Shown piece by piece: positions 1-64,000 of a DNA stretch of 64,000 nucleotides (positions are counted from its first letter, which is position 1; every line of letters begins with the position of its first letter). This DNA is from Auricularia sp. M13. Its lineage: Eukaryota; Basidiomycota; Agaricomycetes; Auriculariales; Auriculariaceae. The stretch lies in NCBI GenBank assembly GCA_037042915.1, contig CM073194.1, forward strand, positions 4,898,001 through 4,962,000. The letters are read 5' to 3'. The notes beneath the pieces were generated by a model, which was given only the letters and a program-made list of their open reading frames with translations, was not told the DNA's origin and did no database searches. A program made the position numbers and the translations under genes.

Positions 1-707
1 GCCAGTGTACTGTATCAAATCCCATCGAGCCTGCTGCAGATTCGGCGAAGCCTGAACGAGTTGCGGGATCATGATGCCTGCACTGGCAGCGCTGGGCGAG
101 GGGATGCACCCAGGATAAATATCGTGCACGGGCTCCGAGTTCAAGTTGTAGGTTGCGCGCGGCGCACGAGATCGGGAGGCTTGTTGCCAGTGTGGGGCGG
201 TTATCTCAACGTATTCGGATAACGCGTCGCAGAGCGCAGTGAACGCCGTTCCGAGTTGGAAGTGCGCACTGCGCAGCAACGACCAGCGAGGGCCTTTCAT
301 CATTCGGCGCGGAGAGTACTACTAGTGTAGCTGCCGCAAGAGACTAGCATGCAAATACCGGTACAGTCGCACCGGTGGATGATGAGTTATCCCAGGTATT
401 CCCGAGGCCGAGAACGCTGCAGACGAGCCCCAGAGCTAGAGCGCTGCGACATCATACATGAAACCGAAGCAGTCGTATGGCAGGCAGAATCCAGATCCGA
501 TCGCGAGCACAAACTCAAGAGAGAAGACCTCGAAAGCCACGGTACTACTTACAGTCCCAGTCGGCTCTTCACGCAGCCAGAAGCCACACCATCGAGCCTC
601 AGTCTTTCCGACACATGCATTGCCCATATTCGAGCTGAGTGACTCGGACGTCGCCCAGACGCTCACTGCGCGCGAAAGCCGGACTGAAACATGAAAAATG
701 AAAAAGA
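1..707. other. no gene seen
   Basis: Only short overlapping open frames occur on both strands, without a family signature, a plausible start context or splice pattern. I see nothing supportable here apart from the retroposon that begins at 708. Confidence 0.5.
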
Positions 708-965
708 GGGGGGGGGGGAGTCCGTCATCGGACGCTCTGGCCGTCACTGCTTATCAGGCAGATAGTAGGCACAGTCGCAAGTCCTCAGGAGTCGGGGGCG
801 GGCCTCCGACCCACTCGGTGATCGAATTTTGCTGGGCCCGCTCCCCTGTCGCCAGCCGCCATCCAGGAAAGAGTGGTTTGAGTTGGGGTCGAACCCTCGA
901 CTTTTGACGGGTCCCCCCAACGGGTCTTGTCACTACGCCCACTCGGTTACCCGAGTGGGCGTTCG
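708..965 (-). mobile_element. SINE-like retroposon with poly-C tail
   Basis: Read on the minus strand, the 5' end carries a tRNA-like head with a box-A-like block (TGGGCGTAGTGAC, near 940) and a box-B-like block (GGGTTCGACCCC, near 876-890), a ~150-base body, then a small hairpin (GTCCGATGACGGAC) followed by a run of 11 C. The head begins beside a perfect 11-bp palindrome near 935-960. The same hairpin plus a C run recurs at 3464-3496 in the same orientation, as expected of a 5'-truncated second copy. The acceptor and T arms do not pair well, so it is not a working tRNA. No target-site duplication was found, so the ends are approximate. Confidence 0.5.
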
Positions 966-1179
966 TACCTGCGTGAATGTGGAATATATATCGTAAGCCT
1001 TTGCCGCTCCGCCAGGCCGCCCTCACAGCCCAGAGCTAACACTGTGATGACCGATACGTATACCCAAGTACAGCGATTCAAGGTGCTAGCTGGGTCGTCA
1101 TACAGTAATCAAGACCAAGACGGAGGAGGAGGAGGAAGAGAGGCGGGATCAGCCGTCGAGCGTCTATCCTTTCTCCCCC

Positions 1180-3296
1180 ATGCCGCCCAAACGGAAACGC
1201 AATTCAGCAGGTACGCCCAGCGGTAGCGCCGTCCTGACCTCCCGCGCCCTCGCTCATGCTATATTTTTCAGCCGCAGAAGCCGACGCCGACAGCCCCGCG
1301 CCTGCAGTACGTCCTCGCTGTTCCTCCCGATGTCGCGTGCCACGGTGCTAACTTGCCCGCAGCGCAAGAAGAAAGCAACGCGCACGAGCTCAGCAAACAC
1401 CGACACCGACAGCGCGCTCGACCTGCTTGTCCGCGCGCGCGCAGCTATCCAGCAGAGCAAAGAGCGCTCGCCGAAACTTCAGCAGCTGGTTGCGGCGCTG
1501 CGCGCGCTAGACGCGGGGCCGACAGTGCGGCTGCCGCGCGCCGCCCAGGCCGACTCGGACGCTGTGCGCTTGCTGCGCGATGCGGTGCTTGCCCTGCGCC
1601 AGGCGGGCGGGGACGTGTCGGACGGCGTGAGGGCGGCGGTCGCCGAGGTACGCGCGTGTCATGCGTCTGCTGTCACGCTCTTTGTTCATGGATTTTGGCA
1701 CTGGAAGATTCAACAGCTCGTAGAGCCGCAGGCATCAGAGGAGATGCCAACGGTGAGTTCTGTGCCGTTCGTTCTATATTTTAATTTCTCAATGCTGGCG
1801 CAAGACGAACGGCACGCCAAAGCCAACCGCAAAGACAAAAGCGACGAAGACGAAGACGCCGGCGAAGCCTGCATTGGCGTCAGCGAGCGCGTCGTCGACC
1901 GCCGTATCAGTTGTCCCGCCCGCGACGAAGGCCAAGGCGGCCAAGGTCGTGGTGGAGGAGGGGACGCCGCCGCCGGAGTACACGCTCGACGACGACCAGG
2001 ACATGCCGAACAACGCCCTCGACCCCGACGCAGATTATGGGTGCGTGCGCGCGTCTTTTCCTCTTTGTCATTCTATGCCACTTTTCGCTCTGTCCTTTGC
2101 TGCGCGTCGCGTTTGTCGCGTAATGTCCCGCTTCGTCGTGTGCAGGTGCTGCTTCACCGACCTTCCCAACTCAAGTCTCCCCACGTACATGTCCCTGCTT
2201 CGTTGTCGTCCTCCATCCATCGTCCTGCAGTGCTATGCGCCTGGCATCCTGGTGCTGCATTTGACGCGCACGCAGCCGCTGCTCGCCCTTCCCAAATGCA
2301 TCGCGTCTGCCGCGCACCTTGCTTCCTCGCGTCTACCGTTCCCATCCTCTATCACCGTAATCTCCATTATCCGTTCCGTTTCGCCTCCCCCACGCCAGGC
2401 GTCGTCACCGCCCATCCTTCTTCTGGCATTCTGCGCGTTCCTGCAATCGACTCCCCGCGCTGCTCTGCTGCATCGGCGTGCGCGCTTGCTGTCATCCTCC
2501 CAAACCTTCCCAGCCCGCTACGTTAGCCGTCTCCTCCGTTGCCCAATGTTGTCTCCTTAACCGCGCGCCGAGTTTCTGGCCCGCCACGATCTGCAGAGCT
2601 TGGCCGCCCGACCCCACCCACAAAAGAAAGCTGCATCCTTGCTGCCGTTTCTGCGCGCGATCGTCCACTACCGCCGTCCGCGCTCTTGGGGCCTGCGGCT
2701 TGCGACTTGCGTCGAACGCTACGTGCCTCGTGCTTCGTCCGTTACTTGCCTGTTGCGCTTCTACTTGCACTGCACTTCCACCCGCCGCCCATGTGCTGCT
2801 AGCTCGTCGCATCGCATCGTATACCATCTGCGGCAGAACGGAACGGAACGGAACGCGCAGATTCTCGCCGTACTGTTCGCGATGGTCGAGTCGACTTGCG
2901 CGCCGGCGCTCGCACACCGTTGCCTTCCGCGCGCCATCCCATATCCCATCTGCACGCCCGCGTTCCCCGCGCCGCGCCTGCCCGCCACATGTTTTCTGTT
3001 TTCGCGCTGCGCCCGCAATATTCCACGCGCTGCTCGCCATCGTCGTGCGCGCGCCCCTCTTTCTTCCCTCGCCCTTTTTCTTTCTTGCGAGTGCTGACAT
3101 TCCCCTTCCGCATCTCCGTCACCGTCACCGCAGATGGGACTCGGACGAGTTCACGCTTCTGGACCACCTCACGTCCTTCATCGACGACGACGACGGCGGG
3201 AGCTCGGCCGGCTCGTCCGACTTTGCGGCGGATTATGGGCCCGGGGAGGATGATCCCTGGAGCGGGGATGAGGAGGACGATTATTATTCCGATTGA
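1180..3296 (+). CDS. acidic, probably nuclear hypothetical protein (6 exons, 261 aa)
   Basis: I do not recognise the family. Exons 1180-1210, 1272-1306, 1363-1647, 1717-1752, 1805-2040 and 3134-3296 join to 786 nt. The N-terminus is a basic patch (PPKRKRNS) like a nuclear localisation signal. The middle is Ala/Leu-rich and helical (QQLVAALRALDAG), then comes a Lys/Thr/Ala-rich segment (TAKTKATKTKTPAK), and the C-terminus is very acidic with Gly/Ser (FIDDDDGGSS, DEEDDYYSD). The first four introns are 48-69 nt; the last is 1093 nt and CT-rich throughout, which is unusual here. Joining 2040 to 3134 makes a GGA codon and keeps the frame through the acidic tail. Start chosen because it is the first ATG that splices cleanly. 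An alternative is that the tail at 3134 is a separate gene. Confidence 0.6.
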
Positions 3297-3463
3297 GGTC
3301 GCGGTCGAGCTGGAGGGCTCGATTGAGGTCTGAGGTTGAGCGGGTGATTAATATTATAGGATGCGTAATTGCGCCGCTGCGCGAGGTTTTGAATGCTGAA
3401 CGCTAATAGGATTGTCAATTGTAAATTGAATCAAAGAACTCGCGAACAAAACTAACGGGAACC

Positions 3464-3496
3464 GGGGGGGGGGGGGGGGAGTCCGTCATCGGACGG
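3464..3496 (-). repeat. truncated SINE tail copy
   Basis: On the minus strand, CGTCCGATGACGGACT followed by 16 C. It matches the 3' end of the element at 708-965, including the hairpin and orientation; homology stops just upstream, as in a strongly 5'-truncated retroposon. The rest of the gap from 3297 to 3919 shows no gene. Confidence 0.5.
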
Positions 3497-3919
3497 TCGA
3501 TTAGTAACATCAACTCCGAGTCAATTGAACGTAGCCTTGTTGTCGTGGAGAAGAAAACCGCATCCCAAGCGGCTTGGGATGCGGTTGAGCTTAATACGTA
3601 GCTGATGAGACGGCGGGTTTGAACTTATATTGCCGTCGATCGACGCCTGCGCTTGCGTGGAATCACGCGGTCCTCGGAGTGAGGCGTTGAGAGTTCATAA
3701 TTCTCGAGGAGACTCGTGAGGAAAGAAGAGCATTGAGTCTGCTCTCGGGTTGGTAACTCCTATAGCACCTGGAAATCTCGAAAGTATAGTACATGTTGAG
3801 CTCTGGGCCGATGCATGGAGCATGCTTTTGAAACGGGTACAGGAGGCGCAAGAAAAGGGACACCATCTACGACCACTATATGCATTTATCCCCTGACACA
3901 ATCGAAGTAGAGCCCGCAC

Positions 3920-5713
3920 TCAAGGGTATGGCCAACTGTCAAAGGTCAGAACTTCGTCCTCCGGTAGAACATGATCGCTGAGCGGCGGTTCCACCATAAT
4001 CTCATCTGCGAATTCCCCGAGCGCAGACGCGTCGTCGACGTCGATGCCCTGCAGGCGCACGGTGCGCAGGCGGCGGGCGGTCCTCCGCCGCACGGTATCC
4101 CGCAGGAACGCGCTCAGTCGTTCGGCTGAGACGGTGGGCGGGGCACCGTCCTCGGAGACCTCTTCTTGCGGCAGAGCAAATGCGATGCAGTCCGGGTCTG
4201 AGACGCCAAGGGCGGGCGTGAGCAGCCAGCGGGACGAGATGGAATCGTCGTCCGAGTCGTCTTCGGGCTCCAGGGTGTCAGCGTACACGACGATGGTGAG
4301 AGTCTGAATAGAAGTTGGCAGCTGCAAATCTGGAGCTTTCCACCGGAACCCAGGGTCGTCCACTCGCAGAAGATGCAAGTCGCTGAATGTCATAGATGAT
4401 ACGGTGTCGGGCAGTTGGGATAGCACGTCCTGCAAAGCGTCAAACTGCAAGTCCTTGTGCACGCGAATGTGCCCAGCGGAGGTTTTGATTTGGATAGAAA
4501 AGTTGACAGAGTATCGCCAGCGGACTGTGCGATAGCTGTCGCTTTTCGAGAAGGAGATGTGGACGGAGGTAATCGCGCCTGGAACCAAGAGCGAAACCAG
4601 GTTCGTAGCCGAGCGGCGGGAAGAGCTGCCATCTTCGTAATATCCTCCTCTGTAGGAGATCGCAATGATCAGGACCCTGTTGTGCGCTATGGTGCTCAGA
4701 ACGCAAGCTGGCACCTGGGGGTAATCGCTCATAATGCAGAGATAGCGTAAATGCGCAGGTGTAGTGATGCGCGCCCTGACATCCGGTGGGACGTCCGAAG
4801 GCGGACCCTCATCGCCTGGATCCCCTGTGTCCCAGCTTGCTGCGTCGATCGACAGGTATTCGAGCTGAGGAAACGCCGTGAATCCCGTGACTATCTCGGG
4901 CCAGCCGACGCGGTTGATAAAAACCAAAGTACGGATGGACGAAAAGTGACTACAGAGGTTGAATGATCCTTGCAGCCCACCGCTACCAGAGAAGAAGCAA
5001 TTCGTCAACTGCGGCGCATGCGAGCTCAGAAACTCTGCCGCAGGACGCAGATATAAGAAGCCATCAGAATCGCATATTCGCAGTCTTCGAAGCTGAGGGG
5101 CAGGCTGTTTCAATGCGCTCCATAAGCTGTGATGAGGGTTCCAATACATGATCACGATGTCCAGCACACGGATTCGGGGCATGTGCTCACGGATGCAGCG
5201 TGCGAGAGTCTTGCTATTTTCTGGACGGATATCGAACTCGTCGAAGCACAGCGGGGCTGGACTGGTAGCACGAAGCAGACATAGCAGCTTCGTCGGGTGT
5301 TTTGCCAAGTTGGACGGGACAATGATGGGGCACATTTTCGATATTCCGCGCCAGGTGCGGCAGATCCTCGATATGGTGACGCGGTCCGGGAGCTGGACGT
5401 GCTCGAAGATCATGTGCAGCAGCTCTGCCGACAATCGCGCGATAGGCGACCTGGCATAGTTCTGGTGCTCGAGATACTGCGTGACGCTTTGCGCGAGGTA
5501 ACCAAGTAGCGTGGGCCAGAGGTCTTCATGTGGATCAACAATTCTGAGTAAAAGTGCGGTCAGCAACCGACGTCTTCTGAAATCTCGAAAACCTCGCACA
5601 CACTCGTCGTCTGCATCCAACGGCATGATCGCCCTGCAAGCGTTGGTAATCGCCTGTTTTAGAGCCTGGGCCCCTGACGCTGAAAGGTCTCGAGTGCGAC
5701 GGGCTGGTGCCAT
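3920..5713 (-). CDS. F-box protein
   Basis: Single-exon gene of 597 aa. Residues about 91-130 form an F-box-like domain (RLSAELLHMIFEHVQLPDR followed by a conserved Cys-Arg-x-Trp stretch), the usual Skp1-binding module of SCF ubiquitin ligases. The rest is a long region with Leu-rich stretches of the kind found in Agaricomycete F-box families, which probably selects the substrate. The ATG at 5713 is followed by a hydrophilic N-terminus also present in the broken copy at 8451-8791, which supports the start. The tail is acidic (LEPEDDSDDDS). Such families are large and fast-evolving in mushrooms; the target cannot be inferred. Confidence 0.85.
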   Translation of the reverse strand: MAPARRTRDLSASGAQALKQAITNACRAIMPLDADDECVRGFRDFRRRRLLTALLLRIVDPHEDLWPTLLGYLAQSVTQYLEHQNYARSPIARLSAELLHMIFEHVQLPDRVTISRICRTWRGISKMCPIIVPSNLAKHPTKLLCLLRATSPAPLCFDEFDIRPENSKTLARCIREHMPRIRVLDIVIMYWNPHHSLWSALKQPAPQLRRLRICDSDGFLYLRPAAEFLSSHAPQLTNCFFSGSGGLQGSFNLCSHFSSIRTLVFINRVGWPEIVTGFTAFPQLEYLSIDAASWDTGDPGDEGPPSDVPPDVRARITTPAHLRYLCIMSDYPQVPACVLSTIAHNRVLIIAISYRGGYYEDGSSSRRSATNLVSLLVPGAITSVHISFSKSDSYRTVRWRYSVNFSIQIKTSAGHIRVHKDLQFDALQDVLSQLPDTVSSMTFSDLHLLRVDDPGFRWKAPDLQLPTSIQTLTIVVYADTLEPEDDSDDDSISSRWLLTPALGVSDPDCIAFALPQEEVSEDGAPPTVSAERLSAFLRDTVRRRTARRLRTVRLQGIDVDDASALGEFADEIMVEPPLSDHVLPEDEVLTFDSWPYP

Positions 5714-6396
5714 TTTGAGACCAGGATTTTCGCTTGGTAGGAGACGATGGAGGAAGGGGAACCACGATTTAGAGTTTTGACACCTGCTTACGCCGCGGCA
5801 CCAGATAAAGTTGCCGACGCAAACTGTACAGCCAGGACGGGTTCAGAAACTTCTGCTAGGGTTCCTCCTCTACAGTACGGAGGATTACATCCGGGTTTGT
5901 GCGCGTCGTCGGTAGCTCGTCGGTAGCACTGGTGAAACAATCATCGATCGATAGCGGAGGATTCCTGCAAGTTCGCTGGTAGGTAGATAGACGTCATGGT
6001 TGAGGGTCAAGCTGCGGAATCAGCCGACTCACCTTTTCCTCCTCCGTGCTGGATCGAAGTCAATCTGCATCCACACCCTACTTGCCTACATACTCACGAG
6101 CTAAAACGCCTGTGAAACGCGTCTTGCTCACTACTACATCAGGCGATTTTCATTATCTGTCATATTTTCCAGCAACATAGCGAGCGCTGGCCATAGCATC
6201 TTGCTCATATAACATGGACGTATTATAGGAATTTTACTGCACCACGCGGTATGGCATGATGCTGACCAGGCTTTTTTAAATCCGTTGCGTACGTTGGCAC
6301 CTTTTGGCACGAGACCGGCAGTTTGACAATGAATGAGCAGGACACGAATCCAACACGAATCGAGGTCGGCCTTTCAAGCCCTTTGACGCAAGCATA
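5714..6396. other. intergenic, no gene seen
   Basis: Presumed divergent upstream region of the F-box gene. No coding signature or repeat recognised. Confidence 0.5.
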
Positions 6397-6860
6397 GTGG
6401 CGACGCCCATGGAATATATTGACTTTGCTCTCTGGCAGAAGTGTACTCAGTTCAACTGGCCGTCCATGCGCAACAAATACGACGGTCGTCTCGATTTGCC
6501 CATTTTTCGCAGTCGGCCCCCGGATCCGGCAAACCTAACCATCGCGCCAAAGCCCATACCACGAGCAGACTCGCAGCTACGTTAAAGGTGTGCGGGCAGT
6601 ATGCCCTTCCCGATCATCTTCAAGTTTTACAAGGTAGAAGAATTGCTAGGCCGGGGTCGATTGACGCCGTTGACCAAGTTCGTGCTTTCTCCACCTATAG
6701 ACTTTGCTACGGACCGCCGTGTCGCCTACCGTTAAACTTCAATGCCCCCGTCGGCTGGGATCTCCCTGTCGTGGAGGAGTATCCAAATTTCAAACGGCTC
6801 TATGAAAGCTATGATGAATCCGTCTGGATACAGTACGTCGTTCACGTGAAGAGGCGATGA
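6397..6860 (+). pseudogene. decayed hypothetical gene
   Basis: Three coding-like blocks follow one another: 6397-6582 (ends ..PIPRADSQLR), then in the same frame after one stop (TAA at 6583) a block starting MPFPIIFKFYKVEELLGRGR, then, after a second stop at 6733 that a 1-base shift would avoid, a block NFNAPVGWDLPVVEEYPNF ending at 6860. The pieces read as one ~150-residue protein with Pro-rich and aromatic motifs, so I interpret one nonsense and one frameshift mutation. I cannot name the family. An unseen intron could explain the second break but not the first. Confidence 0.45.
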
Positions 6861-6932
6861 CAGTATTCCAACTAAAGCGTGCGCTCGCTGTATAAATTTA
6901 CATTAAGACATGGAGACTGACGACCGTTGTAG

Positions 6933-7904
6933 TTACAGAGTGCTCAGCAGCGGGTCATCCCATTTCACGATCTTTCCCGAGAGTGCGGGCGGCGCGCTCA
7001 GGGCCAACTTCGCGATGGCGCGGCCGGGCACCTCGGGCTCGATGGGCTGCATCTTGGCGTAGCCCGCTGCCAGGGCTGGGCTAAGATATTGCTTGACGCG
7101 CGCGGCGAAGTCGTCGCGCATCTGTGTGGCAAATGGGAAGGTGAGATCCGTGCTGTGGGAGGGAGAGATTGTGCGAGGTGACGTACTGCAGTCCTGACGG
7201 ACCCAGGGAGGAACGCGACAAACACCTTGTCCGGGTGCTCCACGGAGAGCGTGCTGTCAGCCCATGCATCAGCATGCGCTCAAGAGTGTACTGTATGAGG
7301 CTGCGGCGTACCGAGCGAGACTGTCAATCGCGGCCTTGGACGCACTGTACGGCCCGGCCGCGGGCATCGTGATGACGGACGAGAGCGCGGAGCTGACGAA
7401 GACGACCTTCGCGCCTTTTGCCAGCGCGGGGAGCGCCGCGCGCAGGAAACGCACGACACCGAAGAAGTTGACGTCGAACGTGCGCGTCCACTCGGAGAAC
7501 GGGAGCGCGCCGACGGGCAGGATGTCGGGCATCGTGCCCGCGTTGAACACGATGCCGTCGACCGTCGGCGCCTCCTGCAGCACGCGCTGCATCACCGCGT
7601 CGTCCGAGCTATGAGATCGGTGGGTGCGAAGCGTGAGATGATGCGGAATTTGATGGGAGTATCATATATGGGCAACGTACAAATCGCCCTGGACGAGCCG
7701 CAGCACGTCCGGATATTTCTCGACGAGCGCGGAGAGTTCCGGAGTGGTCGATCGCTGGACGGCGATGACGCGCGCTCCGTCCTGCAGCAGGAACTGGGTG
7801 GACAACAGTCCGATGCCCCTGAAATACCCTCCGTCAGACCTCGCACCGCCATTACTGTAAACGCACTTCGACCCTCCGGTGATGATAATAGTGCGAGCAG
7901 ACAT
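6933..7904 (-). CDS. short-chain dehydrogenase/reductase
   Basis: NAD(P)-dependent oxidoreductase of the SDR superfamily, 242 aa. Exons in transcript order: 7867-7904, 7681-7818, 7312-7608, 7187-7253, 6933-7121 (729 nt). Splicing of the first 48-nt intron creates the cofactor motif TGGSKGIG at residues 9-16. FNAGTMPD corresponds to the NNAG block, VFVSSALSS carries the catalytic Ser, and GPYSASKAAID gives the YxxxK pair. No signal peptide or membrane segment, so probably cytosolic. The substrate cannot be read from the sequence; the size and PGSVRT motif fit the classical, sepiapterin-reductase-like SDRs that fungi carry in many copies. Confidence 0.88.
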
Positions 7905-8450
7905 CAGTGTGTGGGCTGGAGGTATGGCAGATTTGCAGTGAGAATTAAGCATGGGCACGCTGGTGGGGTTCTTATATGCCCGGATTACTGTAAAGGCTGA
8001 ACAAGCTGGGACGCGTGAGATGCGTTCATGCTTACTGTCAGGTCGCCGGGATGATTACCGGGATGCGCGGGAGCGTCCGTGCATCACGCTGCGCGGGATC
8101 AGAGTCATCCAAGATGTGAGGCTGATTACGTGGTCACGGTGCAATTATATAAGAACCCCCGGAAGCAGGATGGATTGACTATCGCTGCGTCGAAGTTCGT
8201 GCCAGGGGTAAAGATTAAGAAGGGTCGGGAAGGACACTGAAACAGGCGTTCCGGACTGCCAATTAGTCATCCGTTGATTTAGAACCCTTTTAATTGCCAG
8301 CGTTACTCTCCGTCAGATGGAATCGTAGGCAGGCCGCAGGGCGGGCCGCTGTCCTGCACTATCACGGTGTGGCACACTTGTAGATAGCCACCCTGGCGCC
8401 AATGACTTGGAGCCGCAATTAAAGGGCTGCACACTTGCAGCTTTCTGCTG
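7905..8450. other. intergenic, no gene seen
   Basis: Upstream region of the SDR gene. Only short incidental frames. Confidence 0.5.
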
Positions 8451-8791
8451 CTAGCCCCTTCGAGTTCGAGATCTCACGCCAGTACGACAGATTCGCGATA
8501 CGGAGACTCTGTCCGGAAGCAAGACGTGCTCGAAGATCATGCGCAAACCGTCCACCGGCAACCTCGAAACAGGCGACTTCACGGTGTTCCGGCGCTGGAT
8601 GTGCTGCCAGTGCAGGGCAGCGCGTCGCACGGTGTCCTGCAACGTAGGCCACAGGCGTGCGTGGGGATCGATCATGACACACTGGCACGCACTCGTCGTC
8701 GATATCCAGAGGTATCATTGCTCTGCAAGCCGCCGTAATCGCCTCGGGCCCCTGACGGCGAAAGATCCAGATCATGACCTGCAGGTGCCAT
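8451..8791 (-). pseudogene. broken, truncated copy of the F-box gene
   Basis: Translations in three frames match the first ~125 residues of the F-box protein at 3920-5713: MAPAGHDLDLSPSGA, then ITAACRAMIPLDIDDECV, then IDPHARLWPTLQ and LRMIFEHVLLPDRVSVSRIC. The frame changes twice, a block corresponding to about residues 40-58 is missing, and homology stops just after the F-box. It is therefore a 5' fragment of a duplicated gene, with the same orientation as its parent about 3 kb away. Confidence 0.85.
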
Positions 8792-9701
8792 TTTTCGAGC
8801 CTAAAAGCGTTCACGGGTCGAGAATTTCACGGTGACACGAGGAATCGGACCTCGAATAGTTTCAATTTTGACAATTGTATTCACCTGTCAGATGCCGGGA
8901 ACTGACTGGGAGACTGTATAGGTCCTTTAGAATTGACTCTGGGCAGCTCTGAGATGGAAGACGTAGCTCGGTGCAGATGGATGATCGTGAGATATGTTGT
9001 GTGCACGCCGTAATATTGCCTCAGGCGAAGAGGTCTAGATCTGTGGTTGCTTCACAGGAAGCTGGTGAGAGAACAGAGTTTGTGCGAACGGCATGGGATG
9101 TTCAACATCAGAGTAATGGTGCCACTGAGTGAGCGCAAGCGCGCGGTGATTGGGACGGAGAGTCACTGAGTGTACAGGTCGCGGCGGCGGCCAGACGCCA
9201 GAATCCCGAACATGTGCAATAGTTTTGAGCCCATATGCTCATGGGGGCGGCTGATAGACCGTGGGATCTACAGGGACGCATTTCAGTTCGCGTGTGCTGG
9301 TGTCAAGCAGAGACCAAGCGCCCCAGCCGAGCGGATGTGTCTAGTTCCAGAGCTCGGATATTCGAATATTGAACAGTGACGGACGCAGCAACAAGTTGCT
9401 GATGTCGCATCCGTCACTGTACATTTAATTCGTCGGCACAACGTGCAGTCCCAACTGCGCACGACGACATAGCAAGTTGACACCGTGCAGGTTTAGAGTA
9501 GCAGCGTCCGAGGCGCAACGGATAATGCATTGACGCGCAGCAACAGCCAGCCCTAGACAATTCCATTGCAGCATGATACGGTGGAGGTTCCCCACCGGTT
9601 CAAAAAGACGACTAGGTGAGAGGGAGAGCAAGCTAGGGTGCGGGGCTCGAAAAGTTCGACGCGTCTCGCAAACGGCCGACCGTCTCTTGCCTCTCGCCGC
9701 C
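8792..9701. other. intergenic, no gene seen
   Basis: No coding signature, repeat or RNA gene recognised between the F-box fragment and the CstF-64-like gene. Confidence 0.5.
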
Positions 9702-10412
9702 ATGGAACTGCAGAAAGATTCACTAGTAGAGCTTATCGTCCAGCTCAAGGTAAAATAATTTTATTACATTTTATTACACGCGCTTACGGGACCCAGGCTA
9801 CGGTGCACGGCCAGCCAGACGTGGCGCGCAACATAATGATGACCCACCCGCAACTCGCGCACGCCATCCTCAAAACGATGGCCGAGCTGGACATCGTCGA
9901 CAAAGACCTCTTCTCCAAGACCGTGCTTGCCTACGCCCAGAGCCAGGCAGCAGCCCAGCAGCCGGCCGGCATGCCAGCAACAGCGCCAGCGCCAGTTCCA
10001 GCTGCGCACCCATATCCACAGCCACCACCACCAGCAGCGTACCCTCCACCGGCGCCGGCGCTGGCGCCGATGTACCACGGCCCCGGCCCCGCGTACCCGC
10101 CGCCTACTCAGTACCCGCCGCCCGCTCAGGCGTACACGCAGCCGCCCGCGCAGGCATACGCGCCTCCGCCGCCGCCTCAGGCACAGCAGCAAGCAGTTCC
10201 TGCGATTAACCCGGCGATTTTGGCGGCGATGACGGACGAGCAGCGCCAGGCGATTCTGGCTATTGTCCAGATGACGCCTGAACAGCTCGCCCAGGTCCCG
10301 CCGGCGGACCGCACGACGTATATCGAGCTGGTGAGTTACACGCCGTCCTTCCGGAAGGAGCTCGCCTTACTAACGGCTGGTTTAGCGCAGGCAGTTTGGT
10401 ATTCCGTCCTAG
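9702..10412 (+). CDS. CstF-64/Rna15-type 3'-end processing factor lacking the RRM
   Basis: Exons 9702-9749, 9797-10330 and 10386-10412 give 202 aa. Residues ~1-65 resemble the CSTF2 hinge (LVELIVQLK, HPQLAHAILKTMAELDIVD), which in CstF-64/Rna15 binds CstF-77/Rna14. A Pro/Gln/Ala-rich linker follows. Residues ~160-202 match the C-terminal three-helix domain (TDEQRQAILAIVQMTPEQLA, then ELRRQFGIPS) that contacts Pcf11 in the cleavage and polyadenylation machinery. The last intron has a clear branch point (ttactaac), and only this acceptor gives the conserved RRQFG ending. The N-terminal RNA-recognition domain of canonical CstF-64 is absent: the ATG lies directly before the hinge. Expected location is the nucleus. 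Confidence 0.85.
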
Positions 10413-10753
10413 ACGCATCGGCCGTCGACTGCAACAATTCACTCCATTATTATCATTATCCTGCAATTCTACTACCACCTTCTTGCCCTGCCAGCGCGTT
10501 AAATGCAGGGATCTAAACCCTGGCTTCGCCGAATGCGGGCCTCGCTCAGCTGCAAATGCCCGACGGAACGCACGGCGGCACTTTGTCAATACGCCCAAAC
10601 GCAGACCGTGCCGCCGACCATTCAAGTCCTCCAAGTTCGACTATATCCACCTGCCGCAGCCTGTTTCTATCTACTGTACTTGCCACGCTTCGCTCGTGCA
10701 TCATCCACCCACTCCGCGGCGCGGTCCGTTCCAACACGCGATTCATACACACG

Positions 10754-11583
10754 ATGGCCGCGTTCAGCACCGACACCGTCGCGCCCTTCTTCTTTTCCAA
10801 CTCGGTTTCGCGCTCTTCCTCCACTCCTCCTGAAGTTCAACGGCGCACAGCTTGCGTGTTGCCGTCGCGCTAAACCTTTTACCACCTGCCATCGCGTCGA
10901 CTTCGAGAGCTGCTAGCACCCCGGCGGAAGAGGTCTTGCGCGTCAGGCGCCCCGAGACCATCGTTCTCGCGCGCGCAGACGGTTGTCGTACGGGTGCCAA
11001 CTTCATTTTCGACCTGCGCGCTGTGCTGTACTCTCCAAGTCTGCGGGGAACGAGGAGTGTGCTTCTTGATTTGGATGTCGCTCTGCGCGCGCGCCACACC
11101 CACATTGGGCGGGCTGCCAACGTGCGGAGGGTTCGGACAAGGTGCGACGGTGGGCGATGGTGAGGCTGCTCGGCCACATCGCTACCTACATCTTCGAGTA
11201 TGACGCGCCGGCGCCTCCCACCAACCCGCCCCAAACCTCCACGCCGCGGCCCCCACCTCCACAGTCGCCCCGCTACCCGCCTGACGCCGCGTTCGGGCTG
11301 ATGCGGCGTGTACTACGCTCTGCCCACCGCCTTCACCTCCCGCCAGGCGCTCCGCTGCCTGCCCTCCGCCATGCGCCGTCCTCGAGAACTGCTCTCCGTG
11401 CGGCCTTATCGTTATGGGCTGCGCGTCTGCCCCAGCGCCGACGTCCGAAATATCGACCGCCGTCTATTTTGACCAGCTACCGCACGCTTTGTACGTCACG
11501 GAGGAGCTCTACCTGCGTCTGGACGTGGGCTTGGACTTGGACTTGGACGCCGGGGGTGGCGACCGGCTCCTGCGTTCTTGAGC
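10754..11583 (+). pseudogene. possible decayed coding region
   Basis: Protein-like stretches appear in changing frames: about 10852-11160 (RTGANFIFDLRAVLYSPSLR), 11310-11470 (LPTAFTSRQALRCLPSAMRR) and 11415-11583 (FDQLPHALYVTEELYLRLDV, ending in a short Leu/Asp repeat). No set of splice sites joins them convincingly, so I read this as a frameshifted relic rather than a live gene. The family is unknown. Confidence 0.25.
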
Positions 11584-12049
11584 CGTCCATGGCACGTCGT
11601 TCGGCATGCGCTTACCTGATACATACTTCACTTCGACACCCGTCGTCCGCCTGCCCTCCACTGTGCTCACCCGCTCTGCACACCGTTGCCTGTATGACCA
11701 CGCAGACGCCTGCGCACTTCGTTAATGGACCATGTGCCCGATGTCCTCGCGAGAAGGATAGGGAAATCAAAGGACATCGCCGATTGAGGCAGCTGGGGCT
11801 TCGACACCAATACAGCACTCCCTCTCTCCGTAAACGCAATCTGGTCCATGTTGCCAGGCGCTGTACGCTGCGCGAATGTGGTCGATGGTCCGCGCGATAA
11901 TCTACGCTCTGCGCTGCTTGTCCTGCGGCAGGCTTCAAAAATGGCAGGCTGCCCGTTTACTAGGCCTATGAGCGGGCGCCATCATCATGTTCGCGGTGCA
12001 CATGCATGCGCGCGCGGCCGTGGATCGTCCGACTCCGGGTCCATTGCCA

Positions 12050-13450
12050 CCGTGTCCTCGTCGCGTGCGCCCGGGGGGGGGGGGGGGGCGTCCAGATGAT
12101 ATTCATGCGTCTTCAGGTCGGCTGGACCCGTGCAACTGCAAGCTTCCTGTGGGCGCCGACTGCCTGCGACCAAGATCCAACGTCCGTCCGGCCCGTCTTC
12201 CGCGGCCGTCTCGAGCAGCGCAAGGACTGCGGTTGACGTTACGCGGAGTGCGTACGGACATCGACGACGAGAAGGACGACTCCGGGACTTTCTTCCAGAT
12301 GCATGCAGCTTGCGCGCAGGGCACCGACGGCGGTCAGAATTTGCTCGGGCTCCGGAGGTTGCATGTGCGGGTTGGCTTGGCACCTGTTCCCTGCGGTGTT
12401 GCCTTCCCTGCGCCCCACGGGCCACGCTGCTCGTCTTCGTCGCCGCGCATCACCGCTGACTTGCGTCGGTGTCCACCGCGTGCCGTCCGACTCCTCACCG
12501 CTGTCTGCCCGCCGCGCGCCATATTATACAGTGCAGGTAGCGATGTTTCTTCCGCCCGGTACAAGTCATCCTTCACGTGGGCGCCCACTGGCTATAAGAG
12601 AAACCCAACGTTCGATCCTCGTTTCCGCGATGCACAGGTGCCCGCGGGGGGTCCAAATCCTCCCCGTTGTGTCCTCGTAGTAAGTACGCGCCCGGGTGAT
12701 AGTGTCCTCCGCCAGTGTCCTCCGCCAGGCCTGACTCTCGTCAGCTGCACGAGGATACCTCGGAGTCCCTATGAAGACCCAGCGTTCGAACGGCCCGTTC
12801 CACTTCTCTGCGCGCGTTTCTGGGAACATGAAGAGTGCTCCGTTCGCGGATGACTTTGTGGCACAGTCGGCGATGTCCTCGCCATCGTACAGTCGCGTGC
12901 GCCGTGCCGCGCGGTCACCAGCAGCGTGTTCGCGTTACACGTCCCGTCTGGATCCTCGGCGCTACCCCCTCGTCGCGCGCCGTACAGGATTATCCAGTGC
13001 CTGTGCTTCTTCCGCCGGATTCGACTCATTCCAACTTCACGTGGAAGCCGGCTGCCTGCAGCAAAGATCCAACGTTCGTCCGGCCCGTTCGACTCTCCTG
13101 CGCGCGTCTCGGGGAACGTGAGGGCAATGTAGCTGAGCGCGGTCGCCGTCGACTTTGTGCGCAGGCGGCGTGCCATCGCAACCCGCGACGTGCGGTACCG
13201 CGCTCATTCGCCGCCATCGCATTCTTCTCGCTTCACCCTCGCCGCGGTGCTCGGGGGCGCCAGAGCCCCGCTGTCTCCTCGTCGCGTATCCATGCTTCTT
13301 CCATCCTGCTCGACTCATGCCACGTGAGCCTCACGTGGACGCCTCCTGTCTTGCAACCAAGATCCAGCGTTCGTCCGGCCCGTTCGCCCTCCCCGACTCT
13401 CCTGCGTGGTCACAGGTCCAGTGGTTCTCAGCGCGGCATCAAGCTGAACG
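12050..13450. repeat. degenerate tandem repeats, ~290 bp unit
   Basis: A core like AGATCCAACGTTCGTCCGGC followed by CCGTTCG..TCTCCTGCGCG recurs near 12174, 12603, 12783, 13068 and 13358. A second block (cgcgcgCCrTACAG then GTGCcTGTGCTTCTTCCGCC) recurs near 12520, 12980 and 13285. On the minus strand the core translates to related peptides (GPDERWIFAAGSRLPRE, GPFERWVFIGTPRYPR, GPDGRWILVAGSRRPQE), so the units look like decayed copies of a coding segment. The frames are broken everywhere and I call no gene. 10413-10753 and 11584-12049 show nothing further. Confidence 0.55.
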
Positions 13451-13552
13451 AAGACGGGAACAACCGCGGAGCGAGCAACCTCCGAATCCGCCAGCTCATC
13501 GTGTTTTCACACGCATTGTACGGCACAACCGCGGCGCGTTCGCTCATCATAG

Positions 13553-13559
13553 TATAAAG
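13553..13559 (+). promoter_or_regulatory. TATA box of the CBM1-CE16 gene
   Basis: TATAAAG lies 47 bases before the ATG at 13606. The same agTATAAAGCAG context stands before the fourth esterase of the cluster. Confidence 0.6.
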
Positions 13560-13605
13560 CAGCTGTCGTGCCCGGCATGTTGTTGCGCCTGCCTTGCTCG
13601 TCATT

Positions 13606-15274
13606 ATGGTCGCCAAAATTGTCTTCGGGCTCCTCGCGCTCGCTGCTAAGTCGGTCCGCGCTGATTGTGCTGGAGGTGCGTCCGGCCGTTGCGCGCCTAG
13701 TGTGGATGGTTTGTTGACGGTGTCTGAAGGCGCTGGGACGCAGCCTGTTTGGGCGCAGTGTGGCGGTATTGGGTGGAATGGCGCGACTACTTGGTGTGTG
13801 TCCTTGATAGCTCTTACTAGACGACGCAAGCTGACTGTCACTCGTGCTCGGATGTAGCGGTGCGTTCGCGGTGCTCATGCTTCGACGTTTCGGGCTGCTT
13901 ATGAACTAGTCCACACGCAGTTAACGGCGCGAACTGCGTGAAGCAGAACGATTGTATGTGGACCAGTGCATGTCCACGCCCAGAAGCGCTGGCTGATGCT
14001 TGGTCGCCCTACCAGACTACTCCCAGTGTCTGCCCTGTACGACGACAACGACGCGCACGGTCAGCTCGTCCAGCGCGAGTACCGCGACGGTTACGCAGAC
14101 CTCGACGTCCGCTTCGTCCACGCCGACGACGCCGGGTGGACCCGCGAGCGCGATCAAGCATTGGTTTGTCTTTGGCGACTCGTACGATCTGTTTTATTGC
14201 GTTCTTGATCAGGTCTGCGTGTGCTGACGGAGATGAATGCTTTAGATACACCCAGACCCAGTTCAACTATACATCGACGCAGCCATCTGCCGCTAACCCC
14301 TTCGGTGAGCAGCACTGCCCTTCTCTTTGTTCGCAGCGACCTTACGCAAAGTGCTACGGCAGGCAACCCGCCCTACCCAGGATTCACAGCGTGCGGCTCG
14401 GTGCCGAACTGGATCGACCTGGCGATCACGAAGTACAACTCGTCGTCCCCGCCGCGGCTGACGTACAACTTCGCGTACGGCGGCGCGACGATCAACGCGT
14501 CGCTCGTGCCACCCTACACGCCCTCCGTGCTCTCGCTCATCGACCAGGTCAACCAGTTCGCCGCGGGCTACACGGGCGCGGCCAATAAACAACCTGCGTG
14601 GACGGGCAACAACACGTTCTTTGCGACGTGGATTGGGATCAACGATATCGGCAACTCGTACTATAATTCGGGAGATAGGGCCGCGTTTAATGGCGTGCTG
14701 GTCGACGCGTACTTTGCGCAGATGACGAGGCTGTACCAGGCGGGCGCGCGCAACTTTGTGTTCTTGAATGTGCCGCCGGTGGATCGGTCGCCTTTGGTGC
14801 GTCTGGACGCGAAGTTACATATGATTTTGAGCTGACGTTGTTTCTGTTGTGCACGATGTAGATGCTGCCCCAGAGCGGCGCGGCGCAGGAGAAGGTCGTC
14901 ATCAACGACTTTAACGCCAAGGTTGCGGCGCGCGCGCTGAGCTTCGCGGCGTCCAACGCGGGGGTGCGCACTCCGCCTCTTTCTTGCTGCCTCGGGCTGA
15001 CTTGTTGCTGCGCAGGTCAAGACCTGGGTGGTCGACACGAACACGCTCATCGGCGGCCTGCTCAACGCGCCGCAGGCGAATGGCTTCTCGGACGCGACGT
15101 CGTACGGGAGTCAGGCGGGCGTTATGTGGTGTAAGTTTTTCGTCTGTGTGAAAGGAAGTGAATACAGTTGCTGATGCTACCCCTTCAGGCAACAACTACC
15201 ATATCTCGCCTGGCGTGCACGACTTTGTCGCGCGCGAGGTGGTGCGGGTGTTGGCGGGCACGGGCGCGCTCTGA
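13606..15274 (+). CDS. secreted CE16 acetylesterase with N-terminal CBM1
   Basis: Extracellular GDSL-type carbohydrate esterase (CE16), expected to remove acetyl groups from hemicellulose oligomers. Nine exons: 13606-13793, 13858-13859, 13921-13953, 14016-14181, 14246-14304, 14363-14796, 14862-14963, 15016-15130, 15189-15274; 1185 nt, 394 aa. Signal peptide ~1-19, CBM1 ~48-80 with its four Cys (CGGIGWNGATTC, then CVKQNDYYSQC), a Thr/Ser linker to ~122, then the esterase: FGDSY (Ser130), NFAYGGATIN, WIGINDIG and NYHISPGVHD near the end. The second exon is only 2 nt; without it the third CBM1 Cys and the frame are lost. First of four CE16 genes on this strand and the only one with a binding domain. 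Its 434-nt exon equals three consecutive exons (114+208+112) of the third paralogue. Confidence 0.93.
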
Positions 15275-15534
15275 TGAGTGAATGGGGTTGGGGTGGTGTC
15301 CGGTCGCGCTATGTACGGCAGGGCTGGCATCCTCTGAAAGCTGGATTTTGACATCCCCTGACATTGCTTATTCAATCAGTCATTCGGAATTTATCTAGTG
15401 GCAACCTGCAATATGGCTTCCGACTGCTGCTGCCGCCGTCGCGATCGTTCGGCGCACTATGTTAGTGCTCTGGTGAATGTACTTTCGATCCTGTCTCCGC
15501 CAGCAGCCTACCGCGTCTCAGATACTTACCACCA

Positions 15535-16142
15535 ATGAACTGCGAGCAGGCCATCACAGGCGCTGAACGCGGCGATGCTATCCCCGCAGACGCTACAGAG
15601 CGCTGCGACGACGAGGCGCTGAAAACTGCCGTATGGGACCTCATGCAGGAGATGGGGCTCGGCATACTCATCCGGAGGGTTCGGCAGCTCGAGGACGAGA
15701 ATGCGAGCTTTAAACGGCAGATATACGAGCTCAAGGTCATGTGTATCCGTGTGGGTCCCAGTGACTTGATTCCTTTATATATAGCTGATTGCTCTTTGAA
15801 ATGCAACAATGGCAGGCGGAGAACCGAAAGCGTTGGAGCGGCAGCGATTCAGACTATCCGTGGTTCGAAATACCTACGCCTGAGGGCAGGTTGCCAAGCG
15901 AGATTGTGCGTGCTTTCCATGGGGTATCGCAACGGCGGTTATCATCCGTCGTTTAATTGTAGGGCCTCCCTAAAGTCACGTCTCACGAAGTCGTTTGCTC
16001 GCTGACGGAGGACGAGGTCATGAAGCTGCTTGAAGCGTGGGCCGTGGCCGACCGGGAGCCAGCGCCGCACGTTGGCCCTGAACGGCGACTGGCTGGATTA
16101 CAAGCTCTGATTTTTGAGCATACCGGCGGGAAGATCTTCTGA
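15535..16142 (+). CDS. small hypothetical protein with coiled coil
   Basis: Not recognised. Exons 15535-15735, 15816-15905 and 15963-16142 give 471 nt, 156 aa. A predicted coiled coil sits at about residues 50-67 (IRRVRQLEDENASFKRQIYE). The second half is soluble and charged (WFEIPTPEGRLPSE, LTEDEVMKLLEAWAVADRE) and ends EHTGGKIF. There is no signal peptide. Both introns have good borders (gtcatgt..gcag, gtgcgtg..gtag) and all three exons are in phase 0, which supports a real gene. It lies inside the esterase cluster, but nothing connects it functionally. Confidence 0.65.
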
Positions 16143-16705
16143 ATGCTGCGCCGCTGAGCTATGGGGTCGCGGTCCTCGGCTCCAACTGCATGTGGCTTGC
16201 AAGATAGTCGACGAGACATTACGAGTGATTCTGTCTCTGTTGCTTCTCTGGGGTGCCAGCCAGTCACGGTTCCAGCGATGCGACATTCTAGACGGTCGAG
16301 TCGGATTAGGCCGCAGCTGGGCCTTGACCTGCCTCCATCCCAGCGTTGTTCACACAAGGCACGTGACGAATCTAGTTTCAAGCGCACACAGCATCACTTG
16401 CGGTCAGGCTGCTGTACCACACAAGCGGCATCCCGTGCTCTAGCTGGTTGACGTTGCTGTGTTATTCCATCCTGCCTCGCTATCGTTTGAGCCCTTATGC
16501 GCACTCGAACACTGTCGAGCTCAGTGGATACACGCTCTTGGACACTATTACACGGCGTGAAGAACGAATATCACAGACTGCGTTCGCAACGGTGCTATTC
16601 AAAGTGCGTCCCTCGGTCTTCTCGCGGCCGCTGCCACTAGAACGCCCCCTCATGCGCCTCTGCACCGGCTCATCAATGTAGCGCCAACGCTCGACAAGAA
16701 CTAGG
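16143..16705. other. intergenic, no gene seen
   Basis: Only shadow frames between the small gene and the fold-back element. Confidence 0.5.
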
Positions 16706-16711
16706 AGATTC

Positions 16712-17437
16712 TATCCTCCTTAAGGTGTACAATAATTATTTTATCCAAAATTAAGCCCCCATTCAGTTTTTTGAGGTGTCTTCCAAGATCTCACCCCTCC
16801 ATCCAAAATTTTGTGAGGGATCCAAGCGGCAGCATCTGTCATCCAGACTGAGGTCACCGGATCCAAATCTGATGCGGGGATCCAAACTGGGCACACCCCA
16901 GATCCAAGAATTGCTTCCGGAGGTTCCAAGCCCAATCCAACTCAATTCTAAGTATTTTAAGCTGTCTCATGAGAAAAATCGAAGTCATTATTTATTTATT
17001 CAGGGGCTGGAGGAGTCGGCCGATTCTCGGGCCCGAAGGTCGGCAGTGTCGGTCGGACCCTCGGAGCAGTTCTATGGCTGAGGATCCGGACCCTCCGGAC
17101 ACTGCCGACCTTCGGGCCCGAGAATCGGCCGACCCTGCCAGTCCCTGAATAAATAGATAATGACTTTGATTTTTCTCGTAACAGAGCTCAGAGATACTTG
17201 GAATTGGGTTGGATTGCAGTTGGATCTCCGGAAGTATTTCTTGGATCTGGGGTGTGCCCAGTTTGGATTGCCGGCACCAGATTTGGATCCGGTGACATCG
17301 ATCTGAATGACAGGTCCTGCAACTTGGATCTCTCACAAAATTTTGGATGGAGGGGTAAGATCTTGGAAAACACCTCAGGAAATTGGATAAGGGTTCGATT
17401 TTGGATAAAATAATATTTGTACAGTATAAGGAGGATA
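16712..17437. mobile_element. fold-back MITE with 6-bp target duplication
   Basis: A 726-bp element that is almost wholly one long imperfect inverted repeat: the left arm (TATCCTCCTTA..TGTACAA..ATTTTATCCAAAAT) returns reverse-complemented at the right end, and the arms meet near 17030-17110 around a GC-rich core. AGATTC flanks it on both sides (16706-16711 and 17438-17443). It has no transposase; the short frames are mirror images of the arms. A transcript could fold into a hairpin of about 330 bp. Confidence 0.85.
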
Positions 17438-17499
17438 AGATTCATCTGACTGGACATTCAATCGCTGCTGGCACATGAACTTGGAAGAGAAGACGGACC

Positions 17500-18082
17500 C
17501 CAGTCCGTACAGCGTGTGCTGGTCCCATGGCGCGAGGCATGTTAGCTGTGGATGGCTTGCTTGTCTATGCGCTGTGCGTCTGCAGGTCGCGCTGGCCGTG
17601 CTGTGCCGGCGATCCCTGCCACGCTTGCAGTCCGGGCCATGAGCGTGCGACCTATTCTGTACTGGTATAGTCCGCTGCGAATGGACGTGGCGCTCGAAAC
17701 CCCATACTTCGGCGGATGCGGACGCCCTGCCCAAGCGCCGGGGCGATTTGCTGGGCCCATGTGGGGACGGTGTTGATGCTCGTGATACACTGCTGCCGGT
17801 CGCGACGATCTGCGAGAATGAATCCAGGTTACCGTCTTTCCCGTTCGCTTCCCGAGTAGTCCGTATACGGCCTGCGTCCCAGGCGTCCTGTGCGGGCGTG
17901 CCGTCCATGGCTCCTAGATCAGGTGCATCACCTCGATTCTGAGCTCTGACCTGGGGCGTCTCAGTGGTCTGCATCAGGAGCTGGAGATTTGTATCGGGAG
18001 TTGGGTGCCCAGGCTTCTGCGAGGTTGTGTCGCGCATGACTATGCGGGATCCTTGCTTGAATATCAGGAATGGAGCACTCAT
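17500..18082 (-). CDS. uncertain ORF ending beside the MITE
   Basis: An open frame starts at ATG 18082 (MSAPFLIFKQGSRIVMRDTT) and runs without a stop into the fold-back element at 17437. The first ~45 residues look protein-like; the remainder is Arg/Ser/His-rich and low in conservation cues, and neighbouring frames look equally plausible (possible intron gtcagag..cacag near 17897-17950). It may be the 5' part of a gene cut by the MITE, or chance. No family recognised. Confidence 0.25.
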
Positions 18083-18269
18083 TACCTGCGTCGTTCGAGT
18101 GCTCTAGACGCACAACGAGCAGCCTGATCTCGCACATGGGCCATTTGCTCCAGCGTCACCGGCTGCATTCCTTTCGAGGCTATGCGATGGTATCAAGTGC
18201 TTTGCGCACTGAGGTCGCCAATTTCACTTCGGGGGAAAACAATGAGACCTCACAGTACCAGTCTCGACG

Positions 18270-18277
18270 TATATAAC
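18270..18277 (+). promoter_or_regulatory. TATA box of second CE16 gene
   Basis: TATATAAC lies ~52 bases before the ATG at 18329. Confidence 0.5.
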
Positions 18278-18328
18278 TTGACGGAACAGGTCGAAAGCCC
18301 CCAGAAAAACTTGTCTATCATTCTCAGG

Positions 18329-19623
18329 ATGAAGCTTCTCTTGCTCATCGGTTCTCTCGCTACTCTTGCCACAGTCCGCGCTACAGGTCGTCTATCTACG
18401 CTCGCGCCTGTTAAGGAGACAGCAGCGACTCAGTGGTTCATCTTCGGCGACTCGTACGTTGTCGTTGTCGTTCAGCACGGGCACGCCAGCGTCCAATTAA
18501 TGCACTCCCATAGATACACGCAGACGCTTTTCAAAGCGACCCTGGCCCAGCCTGACAATACGAACCCATTTGGCAAGCCATGCTCTCTCCTCCGCTATCA
18601 TCTCACTCTCATGCGAATTGCAGGCAACCCCGCGCTACCCGGCCGCACTGCATGCGGAACGGTCCCAAACTACGTATACTACGCCGCAATCAAGTACAAC
18701 GCCAGCTTGACGTACGCATATAACTTTGCGCGCGCCGGTACAAGTTGCAGTGTTGCGAAACGATTGGAGACTCTGACCTTTTGCTAGGGGCGTCGATCAA
18801 CGCCACCATCGTCCCTCCTGCTGCCCCGACCGTTCCCACAATCATCGAGCAGGTTGATGTGTTCGAGAAGACCTACGCAGGCCCGGCGCCCCTCGACAAC
18901 AGGATCTGGACGCCGGAGACGGCGCTGTTCTCCGTCTGGATTGGGATCAACGACGTTGGTGGTTCGTACCTTCGCAACGTCGACCAATCCGCGTACGTTA
19001 TTCCCATTCTCAGTCCACATCAAGGTCAGAAGCAGCTGATACCTTTGTCTCAGTCTCCACGAGGCTCTCATGGACAGCTACCTCCGTAACCTACAGCGCC
19101 TTTACGACCTTGGCGCGCGAAAGTTCCTGATCCTCAATGTGCCACCTACGGACCGCTCTCCGCTAGTGCGTCAAGTCTTGGAGTATGATTTTGCCTGACC
19201 AATGACCATCAGATGCTTGCGCGCTCTCCGTCAGACCAAGCTAAATACAAAGCTGCGACACACGACTTCAACGCGAAGCTCGTGAGCCTTGTTTCCGCGT
19301 TCAAACTGGCCAATCCTCAGGTCTGCGCTCGCTTCATTGACTTCATTGGCGGTGTACTGACACGTTATAAAGAGCTTTGTCAAGACCGTAGATACTAACT
19401 TCCTGCTTACACAAATCCTGGACAACCCTCAGAAATATGGTTTTGTGGACGCCGTGAGCCATGGAGCGGGGGACGACGTCACGTGGTGTACGTGTACTGT
19501 ATGGCCCGTATCATCGCGTACTGACGGAAAGCTGCAGGCGGAACTTATCATATTTCACCGCATGTGCACGACTATGTAGCTCAGAGGATTCGCGGTGTTT
19601 TGGCTGGCTCTGGCCTTCTTTAA
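18329..19623 (+). CDS. secreted CE16 acetylesterase, no CBM
   Basis: GDSL carbohydrate esterase, 307 aa. Exons 18329-18453, 18514-18572, 18624-18737, 18788-18992, 19054-19165, 19213-19320, 19373-19487, 19538-19623. Signal peptide ~1-18, catalytic Ser42 (WFIFGDSY, the Ser codon split by an intron), NFARAGASIN for the oxyanion Gly region, WIGINDVGG for the Asn block, and TYHISPHVHD for the His block. The second intron (18573-18623) begins with GC, not GT: only that border gives Asn-Pro-Phe-Gly-Asn-Pro. Exon lengths 59, 114, 112, 108, 115 and 86 recur exactly or almost so in the next two paralogues. Expected to act outside the cell on acetylated oligosaccharides. Confidence 0.92.
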
Positions 19624-20994
19624 TCGTGCTCCTCAATATTCCATTTCTGTCAACGGACTACCACTGTTTGCAAAGTATCATGGCGATTCTGTAAATTTAC
19701 TCGTATTCCGAGAAATTTAAAGAAATGAAGTCACATGAAATGGATTTGTGTTCATTGGGAGCACGCAGTAGCGTATTCTCTAGTTTCTTGAGGCTTGAGC
19801 AATATCGAGTTCGGGACTTCGAGCCGAAGAGTCCGACAACCGGATCAGAAGCGCCGAATCATCTTTTACACCATGACCGCCATGGCCGCAGACTTCAGAG
19901 CGTTTTCAACACTCGCACACCCCAACGAGGCCAGCAGATCGTTGCATCTGACAGGGAAACTTCAGCTCAGCTCAGTTCTACGTGATCCCGTGATGTCAGC
20001 CGGCTCCTGTTCGTCGAGTTCGAATTGTCTGCGGGCAAGCATTGCTACATCTGCAATTCCTGGCGATCTGTGCATCCTGCGCTGTGCACTGACTTTTGGG
20101 AGCGTCTCCCCGTGGCTTTAATGATTAGAACTGCGGCAGTATGCAGCTGCTACACTACCTGGACCCTACTGCGGCTGCTACACTTGCTGGACCCTGGAGC
20201 TTGCAGCCAGTTCTACCTCACGTCACGTGTCTTTGTGCGGCCCGTAAACAAGGCTGTGGACTCCGCCACTCGCTCGCGCTGGACACGTGGATACGCACAC
20301 ATGGCAACTGGACGGTTGCGGCGCTCCGGAGGAACTGTTCGCGGCCCGACTTGCAGCGCCCGACTTGCAGCCACAGAGGCACATCCCAGACGCTCATAAA
20401 CTCGAAACCCCACTTACTATGTCCTCAGAGCTTCCCTCGTGATGTATTGCTATTGCTCGCGACGATCAACGCCGGTTAGCGTCTTGCTCATTTCGCGTTC
20501 TGGCTTTCCCAGAAATGGTCGCTTGATCACGCGAACGTCTTGCACCGGTCTCTTGCAGCTAGTTCTCCCTGGAAGGAGAACCATTGCGGCACTGGAGAGC
20601 GCACACGCCAAGGATATTGCTAGTTTTTCCCGATCAGCCACATCCTTCGGAATCGATAACCACGTCGAGGGATGTCCCTCTGTGCATCAGCTGAGACTCC
20701 TCAATCCTGCAGTCTTCCGCTCGGAGCTGAGGAGTATTATTGGCTTTCATGAGGATGCGGATCGATATCTGTGCAACACAGCAACCTGCCCGGCTTGTTC
20801 GGCTCAGCCTCAGTCTGGAAGAGCTCGCGTCTCGGGATACCGTGAGGCTGTTGTCCCACAAGCGCTTTTGTTGTTTCAGCGATCCAAAAATCATGCTCTA
20901 CGCGATTGTCACCTGGACCATGTTGCACTTCCTGGGATTTCCCCGTATAAAAGGCCACTGTGAGGAGGCTTGGGAAAGGCATCCCCACACCAAT
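19624..20994. other. intergenic, no gene seen
   Basis: No coding family recognised. Near 20135-20200 a short sequence (GCTGCTACACT, cTGGACCCT) is locally duplicated. The right end holds the promoter of the next esterase. Confidence 0.5.
20946..20953 (+). promoter_or_regulatory. TATA box of third CE16 gene
   Basis: TATAAAAG lies ~42 bases before the ATG at 20995. Confidence 0.6.
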
Positions 20995-22245
20995 ATGTTC
21001 GCAGTAGTCCTCGCTCTATCTAGCATCCTGCCAATCGCCCTGGCAGCGTCAACACCAGAACACTGGTTCATCTTTGGCGATTCGTACGGCCTCCTTGTCC
21101 AAGTATTCTCTGTAACATCTCATCTCGTTGTAGCTACTCGACGACCACATTCAATTGGCACTCGGCGCAACCGAACAGTGACAATCCATTTGGCAAGTAT
21201 TCAAGTCTGATATCCACCCTGAAATTTCATGGGACCATGCAGGGAACCCCGCGCTGCCCGGGCTGACAGCCTGCGGCAAGGTTCCGAACTACGTTTACTA
21301 CGCCTCCGTCAAGTACAACACCACGACGGTATATACGTATAACTTTGCTCAAGGCGGTACGCCTCACACACTGGGTATGCTTTCGTTCTCATGCGTGCAC
21401 TTAGGCGCGACAATCAACGAGACAATCGTCCCGCCATCGAGGCCTGTCAAGACCGTCGTTGACCAAGTTACTACGTTTGAGGCGAGCTACACGGGCCCAA
21501 ACCCTTTGAACAGGCTCTCTTGGACCGGGAATAATTCGCTCTTCTCGGTCTGGATCGGGATCAACGACGTCCACCAATCATTTCTCCGTAACTCCATGGC
21601 CAACCTATCCGCGTACGCAACCAGGTTTCTGTGCTTTTATCGTCACGATTAGCTAACTTGTTCTCCCGTCAGGATACACGACGAACTCATCGTCAGCTAC
21701 ATTAACAACCTGCAGAGATTGTTCACCCTCGGTGCACGCAACTTCCTCATTCTGAACGTGCCGCCGACCGACCGTACTCCTGATGTGATATATGTATGCT
21801 CACCACCTTATCGTCATTCTAAACCCTTGCAGGTCCTCAAGTTCGGAGAAAATTATCGGAAGAAATACCGGGAAGGCGTGCACGACTTCAACGCGAAGCT
21901 TATCGGCGGCATCTCCGCGTTCAGGCTCGCAAATCCCGCGGTTTGTGCTTAATAGTGCCGATTTCAGATGACTGATATGCGTCGCCAAGGCCTCATTGTG
22001 GACCGTGGACTCTTATTCCCTGCTCACAAACATTCTCAACGACCCTCAGCAATATGGCTTCGTCGACGCTGTCAGCGTCAGCAATAGAACGGAAGCCGAC
22101 GTCGCGTGGTGTACGCTGATCACTCAGAATGAGTGAGAGTTGTACTGATCTCGATTCAGGCAACGGCTTCCATATCTCGCCTGGCATGCACCACTATGTT
22201 GCGCAGGGGATTCATACAGGCCTCAATGGTTCGGGTTTGCTTTGA
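20995..22245 (+). CDS. secreted CE16 acetylesterase, no CBM
   Basis: 298 aa. Exons 20995-21083, 21134-21192, 21243-21356, 21405-21612, 21673-21784, 21833-21940, 21990-22110, 22160-22245. Signal peptide ~1-18, mature enzyme starting near STPEHWFIFGDSY (Ser30), then NFAQGGATIN, WIGINDVHQS and GFHISPGMHH. The intron at 21193-21242 begins GCAAGT. In the His block the sequence is PGMHHY where the paralogues have HD, so the acid/base neighbourhood differs slightly. All introns sit at the same positions as in the genes on either side, showing tandem duplication. Confidence 0.92.
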
Positions 22246-23231
22246 GTGTGTTCTTAATTTTTACTGTCTGCTTTAATTTCTCTTTCGAAATCGGCACGTC
22301 TCCATCGTATCCCTAATCCGAGTTGTAGCAGTGACTTTAATACATGACATCTTTAATACATGACATTTCTCTTCTTTTTAACGTCTTCCCCAGGCCCTCA
22401 TTTTTCTGTTGTGCTGCTATTCAACGCTGTCGAAGTCACTCTGGCGAAGTTCCATCCGAATCCCCAAGCAGCATGCGGGACTCAGAAATTGGGCGTATCA
22501 ACTAAAATTCGACCCTGTAACTCTTTACAATGCGTGTGCTCTTCATTATTGAGGTAGATCAGCTCAGTTACTTCCGCAACATTAAGTGCCCGTTAAGTCC
22601 GAAACGGAGACAACTCCGGCCTCGGAACGAAAGCGCCGAACTTTTCAAACGGCAACCGCAGCGACCGCAAGAGCGTTGTCCAACGTACGCACGCTTGAAA
22701 GTGTACCACGCTGACATCTTAATTGAAAAAAATACTATCCAGCCTATCGTTCTACAGACAGGCGGATAGCTTGACGCCAGCGAGCTCCGAGTCGTCCGAG
22801 CATCGTTCAAATCCTCTTCGTCCAGTTGTTCAGTCATACAAGTCTCTGAACAATGGCGTGATACTTCAACTTCAGGATCCCCTCGGTATTCGGAGTCGTC
22901 ATCGTCCCCCTTGCAATGTACATTACCTCGAGAACTGCCCGTGTTGCGCATTAGCTCAAGCTGGACTGCATCAATAGTTCGCACTTCCCGAGGCCTATTA
23001 TTAGCTTCAATTGCTTATGGAGATGCGAGGATCCTTTCCTGTGCCAGACAGCACTCTACCCGAGTCGATAGCTGCCTCTCCGGCTGTCTGTAGCGCGATT
23101 CCGGTCTACTCTGGCTCCTCAAGGGCTTTGACATCTAGGCGACCCATGATTCATGCCCCAATGATCGTCGCTCGAACTGCATCGCACTGCTGAACCGGCG
23201 TTAGAGAGGACTCAAACGCGTCATTCCCGAG
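22246..23231. other. intergenic, no gene seen
   Basis: About 1 kb without a recognised gene or repeat, ending in the promoter of the fourth esterase. Confidence 0.5.
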
Positions 23232-23238
23232 TATAAAG
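23232..23238 (+). promoter_or_regulatory. TATA box of fourth CE16 gene
   Basis: TATAAAG in the context agTATAAAGCAG, 42 bases before the ATG at 23280; the context is shared with the first gene of the cluster. Confidence 0.6.
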
Positions 23239-23279
23239 CAGACTGCGATGCGGCTTGCGAAGGCTAATCGCCTACCAGG

Positions 23280-24536
23280 ATGTTGCCATTCCTCCTCCTA
23301 ATCTCTGGCGTCCTATCCGCCGCGGTGTCAGTGTCTTCGCCGGCACATTGGTTCATTTTTGGCGATTCGTACGATCTCTTTCTCCATGCCGCCTCGGCAG
23401 CATCACATCCATTGCAGGTTCACGAAGACACTGTTCAATTGGCACTTGGCGCAACCGAACGACGTCAACCCATTCGGCAAGTACAGGATTTCTATTCGAT
23501 TTCCGCCATTAAATCTCATCAGTCCTGCAGGTAACCCGGCGCTGCCGGGAATTACAGCCTGCGGCCTGGTCCCAAACTTCGTTTATTTCGCCTCTGTCAA
23601 GTACAACACCACTACTATTTACACGTACAATCTCTCTCAAGGCGGTATGTCTCGTAGACTGGGTGCTATGTCTGTTTGACCACGCGCTCAGGTGCGACTA
23701 TTAACGCGACCATCGTGCCGCCGTCGAGCCCTGTCATCCAGACATTCGTAGACCAGATTACTACATTCCAGGCGAGCTACACAGGCCCTAGTCCTTTGAA
23801 CAGGATTGCATGGATGGGTAACAACTCGATGTTCTTGGTTTGGATCGGAATCAACGACGTCAACACCCTGTTCTTTAATAACTCCCCGGCTACGTTATCC
23901 GCGTAGGCACTCAATTTTATTGAACTTGCAATATCGCACTCCGATAACCTATGCTTGCTTCAGGGTTCAAGATGAACTGATCGTCAGCTACTACAATAAC
24001 TTACAGCGGTTATTCGATCTCGGTGCACGCAACTTCGTAGTCCTGAACGTCCCACCGACCGATCGCTGTCCTCAGGTACTACACATATCCTCACCACAGT
24101 TCGCCATTCCCAACCACCCGCAGATCCTCACTCATTCCAAAATATATCAAGACATCTATCGGACAGGGGTGGACGGCTTCAACGCGAAGCTTATCAAGGG
24201 CGTCGCCGCGTTCAGGCTCGCAAATCCCGATGTTCGTGGGCAATCTTACCGATGTCAGATGGCTGACATCTGTCGCGCAAGGCCTCCCTGTGGATTGTGG
24301 ACACCAATTCTCCATTGAATAACGTTCTCAACGACCCTGCTCCATATGGCTTCGTCGACGCTGTCAGCTACGGAGCGGAACCGAATGTCGCATGGTGTAC
24401 GTGTACCACTCAAGTCTGACCATGAGAGATGTACTCACACCCTAATGTAGGCAACAGCTTCCATATCTCCCCAGGTTTGCACGACTTCGTTGCGCAGGGT
24501 ATTCAGGCCAGCCTCAATGGCTCAGGGTTGATCTGA
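23280..24536 (+). CDS. secreted CE16 acetylesterase, no CBM
   Basis: 297 aa. Exons 23280-23368, 23418-23476, 23531-23644, 23692-23902, 23964-24075, 24124-24231, 24282-24396, 24451-24536. Signal peptide ~1-16, Ser30 in WFIFGDSF (Phe instead of the Tyr of its paralogues), NLSQGGATIN, WIGINDVNT and SFHISPGLHD. The intron at 23477-23530 again begins GCAAGT. It is closest by eye to the third gene (shared KYNTTT and SYTGPxPLNR motifs), so the pair probably arose last. Last member of the cluster. Confidence 0.92.
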
Positions 24537-24670
24537 TTGTATACTCTTTACGTTCCCTGTATCAAGCGCCCCAGGAATCTGTCTCAGAAATAAAGTCTGT
24601 CATGCTCGGTTCATAAGTATTCTAGGGCCAGGACATGATCCAATCTCAAGAACATTCCCCAACCACAAGA

Positions 24671-26910
24671 TTATCGCCATCCAGTCGTCTTCATGCCATC
24701 AGTCGCGGAGGTCGTAGATTTCTTGTCCTTGGCAGTAGAAGCTGAGGTCTGACCCTTCGCAGTTGTTGCCTGCCCGGATTTGCTCGAGCTTGCGGCTTTG
24801 ACTTGGGAATGCCCGGGAGGAGGACGAGGCAACACAGTGGCCTAGGGTGCTGTTGAAAACTGTTTGTTAATAACAATGTTATTAACAAAGTGTTATTAAC
24901 ATGTTAATAACAGAGGACCCCAGGAGGGCCCTGTTAAAAACAAATTTGAACACATCAATTGCTGAGGCCCTGGCACATTGCAGGGACATAAAACTACTTT
25001 TGTATGAGCCTGAGTGCCTCAACATGAACTCAAGCTTGTGTTTTGTAATCTCAGAAGGTATGGAGACCTAGGCCAACGCTCTCAGCTGTGAGTGTATGAT
25101 GACCAAGCACTGCTCTGAGGCTTGGCCAAGGCTCCCAAAACCATAACTCCTACAGGCCCGTGCGGGCAATACCTGCTACCTTGTGAACTTAAGGTAAGAG
25201 GAAGAGCAACCAAGCGGTTTGCCAGCGAGAGCATGTGAGAATGACGAATGAGTTAGAGTCACCGGTCACGCTAAAGTGCTGAAACTTCGGAAGAGGTCAT
25301 AAAGTCGACAAGACAGGACTGACCGGTCAGCCATGCGAGCATATGGCGAAGGGCACTGAACATGGGATCTGAAGCAGAATTGTTTGGCATGCCGGATGAT
25401 GGGCCGGCGAAGGAAGAACTTGTCTTCCGAGATGTAAATTGGAGCCTGACGCGATGGTGCAGCGTCGGAGACCGAGTCCATATGAACAGTGTAAGCAATC
25501 ATGTTGCATATATGAGTGAGCAGCAGGCTGGAGACGCCCAAGACTCGTCGATCGGCTCTTTCTGCTTCCAATAGTAATTCGATCGCGCATGGAAAGAAAG
25601 CAAGACCCCTTTGTCATTGGCACTAGGGTCAGAGCGTCGTCTCAGATGTCCTAAACATACCGGGAGGACCAGCGTACCTTCAGATTGTGCTCACCCTGCA
25701 GCCACATCCTATCAACTCTCCTGTGCGGCATATTTGCGCACTTGCCTGTATTCCCGCATCAAAATCGATGGCGAGATTCAACGCCTGGCTTCCGCGTCCG
25801 TTAGTCCCTGCCTTTCTGTGCAATTGGTTCGTGCAACACCAACATGTAAAGTGTGCACGTCGTAGCGGAGGTCATCAAGGCTACCGAGATTAAGCCTCTC
25901 AGCAAAAAGTCTGCGAGCTGCACTGGTCTGATTGCGGATCCTTTCTGCTTTGAGCATCCATAGAAAGGCTCTGCTGTTTGCACGGATGCAAAGATCGATG
26001 TTGCGAGCTCGAGAGTCGAGGACTGGTCATGGATCAGACAACGGCACGGGCGCTGCATCGGACCGAAGAACCGCAGTCATCCGCGGATAAGCACCATAAA
26101 AGGCACGCTTTCCGCGGAATATTTCCATAAAAGGAGATTGTGCAGCAGGAGGAACGTTTCGTATCAAACAGTTTTCTATTGCGGATTCCGGGAGCGAACT
26201 CTAAGACCTACTACCAAGGTAGCAGGAATCAACATGAGGTGTGAACACCACAACAGCTTGTGGCATCTCCTTCGTGCAGTAATAGTTGACAAGAACACTT
26301 ACAAAGGGTCATAATTGGGTCATTACTGACTTTCTGAGCTTCCTTTGTTATATTATGTAAGTTTGTTATTAACAGTGTTTTTAACACCGTGTTAATAACA
26401 GGTTTTGTTAAAAACATGTTAAAAACTCCCGGGGAGTTTTTAACAGCACCCTACAGTGGCCTCGCTTCGGCCCTTATTATGTTGCGATGTTTGACCTCCT
26501 TTAGCGATTGGCAGCTTCGCTTCATCGTCACCAAGATCCGAATCGGAGCTGCTGCTGTAATAGCGGCTCGTCCTCTTCGACGTCTCTTCCAGCTCCCCGG
26601 GCTCCCTGGTGATGGTGAACTCTAGGATTCAATATGATTAGCTGTGTGGACTCGCCTCGGGGTATCACCCGTCACGGCCTGGTTGGTCGGGTCGTTCTCC
26701 ACCGCAGGTTGCTGAACAGTACCACCGCTATGCTGCTACAAAGTATGTTCAGAAGTTTTGTTCTTTGCATGGGAGACAAGGAACATCTACCTCCGTGTCC
26801 TTCTCATCCATGTGAGCTCGAAATACACCTTGAAAAGAGGGCAACTGGCTCCGGAGATCCAGTCGGCGATTGTCGCGCGTAGGCGAGGGAGTCGAAGGTT
26901 GATTGCCCAT
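24671..26910 (-). CDS. unidentified gene interrupted by a hAT-like element
   Basis: Not recognised. In transcript order: exon 26791-26910, exon 26669-26735, then exon 3 from 26621, broken at 26461/24843 by the element and resuming to the TAA at 24671. Removing the element and one 8-bp duplicate leaves exactly 519 nt, 172 aa, without stops. The protein is hydrophilic and probably disordered: N-terminus MGNQPSTPSPTRDNRRLDLR, an acidic Ser patch (SSSSDSDLGDDEAK), then a Ser/Thr/Lys-rich tail (STAKDKKSTTSATDGMK). With the insertion in place the frame meets a stop within a few codons, unless the insertion is spliced out (see findings). No signal peptide; a nuclear or cytosolic place is a guess. 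Confidence 0.6.
24843..26453. mobile_element. hAT-like DNA element, 1.6 kb, 8-bp TSD
   Basis: Ends TAGGGTGCTGTT..AACAGCACCCTA, flanked by CAGTGGCC on both sides (24835-24842 and 26454-26461). An 8-bp duplication with this sort of end is typical of hAT transposons. Both subterminal regions (24855-24950, 26345-26440) are packed with variants of GTTAATAACA/GTTAAAAACA in both orientations. The ~1.4 kb interior has no long open frame and no recognisable transposase, so the element is non-autonomous or decayed. Confidence 0.85.
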
Positions 26911-27551
26911 TACGGCGGAGGTTGGTGTATCTTATTGTGTGGGTCGCAGGAGCATTTATACTCTGCGGATTTGCGTTCTACGAGTCCCGAGGAGCACCAT
27001 TCCGTGGGAACACCGGTAGGGTAGGTAGATTCGGAGCTGGTGGCCGGATTCACCGTCAGATCACAGCCCCTGGAGGCATCTTCCGCGGAGCAATGGCGAT
27101 GAGAAAACGAGTTTCCGAGTAAAGTTTGGACCAGTCGGCCGCGTCTCACCCTCAGGGAAAGTACCAAATGGTGCAGGCGCCACAGCGGGTTCCAGATGGA
27201 TCTGAACTCGGGATTGAAACGGCGAGCATTGTATTATCGCGATCATCGCAAGAGCGGCTGCAGGGAGGTCTGAAATATGCCAAACCCAGCGCTTCGGGAA
27301 AATTGCAAGGAAGAGCCATTCGCTTTGAGGGTATGCGCAGTGCAACAATGTTTGAAATCCCGACAGGACAGTGCAAGTCTGCGTTTGCAATAATAAATCA
27401 TGTTATGATCGACAGTAGGTTAGCGATGTCACGAAGCACGTAAGGACAGGCAGGAAGCTACAAGTTATAAAGACCAGAGAGAGAGAGAGCGGGTTAGCAT
27501 CAAATACAACGGGTCTACAAGTATATCTAGGTGCGGGGCGGGTGTGAGAGA
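26911..27551. other. intergenic, no gene seen
   Basis: Upstream of the interrupted gene and downstream of the GH71 gene. A short GA repeat lies near 27476-27488. No gene recognised. Confidence 0.5.
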
Positions 27552-29381
27552 TCATGGAGGAGGAGTTACAGTCTGGGCGCCTTTTGGAGGGAAAGCTGAT
27601 CCGACGAACGCGTTGAAGTTGTACGTCGTGCAAACAGAGGAGACTTGCAGAGGCCCGTTTGCGTTGATGAGCGTGGCACTCCCGCGCAAAACTTTGAAGT
27701 TCTGCACTCCGATAGCCATGGGAGCGCTATATGTGTTGATGCCTGCTTCCGCAACGATGCTCACAGGGGCGTTTGCGCCCGAGCTGAAAACGCGGTGAGC
27801 TATCTCACGCTTGGCTGAACGAGCTTCGATGAATACTGACGTGATGATGAGAGTACTGGGCGCCTTGAGCATCGTGACAACAAACACAGCGTCCTGGACA
27901 AACTGCCAGCCAGTGGGCCGCGGTACGCTGTCAGAGCAGACGGCGTCCTTCGGGTACGGTCGGTAGTAGAACACAATTTGGTCCTTCTGTCGCAGGCATT
28001 AGTCCCGGAGTTCCGCTCGTCAGGCGCGAAGCGCTCACCTTTACGGTCGGTTCGCATTCGCCTGCTTTGTAGGCGGCGATGTAGGGCGCGGCGACATCGC
28101 GCCAGGCGTCATGGGCCATTCTCAACTGCGATCAGCTTCTAGCCTCACAACGCACGCAAGAAGCAAGCCCGCACTTAGTCACCCATCGCACTGCGCCCGC
28201 CGAACCGCCAGCGTAGACATCTTTCTTGTTAGGGTGCAACGGGCCGATGTAATTGGCTTCGCCGTAGTCTGCGCCGCACGACATAAGTATCGGCTACCGA
28301 AGACAAAACATGAGAGGGCACAGACCATTCCACGTCAGAATCTGCGCGAAGGTCGGCTGCAGCTCGAGGATCTGCTGCCAGCGCGCCTGCCAGAGATAGT
28401 CGCTGTAGAAGAGCCAGTTCTTGTTCCACGTGTCCGCAGCATAGTGCGTGAAGAACCACGGCGAGACCGCTGCCGCGCGCGACGATTAGCGATATGTCTA
28501 CATATTACGATGGCGACGAAAACGCTCACGGGCCATATACGGCTTGCCACCGAGCATCTGCAGATAGTAGTCGTCGTCGTCTAGGGTCTTGTTGGCGCCT
28601 ATGGGCTGGTTGTTTATGGACGGCCACTGAGAAGTCGGGTCCATCAGCTTCGTTCGTATACGCACAAGGTGGGGACTCACCGCATTCCACATGAATCCAC
28701 AATCAGCGCTAGAACGCATCGATTAGATGCGCGACAATTACGGCATACGATACACACGCACTGCGGGTTATTGATGAGCGCGTTGGGCTGCCAGAACGGG
28801 CAGGTGAAGAGCGGTATGCCCGCCGCCTGCTCGGCCGCCCGCCACGAGAAGCCGTCCCCGACGAAGGTGCTGACGAACACGCGGGCGCCCGCTGCGGAGC
28901 CGTCGTCGGAGACTTTGAGCTGCGCGGGCAGGTTGCCATAGCGCTGGAGGTACGTCGCAATGAGGCCTACGTCGCCGTTGTTCCAGTACGAGAAGTCGAA
29001 CGAGATGAAGAGCTTGAAGCCCAGCTGCGCAGCCATCGCGTACGCCATGTCCAGCTGGTTGTAGTTCCAGAAGTCTTTGCCTGCGCCGCGTCAGGATGGC
29101 TGAGACATGGCTACCCGTGACGGGTGAGCACGTACCAATGTTCAGGGCGAACGCGTCGACGCCCATGTTCTTCGCGATGAATATGTCCGCATACCAGTCG
29201 CTAGGAGTATAAGTCGCGACTATGCCAACCTAAACACGCGCGACGCGTCCGCGCACGTGAGCAGAGAGAAAGGCGCGCACCGCCTGTTCGAAAGGCGCAC
29301 CATGAAGTGAGCAAAGATGTAGCGCGCATCGGCGCCGACAGCAATAAATACGAGTAGCGAGAAAATTGATAGAAGCAGCAT
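27552..29381 (-). CDS. secreted GH71 alpha-1,3-glucanase (mutanase)
   Basis: Endo-acting hydrolase of alpha-1,3-glucan, a fungal cell-wall polymer; it could serve the fungus's own wall remodelling or attack on other fungi. Ten exons: 29301-29381, 29136-29229, 28762-29080, 28681-28708, 28530-28626, 28326-28469, 28183-28268, 28039-28125, 27841-27986, 27552-27783 (1314 nt, 437 aa). Signal peptide ~1-20, then the family start AHFMVGIVATYTPSDW, DAFALNIG, KLFISFDFSYW with the conserved Asp, TFVGDGFSW, LGGKPYMAPVSPWFFTHY and TWNDYGEANYIGPLH. The C-terminal ~110 residues form a beta-rich domain. There is no CBM24. Ordinary length for a single-domain GH71. Confidence 0.92.
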
Positions 29382-29811
29382 GAAGGGAGGGCGGACTAGG
29401 ATGAGGCAGGAGGGAGAGGATGCAAGCCGCCGAATAAGGTGTGGCGTTGTTGAAGTTCGCTGCCTCGGCCCTCGGTGGCGCCAAGCGCGTTTAGTTGGAC
29501 ACTTCAGTCTCGGCTCTCGAGCAAGTGGCGATGTAAAGGACGTAGCACCCCGTATAAAAAGGCATGTCGGCAGTCAGGACAGTAGATACGAGTTGAAGGA
29601 GAGTCGAATATCTTGCGATATTGTGCGGCGCGGCACTGTCAGGCACCCGCGAGCTTGTGGGACAAGCGGACAGAATCCCGTCAAGGACAAGGACGAGCGC
29701 GTCAACGACCTTGAATACATAGCTCCTTTCAGGAAGGCAGGGCAGTCATGCGCCAGATCGGCTCCTCTGGAGCAGCCCCAGCCATTTTTTTCTACTTGAA
29801 CACTGAACCGC
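29382..29811. other. intergenic, no gene seen
   Basis: Promoter side of the GH71 gene. Nothing else recognised. Confidence 0.45.
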
Positions 29812-29819
29812 CAATGAGC

Positions 29820-30321
29820 CAAGGGGACCCAGCCGGCAAAATCCGGAACATCAGGTTAGGATGGATGGGTCTGCCGACCTCGCGCTGCAGAGGTTCGGGA
29901 CCCCGGCCAAATTGGCTCCGGAGAGCCCCCAGGAGGCTCAATTCTGCTTGAAAGGGGAACCAATAAATGTCCTGCATGTAGTTTGAGTCCTTCTCAGTTT
30001 TCTATATTGCTGTAGGGGCATTGTTCACAGATCCCTCGGATGCATATTGCTTGCTGACGTAATGCATCACCATTACGAGAGAGGACTTCCGGGCAAGCTA
30101 CTGGGACTTCTGGGCAAGGTGCAGGATGTGCACATGTTCTGGGAGCATTAAAATAAATTTCCAATGCAGAAAGCCTTTGGGTAGACTAAAACCTGGCCGG
30201 TTGCGGATCTCCGGAGGCAAATCGGAGGTATATCCGCGGAAATAGCGTGGATGGGTCCTGCCTCATGGCCTTGCAGAGGTTACCAACCCGGTGCCGTCAG
30301 TTTGCTTCCGGTGTCCCCTTG
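29820..30321. mobile_element. hAT-type MITE, 502 bp, 8-bp TSD
   Basis: Begins CAAGGGGACCC, ends GTCCCCTTG, flanked by CAATGAGC at 29812-29819 and 30322-30329. Inside, GGATGGGTC..GCAGAGGTT occurs twice as a direct repeat (near 29860-29895 and 30250-30283). It has no coding capacity. The 8-bp duplication suggests mobilisation by a hAT transposase. Confidence 0.75.
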
Positions 30322-30670
30322 CAATGAGCAGCGACCCATGTATTCTTGGGTGCAAGATATCAAAGCCCGATATCACAGTAGAGCGGTTGCAGCGCTCTGG
30401 TAGACGAAGAGTTCTTGCGCGCGGCCACGTCCTTGCCTAGAAATTGGGCGGAAATGAAGCTCGGCGGTGACGAGGTGGGCCGGATAACGCCGTGCCAAAC
30501 TTCCTTTCCGTCTACTAGCGCTCATGAGCTTTGGCTTCAGCATCGGACCGAGTGAATGCATCGCACTCGCGTCGATGCTGTATCAGAAGGTCAGGGCAAT
30601 ACAATTGGACAAGCAGGGTTCCTCGGGCTGCAATGGCGCCCACAGCGCAATGGATGATCAAACATGACTA

Positions 30671-31152
30671 AGGCCCCCGGCTTATAGGATGTGAGGTCTC
30701 ATCCCAAGACCAGCCCATGTGGGGGGGTTTGAAATGGCCGAGCAGCTTGACTTCTGGGGGGGTTTGGATGAGACCTCGGAACTTGCCGGTACATTTCCGT
30801 TATCACCGAGCGCTCCCACGGTGTCAAATCCGGTCCAAGCCAAGTTAATATCCAATATTAACATGTGTATTAGCTACCAAATTAAGCTAAGAAGCCTTAT
30901 TTGATAAGTAAGAATTATTCCATGAGTCAGCATATGTACCAGATGTGGTGCAGCAGGTTTGGCACCACGATGTCCGGGTGCTATCTGGTCCCGGAACAGT
31001 CGGCACACCAGGCCGTGGTGGGGGGGTTTGGCTGAGACATGATGTCCACACGTGGCCCCATGTGGGGGGGTTTGGATGCAAGGTTCAGCCTTCAAGGAGC
31101 TCATTTGTGGGGGGGTTTGGATGAGAGCCCTATCGGGATAAGCCGGGGGCCT
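30671..31152. mobile_element. hAT-type MITE, 482 bp, 8-bp TSD
   Basis: Inverted ends AGGCCCCCGGCTTAT / ATAAGCCGGGGGCCT, flanked by CATGACTA at 30663-30670 and 31153-31160. Five copies of a GGGGGGGTTTG(G) motif, mostly followed by ATGAG or CTGAG, lie near 30722, 30759, 31019, 31062 and 31109, as subterminal repeats. No coding capacity. The gap between this element and the previous one (30330-30662) holds nothing recognised. Confidence 0.85.
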
Positions 31153-31160
31153 CATGACTA

Positions 31161-31618
31161 CCCCTCCTCGGCACAAAGAACGGTGTTGTTGGCTCATTTT
31201 ACCAGTTAATTTCGCTCATCTCTGCGCTCATAGCTTCAACTAAACCGTGGATCTCACGTTGCTGCCTTGTCTGGCCACTTCTGGGCCTTGTCTGACCGAA
31301 ATAGCATCGACTCATTATTCTGGTTGCATTTCACTACCACTTTGCTGAATGTGTTGGTTATTCCTGCTAAGAAGCTTTACTCTTCGATACCCGTGTCTAC
31401 TCTGGAAGGAATTTCCAGATTCACTGGGCCGAGACGGTCATAGAGCTTCGCGCGCGTCGATCGCGCCTGCTGCTGCTTCGACTTCACGAATACGAATCGA
31501 CGGCGTCCCGGTGCGTCCGCTCTCGCTCAGAAGTTCGACCTTGTTTGGATATATGAATCGAAGAGGCAGTATAGTCGGCTCGGTTGTAGCTCAGCGCTGT
31601 AACCAGGTTTATCAGGCC
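31161..31618. other. intergenic, no gene seen
   Basis: No gene or repeat recognised between the 482-bp MITE and the long-armed element. Confidence 0.4.
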
Positions 31619-31626
31619 GCTGTACC

Positions 31627-34283
31627 ACCCGAGCGGTATACCAAACAAGCCTAGTTAGGCCTGTATCACCGGGGGGTGATGCAAGCCTAACTGGGCTCAG
31701 TAGGCCTTTATACGCACACACACGTATAATGCCTCAAATATCTCCAGAATGTGCGGCCCGAGCGAAGGACACAAGGCAGGGGACGATGGGCGTCACCGGA
31801 ACGGCCGTCCGGCCGCATCAACGCCGGCGATCAGCCAGCGCCACTGCCCGCCACCTGCCAAATACGCCCGGCATCGTCTGCGGCGGCGCTGACAACGAGC
31901 TCGACCGCCGCTTCCGCTGCAAATGTACATAGGCAACCCGTATATCTATCGGCTCCGATTTTCGAGCTCTAGTCAATGGTACCACTGCATTGCTGGCTGT
32001 AGCACTTGGCCGCTGTAGGATGACGGTGCAGGGAGAAAAACTGCATTTACTCAAGATATATCTACTATTTCTCTGGGTATATAGCTGGATGATATGTTAA
32101 ACAGCACTATATTAAGGAATCAGGTTACCCGAGGTCATCGGGGACCACGTGGGTGTGGATGAACTGGCCGCGGGTGGCAGCAGCGCGATCGACAGTATGA
32201 GCGCGTCTATGGCGACGAAGAATGCATGGAATAGCATGGAGACGGTGTTCTTGTGCTACCTGAGACGCGGGGAGGCAGTTGTAGCTGAATTAAATGAGCA
32301 ACAGCCATTATCGGAATGGGAGGTTACCCGCAATGAACGAGGCCCTCCAGTGGCAACGTTGCTTCAACACATGATATCTACGTCACGGTGAGTTAGATTA
32401 TACTCAAATAGCATAGTATATGCGTACCGATAATGATATGGGGTCACGATGGCGCGGAATGCACGTTTTCGGTTCCACCTGAGGAAGCCGTGTCGTCCAT
32501 TCCCCGGCGGACACACGTCAGAGAGCCTCCAAAGAGCAGGTATGAGTACTATAGCATGTAATACATCATATAGAGCAGATATAAGAGAAGGGTACACACC
32601 ACTGAGGTCTGTATCGCCCGAGAGCGGATGGCAAGTTGCTACCACCACACCATTGAGCGCACAATGACTTTTAGGCTGCATGGAAACGCCCCAAATACTT
32701 TGAATTAGTGATGGTATGCATATAATGCTCGAAATATGCACTAGCGCTCGATAAATATTGAGAACTGTGGGCAGGTAAGCGAGAACAAGGTGCAGAACTG
32801 TTCACACACCTTCGAGACACCTAGCACAAGGCCCAGGCACACAGGCGGTTTGAGAATGCAGGTTTAAGATACCATATGGTATGTGGTCCTGCGTGCGAAG
32901 TTGCGAAGTGGGTCGATAAGATCTGAATCTGGGGGTAGAGCGTCATGGTGGTTGAGGACAAGAGTGAACAAACTTGCCGAAACATGCATTCCCAACGCTA
33001 AACGAGCCCGGCGGCCATGAGACTCTGGAATTCTTTTTATCTATTCGTCAAAAATGTGTTCACAGAGTTAGTAACAGACTATACCTTTACTATCGTGCCC
33101 GGAGGTGCATACAGCAGATAATGAACAGTCTTGCACTCCAAGGTATTCCCAGAGGTAATATAGAGTATCTCTTCACAATTATATTTCCTTAGTATGACCA
33201 ATATATAGGACGCAAAAACTTAGCAATGCAGCGTAGTTACAAGGCGATATAGGCCGAGGAAGCTTGGGTGTTGAATTTCGAAGAGATCTTGATCAAACGG
33301 GCCGCAAATCTCGTAGAAAGCTGCTATTATAGCATATATTAACAGGCATACTCTGTGATGCCGAACATTTAGCTTAAATCTCACTCTATCGCCTGCCTGG
33401 ACTCCGGGCTAGGAGGAAACTCCAACTCTACAAGGATTTGAGGATAACTGCAGATGTTTACGCAGCAATTCCAGGCAGTATAGGTGTAGGAGACTATAAT
33501 CTAGCAATAGCCATGCTTCTGGGTCTTGAAATGGCTGTGTCTCAGCGGAAGTGAACGAGAACAACATGAAATGAAACTCCGCTCAATCTCGACTTCCCTC
33601 GTGCTTCCTGACCGTAGCTCAACTCAGACGAGCCTGAAACACCATGAATACACAGGTGTGGGTCTTAGGATTAAATATTCAGTGTTTTCAGCGAAGCAGA
33701 GACCCTGATGCGGAGCATAAGCCCATACTTCTCATCCAAGTCACATTTCTATAGGGTCTGCATTTGATATAGATCTGGACATTAGCTAATATAGTGATAT
33801 ATACTTAATGGTAGCTCTGCTTAAGTTTATATACCGGCTACAGCACCGATTTTGTCCCTGGAATAGCTGTGCCTATTTCCATCGCCTCCTGGAGCGCAAA
33901 GAGAGGCAACCTTAATGTAGGAACACTCCCATTGACTAGAGCTCGAAAATTGGAGCCGATCGATATAAGGTTTGTCTATATACATTTGCAGCGGAAGCGG
34001 CGGTCGGGCTCGTCGTCGGCGCTGCCGCTGACGATGCCGGGCGTGTTTGGCAGGCGGCGGGCAGTGGCGCTGGCTGATCGCCGGCGTTGATGCGGCCGGA
34101 CGGCCGTTCCGGTGACGCCCATCGTCCCCTGCCTTGTGTCCTTCGCTCGGGCCGCACTTTCTGGAGATATTGGAGGTATTATACGCGTGTGTGCGTATAA
34201 AGGCCTACTGAGCCTAGTTAGGCTTGCATCACCCCCCGGTGATACAGGCCTAACTAGGCTTGTTTGGTATACCGCTCGGGTGC
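31627..34283. mobile_element. 2.66-kb element with ~350-bp inverted arms
   Basis: The left arm (31627-31979) reappears almost unchanged in inverse orientation at 33932-34283: both ends read ACCCGAGCGGTATACC inward, and both arms contain the same GC-rich block. GCTGTACC flanks it at 31619-31626 and 34284-34291, so an 8-bp duplication is likely, although the right end has two extra bases. The ~1.95 kb interior is clearly AT-richer than its surroundings and carries only short frames (for example 32149-32391 and 32974-33192), none of which I can name. No transposase was recognised, so the superfamily (hAT or Mutator-like) is open. Confidence 0.7.
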
Positions 34284-34291
34284 GCTGTACC

Positions 34292-34826
34292 GGGAGACCT
34301 TTCCGAATCGCACTCAACATAACACTGTCAGTTTCTCGCCGCGCCCGTTGTCACAGTGAGCGTTTGTGGCCGTGTTTATCCGTGGTCACAGTCTATCTCT
34401 TTCAGATTAGCGCCTATAGGCTTCCCGGCTGCAATCATGATTAGCCGCAGTCATTAGCCATGGCATCGGCTTCTCCGCATCGACGTTGCTCTGCTTGCAC
34501 CCCGCTTCGTCGAAAGCCATTCGTGTGGAACGCACAGCCCGCCGCCCAAGTGCTATGTTGCGGTTCTGAGCCTGGTCTGACTTCCTCTCTTCCTCTTTCG
34601 TCTTCTTCCTGCGGAGGGCTGTACGTGTGCGTGCCGCCAACGGTTCCCTCGTTTGCAGTTGCTTGCTTGCGCCAGCCCGGTGCTTCTGGAACGACGCCCA
34701 ACCCCAGCCTGGACCGCGGCTATATACGCTGCTACCCCAGCGCGCGTACATTACATAGCCCAAGCAGACCCCGTGGCAGTACGCTCATCACTCTTGCCTT
34801 CGTCTTTGGACTATCCCGCGGAAGAC
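34292..34826. other. promoter region, no gene seen
   Basis: A TATATA stretch lies at ~34720. No coding unit recognised. Confidence 0.35.
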
Positions 34827-35624
34827 ATGTTCCGTGTTGAAGAAGCGGCAGCCGAGCCTACACGCGGGCCCCCAGTGCTCTCGCTGGTGTTCCAGGCGCA
34901 CCAACAGTCGCAGCAGACCTCTCTGCTTTCTCTGACCATGCACGATCGGATTGGACGGCGTCCAGCATATGTTACGACGACCCACGGCGCCCGCACGACA
35001 CTATGGCGCGTCGTCCCCGCGACCGCAGGGACGCTCGCGCCGGTGGCCAGCGTGGTATGGGCCCCGCCATCGGGCGGTGGCGGTGGCTCTGCACGCGCCT
35101 TTCCCGCGGTCGAGCGGTCCGGGAGCCTCACTCGCGTCGAGGACGTGCTGATTAACAAGGCCGGCACCCTCTTCGGTCGCAGTCCGTGAGTCCTGCTTGC
35201 AGGCTTCAGGACGTTTGCTAACACTCAGACCAGCGCCAAGCACTTCGTCGCCGGACCGCGTGGACTCGCGTGCCGCTGGAAAGTGCACGATTTTGGTTTA
35301 GGCCAACGGCGTTTGTCCGCGATTACCGCGGCGGCGAACCCGGGCCCGACGACGCCTCCTGTGCTGCTGGCCGAGTTTTTCCCGCCCAGCGCCGGCGTAC
35401 TCAAGCCATCGCTCACGCTGTTCTCGAGCGATGCGTCCGAGGCGGCCGACGACATTGTGTTCACTGCTCTCCTTTCGACTGTTGGGCGCGACGACTGGCG
35501 CTTGATACAGAGCCCCCCGCTCGCCGAGGTCGTGCAGTCCGTCCAGCTCACCCCCGCCTTCGCCTCGGCAAGCTCCACAACGCTCCCCGCGTACACGAGC
35601 TCGACGGATCTGCCGTCGTACTGA
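34827..35624 (+). CDS. hypothetical protein, two exons, 249 aa
   Basis: Exons 34827-35185 and 35234-35624. The acceptor at 35233 was chosen because it alone keeps the long second frame (AKHFVAGPRGLACRWKVHDF). The protein has repeated short beta-like segments (VLSLVFQAHQ, PAYVTTTHGARTTLWRV, SVVWAP), a Gly run (SGGGGGSA) and a VEDVLINKAGTLFGRS motif before the splice. This arrangement resembles the small DUF6593-type proteins common in Agaricomycetes, but I hold that only as a weak suggestion. No signal peptide or membrane segment. Function unknown. Confidence 0.7.
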
Positions 35625-36317
35625 CCGCGACGTCGCCCTGCAACGAAATCATCCCGCGCATGCTGCATCGACTCCGAGTCATCATCTCAGCAATCCCTCA
35701 TCATCATGTATCGATCACTCGTCTCCCTCACGCCCCGAACGTCACCTGTAGCCCTCCTTATCCCTCCTAGGCCAGGCATACGAAAGACCATAATAAGTAA
35801 GCTATGTATGGGCCGTCGCGCGGTGCGCATCGCCCCTCTTCTTTCATGCTGGCGAAGCGCGGCAGCGCACTTGCACCAGTGCGTTCTTTTCACATATCAC
35901 GGCAACACATGGCGCCCAGATAGACTTCGTGATGCGCTGACGTCTTAGGTGAGCAACGGGATCTTGCGTTCCACCAACCCTTTCGATGAGAAACCTCATT
36001 CCTGTCGAACCCCGTTCTATGCAACGCAAAAATCTGCTTAGAGCGCTGATAACTCTTTCGTCTCGCATTGGTCTCGCATGTTCTATTTACAAGCACCGGG
36101 GTTCAGCGGATGGACGCAAGCAAGGACGTCTGATCATAAACCACGCTAGCCACTTCAGCTGCTTTGCTACACACGGGGTTGCTGTTTGGCCGGAGTTCTC
36201 TGCCGGCCGAGGGAATGGGGAACGAGCACGTGGACTGCCTCAACGGAACAGTGCACATGCTTCCAGACCGCAAGCGCCAACTTTAGGCTGCTTTACTGTC
36301 ACTGCTTCGAAGGAAAA
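35625..36317. other. intergenic, no gene seen
   Basis: Convergent region between the DUF-like gene and the first CVNH gene. Nothing recognised. Confidence 0.45.
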
Positions 36318-36939
36318 TCAGGACCCTGAGTTGTCACCAAGTTGATAATTTGCTGTATGCGGCACCTGGAGAACAGATTTGTGCAACTGCCATCCATAGA
36401 TTGATCTGACTGGCCTACGCAATTGAATTGACGAGACAGTACGTAGGAGAGAATGAGAGACAATGACACGGTTCCTTATCCAGGGGCAGGTAAGCTCTCC
36501 CTCCGTGTTTGACACGCAATTGTCTACGAGAACTATCAGAGTTGCAATAAAGGCAGGAAAACCGAGACTTACTGAGATTGATGCTGCTACTGCCGAATAC
36601 GCCGTTGTTGGCCGAGCATTGACAAGTGAACGTCGTCCCGCCCATCGTGCAGGCGCGGCACGCTGTCTGGAAGCCGGCACTATGGTGTACGGTTTTAATG
36701 GATACCAAAGAGATGAGCATAGCCACAGGGACGAAGGCTTACCCGCAAGTCAGTACGCCGTTGCTGACGCCGAGGCAGTTGGTCAGGTCGACGGACGAGG
36801 TCTTAATGGCGCCGTTGCTCGAGCGGCACGTTGCAGTGAGGATGTTGAAGCCCTCGGCCCATGAGCTACAGGTGTTGCTGAAGTTTCCCGCCAAAGCGAG
36901 TGGGAGGATGGCGGCGACGCTGAGAAGTGAGAGCTTCAT
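36318..36939 (-). CDS. secreted CVNH-type lectin with C-terminal extension
   Basis: Cyanovirin-N homology (CVNH) fold, a small mannose-binding lectin type found in fungi and ferns. Exons 36743-36939, 36573-36679, 36318-36523 (510 nt, 169 aa). Signal peptide ~1-18 (MKLSLLSVAAILPLALA), then the paired repeat: FSNTCSSWAEGFNILTATC, SSVDLTNCLGVSNGVLTC, RACTMGGTTFTCQC, INLNNCVSNTEGELTC. The first two exon lengths (197, 107) equal those of the neighbour at 37861-38314. The neighbour stops one codon after the last Cys-Pro; here that stop is lost and ~50 unrelated residues follow, or a further intron is used. Of two possible starts I prefer the ATG at 36939. Confidence 0.88.
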
Positions 36940-37860
36940 GTTCACTGATCACGATGAGTTCAAAAGTGAGACACGTTGTCTCAAGGACGAAAAGTAATAG
37001 ATCTTTTATACTGTGTACCTCGCATTATTGTCTCATCCTCACTCGGAGAGAGCGGCGCCCGGAGGGTGCGGCCTGTGGAGTAGGACGCACGAGGTGATTC
37101 TCTGGCATACTTATGGGGAAAGAGTGGGATATGGGGTCTTCGAGCGCCTGACTATCCTAAGAAGGGTCATGTTGTGATGCTTCATAAATAGATCTAGAGA
37201 AAGAACCGCATTCCACCCTTATGAAGTTCGGATATCAATGAAGGCATCAGGCTTAGAAACGCTTCCGCGCAAACGGTTTACCGCTACTGTCATTGATGTT
37301 TAGCCACTCTGTGGATTTGACATGGGATATCTACGCCTGAGTGCTCATTTCAGCCCCATCTCACGTATTTTCAAGGACGAGTGCAACTCCAATTTACGCA
37401 GCGCTGTAGCCGGTGCTATTGAACCCTCTGACCTCTGTTCTTAGCGGTTCCGACCTCGACAGCCGCGGCACGTGGCTACGCGAACGTCACGTGTCAGAGT
37501 CACGTGACCTTGTCTCAAATGATCGATGCCCACTCGTACGGTAGAAACATCTGGCTGGTTAAATGCCCGCTGTTGATAGCAGATATCCCAAATGAGACAA
37601 CATGTTTGTGCCCACTCAGCAGCTATCTCAGCTTCCGAGCCAGTCGTGCATTATCCTTTGTTTGTATGGTTCCTTGGATAATCATTGGAAAGGTGCGTTG
37701 TCTGTTTGTCAATTGATACAAAAGGTGGCCGTGCACTAGTACTATGAACTCGTATTTGGTGCACTACACACTTCAGCAGACGTAACAGAGGCTAGAGCAA
37801 GGAGATGGGAGCATGGCAACAGGATGCGCTCCAGAAACTGAGATGTGGCAAATTGCGTGT
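36940..37860. other. intergenic with a TATA box, no gene seen
   Basis: On the minus strand TATAAAAG at 37003-37010 lies 64 bases before the first CVNH ATG. The rest of the gap shows no gene. Confidence 0.5.
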
Positions 37861-38314
37861 TTAAGGGCAGGTCAGCTGTCCCTCGATGTTCGACACGCAA
37901 TTGTCTGGGGGGGAGAATCAGAACGAGACTCGCGGGGAAGGATGTAAAGAGATGTACTAAGATTGATGCTCGAGTCCACGAGGCCTCCTTCGTCGTCCCT
38001 GCAGACGCAGCTGAACGTCGTCCCGCCCAGCACGCACGCGCTGCAGCGCCCTTGGAAGCCGAACCTATGCGAAAGAAATGTAAGCGTGCGGTGTAATCCT
38101 CAAGTGAAGGCACTTGCCCGCAGGTGAGCATGCCGTTGTTGAAGCCGAGGCAGTCGGTCAGGTCGACGGACGAGGTTTTGATGGCGCCGTTGCTCGAGCG
38201 GCACGTCGCGGTGAGCTCATTGAACCCCTCGGCCCACGAGCTGCATGTGTTGCTGAAATTTCCGGCCATAGCGAGGGGCACAAGGGCGGCAAGGCTGAAG
38301 AAGAAGAGTTGCAT
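37861..38314 (-). CDS. secreted CVNH-type lectin
   Basis: 115 aa, exons 38118-38314, 37958-38064, 37861-37904 (348 nt). Signal peptide ~1-17 (MQLFFFSLAALVPLAMA), then the two CVNH half-repeats: FSNTCSSWAEGFNELTATC, SSVDLTDCLGFNNGMLTC, then CSACVLGGTTFSCVC, DSSINLNNCVSNIEGQLTC and the stop after Pro. The first intron begins GCAAGTG instead of GT; the matching intron of the other copy begins GTAAGC. The first exon is nearly identical to the neighbour's, showing a recent tandem duplication. Probably extracellular, binding glycans of competitors, grazers or the fungus itself. Confidence 0.9.
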
Positions 38315-39186
38315 GGTAGACTGCTATTCTGACTGGATCTCGACGAAAACGTCAAACCTTTATGCTGTGCTTGGTGAGAGATAGTGTTCCCTCGGAGAAA
38401 TCGGCGCACGGGGAGCGCCGCAAACTTTCTGGAGCTGAGAGTCTTGGCGTCCGTGCGGGGAAAGAGTGCGAGAGAGTTCTGAGCGCTTACAAGGGTGAGA
38501 AATGTGCCGCATAAAAAATAGAATCGCAAGTACGACCCACAACCCCTTGCTCTACCTTGGGATGGGGTCGTCGGAGCTATAATGAGCAAACACAATGTCT
38601 CCTGTCGCAATACATGTCTAGAGAAAACCAGCAAGAGCACTACATTTGAGCCGGTAACGGATACGCGTTCAGCATTAACAGAGCCCCGCACAGCAATGCT
38701 TCCTGCAAGTGAGCACCAGGTGAGCTGGGCATTGTTACGCTTGATGCACGTAGTAGTAGTAGTAGTATTCAGGCACACGGTCCTACATAGAACGGCCCGT
38801 AATGGTTTCAACGGCAGGGCTCATCATACCGAAAATCATTGTCTGGATTCATCGAGGAATCATGACCCCACAATCGGTATTTCAGAGACTTTATGGGCTA
38901 CGCAGGGATATTCACATAGTTAAACCTCGCCATTCGGATATGGAGGCTATGCAGTCTCTGACCAAAATTTCACGCATTTCGCTATTCCATTTTCGACTCG
39001 CGGGCCGGGGTTGTCAAGTTGTTATCAACGTGGCTGTGTCGCGTAGAGCGTGGGAAATCAGAAGCGCCCACACAACGCCGTGCCACCGCGCTTCCATAAA
39101 ATACTCCGCCTCGCTTCGACTCTGCATCCCCCATCTCAACCCTCTTTTTGCATTTTCCACCGCGCTCGTTCAGTCTCGTTTTCTCG
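38315..39186. other. divergent promoter region, no gene seen
   Basis: Lies between the minus-strand CVNH gene and the plus-strand carbonic anhydrase. A (GTA) microsatellite of about five units lies near 38753-38767, and a CATAAAAT motif near 39095 may serve the carbonic anhydrase. Confidence 0.45.
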
Positions 39187-40223
39187 ATGCTTTCTAGGCC
39201 TGCCTTCGTCGTACTCGCCGCTTCCGGCGCTCTGGCCTGCCTGTACGAGCGCCCGCTCGTATATCGGCGCGACGGCGTCGCCGTAAGCACGTTTGGGTAC
39301 ACCGGCGAGAGCGGGCCCCTCGGATGGGCGCATCTCGCGTCCGGGAACGGCCTGTGCTTCAACGGCACGCACCAGTCCCCCATTGTGATCGACACAAAGT
39401 CGACGCCCAAGCTGTCTGCGGCGCCGCCGCTCACAATCCCGGATGTCGCCGAGGGCGGTGCGCTGCTCGAGAACCTAGGCGCTACGCTTGAGGTTGTCGT
39501 AAACGGCACCTTAAAGCTGGACAAAGGCGACTACGCGATGGCGCAGTTCCACTTCCACACGCCGAGCGAGCATCGCATCGACGAGGAGTACTTTCCGCTC
39601 GAGATGCACATGGTCTTCAAGTCGGTGCGTATTTTCGCTGAGCTGTCTGCTTCTCGTTGCGTTGCTGACGCCGGCGAACAAGGCCGCCGGAGGAGTTGCG
39701 GTGATCGGCATTCCTTTTGAGATTTCCGACGACAACAAGTCGACTCCACTGCTAGACTCTGTGTTCACGAACCTCGGCGAAGCTTCAACGGTGGGCAGCG
39801 AGGCACACACCGGCGAGCTCAAGTTTGCCGATGTGGTCGGCGCCGTGCAGAAGGGCCCGCTCTACTCCTACAGCGGCTCGCTTACGACGCCTCCGTGCAC
39901 GGAAGGCGTATCGTGGATGGTTCTCGGCTCGCCGCTCGCCATTGATGTCAAGACGTACAAGGCCGTGAAGAAGGTGATGAAGTACAACGCGCGCTTCACA
40001 CAGAACACCCCCGGCGATGTCAACCTGGCCGAATACGCTGCCGAGAACCAGTGTGTGTCATCTATTCTTGTCGTATGGATTTTATGAGCTGACGCCGCGT
40101 ACTAACTTAGCTGAGTCCGACTCTGGCGCGAAGCCTCCCAACGCTGCGACGCCCCTTGCTGTACACAGCATCTCCATGACCTTCATGAGCACGGGATTAC
40201 TCGCATTATTGATGCTGCTCTAA
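39187..40223 (+). CDS. alpha carbonic anhydrase, secreted, probably GPI-anchored
   Basis: Zinc enzyme interconverting CO2 and bicarbonate. Exons 39187-39624, 39683-40052, 40111-40223; 921 nt, 306 aa. Signal peptide ~1-17. The zinc site is complete: His122 and His124 in AQFHFHTPSEH and His141 in PLEMHMVF, with the 17-residue spacing of alpha-CAs. LTTPPCTEGVSW is the conserved Thr/Trp wall of the active site. The last exon ends in a hydrophobic tail (SMTFMSTGLLALLMLL) typical of GPI attachment, reached only with the intron at 40053-40110, which has a tactaac branch point. It is therefore expected on the outer face of the plasma membrane or wall. Confidence 0.93.
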
Positions 40224-40439
40224 TTCACACACAATCTCACCTCCCCACCATGTATTTATTGACTCCCATTCATATAGGGCATCTAATATTGGAACTGTGT
40301 ATCTACAGTGGCGGTTGCGTCGTGCAAAACCGAATTTGGCAAGGTTGCCGTGTGGACTTGAATAAAACTCGCACTCAACACCATGCAACACTCTCATAAG
40401 CGGGGTGGTGCCAGCGGCATTCACCATGTATTCACCGTC

Positions 40440-41310
40440 ATGTTCGCTATCAGCGCGCATCTATTACTGACTTGCGCGCTCTTGTTCGTCGTCTTCTCCG
40501 ACGCCATGCTGGCACATTTCATGGCTCACATCTCGTCGAAGTCCCGAATCGCCAGCAGAACCGTGTCGGCCGTCCAAGCGCGCCAGCTGACCCGACAGCG
40601 CTACGTCGAGAGCGTGGAAAAGCTTATGCTCTCCCAGCTGTTTGCACGTGTAGACTGCGCGTGCGATGCGGTTGCGACACTCTGCGTCATAGTCCCAGAA
40701 TGCTCATACTATTCCTCAGAGTTCCAGAGCCCAGCTCCCTCGCCTGCCCGTGTGTTGAGTAAGTGTGACTGTTATCCGTTGCGTGCCCCGCTGATGATTG
40801 AGCGACGGTCAGCTGGGATATTCGTGCGGTGAGAGCTACTCACTCGCACATCCCGCAGTCCTCGTTCCAATAATCAGGGACGGACACTTGCTTCGACCTT
40901 AACTACACTGCGGATTGTGCGGTGTGCCAGCTTGCCTGGGCTCTGTACCTGCCTGCTGCGGTGAGCATTTCAAGATGATTGTTCAACGAGGGACAGATGA
41001 GTTTCAACGCCTCGCACATGTTTGAGTTTGACTCTGAATCCCGCTCGCTTCGTAGACGGCAACTGCTTCGACCCGTACACAGTCCGCGAGCACTGCGGCG
41101 CGTGTTTCAATAGCAGCGACCCGGGTGAAGAGTGCTGTAGCGCGTGATTCTCTAAAGCACTTCGCTGTCTGCTCCTTGTTTACGGAATGGCTGACCGCAG
41201 GAGGAATGTGCAGTGTGGACAGACTTGATGTCAGATACACTGAACTGCAACTCATGCGAGAACGCCTGCGAGGGGAGCGTCTTCATTGTGTCGTTTCTCC
41301 GACATTTACA
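40440..41310 (+). pseudogene. cysteine-rich secreted protein, copy A (decayed)
   Basis: Related to the intact gene at 58544-59659. The first exon (40440-40760) gives a signal peptide (MFAISAHLLLTCALLFVVFS) and the shared helix region (VQARQLTRQRYVESVEK, SQLFARVDCACD). Later exons hold three recognisable Cys modules: TCFDLNYTADCAVC (about 40880-40960), GNCFDPYTVREHCGACFN (41057-41137) and TDLMSDTLNCNSCENACEG (41201-41300). In the first and third modules the Cys pattern continues only after a frame change, and the donor after the second module is damaged, so I read it as a pseudogene. It may still be partly expressed. Confidence 0.6.
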
Positions 41311-41520
41311 GACGTATTTTGATTACCACCCGCTTGAGTTCAGGAGTGAATTATCACTTTATCCGATATCTCAGCATTATGAAAGTCATACGAAACCTCG
41401 GCCTTAGTCTGACTGTTGATACAGTCGTTTTTCTTGTAGCCGACGAAGGATCGCGAACGGCACGGCCCGGCGCTCCAGTTTCTTTCTACCTTCTTCATCG
41501 ATCCGATCGTGCTCGTGAGC

Positions 41521-43110
41521 ATGGACGAGCAGCATCTCTCCGCCCTGTACAAGCGTGAATGGGCGCGCGTTAAGAACCGCCCAGAGAGGATAATAAAAGG
41601 CGTGCCGCCTGCCCACCGCCATTGCCGGACGTGCAACAAAAATTGTGGCAATAACATGCGTAGTCCCTCGCGATATCCCGAGCAGACAGTTTACGGTAAA
41701 TATTCTGTTATGTTCAGCCCGTCTTGTGCATGGGGTGTAAGGCGCTGTTTTACTGCAGCACGCGTTGTCGTGCGGCTGGACGCGAACCCATACGGATGAG
41801 CCTTTTCGAATACGCGCCTGGACATGATAGCGCTGAGTGCGCAAGCATCAAGGCGCGTGCTATCATCTCCGTTCAAGATATGCGCTCATAACATTACTAG
41901 GCATGCATGGATCGAGCCGTCGAGCTCAAAGCAATAGGCGATCAATTTCCATGGGCATGTTACGATGAGAGCGGGCGCTTCCTTCCCGGCGTGGTCAAAG
42001 CCTGTCGCGGTCTCTACGGCGTAGATGGCTTTTGGAAGGCATGCAAAGACCAGCACTGCAATGATGACCCTTGCGAGACGAACGTTGTGAAGGCGGACGC
42101 GGTCCCCGTTGAGCGCTCGGCGTGGCATCTCCCCGACGACGAAACGCCTTGGCTCGGCATCACCGCCGAAGGGAAATCGAAAATGAAAGTTCCCAGCTTC
42201 CCTCCGTTATTCGAGAACTCTTGGAAGAGCTATTACGAGTGGCGCAGGTTGCCACTTGAGTCTCCGGCTGCGTTGAAGTTACACTGGTCGCTGTCGTTCT
42301 ACATGTGCCTGCGCGAGCTGGGGTTCGTGGAGGAAGAACCTACGGTCGAGGGGGAGCGTCGGAAACTCAAGGTTGACTGCATTGGCGCTGCTGTAAGTGA
42401 TTATACAGCTGATTTTACTCGATGGTGACAAGCAGATCTTCAGCGCGAGTTGATCGTGCTCTCCTCGTGCGTCTCTCGGTTTCCCTCCGCAGTTGACATC
42501 CATCCTTATATATCACTGCAGTTTCGGAGAGCTTGCTCTTCTCCTCCCGAACACCGACCTCGAGATCAAAATGATCAGTCTGGAAGCGCACACCTCCGTC
42601 AAACGCATGCGCGGAAACTACGAGAAATACCCCGAATTTTTTTCCTACACTGCCCCGCACTCGCTGGGGGCAGGTAGCGTGCGCATCGTGTTCCATGCCC
42701 TGACGCCGACGTACAACCCTCTGGGCTGCGACCTCTTCAGCAACCCCTCCACGCGGCCCGACGCTGTCATCGCGCTCCTCGGCGGCGTCGCACGGTATCC
42801 CAGCGAATGGCTTCCGGTGACTACTAGCTGTCTGTTTTACGGCGTGCCATTCGCCGTCACGGAGTTCTGTGAGCAGTCGCTCACCGCGACACACAAGATC
42901 ATCGCCATCGGCTTGAAGGACATGGGGAAGAACATGCACACCGAGTGGCTGACCCAGAAGTGGTACAAAGATGCGATGGCCCGGCCAGCCGGCCAATGGA
43001 AGGTCAATCCGTTCATGCGACCAGGGATGACGGAGTCGCCACCGTTTTCCAACATTCCGTACGGCGAAAATGCCTTCCTCTATGTCGTACAAGGGCGAAG
43101 AGATGTGTAG
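41521..43110 (+). CDS. MYND/MSS51-like protein, 5' part unresolved
   Basis: The 3' two-thirds are clear: 41907-42392, 42444-42466 and 42522-43110 encode a region typical of a large Agaricomycete family annotated as MYND-zinc-finger, mitochondrial splicing suppressor 51-like (QFPWACYDESGRFLPGVV, YEWRRLPLESPAALKLHWSL, FGELALLLPNTDLE, PSTRPDAVIALLGG). The 23-nt exon is needed to link the last two in frame. Upstream, 41521-41870 holds a Cys-rich stretch like a MYND finger (HCRTCNKNCG, LCMGCKALFYCSTRCRAAG, GHDSAEC), but two stops at 41886-41897 and an apparent 22-33 nt gap cannot be removed with normal introns. Either the N-terminus is damaged or I have missed exons. Role in this fungus unknown. 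Confidence 0.6.
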
Positions 43111-43375
43111 CCCACAGGTAACCTTCTCAGTTCGACGGAACATCGCGAACAATCTCGGCGATAGGAGGTAGCAACTGCTTGCTAATAAAAGCGGAAATAT
43201 GCCATTTCGATTGCATCCTTTGAAAAATACACCTGGTGTACAGCCGAAGCACTCGATACCGAAGAAATGATAGATCTGGAAAAGGCTTCGTCACTTCTTG
43301 CCGAACGCAATGTCCTGCACTTGGCTGCATATTAGATCCGGTCAGCCCTACTCATAAGGCAGTATGGGGCACGAC

Positions 43376-45115
<1,740 letters not shown>

Positions 45116-46678
45116 TGTCAGGTATGCAACTCGAGGAGTGCTGCAGAGTATCGCAGTTCCCTCGTCGAGCTTTTAAAGCCCTGTCAGCATCGTCGGGACA
45201 GTCGGCAACGAAATTGATGAACTGCGAATTCGTTCAAAAGATAGAGCGAACCAATGAGCCTGAGCGTATTACACCTCTGGAATGTGCTCGCGTGTCCGGC
45301 ATGCACGAGCCGTTGGTCTTTGGGATAGGGCGAGTTCCCCTCCAAGGCAAGCAACCCGCCCGAACAGAGCTGTTCGCAACGGTACCCAATCCCCGAGAGT
45401 GCATTATGCAGTGACATTCGCCTTTTCGTTACACCGTGTCCAACGCCGAGCGACCGATCTCTCCTCAGAACCCCCCATAGTACGGTGTCCAATGGACTGA
45501 GGCGCATTAGTCGATGTGGAGTGGAGCACGAAGCCATCCTCGCTATTTTCAGAGGGCGGTCGTGCTTCGACGAGCGGCCTGCAAGCCGTGACTGCGCACA
45601 ACGCCGGCTTCTATACGAACATCGTCCGGGTTGCGCCGCGTCGTGACGGTACCGGGCGTCAGACATCCAATGGACTGTGCTGTATTGGAGAGCGGAACCA
45701 GGGAAGATCGTAGAAGGGTGAGGAAGGTATGCCAAGTCCGACAAGGTGCGATGCTGTCCTATGGATCGTGTAGGCAGAGGACCAGCCGGGTGTATATTTG
45801 GACTGCATGCCGAACCATCGCATAAGTTTCCTGAAGCATTGAGATACCGGGTTCAGTCGGCAGTACTGTGCAGATCATTTCGCCGCAGAATGACGTCGCG
45901 GTGTGCGGCAAATAGGCGGGCACTGGGCGAGCAGCATGGGAAGCAAAGCACTGACTCGTAGGGAGGCCAATCAGATATCGTCCATTAGGAAGTTTCTGGC
46001 GCCTGGTTTAGGAGTCTTCTAGTACTGGGTCGTGGTCAGAATACCAGCGCTCCCAACGCGCACCAGGATTTAGGGTAGATAGGAATTGGAATTTTAAGAC
46101 TCGCGAGGCAATGGCAACAGCATGGGTCCAATCACGGGTCGGAGGCAAGTTCCAAAAAACAATTCACACTCCGATCTTGCGTCTTGCTCCGTTCGCTGAC
46201 ATATGTAATCGTTGGCAGTCAACTGTCCTCGACCCAGCTGGGCCTCGCGCACGAGACATTCCCACGATAGCGGCCTTGATCAACTTCAATTTATTGAAAT
46301 GATTATTTAAGATACGTCCAGCTGGATGCTACAGACAAATCTCTGCAAGTACAATATGACTATCATTCACCTGACTTTCGACCTCGTATGGTTTCCATCT
46401 AGACATAACCTTGCCGCGGAACATGAGGTGGTTGTGCGACTGCAATAAGGCCAATCACGGACACCAAACTCGCACAGCGGCCCATTGTTCAGACTCGCAC
46501 AGCATTGAGAACTTGCACTTGCGGCAAACCGTGATTCTTTATTCTATTCTATGAATTCATAGATTCTATGGGATTCAGCAGTTGGATGCTGCCTAATCCG
46601 GAGTATTAACAGCACTCGCTTATTCGTACAATATAAGAGTGGACGGTACTTTCAACACATTCCCGTCCAACTTGACAA
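45116..46678. other. intergenic, no gene seen
   Basis: The minus-strand TTTAAA motif near 45171-45176 may be the TATA box of the peroxidase. No gene or mobile element recognised in the remaining 1.5 kb. Confidence 0.45.
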
Positions 46679-47692
46679 TCAGTCCCGGTACTGTCTAGGC
46701 TTGTGAGCGACGGGCAGCTCGTCTTGCACGACCAGAATGGGCTGCGGCGAGCTTCCGTATCGCGGACGCCTGCGCCAGCGCACGCCCAGGAATATCGCCA
46801 GGAAGACGAGCACAATGAAGCCCAAAGAGCGGTATGGTATCTCGAGATCGTTAGCGTGTCCGTTTGACAGTCGGTCTGGGAGCAGCGGGTAGTCTGTTAG
46901 TGAGTAAATTAGTGAGAAGAGCAATAGACAAAGGGTAGAGGAGAGCTGCGCACCCTCGTTCATGTAGAACTTGTCTGCTTGCGGACGCGGCTTAGCCTTC
47001 GTTGGCGGCGTCGGTTTGGAACCGGACGGATCTGGCAGCGGCGGTGGACCGTCCTCAAAGCCCTGGCCCACGCCATTGACAGCTGGTGCCCCGGCGTCCA
47101 AGTGCGGTTCGGGCGCGGGCGTCGCATCTGGTTTCGACTGGAGGGCGGACGCAGGTTCCGGCGTTGAGTCTGGGGCCACCGTAACAGCAGCGTCCGGTTT
47201 ATAAACCAGCGTATCCTTCGCCGCAGGCGGCTCCGTCGGTTTCGCCTTCTCCAGAGCTGCCGGCGGCTTGGAGTCGATGGGATCTTGTCCCGACAACGAG
47301 CCTCCATCGTCTTCTTCGTCGTCGTCGTCAGCGTCGTCATGCGAATGATGCACGTCTGAACCAGCACTCGACGGTGGACTGGCGTTGGACGGAATTACCG
47401 CGGGAGGAAATGTTATGCCGGCATTTGCTGGGATGACTGCGCGCGAATCGGACGCGGACTCGAGCGCGTCGCCGTGGTGAAGGTCGGGCGAGGTGGGAGC
47501 CGACGGGGCAGCAGGCACGCTATTGGGCGCATTGTCCGACAGGGCTGGAGCCGCGCTGTCAGCTGGCTCAGCAGCAGCTGGCGCCGCTACGTCTAGCGCA
47601 GTGTTGGTGTCTGAGGGCACGCGTGCTTTAGAACCACCGAAACCATCTCCAGCAGAGGACTCGACTCCGACTGCAGGCGGCAAGACGGGCAT
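46679..47692 (-). CDS. single-pass membrane protein with long disordered region
   Basis: Not recognised. Exons 46954-47692 and 46679-46893 (954 nt, 317 aa). Residues ~1-245 are Pro/Ala/Ser-rich with an acidic stretch (HDDADDDDEEDDGGS), low in structure. The short intron (46894-46953) joins KFYMNE to DYPLLPDRLSNG. A single hydrophobic helix follows (LGFIVLVFLAIFLGV), then a basic cytosolic-like tail (RWRRRPRYG) ending KPRQYRD. There is no convincing signal peptide at the ATG used; an upstream exon could supply one. The positive-inside rule puts the tail in the cytosol. Confidence 0.7.
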   Translation of the reverse strand: MPVLPPAVGVESSAGDGFGGSKARVPSDTNTALDVAAPAAAEPADSAAPALSDNAPNSVPAAPSAPTSPDLHHGDALESASDSRAVIPANAGITFPPAVIPSNASPPSSAGSDVHHSHDDADDDDEEDDGGSLSGQDPIDSKPPAALEKAKPTEPPAAKDTLVYKPDAAVTVAPDSTPEPASALQSKPDATPAPEPHLDAGAPAVNGVGQGFEDGPPPLPDPSGSKPTPPTKAKPRPQADKFYMNEGAQLSSTLCLLLFSLIYSLTDYPLLPDRLSNGHANDLEIPYRSLGFIVLVFLAIFLGVRWRRRPRYGSSPQPILVVQDELPVAHKPRQYRD

Positions 47693-48872
47693 TGTAGGCG
47701 AGGACGATAGGTAGTCACTGCGGGACGGAGAGACACGTTGACAACGCTCATCCAGTGGTCAGACGCCTTAAAAGGAGTGCGCGCATCGCGCAGCCGGCAG
47801 CGGACCCGGCGTGACATTTCGTATTTTGACTTGCAGGATTGTTTGGGCGGCACTGGATGCCACGGGCGCTGATACACCTCATAGGTGCTCCGGGAGCTGT
47901 ATACACGCCAAGCAGGGTCACGCCAAGTATCAAGCAGGAGGCCGCATGCAGAAATTCAAGCTCGAGGTATTAGTCGTCCAGGTGCAAGACTGTGACAGAG
48001 CTCGAAACAGTGGACAAAGACATCCAGACAAAAAAAAATGACGACAGTAACGAGCGCTCGGAAGTCGTGAAGGGCAGCCGGGTCCGTCGGTGCATCGCTC
48101 AAGCGCACCGTAGCGAGCGCAGTAATGTGTGGCATCTGACCATGCAATTGACTGACGAAGAGAGGAAGAAAGTGGTACCATGTTTGAAACCCCGCTTCGC
48201 CGTTGCTCTTCTCCAGCCTCCAGCCCGACTACAAAGAATATGCGAGGCCGCTTTGTTAGCATACTCTACTCTGCTCAGCTTGACTTTGTTATGACGCACC
48301 GGCGCGGCCTGCACTATGCCATCAAAAGACTGCAAGGCTTCTGCATTTTCCTCTCGACTCTCGAGTCTCAGCCCGGTCCTGATGGTGCGGCGAGCTTGAA
48401 CGGAAAGTAATTGCGCTCGTTCAGTACAGGGAATTAGCGCACTGGCTGCGCTACCGTGTCGATCCTCCAGTGGAACTGCTGTCTTTGTCCTTGCGCGAAG
48501 GAAAACGTTCCAACATCATTTTCTCTGCAACACTCACAGGCGTATACATATATCTTTCGCCTTGGATTGGATCTTGATCGTGACTCCCTGACCAATTATA
48601 CGACCTTTCGGAGCTTCGTTTTCGCCCATTCCACCCGGCCGAGTCGGACTGGCTACTTACTCTACTTTCCCGGAGGTATAATGCTCTTGTGAATATGAAT
48701 ATGTCGTTCAGCCATGCTCGGCACCGCCTGGTACGCTCTGGATCCCCGTCCCGTAACCTCCAAAGCGCGTCGTGATCGCGCAAGGTACGCCCGGTGCTGC
48801 CACCGTCAATCAAAACAAATCATAGTAGCGAGCCGCTCCGTATACCAACATTACGCCTCGCCCTCTCTCCTC
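47693..48872. other. intergenic; right part is a duplicated flank
   Basis: No gene seen. From about 48640 the sequence (CCATGCTCGG.ACCGCCTGGTACGCTCTGGATCCCCGTC and on) is an inverted copy of 59665-59890, i.e. the 5' flank shared by cysteine-rich copies B and C. Confidence 0.6.
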
Positions 48873-49221
48873 ATGCTAGCACCCAGCCTACATCTCGCGC
48901 TTTTTTTGCTTCACGTCTTCGTTGCCGGCAAGCACTTCGCGCGCAACCTAACTCGCACTGCATCGGCCAGAGCGATCCAGGCGTGCCAGCGCATCGTCGA
49001 GCGCGCCGAGAAACGCGTCTGCGTGCAGCTGTTTGGACGCGTGGATTGCGCGTGCGTCATCCGATCCATGACCCTCCGCAAACTGCGCGACTCATACTGC
49101 CGCTGGCGCGATCCTATCTATTTAGCGTCCCGGATCCCAGTACTCTAACCTATCCTTACTTCGAGTGAGTAGTGAGTACAGCAGTCTCCCCCTGTTTGCG
49201 CGAAATATCGACTATTCAGAA

Positions 49222-49615
49222 TAGGGGGTATCACAGTGCTCGCAACGACTCGCAACGCAAGGTCGCAACGAAATCCGCAACAAAAGTCGCAACGGGTCGC
49301 AACACGCCGTTGCGACCCGTTGCGGCGTTGCGAGTCCGGGAGTCGCAATACCTCGCAACGCCCACTCGCAACGAAACTCGCAACGCACTCTCGGCACAGG
49401 ATGACATTTTCATCACTCTCTCCATCATCCGTCCACATAACATGCACTCTTGCATGTTTCTCGGTACTTTATAACGACGGAGTGCACGCTGTTGCGAGAA
49501 ATGTTGCGAGGGCTATCACAGCACTTGCTCGCAACAGCGCTCGCAACGTTGTTGTCGCAACACTTCGTTGCGAGCATCGTTGCGAGCTGTTGCGAGCTCG
49601 CTGTGATACCCCCTA
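49222..49615. mobile_element. 394-bp TIR element with CGCAAC/GTTGCG arrays
   Basis: Ends TAGGGGGTATCACAG..CTGTGATACCCCCTA. The left half holds many direct CGCAAC(G) hexamers, and the right half the complementary GTTGCGAG, so the element can fold back. Flanks fit a TA duplication (or AAT), not an 8-bp one, which points to a Tc1/mariner-like or Harbinger-like origin rather than hAT. It sits in the first intron of copy B; copy C lacks it, which defines the empty site. Confidence 0.8.
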
Positions 49616-50039
49616 ATATACGGGCTCTGCAGTTGGTGCGCCCGTTCCAGCTCATCTTGGATGTGGACGACGACGACTCGTTCTGAGCTTACAAATTCAG
49701 CCTCAGGCTGAGGTGGGAACACCTGCTCAGGCTTCGATCTGAAGAACGACGACGCGTACTGCGTGCTGTGGTATGTACGCGCCCCTCTGTCTTACACATA
49801 GCATTCTTTCTACAGCTACAGCTACAGTAATGCGTAACGGTTCGGTTTTGGCTTGCGCAACTCGCGCGAGCACTGCGGCACGGGTTCATGTTGCGGTGCG
49901 TTCTCCCTCGCTTCCTTCCTTCCGCCTCTCCCTCTCCCTCTCCCCCCTCACCATACTTCCTCTTTCCTCCTTCCTCATCGCTACCGCTCACTGACGGCGC
50001 GACTTTACCCTCCGACGATGACTTCATCGACACTCAGAA

Positions 50040-50707
50040 TAGGGTTCTGTGTACAATGCCACGTTTTAAACACGGGTTAAAAAACAGTGTTTAAAACATT
50101 GTTTTAAAACAGACGTCCGAAAATTGGCTGTTTAAAAACAAAATACAGTTCAGTTGCAGGACCTCTGAGACATGTGTTGGAGCCATGGATTTTGTCTTTG
50201 TGCCATTTCCCGCTATATCCTAGCAGCCTCCATTGCTGGTAGCATATGAGTTAGCTGCATCTCGCATCTCACACAGGGTGATCAGTGAAAGATTCATTCA
50301 ACTGCAGGAGCTGTCTCAGTGCTGTAAGTAACTAATTAGCAAGATCTCGCAAGAGAACAGCATTCTTCCAGTGCCCAGACCTGAGAGTGTTGTTAAACAT
50401 CTAGTATAGAAAGTGGCTCATTCTGACCTATATTCTCACAGGTAGAAGTTTACAATATTACATCAAGCATTAAAGTTTCAAGTACCATGCATTGCCAATC
50501 ATACCTGGCAGGTATCTGTGATATCCTAGGGTATGAGGAGGTATACCTGGGCAAATTTGACTGGAAGGTTGCTTTTTCTAAGCTTGTCTCGATGTTTCTA
50601 ATGCATTACATAAGCTGTGTTTTAAACACTGTTTTAAACACCTGTTAAATAACGGGTTGGTTAAAAAACATGTTGAGAATAGCTCGGGCATTTTACACAG
50701 AACCCTA
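50040..50707. mobile_element. hAT-like element, 668 bp, 8-bp TSD
   Basis: Ends TAGGGTTCTGTGTA..TACACAGAACCCTA with ACTCAGAA on both sides (50032-50039, 50708-50715). Both subterminal regions are rich in GTTTAAAACA-type repeats, recalling the 1.6-kb element at 24843-26453 (TAGGG ends, GTTAAAAACA repeats), so the two are probably relatives. The target is the exon of Cys module 3 in copy B: the homologous place in copy C reads GACACCCAGAACGAC. No coding capacity. Confidence 0.88.
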
Positions 50708-51014
50708 ACTCAGAAGTTAGAACGACCCTGCGCACTGCGACTCGTGCGAGAACGGCTGGGATGCTGCGGTCCCCATCCCGGCTCCCTCCCTCCACGACTT
50801 ACGCTTGTAGATGGCGAGTGCACGGACGGACACCATGTGGAACGACCCCCACTGCGACTCTGCGAGTGTGGCGCTGGGATGTTTTGCAACTGATCGGCAG
50901 TCTGGGTCCGACTCGTCGAATACCCCGGCCCATGCATGGCAAGGCTCTGGCTTACTTTCCGTTCTCTCTTTTTCGCAGGTAATCGGTGCTGGCCAAGTTT
51001 AGCAAACGGTGATA

Positions 51015-51939
51015 GATTCGACTCCAGCGCAAGGTTTCGTAGCTGTACAAGTTTTGGTAAGTAACTAAAGTGCTCATTACCTATGTCGCCCTCGAACTAC
51101 TTGCGCTGTAACTTGATTGGCGTTACACTGAGCCGGAGCAAGCCCAGATGTCGAGTCTACATAACAGAGCAGCGATGTTCGAATGCAGAGCGAACGGAAC
51201 GCAAACAGTGACCTGCCATTCGTGAGAAATGCAAGCATCCAATCCAGACCGCGCGAGCTGTCCCAGACAAGATCAGATTGCAGGCCTGCTGAGGGAGGAG
51301 CAGCAAGCGGGCCGGATGACCGATAACAGCGCGCGCCGAAACCGCTGACATAAGCGCGGAAGATCTGTTCTGGGTACCCGGGCAGTTGTGAACGAGTACC
51401 CGGGCAGTCGTGAGGGGGGACCCGGGCAGTCGCGTCAGCGGGATCGATAGCGTTACGAGCATTAGTGAAGATGGAGCTGCTGCTCCTTGCCCTCCTCCTG
51501 CCAGCGATAAAAAGGCGACCCGCGAGTCTGTGATCCTGCTTTCGGCTCTTTCCTCCCCCCGCTGGCGACCACCTCTGAAATGCTGCACGACTGCGTTCAG
51601 AAAGGGCGCAAGAGCGCCTCTGGGGTCTCTGTATCGCTGCCGATCGGCTGAGCGACGCCTGTGACTTTGGAGCGATGCCACGTACGCTGCTGGACTGTTC
51701 GCTGCGATCGGCGACGGCGCTGACGGGCTGTATGCACAGGATGGCAGGCGCTGACGGGCTATATGCGCAGGACGGCGAGGGCGATGGACTGGACACTCGA
51801 TGGCGTAAGGAAGACCTCCTGGAATATTCTCCTGCATTATCCGCCTTCGATCGTCGTCGATATCGGAGCCAGCGCACGACGCGGACAACCACCTTCACCG
51901 GGCCAGCGCAGCCCTCGGCGCGTCTGAGAGACACCGCCG
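51015..51939. other. intergenic, no gene seen
   Basis: GC-rich with short unrelated frames. Near 51370-51430 ACCCGGGCAGT(T/C)GTGA is repeated three times. Confidence 0.4.
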
Positions 51940-52760
51940 ACCTCATTCCGCCGTCGAGACGTCGCCGCCGTCCCCGAACGCCGGCGCTACTTACTGTCCG
52001 GCGCTCCGTCTGTCCGTCGTCAAGGTCGTTCCGCTTGGACAGCCGGGTGCTATCGTAGGCTGGTGAGTCCTCAACGCTCTCAGATGGCTCCGGCTCACAT
52101 TTGCAGGACGTGTCCTTCGCTGAACGGGCCGGCGAGGTAGACGATGCTCGCGGCATCAGTCCACAGCGTAGGTGAGCTCGAATCGTTACCCTCTGGGCGC
52201 GGCAGCTCGCTCACTATGCAGCTGTAGGCTACGCCCTGGTGAAACTGTCGAGACGTCGCCGGCGTCGTCGATCGGCGACTAAACGCCGGCGCTCCTGCCC
52301 GGCACTCCGTCCGGCCGTCGTCAACGCCGTTCAGCTCGGGCAACTAGGTACAATCGCTCGTCTGGTGAGTCCTCGACGCTCCCAGATGGCTCCGGCTCAC
52401 AATTACAGGACGTGTCCTTCGCTGAACGGACGATGTAGACGATGGTCGCGGCATCAGTCCACGGCGAACGCAGGTCGTCTGTGAGCTCGAATCGTCTCCC
52501 TCTGGACGCGGCAGCTCGCTCACTATGCATCTATAGGCTACGCCCTGGTGAAACCGCCGGCGTCGTCGATCGTCGACTACACACCGGCGCTCCTGCCCAA
52601 CCGTCGTCACGACCGTTGCGCTCGGACAACTGGGTGCCATCGCTCGCCTGGTGAGTCCTCGACGCTTGCCGGTGGCGCCGACTCACTGCCTTAGACCGTG
52701 TTCCGTGCTGGAAGGCGGGCGAAGCGCACGTCGTCTGTGAGCTCGCATCGTCTCTCTCTC
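51940..52760. repeat. tandem repeats, ~290-300 bp unit
   Basis: The block CTGGTGAGTCCTC.ACGCT starts near 52060, 52362 and 52648. Between copies, GGCGCTCCTGCCC..CCGTCGTC, GACGTGTCCTTCGCTGAACG, GGCAGCTCGCTCACTATGCA and TAGGCTACGCCCTGGTGAAA recur in the same order. The units look like decayed copies of a gene segment (minus-strand peptides around SVEDSP and ELPRPEGxDSS), but no open unit is left. Confidence 0.7.
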
Positions 52761-52929
52761 GCGGCGGCGGGCGGCTGACCATACAGCTCAAGGTCGTGTC
52801 ATACTGTCGGCCTTGTGGTATCTCGTTCGCCGTCCTTGCGGCGTCGGCCGGGGCGTCTCGCATGCCACAATTTCTCGTCAACGCCGGGTACGTCGTGCCC
52901 TCTCCTGCCCGCGCGTCACCGGCTTACTA

Positions 52930-53720
52930 AGAGAGTAGGGAAGCCTTTGCTTGGTGTCCATGTGCTTGTGGCCCGGAGGACTGGCCCCTCAGGTAAGTAT
53001 GGCCGCGCCCGCGTATGACAGGCTGAGATGATTAGCCGGAGCACAGTCCTTCGAGGTACGCAGCCCTCGATGTGGCCCTCAGTCTCCGAGCTGCTCGGCA
53101 CCGTCGTGGAATGTTACCTGCCTTGCCCCTTGAGGTACGCCCCGTCTCACGCGATGCCGTCTTTATCACCCGATTGACAGAATGCTCGTTCGCAGATAGA
53201 CCGTGTCATGTGTCGTCTAACAGCACCGCGGCCGGACGTCTCACTGCCTTCGCCAGGGCCTCACACGTCCCACTGCCTTCTGCTATACCATCCGCGTTCC
53301 CCTCACGGCGCCGCCGTCTGGATCTTCGTAGTCCGGCTCGAGTCTCACGGCCCATCTTCTGAACTGAGTACGTAGCGAACGCTCTTGGCTGCCCGCCTCT
53401 GACCGGGAGTTTACTATAGGGAATCCTCTGCGTGGTGTGTATCTGTTCCTGAGTAACACACGGAGTACTGGACCCTCCGCGTACGTCAGGCTGATATCAT
53501 TAGCCGTACTACAGCATACAGCTCGTGCTGCGCAATTAACCACCGACAATGACAATGGGCGGGCTGCTCGATATGGCTGGTCCTCGCGATCTGCCCTTGC
53601 AGACGGAGCGCCCTCAGACGGCGGCAGGCCTCTCCTTGTGTACTCGTACGCACCGTCTCATGCCGGCTTTGTTACCCGACTGACAGTACGTTTGCAGCTA
53701 GACCGCAGTGTCACTGTGTC
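52930..53720. repeat. two degenerate ~480-bp tandem units
   Basis: GGGAAgCCTtTGC.TGGTGT..CTGGcCCcTC..TATGACAGGCTGAGATGATTAGCC near 52940-53040 recurs near 53418-53505, and CCGATTGACAG..CGCAGaTAGACCG near 53170 recurs near 53677. On the minus strand both give related peptides (YLPEGPVLR..TPSKGFP and YAEGPVLR..TPRRGFP). The frames are otherwise broken. Confidence 0.5.
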
Positions 53721-54572
53721 CGATGTCGTCAAGCAGCGACGCGCCACCGCTTCCTCCCCCTCACGTATCTCACGGCCGCTGCTCTGCTCCTTCACGGCGC
53801 CGACGATGCGCGGATGCTCGTCCGCGCAGATCCTCGCAGTCGTCGCTCTTCCTTTACGTATTACAGCCTACCCTCCCCCTCACCTCACCTCACCTCCCTC
53901 TCCATTCTCATCTCACCCGTCTGCGTGCATCCCGAGCAGAGTGTATGCAGCATTGATTGGCAACAGCTGTCAGCCCCTCTGCGGCCCTCGTGCACATGTG
54001 CCGCTGTTGGTTGTTGGTGTGGGAGCGGCCGTATCACATTACATTGCGTCCCAGTGTCTCGGCGTGGCGATGCTGTGTCGTCTTATCGATTAGATGCGGG
54101 TGAAGAGCCTGAGGGATTGCTCTTGCTCTGCTCTGTGCGAGAGGGAATCTATCTGAGGCCTCTAACTCTGACTCTGACCCGATCTTCTGGGCGCGGGCCA
54201 CGATGCTTCTGGTCGTTAGGTTTACATACATACGTCCCGCACTGTGCACTGGAGGAGTGTGCGCCCGGATTCGTCAGACTCACGGGCGAGGGCTGGAGCG
54301 GTGATGACGATGTGGATTGTTAGCGGTACGGCCTCCGAGCTGGAACCATACAATACACTGCACTGTGGCACATGAAGGAAGGAAGGAAGGGTGCATACAG
54401 TAAACAGAAACAGAACCGGCGCCCTGATTCAGACTCGGAGCCACCGGAATGCGCAGCTTCTCCTTCCTTCTCCTCCTTGCCTCCGTCGCCGAGCCCGAAT
54501 CCCAACAATCAGGCCATCCGTCCTTCCTTGGCCTGTGTTGATTCTCGGCCCGGATCTCCTGCCTCCCCTGCC
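53721..54572. other. no gene seen; promoter side of the metallothionein gene
   Basis: Pyrimidine-rich stretches and short frames only, until the TATA box at 54573. Confidence 0.4.
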
Positions 54573-54580
54573 TATATAAA
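54573..54580 (+). promoter_or_regulatory. TATA box of first metallothionein gene
   Basis: TATATAAA lies ~79 bases before the ATG at 54659, followed by a CT repeat, a usual start region in basidiomycetes. Confidence 0.6.
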
Positions 54581-54658
54581 CCCGCGCTGGGTGGTGCTGC
54601 AGAGATCCATCCGCCCCGAGAACTCTCTCTCTCTCTTGTGCAGCCTCACTCAAACAGT

Positions 54659-55028
54659 ATGGTGCGCTCTCCCTCTCGCTCGCCGTTGTTTGCTGGGTGC
54701 TGACGTTTGCTCGTCGTTGCTTACTCCGCGCTCGCCGTCGTCGTTGCTCACCTCGCGCTCGTCGTCGCTCATCACCCGCTCGCTGCCGCTCGCGCTACAG
54801 AACCCCGTCAACTTCGCCAACGGCTCCGGCTGCACCAACTCCACCTGCTCGTGCACCACGTACGTCCTCCTCATCCCCTCTCCCCTCATCCTTATCGCAT
54901 TCTTACTCACGCCTTCTTCGTCGACAGCTGCAACGGCCAGGCTAGCACGTACGTTTCTTCTGTTTCCTCCTCTTCCCTTCTTCCGCTGCTGACACCCCGC
55001 CAGCTGCCAGTGCGGCGGCCACAAATAG
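54659..55028 (+). CDS. metallothionein-like peptide, 35 aa
   Basis: Four tiny exons: 54659-54661 (the ATG alone), 54801-54859, 54928-54948, 55004-55028 (108 nt). After NPVNFANGSG the peptide has six Cys in CTNSTCSCTTC and CQC arrays and ends GGHK. Cys-x-Cys arrays in so short a peptide indicate a cytosolic metal-binding metallothionein, of the kind that binds Cu(I), Zn or Cd. Its two middle exons have the same lengths (59 and 21 nt) as those of 57710-57995, and both peptides share a Pro-Val-Asn start, which strongly supports both models. The intron after the ATG is 139 nt. Metal specificity cannot be read. Confidence 0.75.
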
Positions 55029-57709
55029 ACTCTCCCCCCTCTCAACCCGTCTCGCTCTGCAATGTACTCGCGTGGTGTATGATGTTGACGATGCCCGAGT
55101 TCGAAATGCCATTCCCCGCTGCTGTTTAACCCCGCTAGATCATTTCTCTCCTCCCTGCTGCGTTCAAGTTCTGCGCTCCATGAGCTGTGTGATCTCTGAG
55201 TCTGAGGGACTCGGGGATGTGCCCGCGTGAGGACCGAGATGTGCCCGCGTGAGCGAGTGAGTTGGTGAATGGGTGAATGTGGCAACTGGCGCCGAGCTGT
55301 CGGTCAGTCAGTGGAAGCGACGTTGCGCATGCCAGCCAGCAGCAGCGTTATGACTGAACCCTCCCTCCTCCCTCGATTCGTCGGAAGAAGGCGGTGGATC
55401 CAGGCCGTGCCTAACTACTGCAACTGGCATCCCGCTGGCCCGAAGCTTCCATGGCCACTCTCCGGTGACATTGGACGCCACTGCATTCGCATCTGCGCTG
55501 AGAGCCAGACTCGGAGCAGTGTCGGGTATCACCATCATATGCATGTGAAGATTGGATTCTTGACAATGCCATGAGGCATACGGTCTGCAGCTGAGATCTC
55601 AATCTCATCGTGCGTTGTAAATGTAATGTGACGGGCGCTGCACATGCGGCGGACCGGGTGGCCGGACTTGGCGCGCGCGGGACCTGTTGCCACCGGCGAC
55701 ACGTGCTTGGCCATAGTGGGCGACTCAGAAAATCAGGGCGACGCCACGCAATACTTATACTAATTGCTCTGCGGAAAGGGAGGAAGGGTATCTATTCGGC
55801 GCACGGCATCCCGGGCATCGTTTACCGCAAAAGGCTTTCGTAGTTAATGGAGCGTATTGAAATAAATCAGGGTGAGAATTTAAAATCTTCAGTACCGATC
55901 ATATACTTAGAGCATTTGTGCCCTCATACTTATAGTCATGGTTTCTACGTACCCGCGTGCGGTGGGCGATGCGGGGGAAGTCGATTTGGTTCGGCCATCG
56001 GTCGAACTTCGTCATTATCATTGACGGCGAATTTGCCGCAACGGCGAAAATCGCGCAATGCCGGGATCCAAATGCTCAGCTTTTTCCCGCTGCCAGACCT
56101 CCCAGGACGACCAAAGGCTTGACGACACCGCTTTGCCTAGCAGGCCCTCAACCGAACGATTTGGATTCCACCGCGCGCCGAGCGGAGGTGCCTTGTGCTG
56201 CCCCGCTTTCATCATACCCTTCACCCGCTGCTATATTGCAAACGCGCCTGGCCGCAGCCCGCGGATCCTTGGGGACGCCGTGAGCTACATCTTGAAATGT
56301 TCGTCGTTACAGTTATTCTTTACTCACCTGCTTACAAGCCCAGGTTTTGAAAACTGCTCAGCGACGAGCAGGAAAGTGCCTTTGGACTTGCCACGTCGAT
56401 TGCGTACTCTGCGTTCGGGCAGCCTTGCCTTGCCGCGTTTGTGTCTGGAACTGCGCCACTCGAGCTGGCGGAGGATGTCGCGACTTGCCTTCCACCAGCC
56501 CTCCAGAGTCCAAAGACTCGCGAATCCTCTGCACTCGACCTACTAGCTTTGCTAGCGCTCCTGGATCCCAAGTGCGCCCTTTCTCCTTCTGAACGCTTGA
56601 TGTGGCGGATTGGAGACGGTTTTCTGCTGCTGTTGCTGTGCGTCTCGTACTCGCGCGCTCGCTCCCTCTCTTTCTGTTCTTGCGGAGCGCAGTTGGTTCC
56701 GCGAATGTGTTACTAGGGACAACTTCTGGCAATGGACGTAGTTCAGCGGGAAAGCCCAGGCATGCCACGCATCTGCTCACCTCAACTTCGTGCGTTGCAC
56801 GACTCTGTTGCTTCGAGCCGCTAATCTTCGACATCTGGAATCTCCTTTTTGCTGTGCTGGCGGCGGGCATCTTTATCTTTCCACGGCCGAACCTCCTGCG
56901 CAAGACGTCCGACGCATCAGTGCGGTCACCTCGCCAGCCGGCGGCGCACCTCCAGTTGCCCGCTCTGAAGATTCGGTGTGAATTGCATCATGGATTCCGG
57001 ACGCTGGGCGTGCTACTGTAGCTGTCTTTGCGCTCCGGTCGGTCGCGCGGTGTGCTCGAGCACTGATGCGTTGTACACGTCCCGGTGAAAGAGTCCTGCC
57101 AGCTTGTCATGGTCCCGTAGAATGGCGGCAGGTCTTTTCTGTTCAGTCCGCTAGCTGTGACCCAAACGGTCGAGGACGAACACGTCCCCAAAATCTGGCG
57201 ACTGCTGATCGGTAGAAGATTCAACTGCTAGATTTCCACGGCTTACGATAGAATAACCCGGTCCACCCAGTTTGCGCGGTCTGGAACTGCGCCATTGCGG
57301 ATGAATGAAGGCCCAGAGACATGCGTGGACGTGGAACTTGCTCCTAGGGCGCCTTGTGGAACCAGAACAAAAGCATGCTGATCAGATGGCTCGACCCCGT
57401 CCCCTGGAGGAGGGGCATGCTCCTCTTGCGTGGGTACTATCAATGCATGGCCAGGCGATTGCTGGATCGGACGGGCAGTCGACATCAGGACGGCGTTGCT
57501 CTTGCATCGCCATGGGACGACAACTTCAGAACGCCTGGGCGGCGCGCGCTATTAGGTACACAGCCGTCCGAGAGGAGCATCCTGTCAGCAGTGGCGGGGA
57601 TCATCTGCCGCACGTCATCGCTGCGCAGGCCCGTATAATAGGAGTAGCTGGGGCAGTCGGATGACGGAACTCCGCCAACCCGTCTTGAACCCGAACCACT
57701 ACCACAACC
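55029..57709. other. intergenic; no supportable gene
   Basis: Between the two metallothionein genes. Frames at 56441-57021 include a hydrophobic stretch (LIFDIWNLLFAVLAAGIFIF) but have no clear exon structure. A GTATAATA motif near 57633 may be the TATA box of the second metallothionein gene. Confidence 0.35.
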
Positions 57710-57995
57710 ATGCAGAACGTGCGCTCGCGCCTCGCGCCCTGCGCCGCCCGCCATCGTACTTACTATCCGTGCACTCAGGTACCCGTCAACATGTCCGCGC
57801 AGGGCTGCGGCAACGCCTCGTGCTCGTGCGGCGCCAGGTGCGTTCGCGCCCTACCCTCCGAGTCGGCCTGCGCTGACCTGACTCTTGCGCAGCTGCGCCT
57901 GCAAGCCCGGCGAGTGCGTGATCCCGCGTCTTGCTCCGCCCGCGCGCTGTCGTCTGACCCGGATCTTGTGCAGATGCAAGTGCAACAGCAAGTAA
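57710..57995 (+). CDS. metallothionein, 36 aa
   Basis: Exons 57710-57718, 57779-57837, 57893-57913, 57974-57995 (111 nt). The peptide begins MQNVPVNMSAQ and carries seven Cys in the classic fungal pattern C-x4-C-x-C-x3-C-x-C-x5-C-x-C (GCGNASCSCGASCACKPGEC, then KC), close to the short copper metallothioneins of Agaricus and Neurospora. The donor GTGCGT at 57914 is the one that keeps all Cys in frame. It is expected to buffer Cu(I) in the cytosol and to be metal-induced, as is usual for the family, though no metal-response element was identified. Confidence 0.85.
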
Positions 57996-58543
57996 AGGGG
58001 GAGGGGTTGGTTGTTGCACATGGATCATGTTGTATTCTAGGCCGCGCGTGAAAGGCCCGCAATGTAAAGCGTCGTTTGCGACGTCCCGAAACCTTCTGCG
58101 CTCCGCGCTGGCTGGCGCATTGCGCTCGTGTCTGATAATCCTCCGTCGCCAATGGATGCGTATTGATATCGGATCGGCCGGCAGATGAGCTACCTAGAAC
58201 TAGGCGTATTCTGGCGCTTTTGCTCTGTTCGGCACACTTTGAGGGGTGGATTATGGTCTCGCCAACGATGTTCCTCTAACTTTCACAGCATACGAATTCT
58301 TCGAGATAACGAAACATGCTGGCGATGGGACGTGACAGTGTGAAGTTTGCCTCTTCAAGTTCATCTTGCCCCGCATCCTGACACAAGGGCTTCCGTGGGT
58401 TCGGGGAATCGTATCAATCAACATCTGGTCTGCCTGAATCGTCAATCAAGTCACAGTCATACTTATTGGGGGCGATACGGGACCACATCATGGTGCACAG
58501 TTGCCCATATATACACTTCAAGACCTCATGATCGAAACTCAGG
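57996..58543. other. intergenic, no gene seen
   Basis: Convergent region between the metallothionein gene and cysteine-rich copy C. Nothing recognised. Confidence 0.45.
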
Positions 58544-59659
58544 CTAGCACCGTTTTCCAAACTTGCGCGGCGTCGCCGTGCAGCTGTTGCCTGGGGAAAG
58601 GGGGGGGGGGGGGGGGGGGGGGGAATAAGTCTACGGGTGCAAGGGATCGGTGCAGCCGATACGCACAGCTGCAAACCATGCCGCCGCCGCACGCGTTGTC
58701 GCACGCGCCGCAGTGGAGGTCGTTCCACATCGTGTCCGTGCACACGCCATCTATTTCGTATGAACGAAGTGAAGGAGGATTGGGGGGAAGGGATGTGTTG
58801 CGTACCGCAGCATTCCAGCCCGCCGCAGTCGTTCCCGCACGAGCCGCAGTTCGCGGCGTCGTTCTGGGTGTCGATGCATTCGCCGTCTGCGTCCAGTCAG
58901 TGAGCGGTAGCGAGGAGGAAGGGGAGAGGCGGGGAGGCGGAAGGAAGGAGTAGAGGGAGCAACGCAGAACGCACCGCAACAAGACCCCGTGCCGCACGAG
59001 CGCGTGCAGATGCCGCAGTGGTCGCGCGAGTTGAGCAGGTCCGCGCATTCGCCCGCTAACGCCGAGTACGCATCGGAATGCTATGAGTGCATAAGAAAAA
59101 TGGAGAGCAGGCGTACCACAGCATGCGGGCTCGGCGCCCGCGCAGGCGGGCGTGCTGCACGTCCCGCAGTGCGCGTCATCGTTCTTGAGGTCGAAGCAGG
59201 TGTTCCCGCCTGAAAAACGTTCCTGAATGAGGTGTTGACATGCAAGAACTGGCCAGGCGCACCGCATGAATCCCAGCTGCAAAGCGCGTACAATCAGCCG
59301 ATATTGTGCGCAGACAGCGGGAGACCACTGTACTCACTCGACGCAAGGACAGGCGAGCGTGCTGGGCTCCGGGACGCTAAATAGATGGGATCGCGCCAGC
59401 GGCAGTATGAGTCGCGCAGTTTGCGCAGGGTCATGGATCGGATGACGCACGCGCAGTCCACGCGTCCGAACAGCTGCGAGAAAACGCGTTTCTCAGCGCG
59501 CTCGACAAGATGCGCGCGCGTGAGCTGGCGCGCCTGGACCGCGCTGGCTGATGCGGTGCGAGTTACGTTGCGTGCGAAGGGCGCGAAGTGCTTGCCGGCG
59601 ACTGCGGCGACGAAGACTTGAAGCAAAAGAAGCGCCAGATGTAGGCTGGGTGCTAGCAT
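58544..59659 (-). CDS. cysteine-rich secreted protein with four modules, copy C (intact)
   Basis: Exons 59338-59659, 59117-59209, 58975-59055, 58806-58886, 58667-58750, 58544-58590 (708 nt, 235 aa). Signal peptide ~1-22, then a basic helical region (RTASASAVQARQLTRAHLVE, RVDCACVIRSMTLRKLRD). Exons 2 to 5 each encode one module of the form G-x-C-x-D-x(5-8)-C-G-x-C-x(2-5)-C: TCFDLKNDDAHCGTC, GECADLLNSRDHCGIC, GECIDTQNDAANCGSC, GVCTDTMWNDLHCGAC. All introns are phase 1, so modules can be duplicated without frame loss. The last exon adds CNSCTATPRKFGKRC. I know no family with this plan; the modules resemble Stig1-like or other short disulfide repeats only in outline. Probably extracellular; function unknown. 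Confidence 0.8.
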
Positions 59660-59895
59660 GAGGAGAGAGGGCGAGGCTTAATGTTGGTATACGGAGCGGC
59701 GCGCTATATGATTTGTTTATGAAAACGCCTAATTGACGGTGGCGGCACCGGGCGTACCTTGCTTGATCACGACGCGCTTTGGAGTTTGCACGACGGGGAT
59801 CCAGAGCGTACCAGGCGGTACCGAGCATGGTTGAACGACAGATTCATATTCACAAGAGCATCATACCTCCGGGCGGGAAGTCGAGTAGCCAGTCC
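59660..59895 (-). repeat. 5' flank of copy C, inverted copy of 48640-48872
   Basis: The minus-strand sequence before the ATG (ATGCTCTTGTGAATATGAAT, ACCGCCTGGTACGCTCTGGA, CTCCGTATACCAACATTA) matches the flank of copy B over ~230 bp with few differences, so the duplication included the promoter. Confidence 0.75.
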
Positions 59896-60149
59896 TACTC
59901 GGCGGGCGGCAGGGCCGCACAGTGCTGCGCCTGAGAAAAGGAAAATTTTTGAAGGAGCTGTCGACTTGGGCACTGGCAGGCGCACCACATGGATTATGGA
60001 TCCCAGCTACACCGCGTGTACGTACATATTCATCAGTCGATGTGGCGCGCAGACAGTGCAGTGTGAGATGCCATTACTGTAGATTTAAGGGCTGACTCGA
60101 CACAAGCCTGAGGACTGGGCGCCGGAACGCTGTTTACCGCGCTGGGTCA

Positions 60150-60330
60150 AGGGCTGGGATGTCCCGCAGAGGAGGACGGGGGGCACGCACCCGAACAGCT
60201 GCGCAAAGACTTGGACGTGTTTCTCGGTGCGCTCGACAAGATGGACCGCGCTCGCCGTCACGTTGCCAGCGAGGGCGACGACGAAGAGTCGGAGCAGGAG
60301 AAGCCTTCAGGACAGGAGGGCGAGGCGTGA
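60150..60330 (-). pseudogene. cysteine-rich family, fragment D
   Basis: On the minus strand the peptide ASAVHLVERTEKHVQVFAQ followed by LFGCV matches the helical part of exon 1 of copies A-C (xxHLVERAEKRVFSQLFGRV). The frame is broken just upstream and no module exons follow, so it is a 5' relic next to copy C. Confidence 0.6.
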
Positions 60331-61927
60331 TGTTGGAATCCGGCACGTTTTGTTTATGAGGATGAGGATGACAGCATGCCGAGGCGTACCTTAGGTGATC
60401 ACGGAGTTTGCACCATGGGGATTCAGAGCGTGGAACGTGACGTGTGGCTGCGCGCCTGACGGGTTGGAAGTCGAGAAGCCGCGCAGAGATTAAATGCAGG
60501 ACTGAACAGAAGCAGTTCTTTGGCCAAGTTCGCGAATAGTTATCCAGGATGATGCCGCCCATGCAAGATATTCGCGAGCAATATTTCCTAACCACTGACA
60601 GCCAAAGGCAAACGGCGTCGACAGAAGTGTGATAGCAAAGGCCATCGTGCGGAGATAGCCAGCGTTCTTGGGCCAACCTGTGCACACACAGATCGCTAGA
60701 CCGAATGCAGCACCGTCCGGCGTCAACATAGAAGAAGAAAAAAAAACAATCGAAAGCCGTCGAGTTTTATAGCCTAACGAGCGAAGGCCTGCCACACGTA
60801 AGGCCGAGTAGAGCAGAGTAAAAAGCGCCATTACATTGCGTGCCGAGTCGGGCAGGATGGCGGAGGAAGAGGGCAAGAGGCAAGAGGAGAAGCGGGGTTT
60901 TAAAGGGCGCCGCTCTTTCTTCCTCTTCACTTCACTGTCGCTCGCCGTGCTAGGAACAGATGGACCCGGCTGCATCCCGTGACCTACGTGCGCGTATTAA
61001 CGTCGACATCATTTTCTTGGGCTGCTAGTTGCCGAGGCCTTCTTCGCGGCCGAGCACCTATTGTAGACGACTGGTACTTTCGACTCGGAACGCATGCGGT
61101 TCTTCTGCTAGATATTTAGCACGATGGCATCACAGGGTGCCCGTGGTACTTGGCGCCGCTCACGATTCGAAACGCTTGCGGGCCCAGGAAGAGATTGCGC
61201 GCGACTCTTCCTGGCGTCCCAATCTGCTCTCCGTACGCATATGACGTGCTGCATCTGCGCCTATTGCAGCTACCCGTTGCAACAGTCCTGAAACACCGGG
61301 GTGGATGCTCTGAGCTGCCGGCTGTGCGATGCGTCCTAGACCTGATGTTCAACTGCAATGAAGACCTGTCGGTCGCCGGTTGTCACGGTCCTTTACCCTC
61401 GCCCGCCATGCCTGGCTCCGAATGACCGATACAATACGCGCACAAGACAGTATAGCGCTTCTGGAAATCTCCAGCATTGACCATTGGCAGCAGTCACTTC
61501 CTCGTCTAGATCTGAAGTTTCGCCCGGTTTGCATCTTATCACAGCGGCGCACCTGACTTGCAGTCGTCCCGCCTGGTTTTGGCATCTCAGATTCTCCCGG
61601 CGCTTTTCCCGTCTCTCGCCCCGTCGCCCAATACCAGCCTGCCTGCGGGACCAGTCCCAATTCCTCGCCATCAACACGCCAAGCGTGCCCACGAAAACGA
61701 AAAAGCTAAAACGAAAATGATGAGGACGCCGGTCGCTCGTCACTCGGGATAGAGTTAAAGTTGCTGGCAAAGCAAAATCTGCTCTTGGTGCGCGAAGTGC
61801 GTGGAGCGAAGCCTTGTCCGCGACGAAGAGCGGTGAGTGTAGTGATAGATATTGACATTCACATGATGTTGATGGAACTGTCAATGTGAATGCATAGGGA
61901 TGGATAGCACACAGTACAAAAAGTCGA
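60331..61927. other. no supportable gene
   Basis: A 161-codon minus frame (60490-60975) has hydrophobic stretches but no family match and an implausible N-terminus. 60976-61927 shows only incidental frames; near 61845-61890 a short inverted repeat (ATTGACATTCACAT.ATG / TGTCAATGTGAAT) occurs. Confidence 0.3.
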
Positions 61928-62990
61928 CTACGCAAACGATTCGCCGACGAGCTTGTTCGACAACGCCCAAAGCGCCTCAGCTCTAGCCGGATCCACCGAC
62001 TGGGACGTTGGCACATGCACCTGGCAGTCGCACAGGTACGCGCCATTCGGCACGGCGGGGTCAAGCGCCGCGGCCAGAGTCGTCGAGCAGCCCTGCGCGA
62101 GGTCCTTCGCGAAGTCCATCGGCTCCATGTTGGGCGTGTTGGGCCCGAGGCTCTCCTTGAGCTCCTTGAAGAGCTCGTCCGTCAGGTGGCGCACCAGGTC
62201 GGTGATGACCGCTAGCGTCAGTGGTTAGCTACTCCTGATTTTTGAGAGGTGGATATTTAGGGACTCACTGCCTGGATGGACTGCCAGTGACTTGAGACCG
62301 CGTTTGGCGAGCGACTGCGTGAAGAGGATGTTGGCCGTCTTCGCCTGGCCGTACGCCTCCCACGGGCTGTACGGCCGCCTCTCGTAATTGTAGTCGGAGA
62401 AGTCACCGGTGTAGAATCGGTGCCCGCTGCTGGTGAGGTTGACGATGACCGGCGTTGCAGACGCCCGCAGCTTGGGCAGGAGCAAGTTGGTGAACAAGAA
62501 ATGGCCGACGTGGTCTGCGTGGAACTGGCTCTCGATCCCGTCGGCCGTTTTCGAGAACGGCGTGGCCATTATGCCAGCGTTGTTGATCAGCACATCGATG
62601 TGCGGGATGGCGTCGTTGTCGATGATCGCCTGTGCTGCTGCACGCGTGGACGCCAGCGACGCGAGGTCCAGCGTCACTGAGACGACTTTGATGTTCGGAT
62701 CGATTGACTTGATTTCGTCGGCTACGGATTGGAACTTGGACGGTGTGCGGCCCGCCAGGACCAGCGCAGCTGGGTGCGCCCTGGCGAGCGAGGTGAGGGT
62801 GCTCGCGCCGATGCCGTTTGGTGAGGGGCCCGTGACAACGACTGCAATGCACTAGGAGTCAGATTCTATCTCGGCTTGATATGAATACTGTTGGAGACAC
62901 ACAGATGCGGCCCTTGACGCAGTCAGAGAAAGCAGCGACGACTTCGTCGCCGGTCGTCGCGCGATCGAAGTTGGTGTGTGTGGTAGTCAT
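61928..62990 (-). CDS. short-chain dehydrogenase, retinol-dehydrogenase/WWOX-like
   Basis: 314 aa. Exons 62903-62990, 62269-62841, 61928-62211 (945 nt). The first splice forms the cofactor motif FVVTGPSPNGIG. Next come HIDVLINNAGIMATPF, VNLTSSGHRFYTG and YGQAKTANILFTQSLAKRG, with Ser, Tyr and Lys of the SDR triad, then HPG and VITDLV at the last splice. Length and the NNAGIMATP block match the extended class around WW-domain oxidoreductase, retinol dehydrogenase and protochlorophyllide reductase-like proteins that are numerous in fungi. No signal peptide. Substrate unknown. Minus-strand ATAAAAAC at 63070-63078 may serve as TATA box. Confidence 0.9.
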
Positions 62991-64000
62991 GAGAGACGAT
63001 GGGTGGATGCGGAATCTGATACTGCGTCTCGGAGGGGGTGGAGCTCAGAGGGAGACGTATTGACGGGAGGTTTTTATCTTGGCCGATTACGTCAGGATTA
63101 GTCACCCATCCGTGTGCCCTCGAGTTGGTCCCGGCCACGGGGAACTTGAAGGCCGGAAATGTAAACTGTTCACGCTCCATCGGCAGACTGACCAACGATA
63201 AGTCAGCTTGAGGGTGCCGATTTAGCGCGCCAAGCCCAAAGACAAAACGCAGGTTCTTGCGGCACCGTTGTGATATAGCGTTCTCCCCGATCGGCGTCGG
63301 GCTTTCTGTCCATTTGCATGTCTCGCGAACTGGGAAGACTGCTAAATGGCTGCCAGCCTGACTTCTCCTGCTGAACGGTTTGTACTTCGAGAGCGCACGC
63401 AGTTATCAGGTAATTGAACATGTTCGTTAGCATCACCCCCCTGGTGAGGCCTACCGACAGCATCACAGCTGCATTGGTGACTCGGGGCGGCGCCACAGTC
63501 AATGTTACGTTGCAGTATTCGATATGAAATTAGTCGGGATTTAGTTTCCTTTGCAGACTTTACGAAGGAAAACAATCGTTCCAAATGTAGATCAATAGAT
63601 TGACAGCGATGAGCACGAAAGGTCAGATATAGTATATAGTACTGCCTAATGAAACTCGATGTGTCGCAATTAGTGTCCCAAATAAATGGCTACAGTTTGG
63701 CCTTAGAATCGCGAGATACAAGAAATATCGTAATCTACAGCTCGTCCGGGATACGCACTGTGCATCCCTCCAAAAGCGTAATCCCTCAGCTGTACGGCCA
63801 TCCATTCATGAAAGAGACCACCTCAGTGTCAGGATGGACTTATCCGTGGAACGGCGGTTCCACATGAACAGCCTCCGCGCAATCATCGAGCGGTGCGAGG
63901 TTATCGACGACCACGCCTCGCAGAAGCAAATTGCCTAATGGCCGCACGTTGGGCCGTTGGAAATCTTCAGCTTGGCCGCCTGGTAGACAACTATATTTGC
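62991..64000. other. window end, no gene seen
   Basis: Promoter of the SDR gene, then ~900 bases with only short frames. A gene beginning beyond 64000 cannot be excluded. Confidence 0.4.

Follow-up and report, generated by a model that had tools for sequence, protein, structure and literature searches.

We find that the dinucleotide CG at positions 13858-13859 is very probably a genuine internal exon of a GDSL-type esterase gene, and judged on the sequence evidence the reading that contains this 2-nt exon is clearly the best one for the N-terminal CBM1 of the encoded protein. Positions refer to the window, by which we mean the whole stretch of DNA analysed (64,000 nt, C2:4898001-4962000), and the genome searched alongside it comprises 52.1 Mb in 14 contigs, its numerous CBM1 genes and short introns pointing to a wood-decay basidiomycete. 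The gene spans 13606-15274 on the plus strand, and its nine exons sum to 1185 nt and encode 394 amino acids without an internal stop, as the initial annotation of this DNA had proposed. The product is a GDSL-type esterase with an N-terminal CBM1: Pfam places CBM_1 (PF00734) at residues 49-76 with 49.8 bits in the full protein and 56.3 bits as a fragment (cut-off 20.6), the cysteine pattern being present, and Lipase_GDSL (PF00657) at residues 125-382 with 46.7 bits (cut-off 23.6). The esterase, labelled CE16 in the initial annotation, is probably secreted.

Exon 1 (13606-13793, 188 nt) encodes an N-terminus that by eye resembles a signal peptide, together with the first half of the CBM1. It is followed by intron 1 (13794-13857, 64 nt, GTGTGT...GATGTAG), exon 2 (13858-13859, CG), intron 2 (13860-13920, 61 nt, GTGCGT...CACGCAG) and exon 3 (13921-13953, 33 nt), which supplies NGANCVKQND of the CBM1. 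Downstream of intron 3 (13954-14015, 62 nt; CBM1 column 28, phase 1), exon 4 (14016-14181, 166 nt) contains the end of the CBM1, a Ser/Thr-rich linker and the start of the esterase domain, the core of which lies in exon 6 (14363-14796, 434 nt). Between these two, exon 5 (14246-14304, 59 nt) is flanked by intron 4 (14182-14245, 64 nt) and intron 5 (14305-14362, 58 nt). The gene is completed by intron 6 (14797-14861, 65 nt, with the same 3′ end as intron 1, GATGTAG), exon 7 (14862-14963, 102 nt), intron 7 (14964-15015, 52 nt), exon 8 (15016-15130, 115 nt), intron 8 (15131-15188, 58 nt) and exon 9 (15189-15274, 86 nt, stop codon included).

Reading frame and competing splice chains

The last letters of exon 1, up to 13793, are ...GGC GCG ACT ACT TG, and coding resumes at 13921 with TT AAC GGC GCG AAC TGC. 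The gap between them (13794-13920, 127 nt) is about twice as long as an ordinary intron of these genes and two letters short for the frame, and joining 13793 directly to 13921 produces a stop (TGT TAA). Within the gap, AG|CG|GT at 13856-13861 yields TG + CG + TT, which reads TGC GTT (Cys-Val), CG completing the first codon and beginning the second, and this leaves a predicted exon of two nucleotides with a canonical GT-AG intron of ordinary length on either side. Our reanalysis reproduces the coordinates, the letters and the two intron lengths originally given. Omitting the exon breaks either the frame, through the stop just described, or the motif, as the shifted alternatives that were scored lose the cysteine or alter the CBM1. 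The initial annotation had also stated that one intron spanning the whole gap gives a stop or loses the third CBM1 cysteine; the stop holds, and this intron is missing from the open chains described below, but the cysteine was misnumbered and is in fact the second of four.

To list the competing readings we enumerated splice chains with at most three GT-AG introns, each of at least 35 nt, from 56 candidate introns, and found 53 that stay open across the stretch, many of them discarding much of the CBM1. The original claim that the domain can only be continued through the 2-nt exon is therefore wrong, because other acceptors or donors can give a full-length protein, though at the price of an intron of 110-125 nt or an unusual CBM1. 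What survives of it is that the reading with the 2-nt exon, while not the sole open one, is the best by Pfam among the six chains scored, by spliced profile, by splice-site strength and by comparison with an intronless copy. Thr-Thr-Cys is kept in three of the 53 chains, namely the one with the 2-nt exon, a single intron at 13794-13909, and the pair 13794-13857 + 13864-13909, which leaves a 6-nt exon and adds five residues. A donor shifted by two bases (13796-13920) also gives an open chain, which reads Thr-Thr-Trp-Phe and loses the cysteine without a stop. When GC donors are allowed as well, the number of open chains rises to 200, and the C-x5-C pattern is found in three of these, including the chain with the 2-nt exon.

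Six of the 53 chains were scored against Pfam CBM_1. The chain with the 2-nt exon obtains the 56.3 bits given above, followed by the 116-nt intron 13794-13909 (46.5), the 125-nt intron 13796-13920 (41.9), the 6-nt-exon chain (41.1) and two further chains (36.4 and 33.4). An intronless CBM1 elsewhere in the genome (L001, C1:6828367-6828450) has ACT ACC TGC GTT TCT GGT GCA ACC TGC GTG AAG at the same codons and thus contains the predicted TGC GTT uninterrupted, L001 being a paralogous domain of another gene and not an orthologue.

Splice sites, spliced alignment and chance expectation

Splice sites were scored with a weight matrix trained on 62 introns, of which 56 belong to other CBM1 copies and six to this gene, with introns 1 and 2 excluded. 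Introns longer than 90 nt and redundant copies of an intron were left out of the training set, which ranges from 45 to 65 nt and brackets both intron 1 and intron 2. Donor 13860 scores 8.7, first among the 13 GTs in 13780-13934 and equal to or above 45 of the 62 training donors; next come 13796 (7.1) and 13794 (7.0). The stretch holds six AGs, among which acceptors 13920 (4.4) and 13857 (4.1) rank first and second, above 13909 (3.1), and compared with the training set these two are middling to weak (equal to or above 13 and 10 of 62 acceptors, respectively). Intron 1 contains a branch-point-like CTGAC, the commonest such motif in training, 24 nt before its 3′ end, farther than in most training introns (in 42 of the 49 motif-bearing ones the distance is at most 20 nt). 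Intron 2 offers only CTTAT, 20 nt before its 3′ end. Were there just one intron, the best donor and the second-best acceptor of the stretch, which lie two bases apart, would serve no purpose.

We also aligned a CBM1 profile (seven seed sequences, target excluded) to the genomic DNA with a spliced aligner that permits GT-AG introns between 44 and 130 nt long and sets no limit on exon size. The aligner picks the 2-nt exon with a score of 79.4. In a shuffling test, none of 1500 shuffles attained the spliced-profile score of the real sequence. Barring exons shorter than 3 nt lowers the score to 68.9 (a loss of 10.5) and yields the Trp-Phe form, and barring exons shorter than 6 nt costs the identical 10.5. 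Over a grid of 24 settings (two profiles, four intron costs, three length/site weightings) the form with the 2-nt exon comes top in 20, and the remaining four, which set the intron cost at 9 or 12 and omit the length term, favour the single 125-nt intron. As a negative control the aligner was run, with 1-nt exons permitted, on the 48 CBM1 hits listed for the genome, which has at least that many, giving 46 distinct alignments, some of them weak, after an overlap rule for tandem repeats had dropped two of the 48 hits. None of the 45 other CBM1 alignments of this genome contains an internal exon shorter than 14 nt.

The 125-nt intron, which is the outright winner in those four settings and the top model once exons shorter than 3 nt or shorter than 6 nt are barred, would replace Cys-Val by Trp-Phe and leave three of the four CBM1 cysteines, either in all transcripts or in a minor isoform. 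Its donor is on a par with that of intron 1 (7.1 versus 7.0). However, it reaches only 41.9 bits with Pfam, is twice the usual intron size, sacrifices a disulphide cysteine and leaves acceptor 13857 and donor 13860 unexplained, and we regard it as very unlikely.

Equally improbable in our estimation is one 116-nt intron (13794-13909, acceptor CTAG), which adds three residues and would make the CBM1 read Cys-Pro-His-Ala-Val-Asn-Gly-Ala-Asn-Cys. This model keeps the frame open, the donor unchanged and the cysteine in place, and its Pfam score is well above the cut-off, but it relies on the weaker acceptor 13909 (equal to or above seven of 62 training acceptors), leaves the strong donor 13860 unexplained, and is 116 nt long versus 45-65 nt in a training set from which introns above 90 nt had been excluded beforehand. 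It also places eight residues between cysteine columns two and three, a spacing seen by column in none of the 46 CBM1 alignments, the aligner penalising insertions. The reading with the 2-nt exon has five residues there, as do 44 of the 46 alignments (the other two have four), a count that leans to five because the aligner charges for insertions.

A further possibility is that the CBM1 part of the gene has decayed or carries a small assembly error, and that the CG exon rescues it by chance and on paper only. Dinucleotide shuffles of the inner sequence contain AG-[CT]N-GT with room for two introns in 1523 of 20,000 cases (7.6%; 355 of 5000 in a smaller set), so the mere presence of such a site is weak evidence, and a frequency of some 7-8% speaks for a chance rescue. 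A cysteine-restoring AG-NN-GT whose two splice sites match the real pair in strength arose in five of 20,000 shuffles, so that the strength of the sites on either side of CG goes far beyond chance. The nine exons moreover form one open frame, and the esterase domain stands at nearly twice its Pfam cut-off, which leaves the rescue model with very little credibility. Among overlapping real 127-nt segments of the 64-kb window (both strands, every 7 bases), 10 of 18,250 pass, five of which contain the real site, while the other five share a single minus-strand site, at 31400 in reverse-complement coordinates.

Predicted splicing and related systems

In the model that we favour, CG would be a true 2-nt exon flanked by two ordinary short introns. 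Intron definition is generally taken to be how fungal introns this short are recognised, and introns 1 and 2 would each be recognised separately in this manner. The acceptor of intron 1 lies two bases from the donor of intron 2, and because sites this close could hardly both be occupied at once, the two introns would be expected to be removed in succession. Joining TG, CG and TT to TGC GTT would complete the second CBM1 cysteine and keep the frame. We infer that the spliceosome carries out this splicing in living cells, and likewise the sequence in which the introns leave and the constitutive use of the exon. The junction expected in transcripts is TTG-CG-TTAAC, compared with TTG-TCCACACGCAG and TTGGT-TTAAC for the competitors. 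If the model is true, both of two fungal introns lying two bases apart can be accurately removed.

The donor of intron 1 is doubled (GTGTGTGT), with near-equal sites at 13794 and 13796 two bases apart, and a second in-frame product without CG (Trp-Phe) is therefore possible. We see a slim prospect that this constitutes a frame-neutral switch, in which CG is included from 13794 (Cys-Val) or skipped from 13796 (Trp-Phe) with a full-length protein in both cases; one gene would then provide an esterase with a sound CBM1 and an esterase with a CBM1 minus a disulphide.

The layout is similar to that in abstracts on stwintrons (spliceosomal twin introns), adjoining fungal introns that are likewise removed stepwise, as proposed here, one being nested in a splice site of the other (PMC6616335), but no exon remains between their introns, removal of all of 13794-13920 runs into the stop and is absent from the open chains, and shifted borders give single-intron peptides only, the three scored with the rest of the CBM1 kept being poorer, so that a stwintron is almost certainly not what this gene contains.

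Sub-codon exons are already known from fungi and plants, and the CG exon would be a well-supported further example of a rare kind. The Fusarium P450 gene CYP621A has a 1-nt exon, documented by 20 orthologues and by RNA reads in two species (PMC12940212). Like the CG exon it is ultra-small, lies between two short fungal introns, falls in a conserved motif and is needed for the frame, and the role of intronless length marker that CYP621B1 has in Fusarium (PMC12940212) is taken here by the L001 CBM1, with the qualification that L001 is a domain of another gene. Unlike the CG exon, which is read from sequence alone, the Fusarium exon is a single base in a P450 gene of Ascomycota and is backed by RNA (PMC12940212). 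A 1-nt exon is also described in Arabidopsis APC11, for which Guo and Liu propose intron definition and stepwise removal (PMC4674806). There, too, a sub-codon exon is required for the frame and stepwise removal is argued, in contrast to our case for a plant gene with a longer intervening sequence (422 nt) and with tests on reporter constructs (PMC4674806). Small microexons in plants more generally include 1-nt ones (PMC8831610).

P450 genes of the white-rot fungus Phanerochaete chrysosporium contain microexons down to 6 bp. As a parallel to the present gene, small exons are common there and accompany introns of 45-55 bp, but 6 bp is the shortest exon given in the passages concerned (PMC1184071). 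Very short exons, reaching down to 'less than one codon', are described as typical of Phlebia radiata, and its CBM1 enzymes seem to include one CE16 acetylesterase, but the relevant passages describe no individual sub-codon exon (PMC6540522). Among the titles and abstract openings covered by our literature search we found no 2-nt exon in a fungal gene, which is not proof of absence.

Gene finders and read aligners easily miss sub-codon exons (PMC8831610, PMC12940212), and genes that contain them therefore risk being annotated as truncated, frame-shifted or domain-less. The CG exon offers an unusually clean test case, since it would lie in a CBM1, a domain roughly 33 residues long in which the spacing of the four cysteines hardly varies, and the product can be predicted residue by residue.

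Esterase relatives and other CBM1 copies in the genome

Downstream of the gene, the same strand carries at least three more relatives of the esterase domain (window positions of about 18600-19800, 21200-21900 and 23500-24600), and at least one more lies just past the window on the minus strand (C2:4967478-4969987); none of these relatives is among the CBM1 hits listed. An Asp is usual before the C-terminal His in such esterases, and its absence from this gene was considered as a sign of gene decay, an idea that we dropped when relatives in the window were seen to have a like HISP context. A scan of exon 6 against prokaryote genomes returned two distant bacterial loci (labelled Arenicella), and a scan against viral contigs returned no relatives, neither result having a bearing on splicing.

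The position of intron 3 (column 28, phase 1) is common to other CBM1 copies of the genome. Those of introns 1 and 2 (column 16, phase 2, and column 17, phase 1, respectively) are unique to this gene among CBM1 alignments scoring at least 60, the nearest positions elsewhere being those in L009 (column 16, phase 0) and L010 (column 15, phase 1). Because no other copy above this score has them, introns 1 and 2 were probably gained in this gene or in close relatives. We also considered duplication of one intron into two and rejected it, as the similarity between introns 1 and 2 is weak (score 5.5, a value that 50 of 1000 shuffled versions of intron 2 also reach). The 127-nt stretch as a whole has no second match in the genome in a search that skips common words.

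Short internal exons are predicted in other CBM1 copies as well. The best reading of L010 (CBM1 hit C6:966419-966463, minus strand), the peptide of which is one of the profile seeds, places a 15-nt internal exon (CTTGCCCGGCGGGAT) between a 56-nt and a 52-nt intron, and barring exons shorter than 30 nt costs 49.5 score units. L043 (CBM1 hit C4:4224570-4224626, minus strand) likewise has an internal exon of 15 nt, here with a 56-nt intron on each side, at a cost of 23.8 units when exons shorter than 30 nt are barred, and L044 has a possible 14-nt internal exon with a gain of only 1.2 units.

Three clusters of CBM1 repeats lie within 50 kb of one another (G000:C3:3957982-3958864, 3973994-3974877 and 4006698-4007569), and the third contains two Pfam-matched CBM1 units with an internal stop codon, which suggests that it is a decayed copy. 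Finally, L015 (C11:434538-434591) and L016 (C11:2023900-2023953), 1.6 Mb apart on opposite strands, share an identical 33-residue peptide and identical intron sizes, suggesting a recent duplication.
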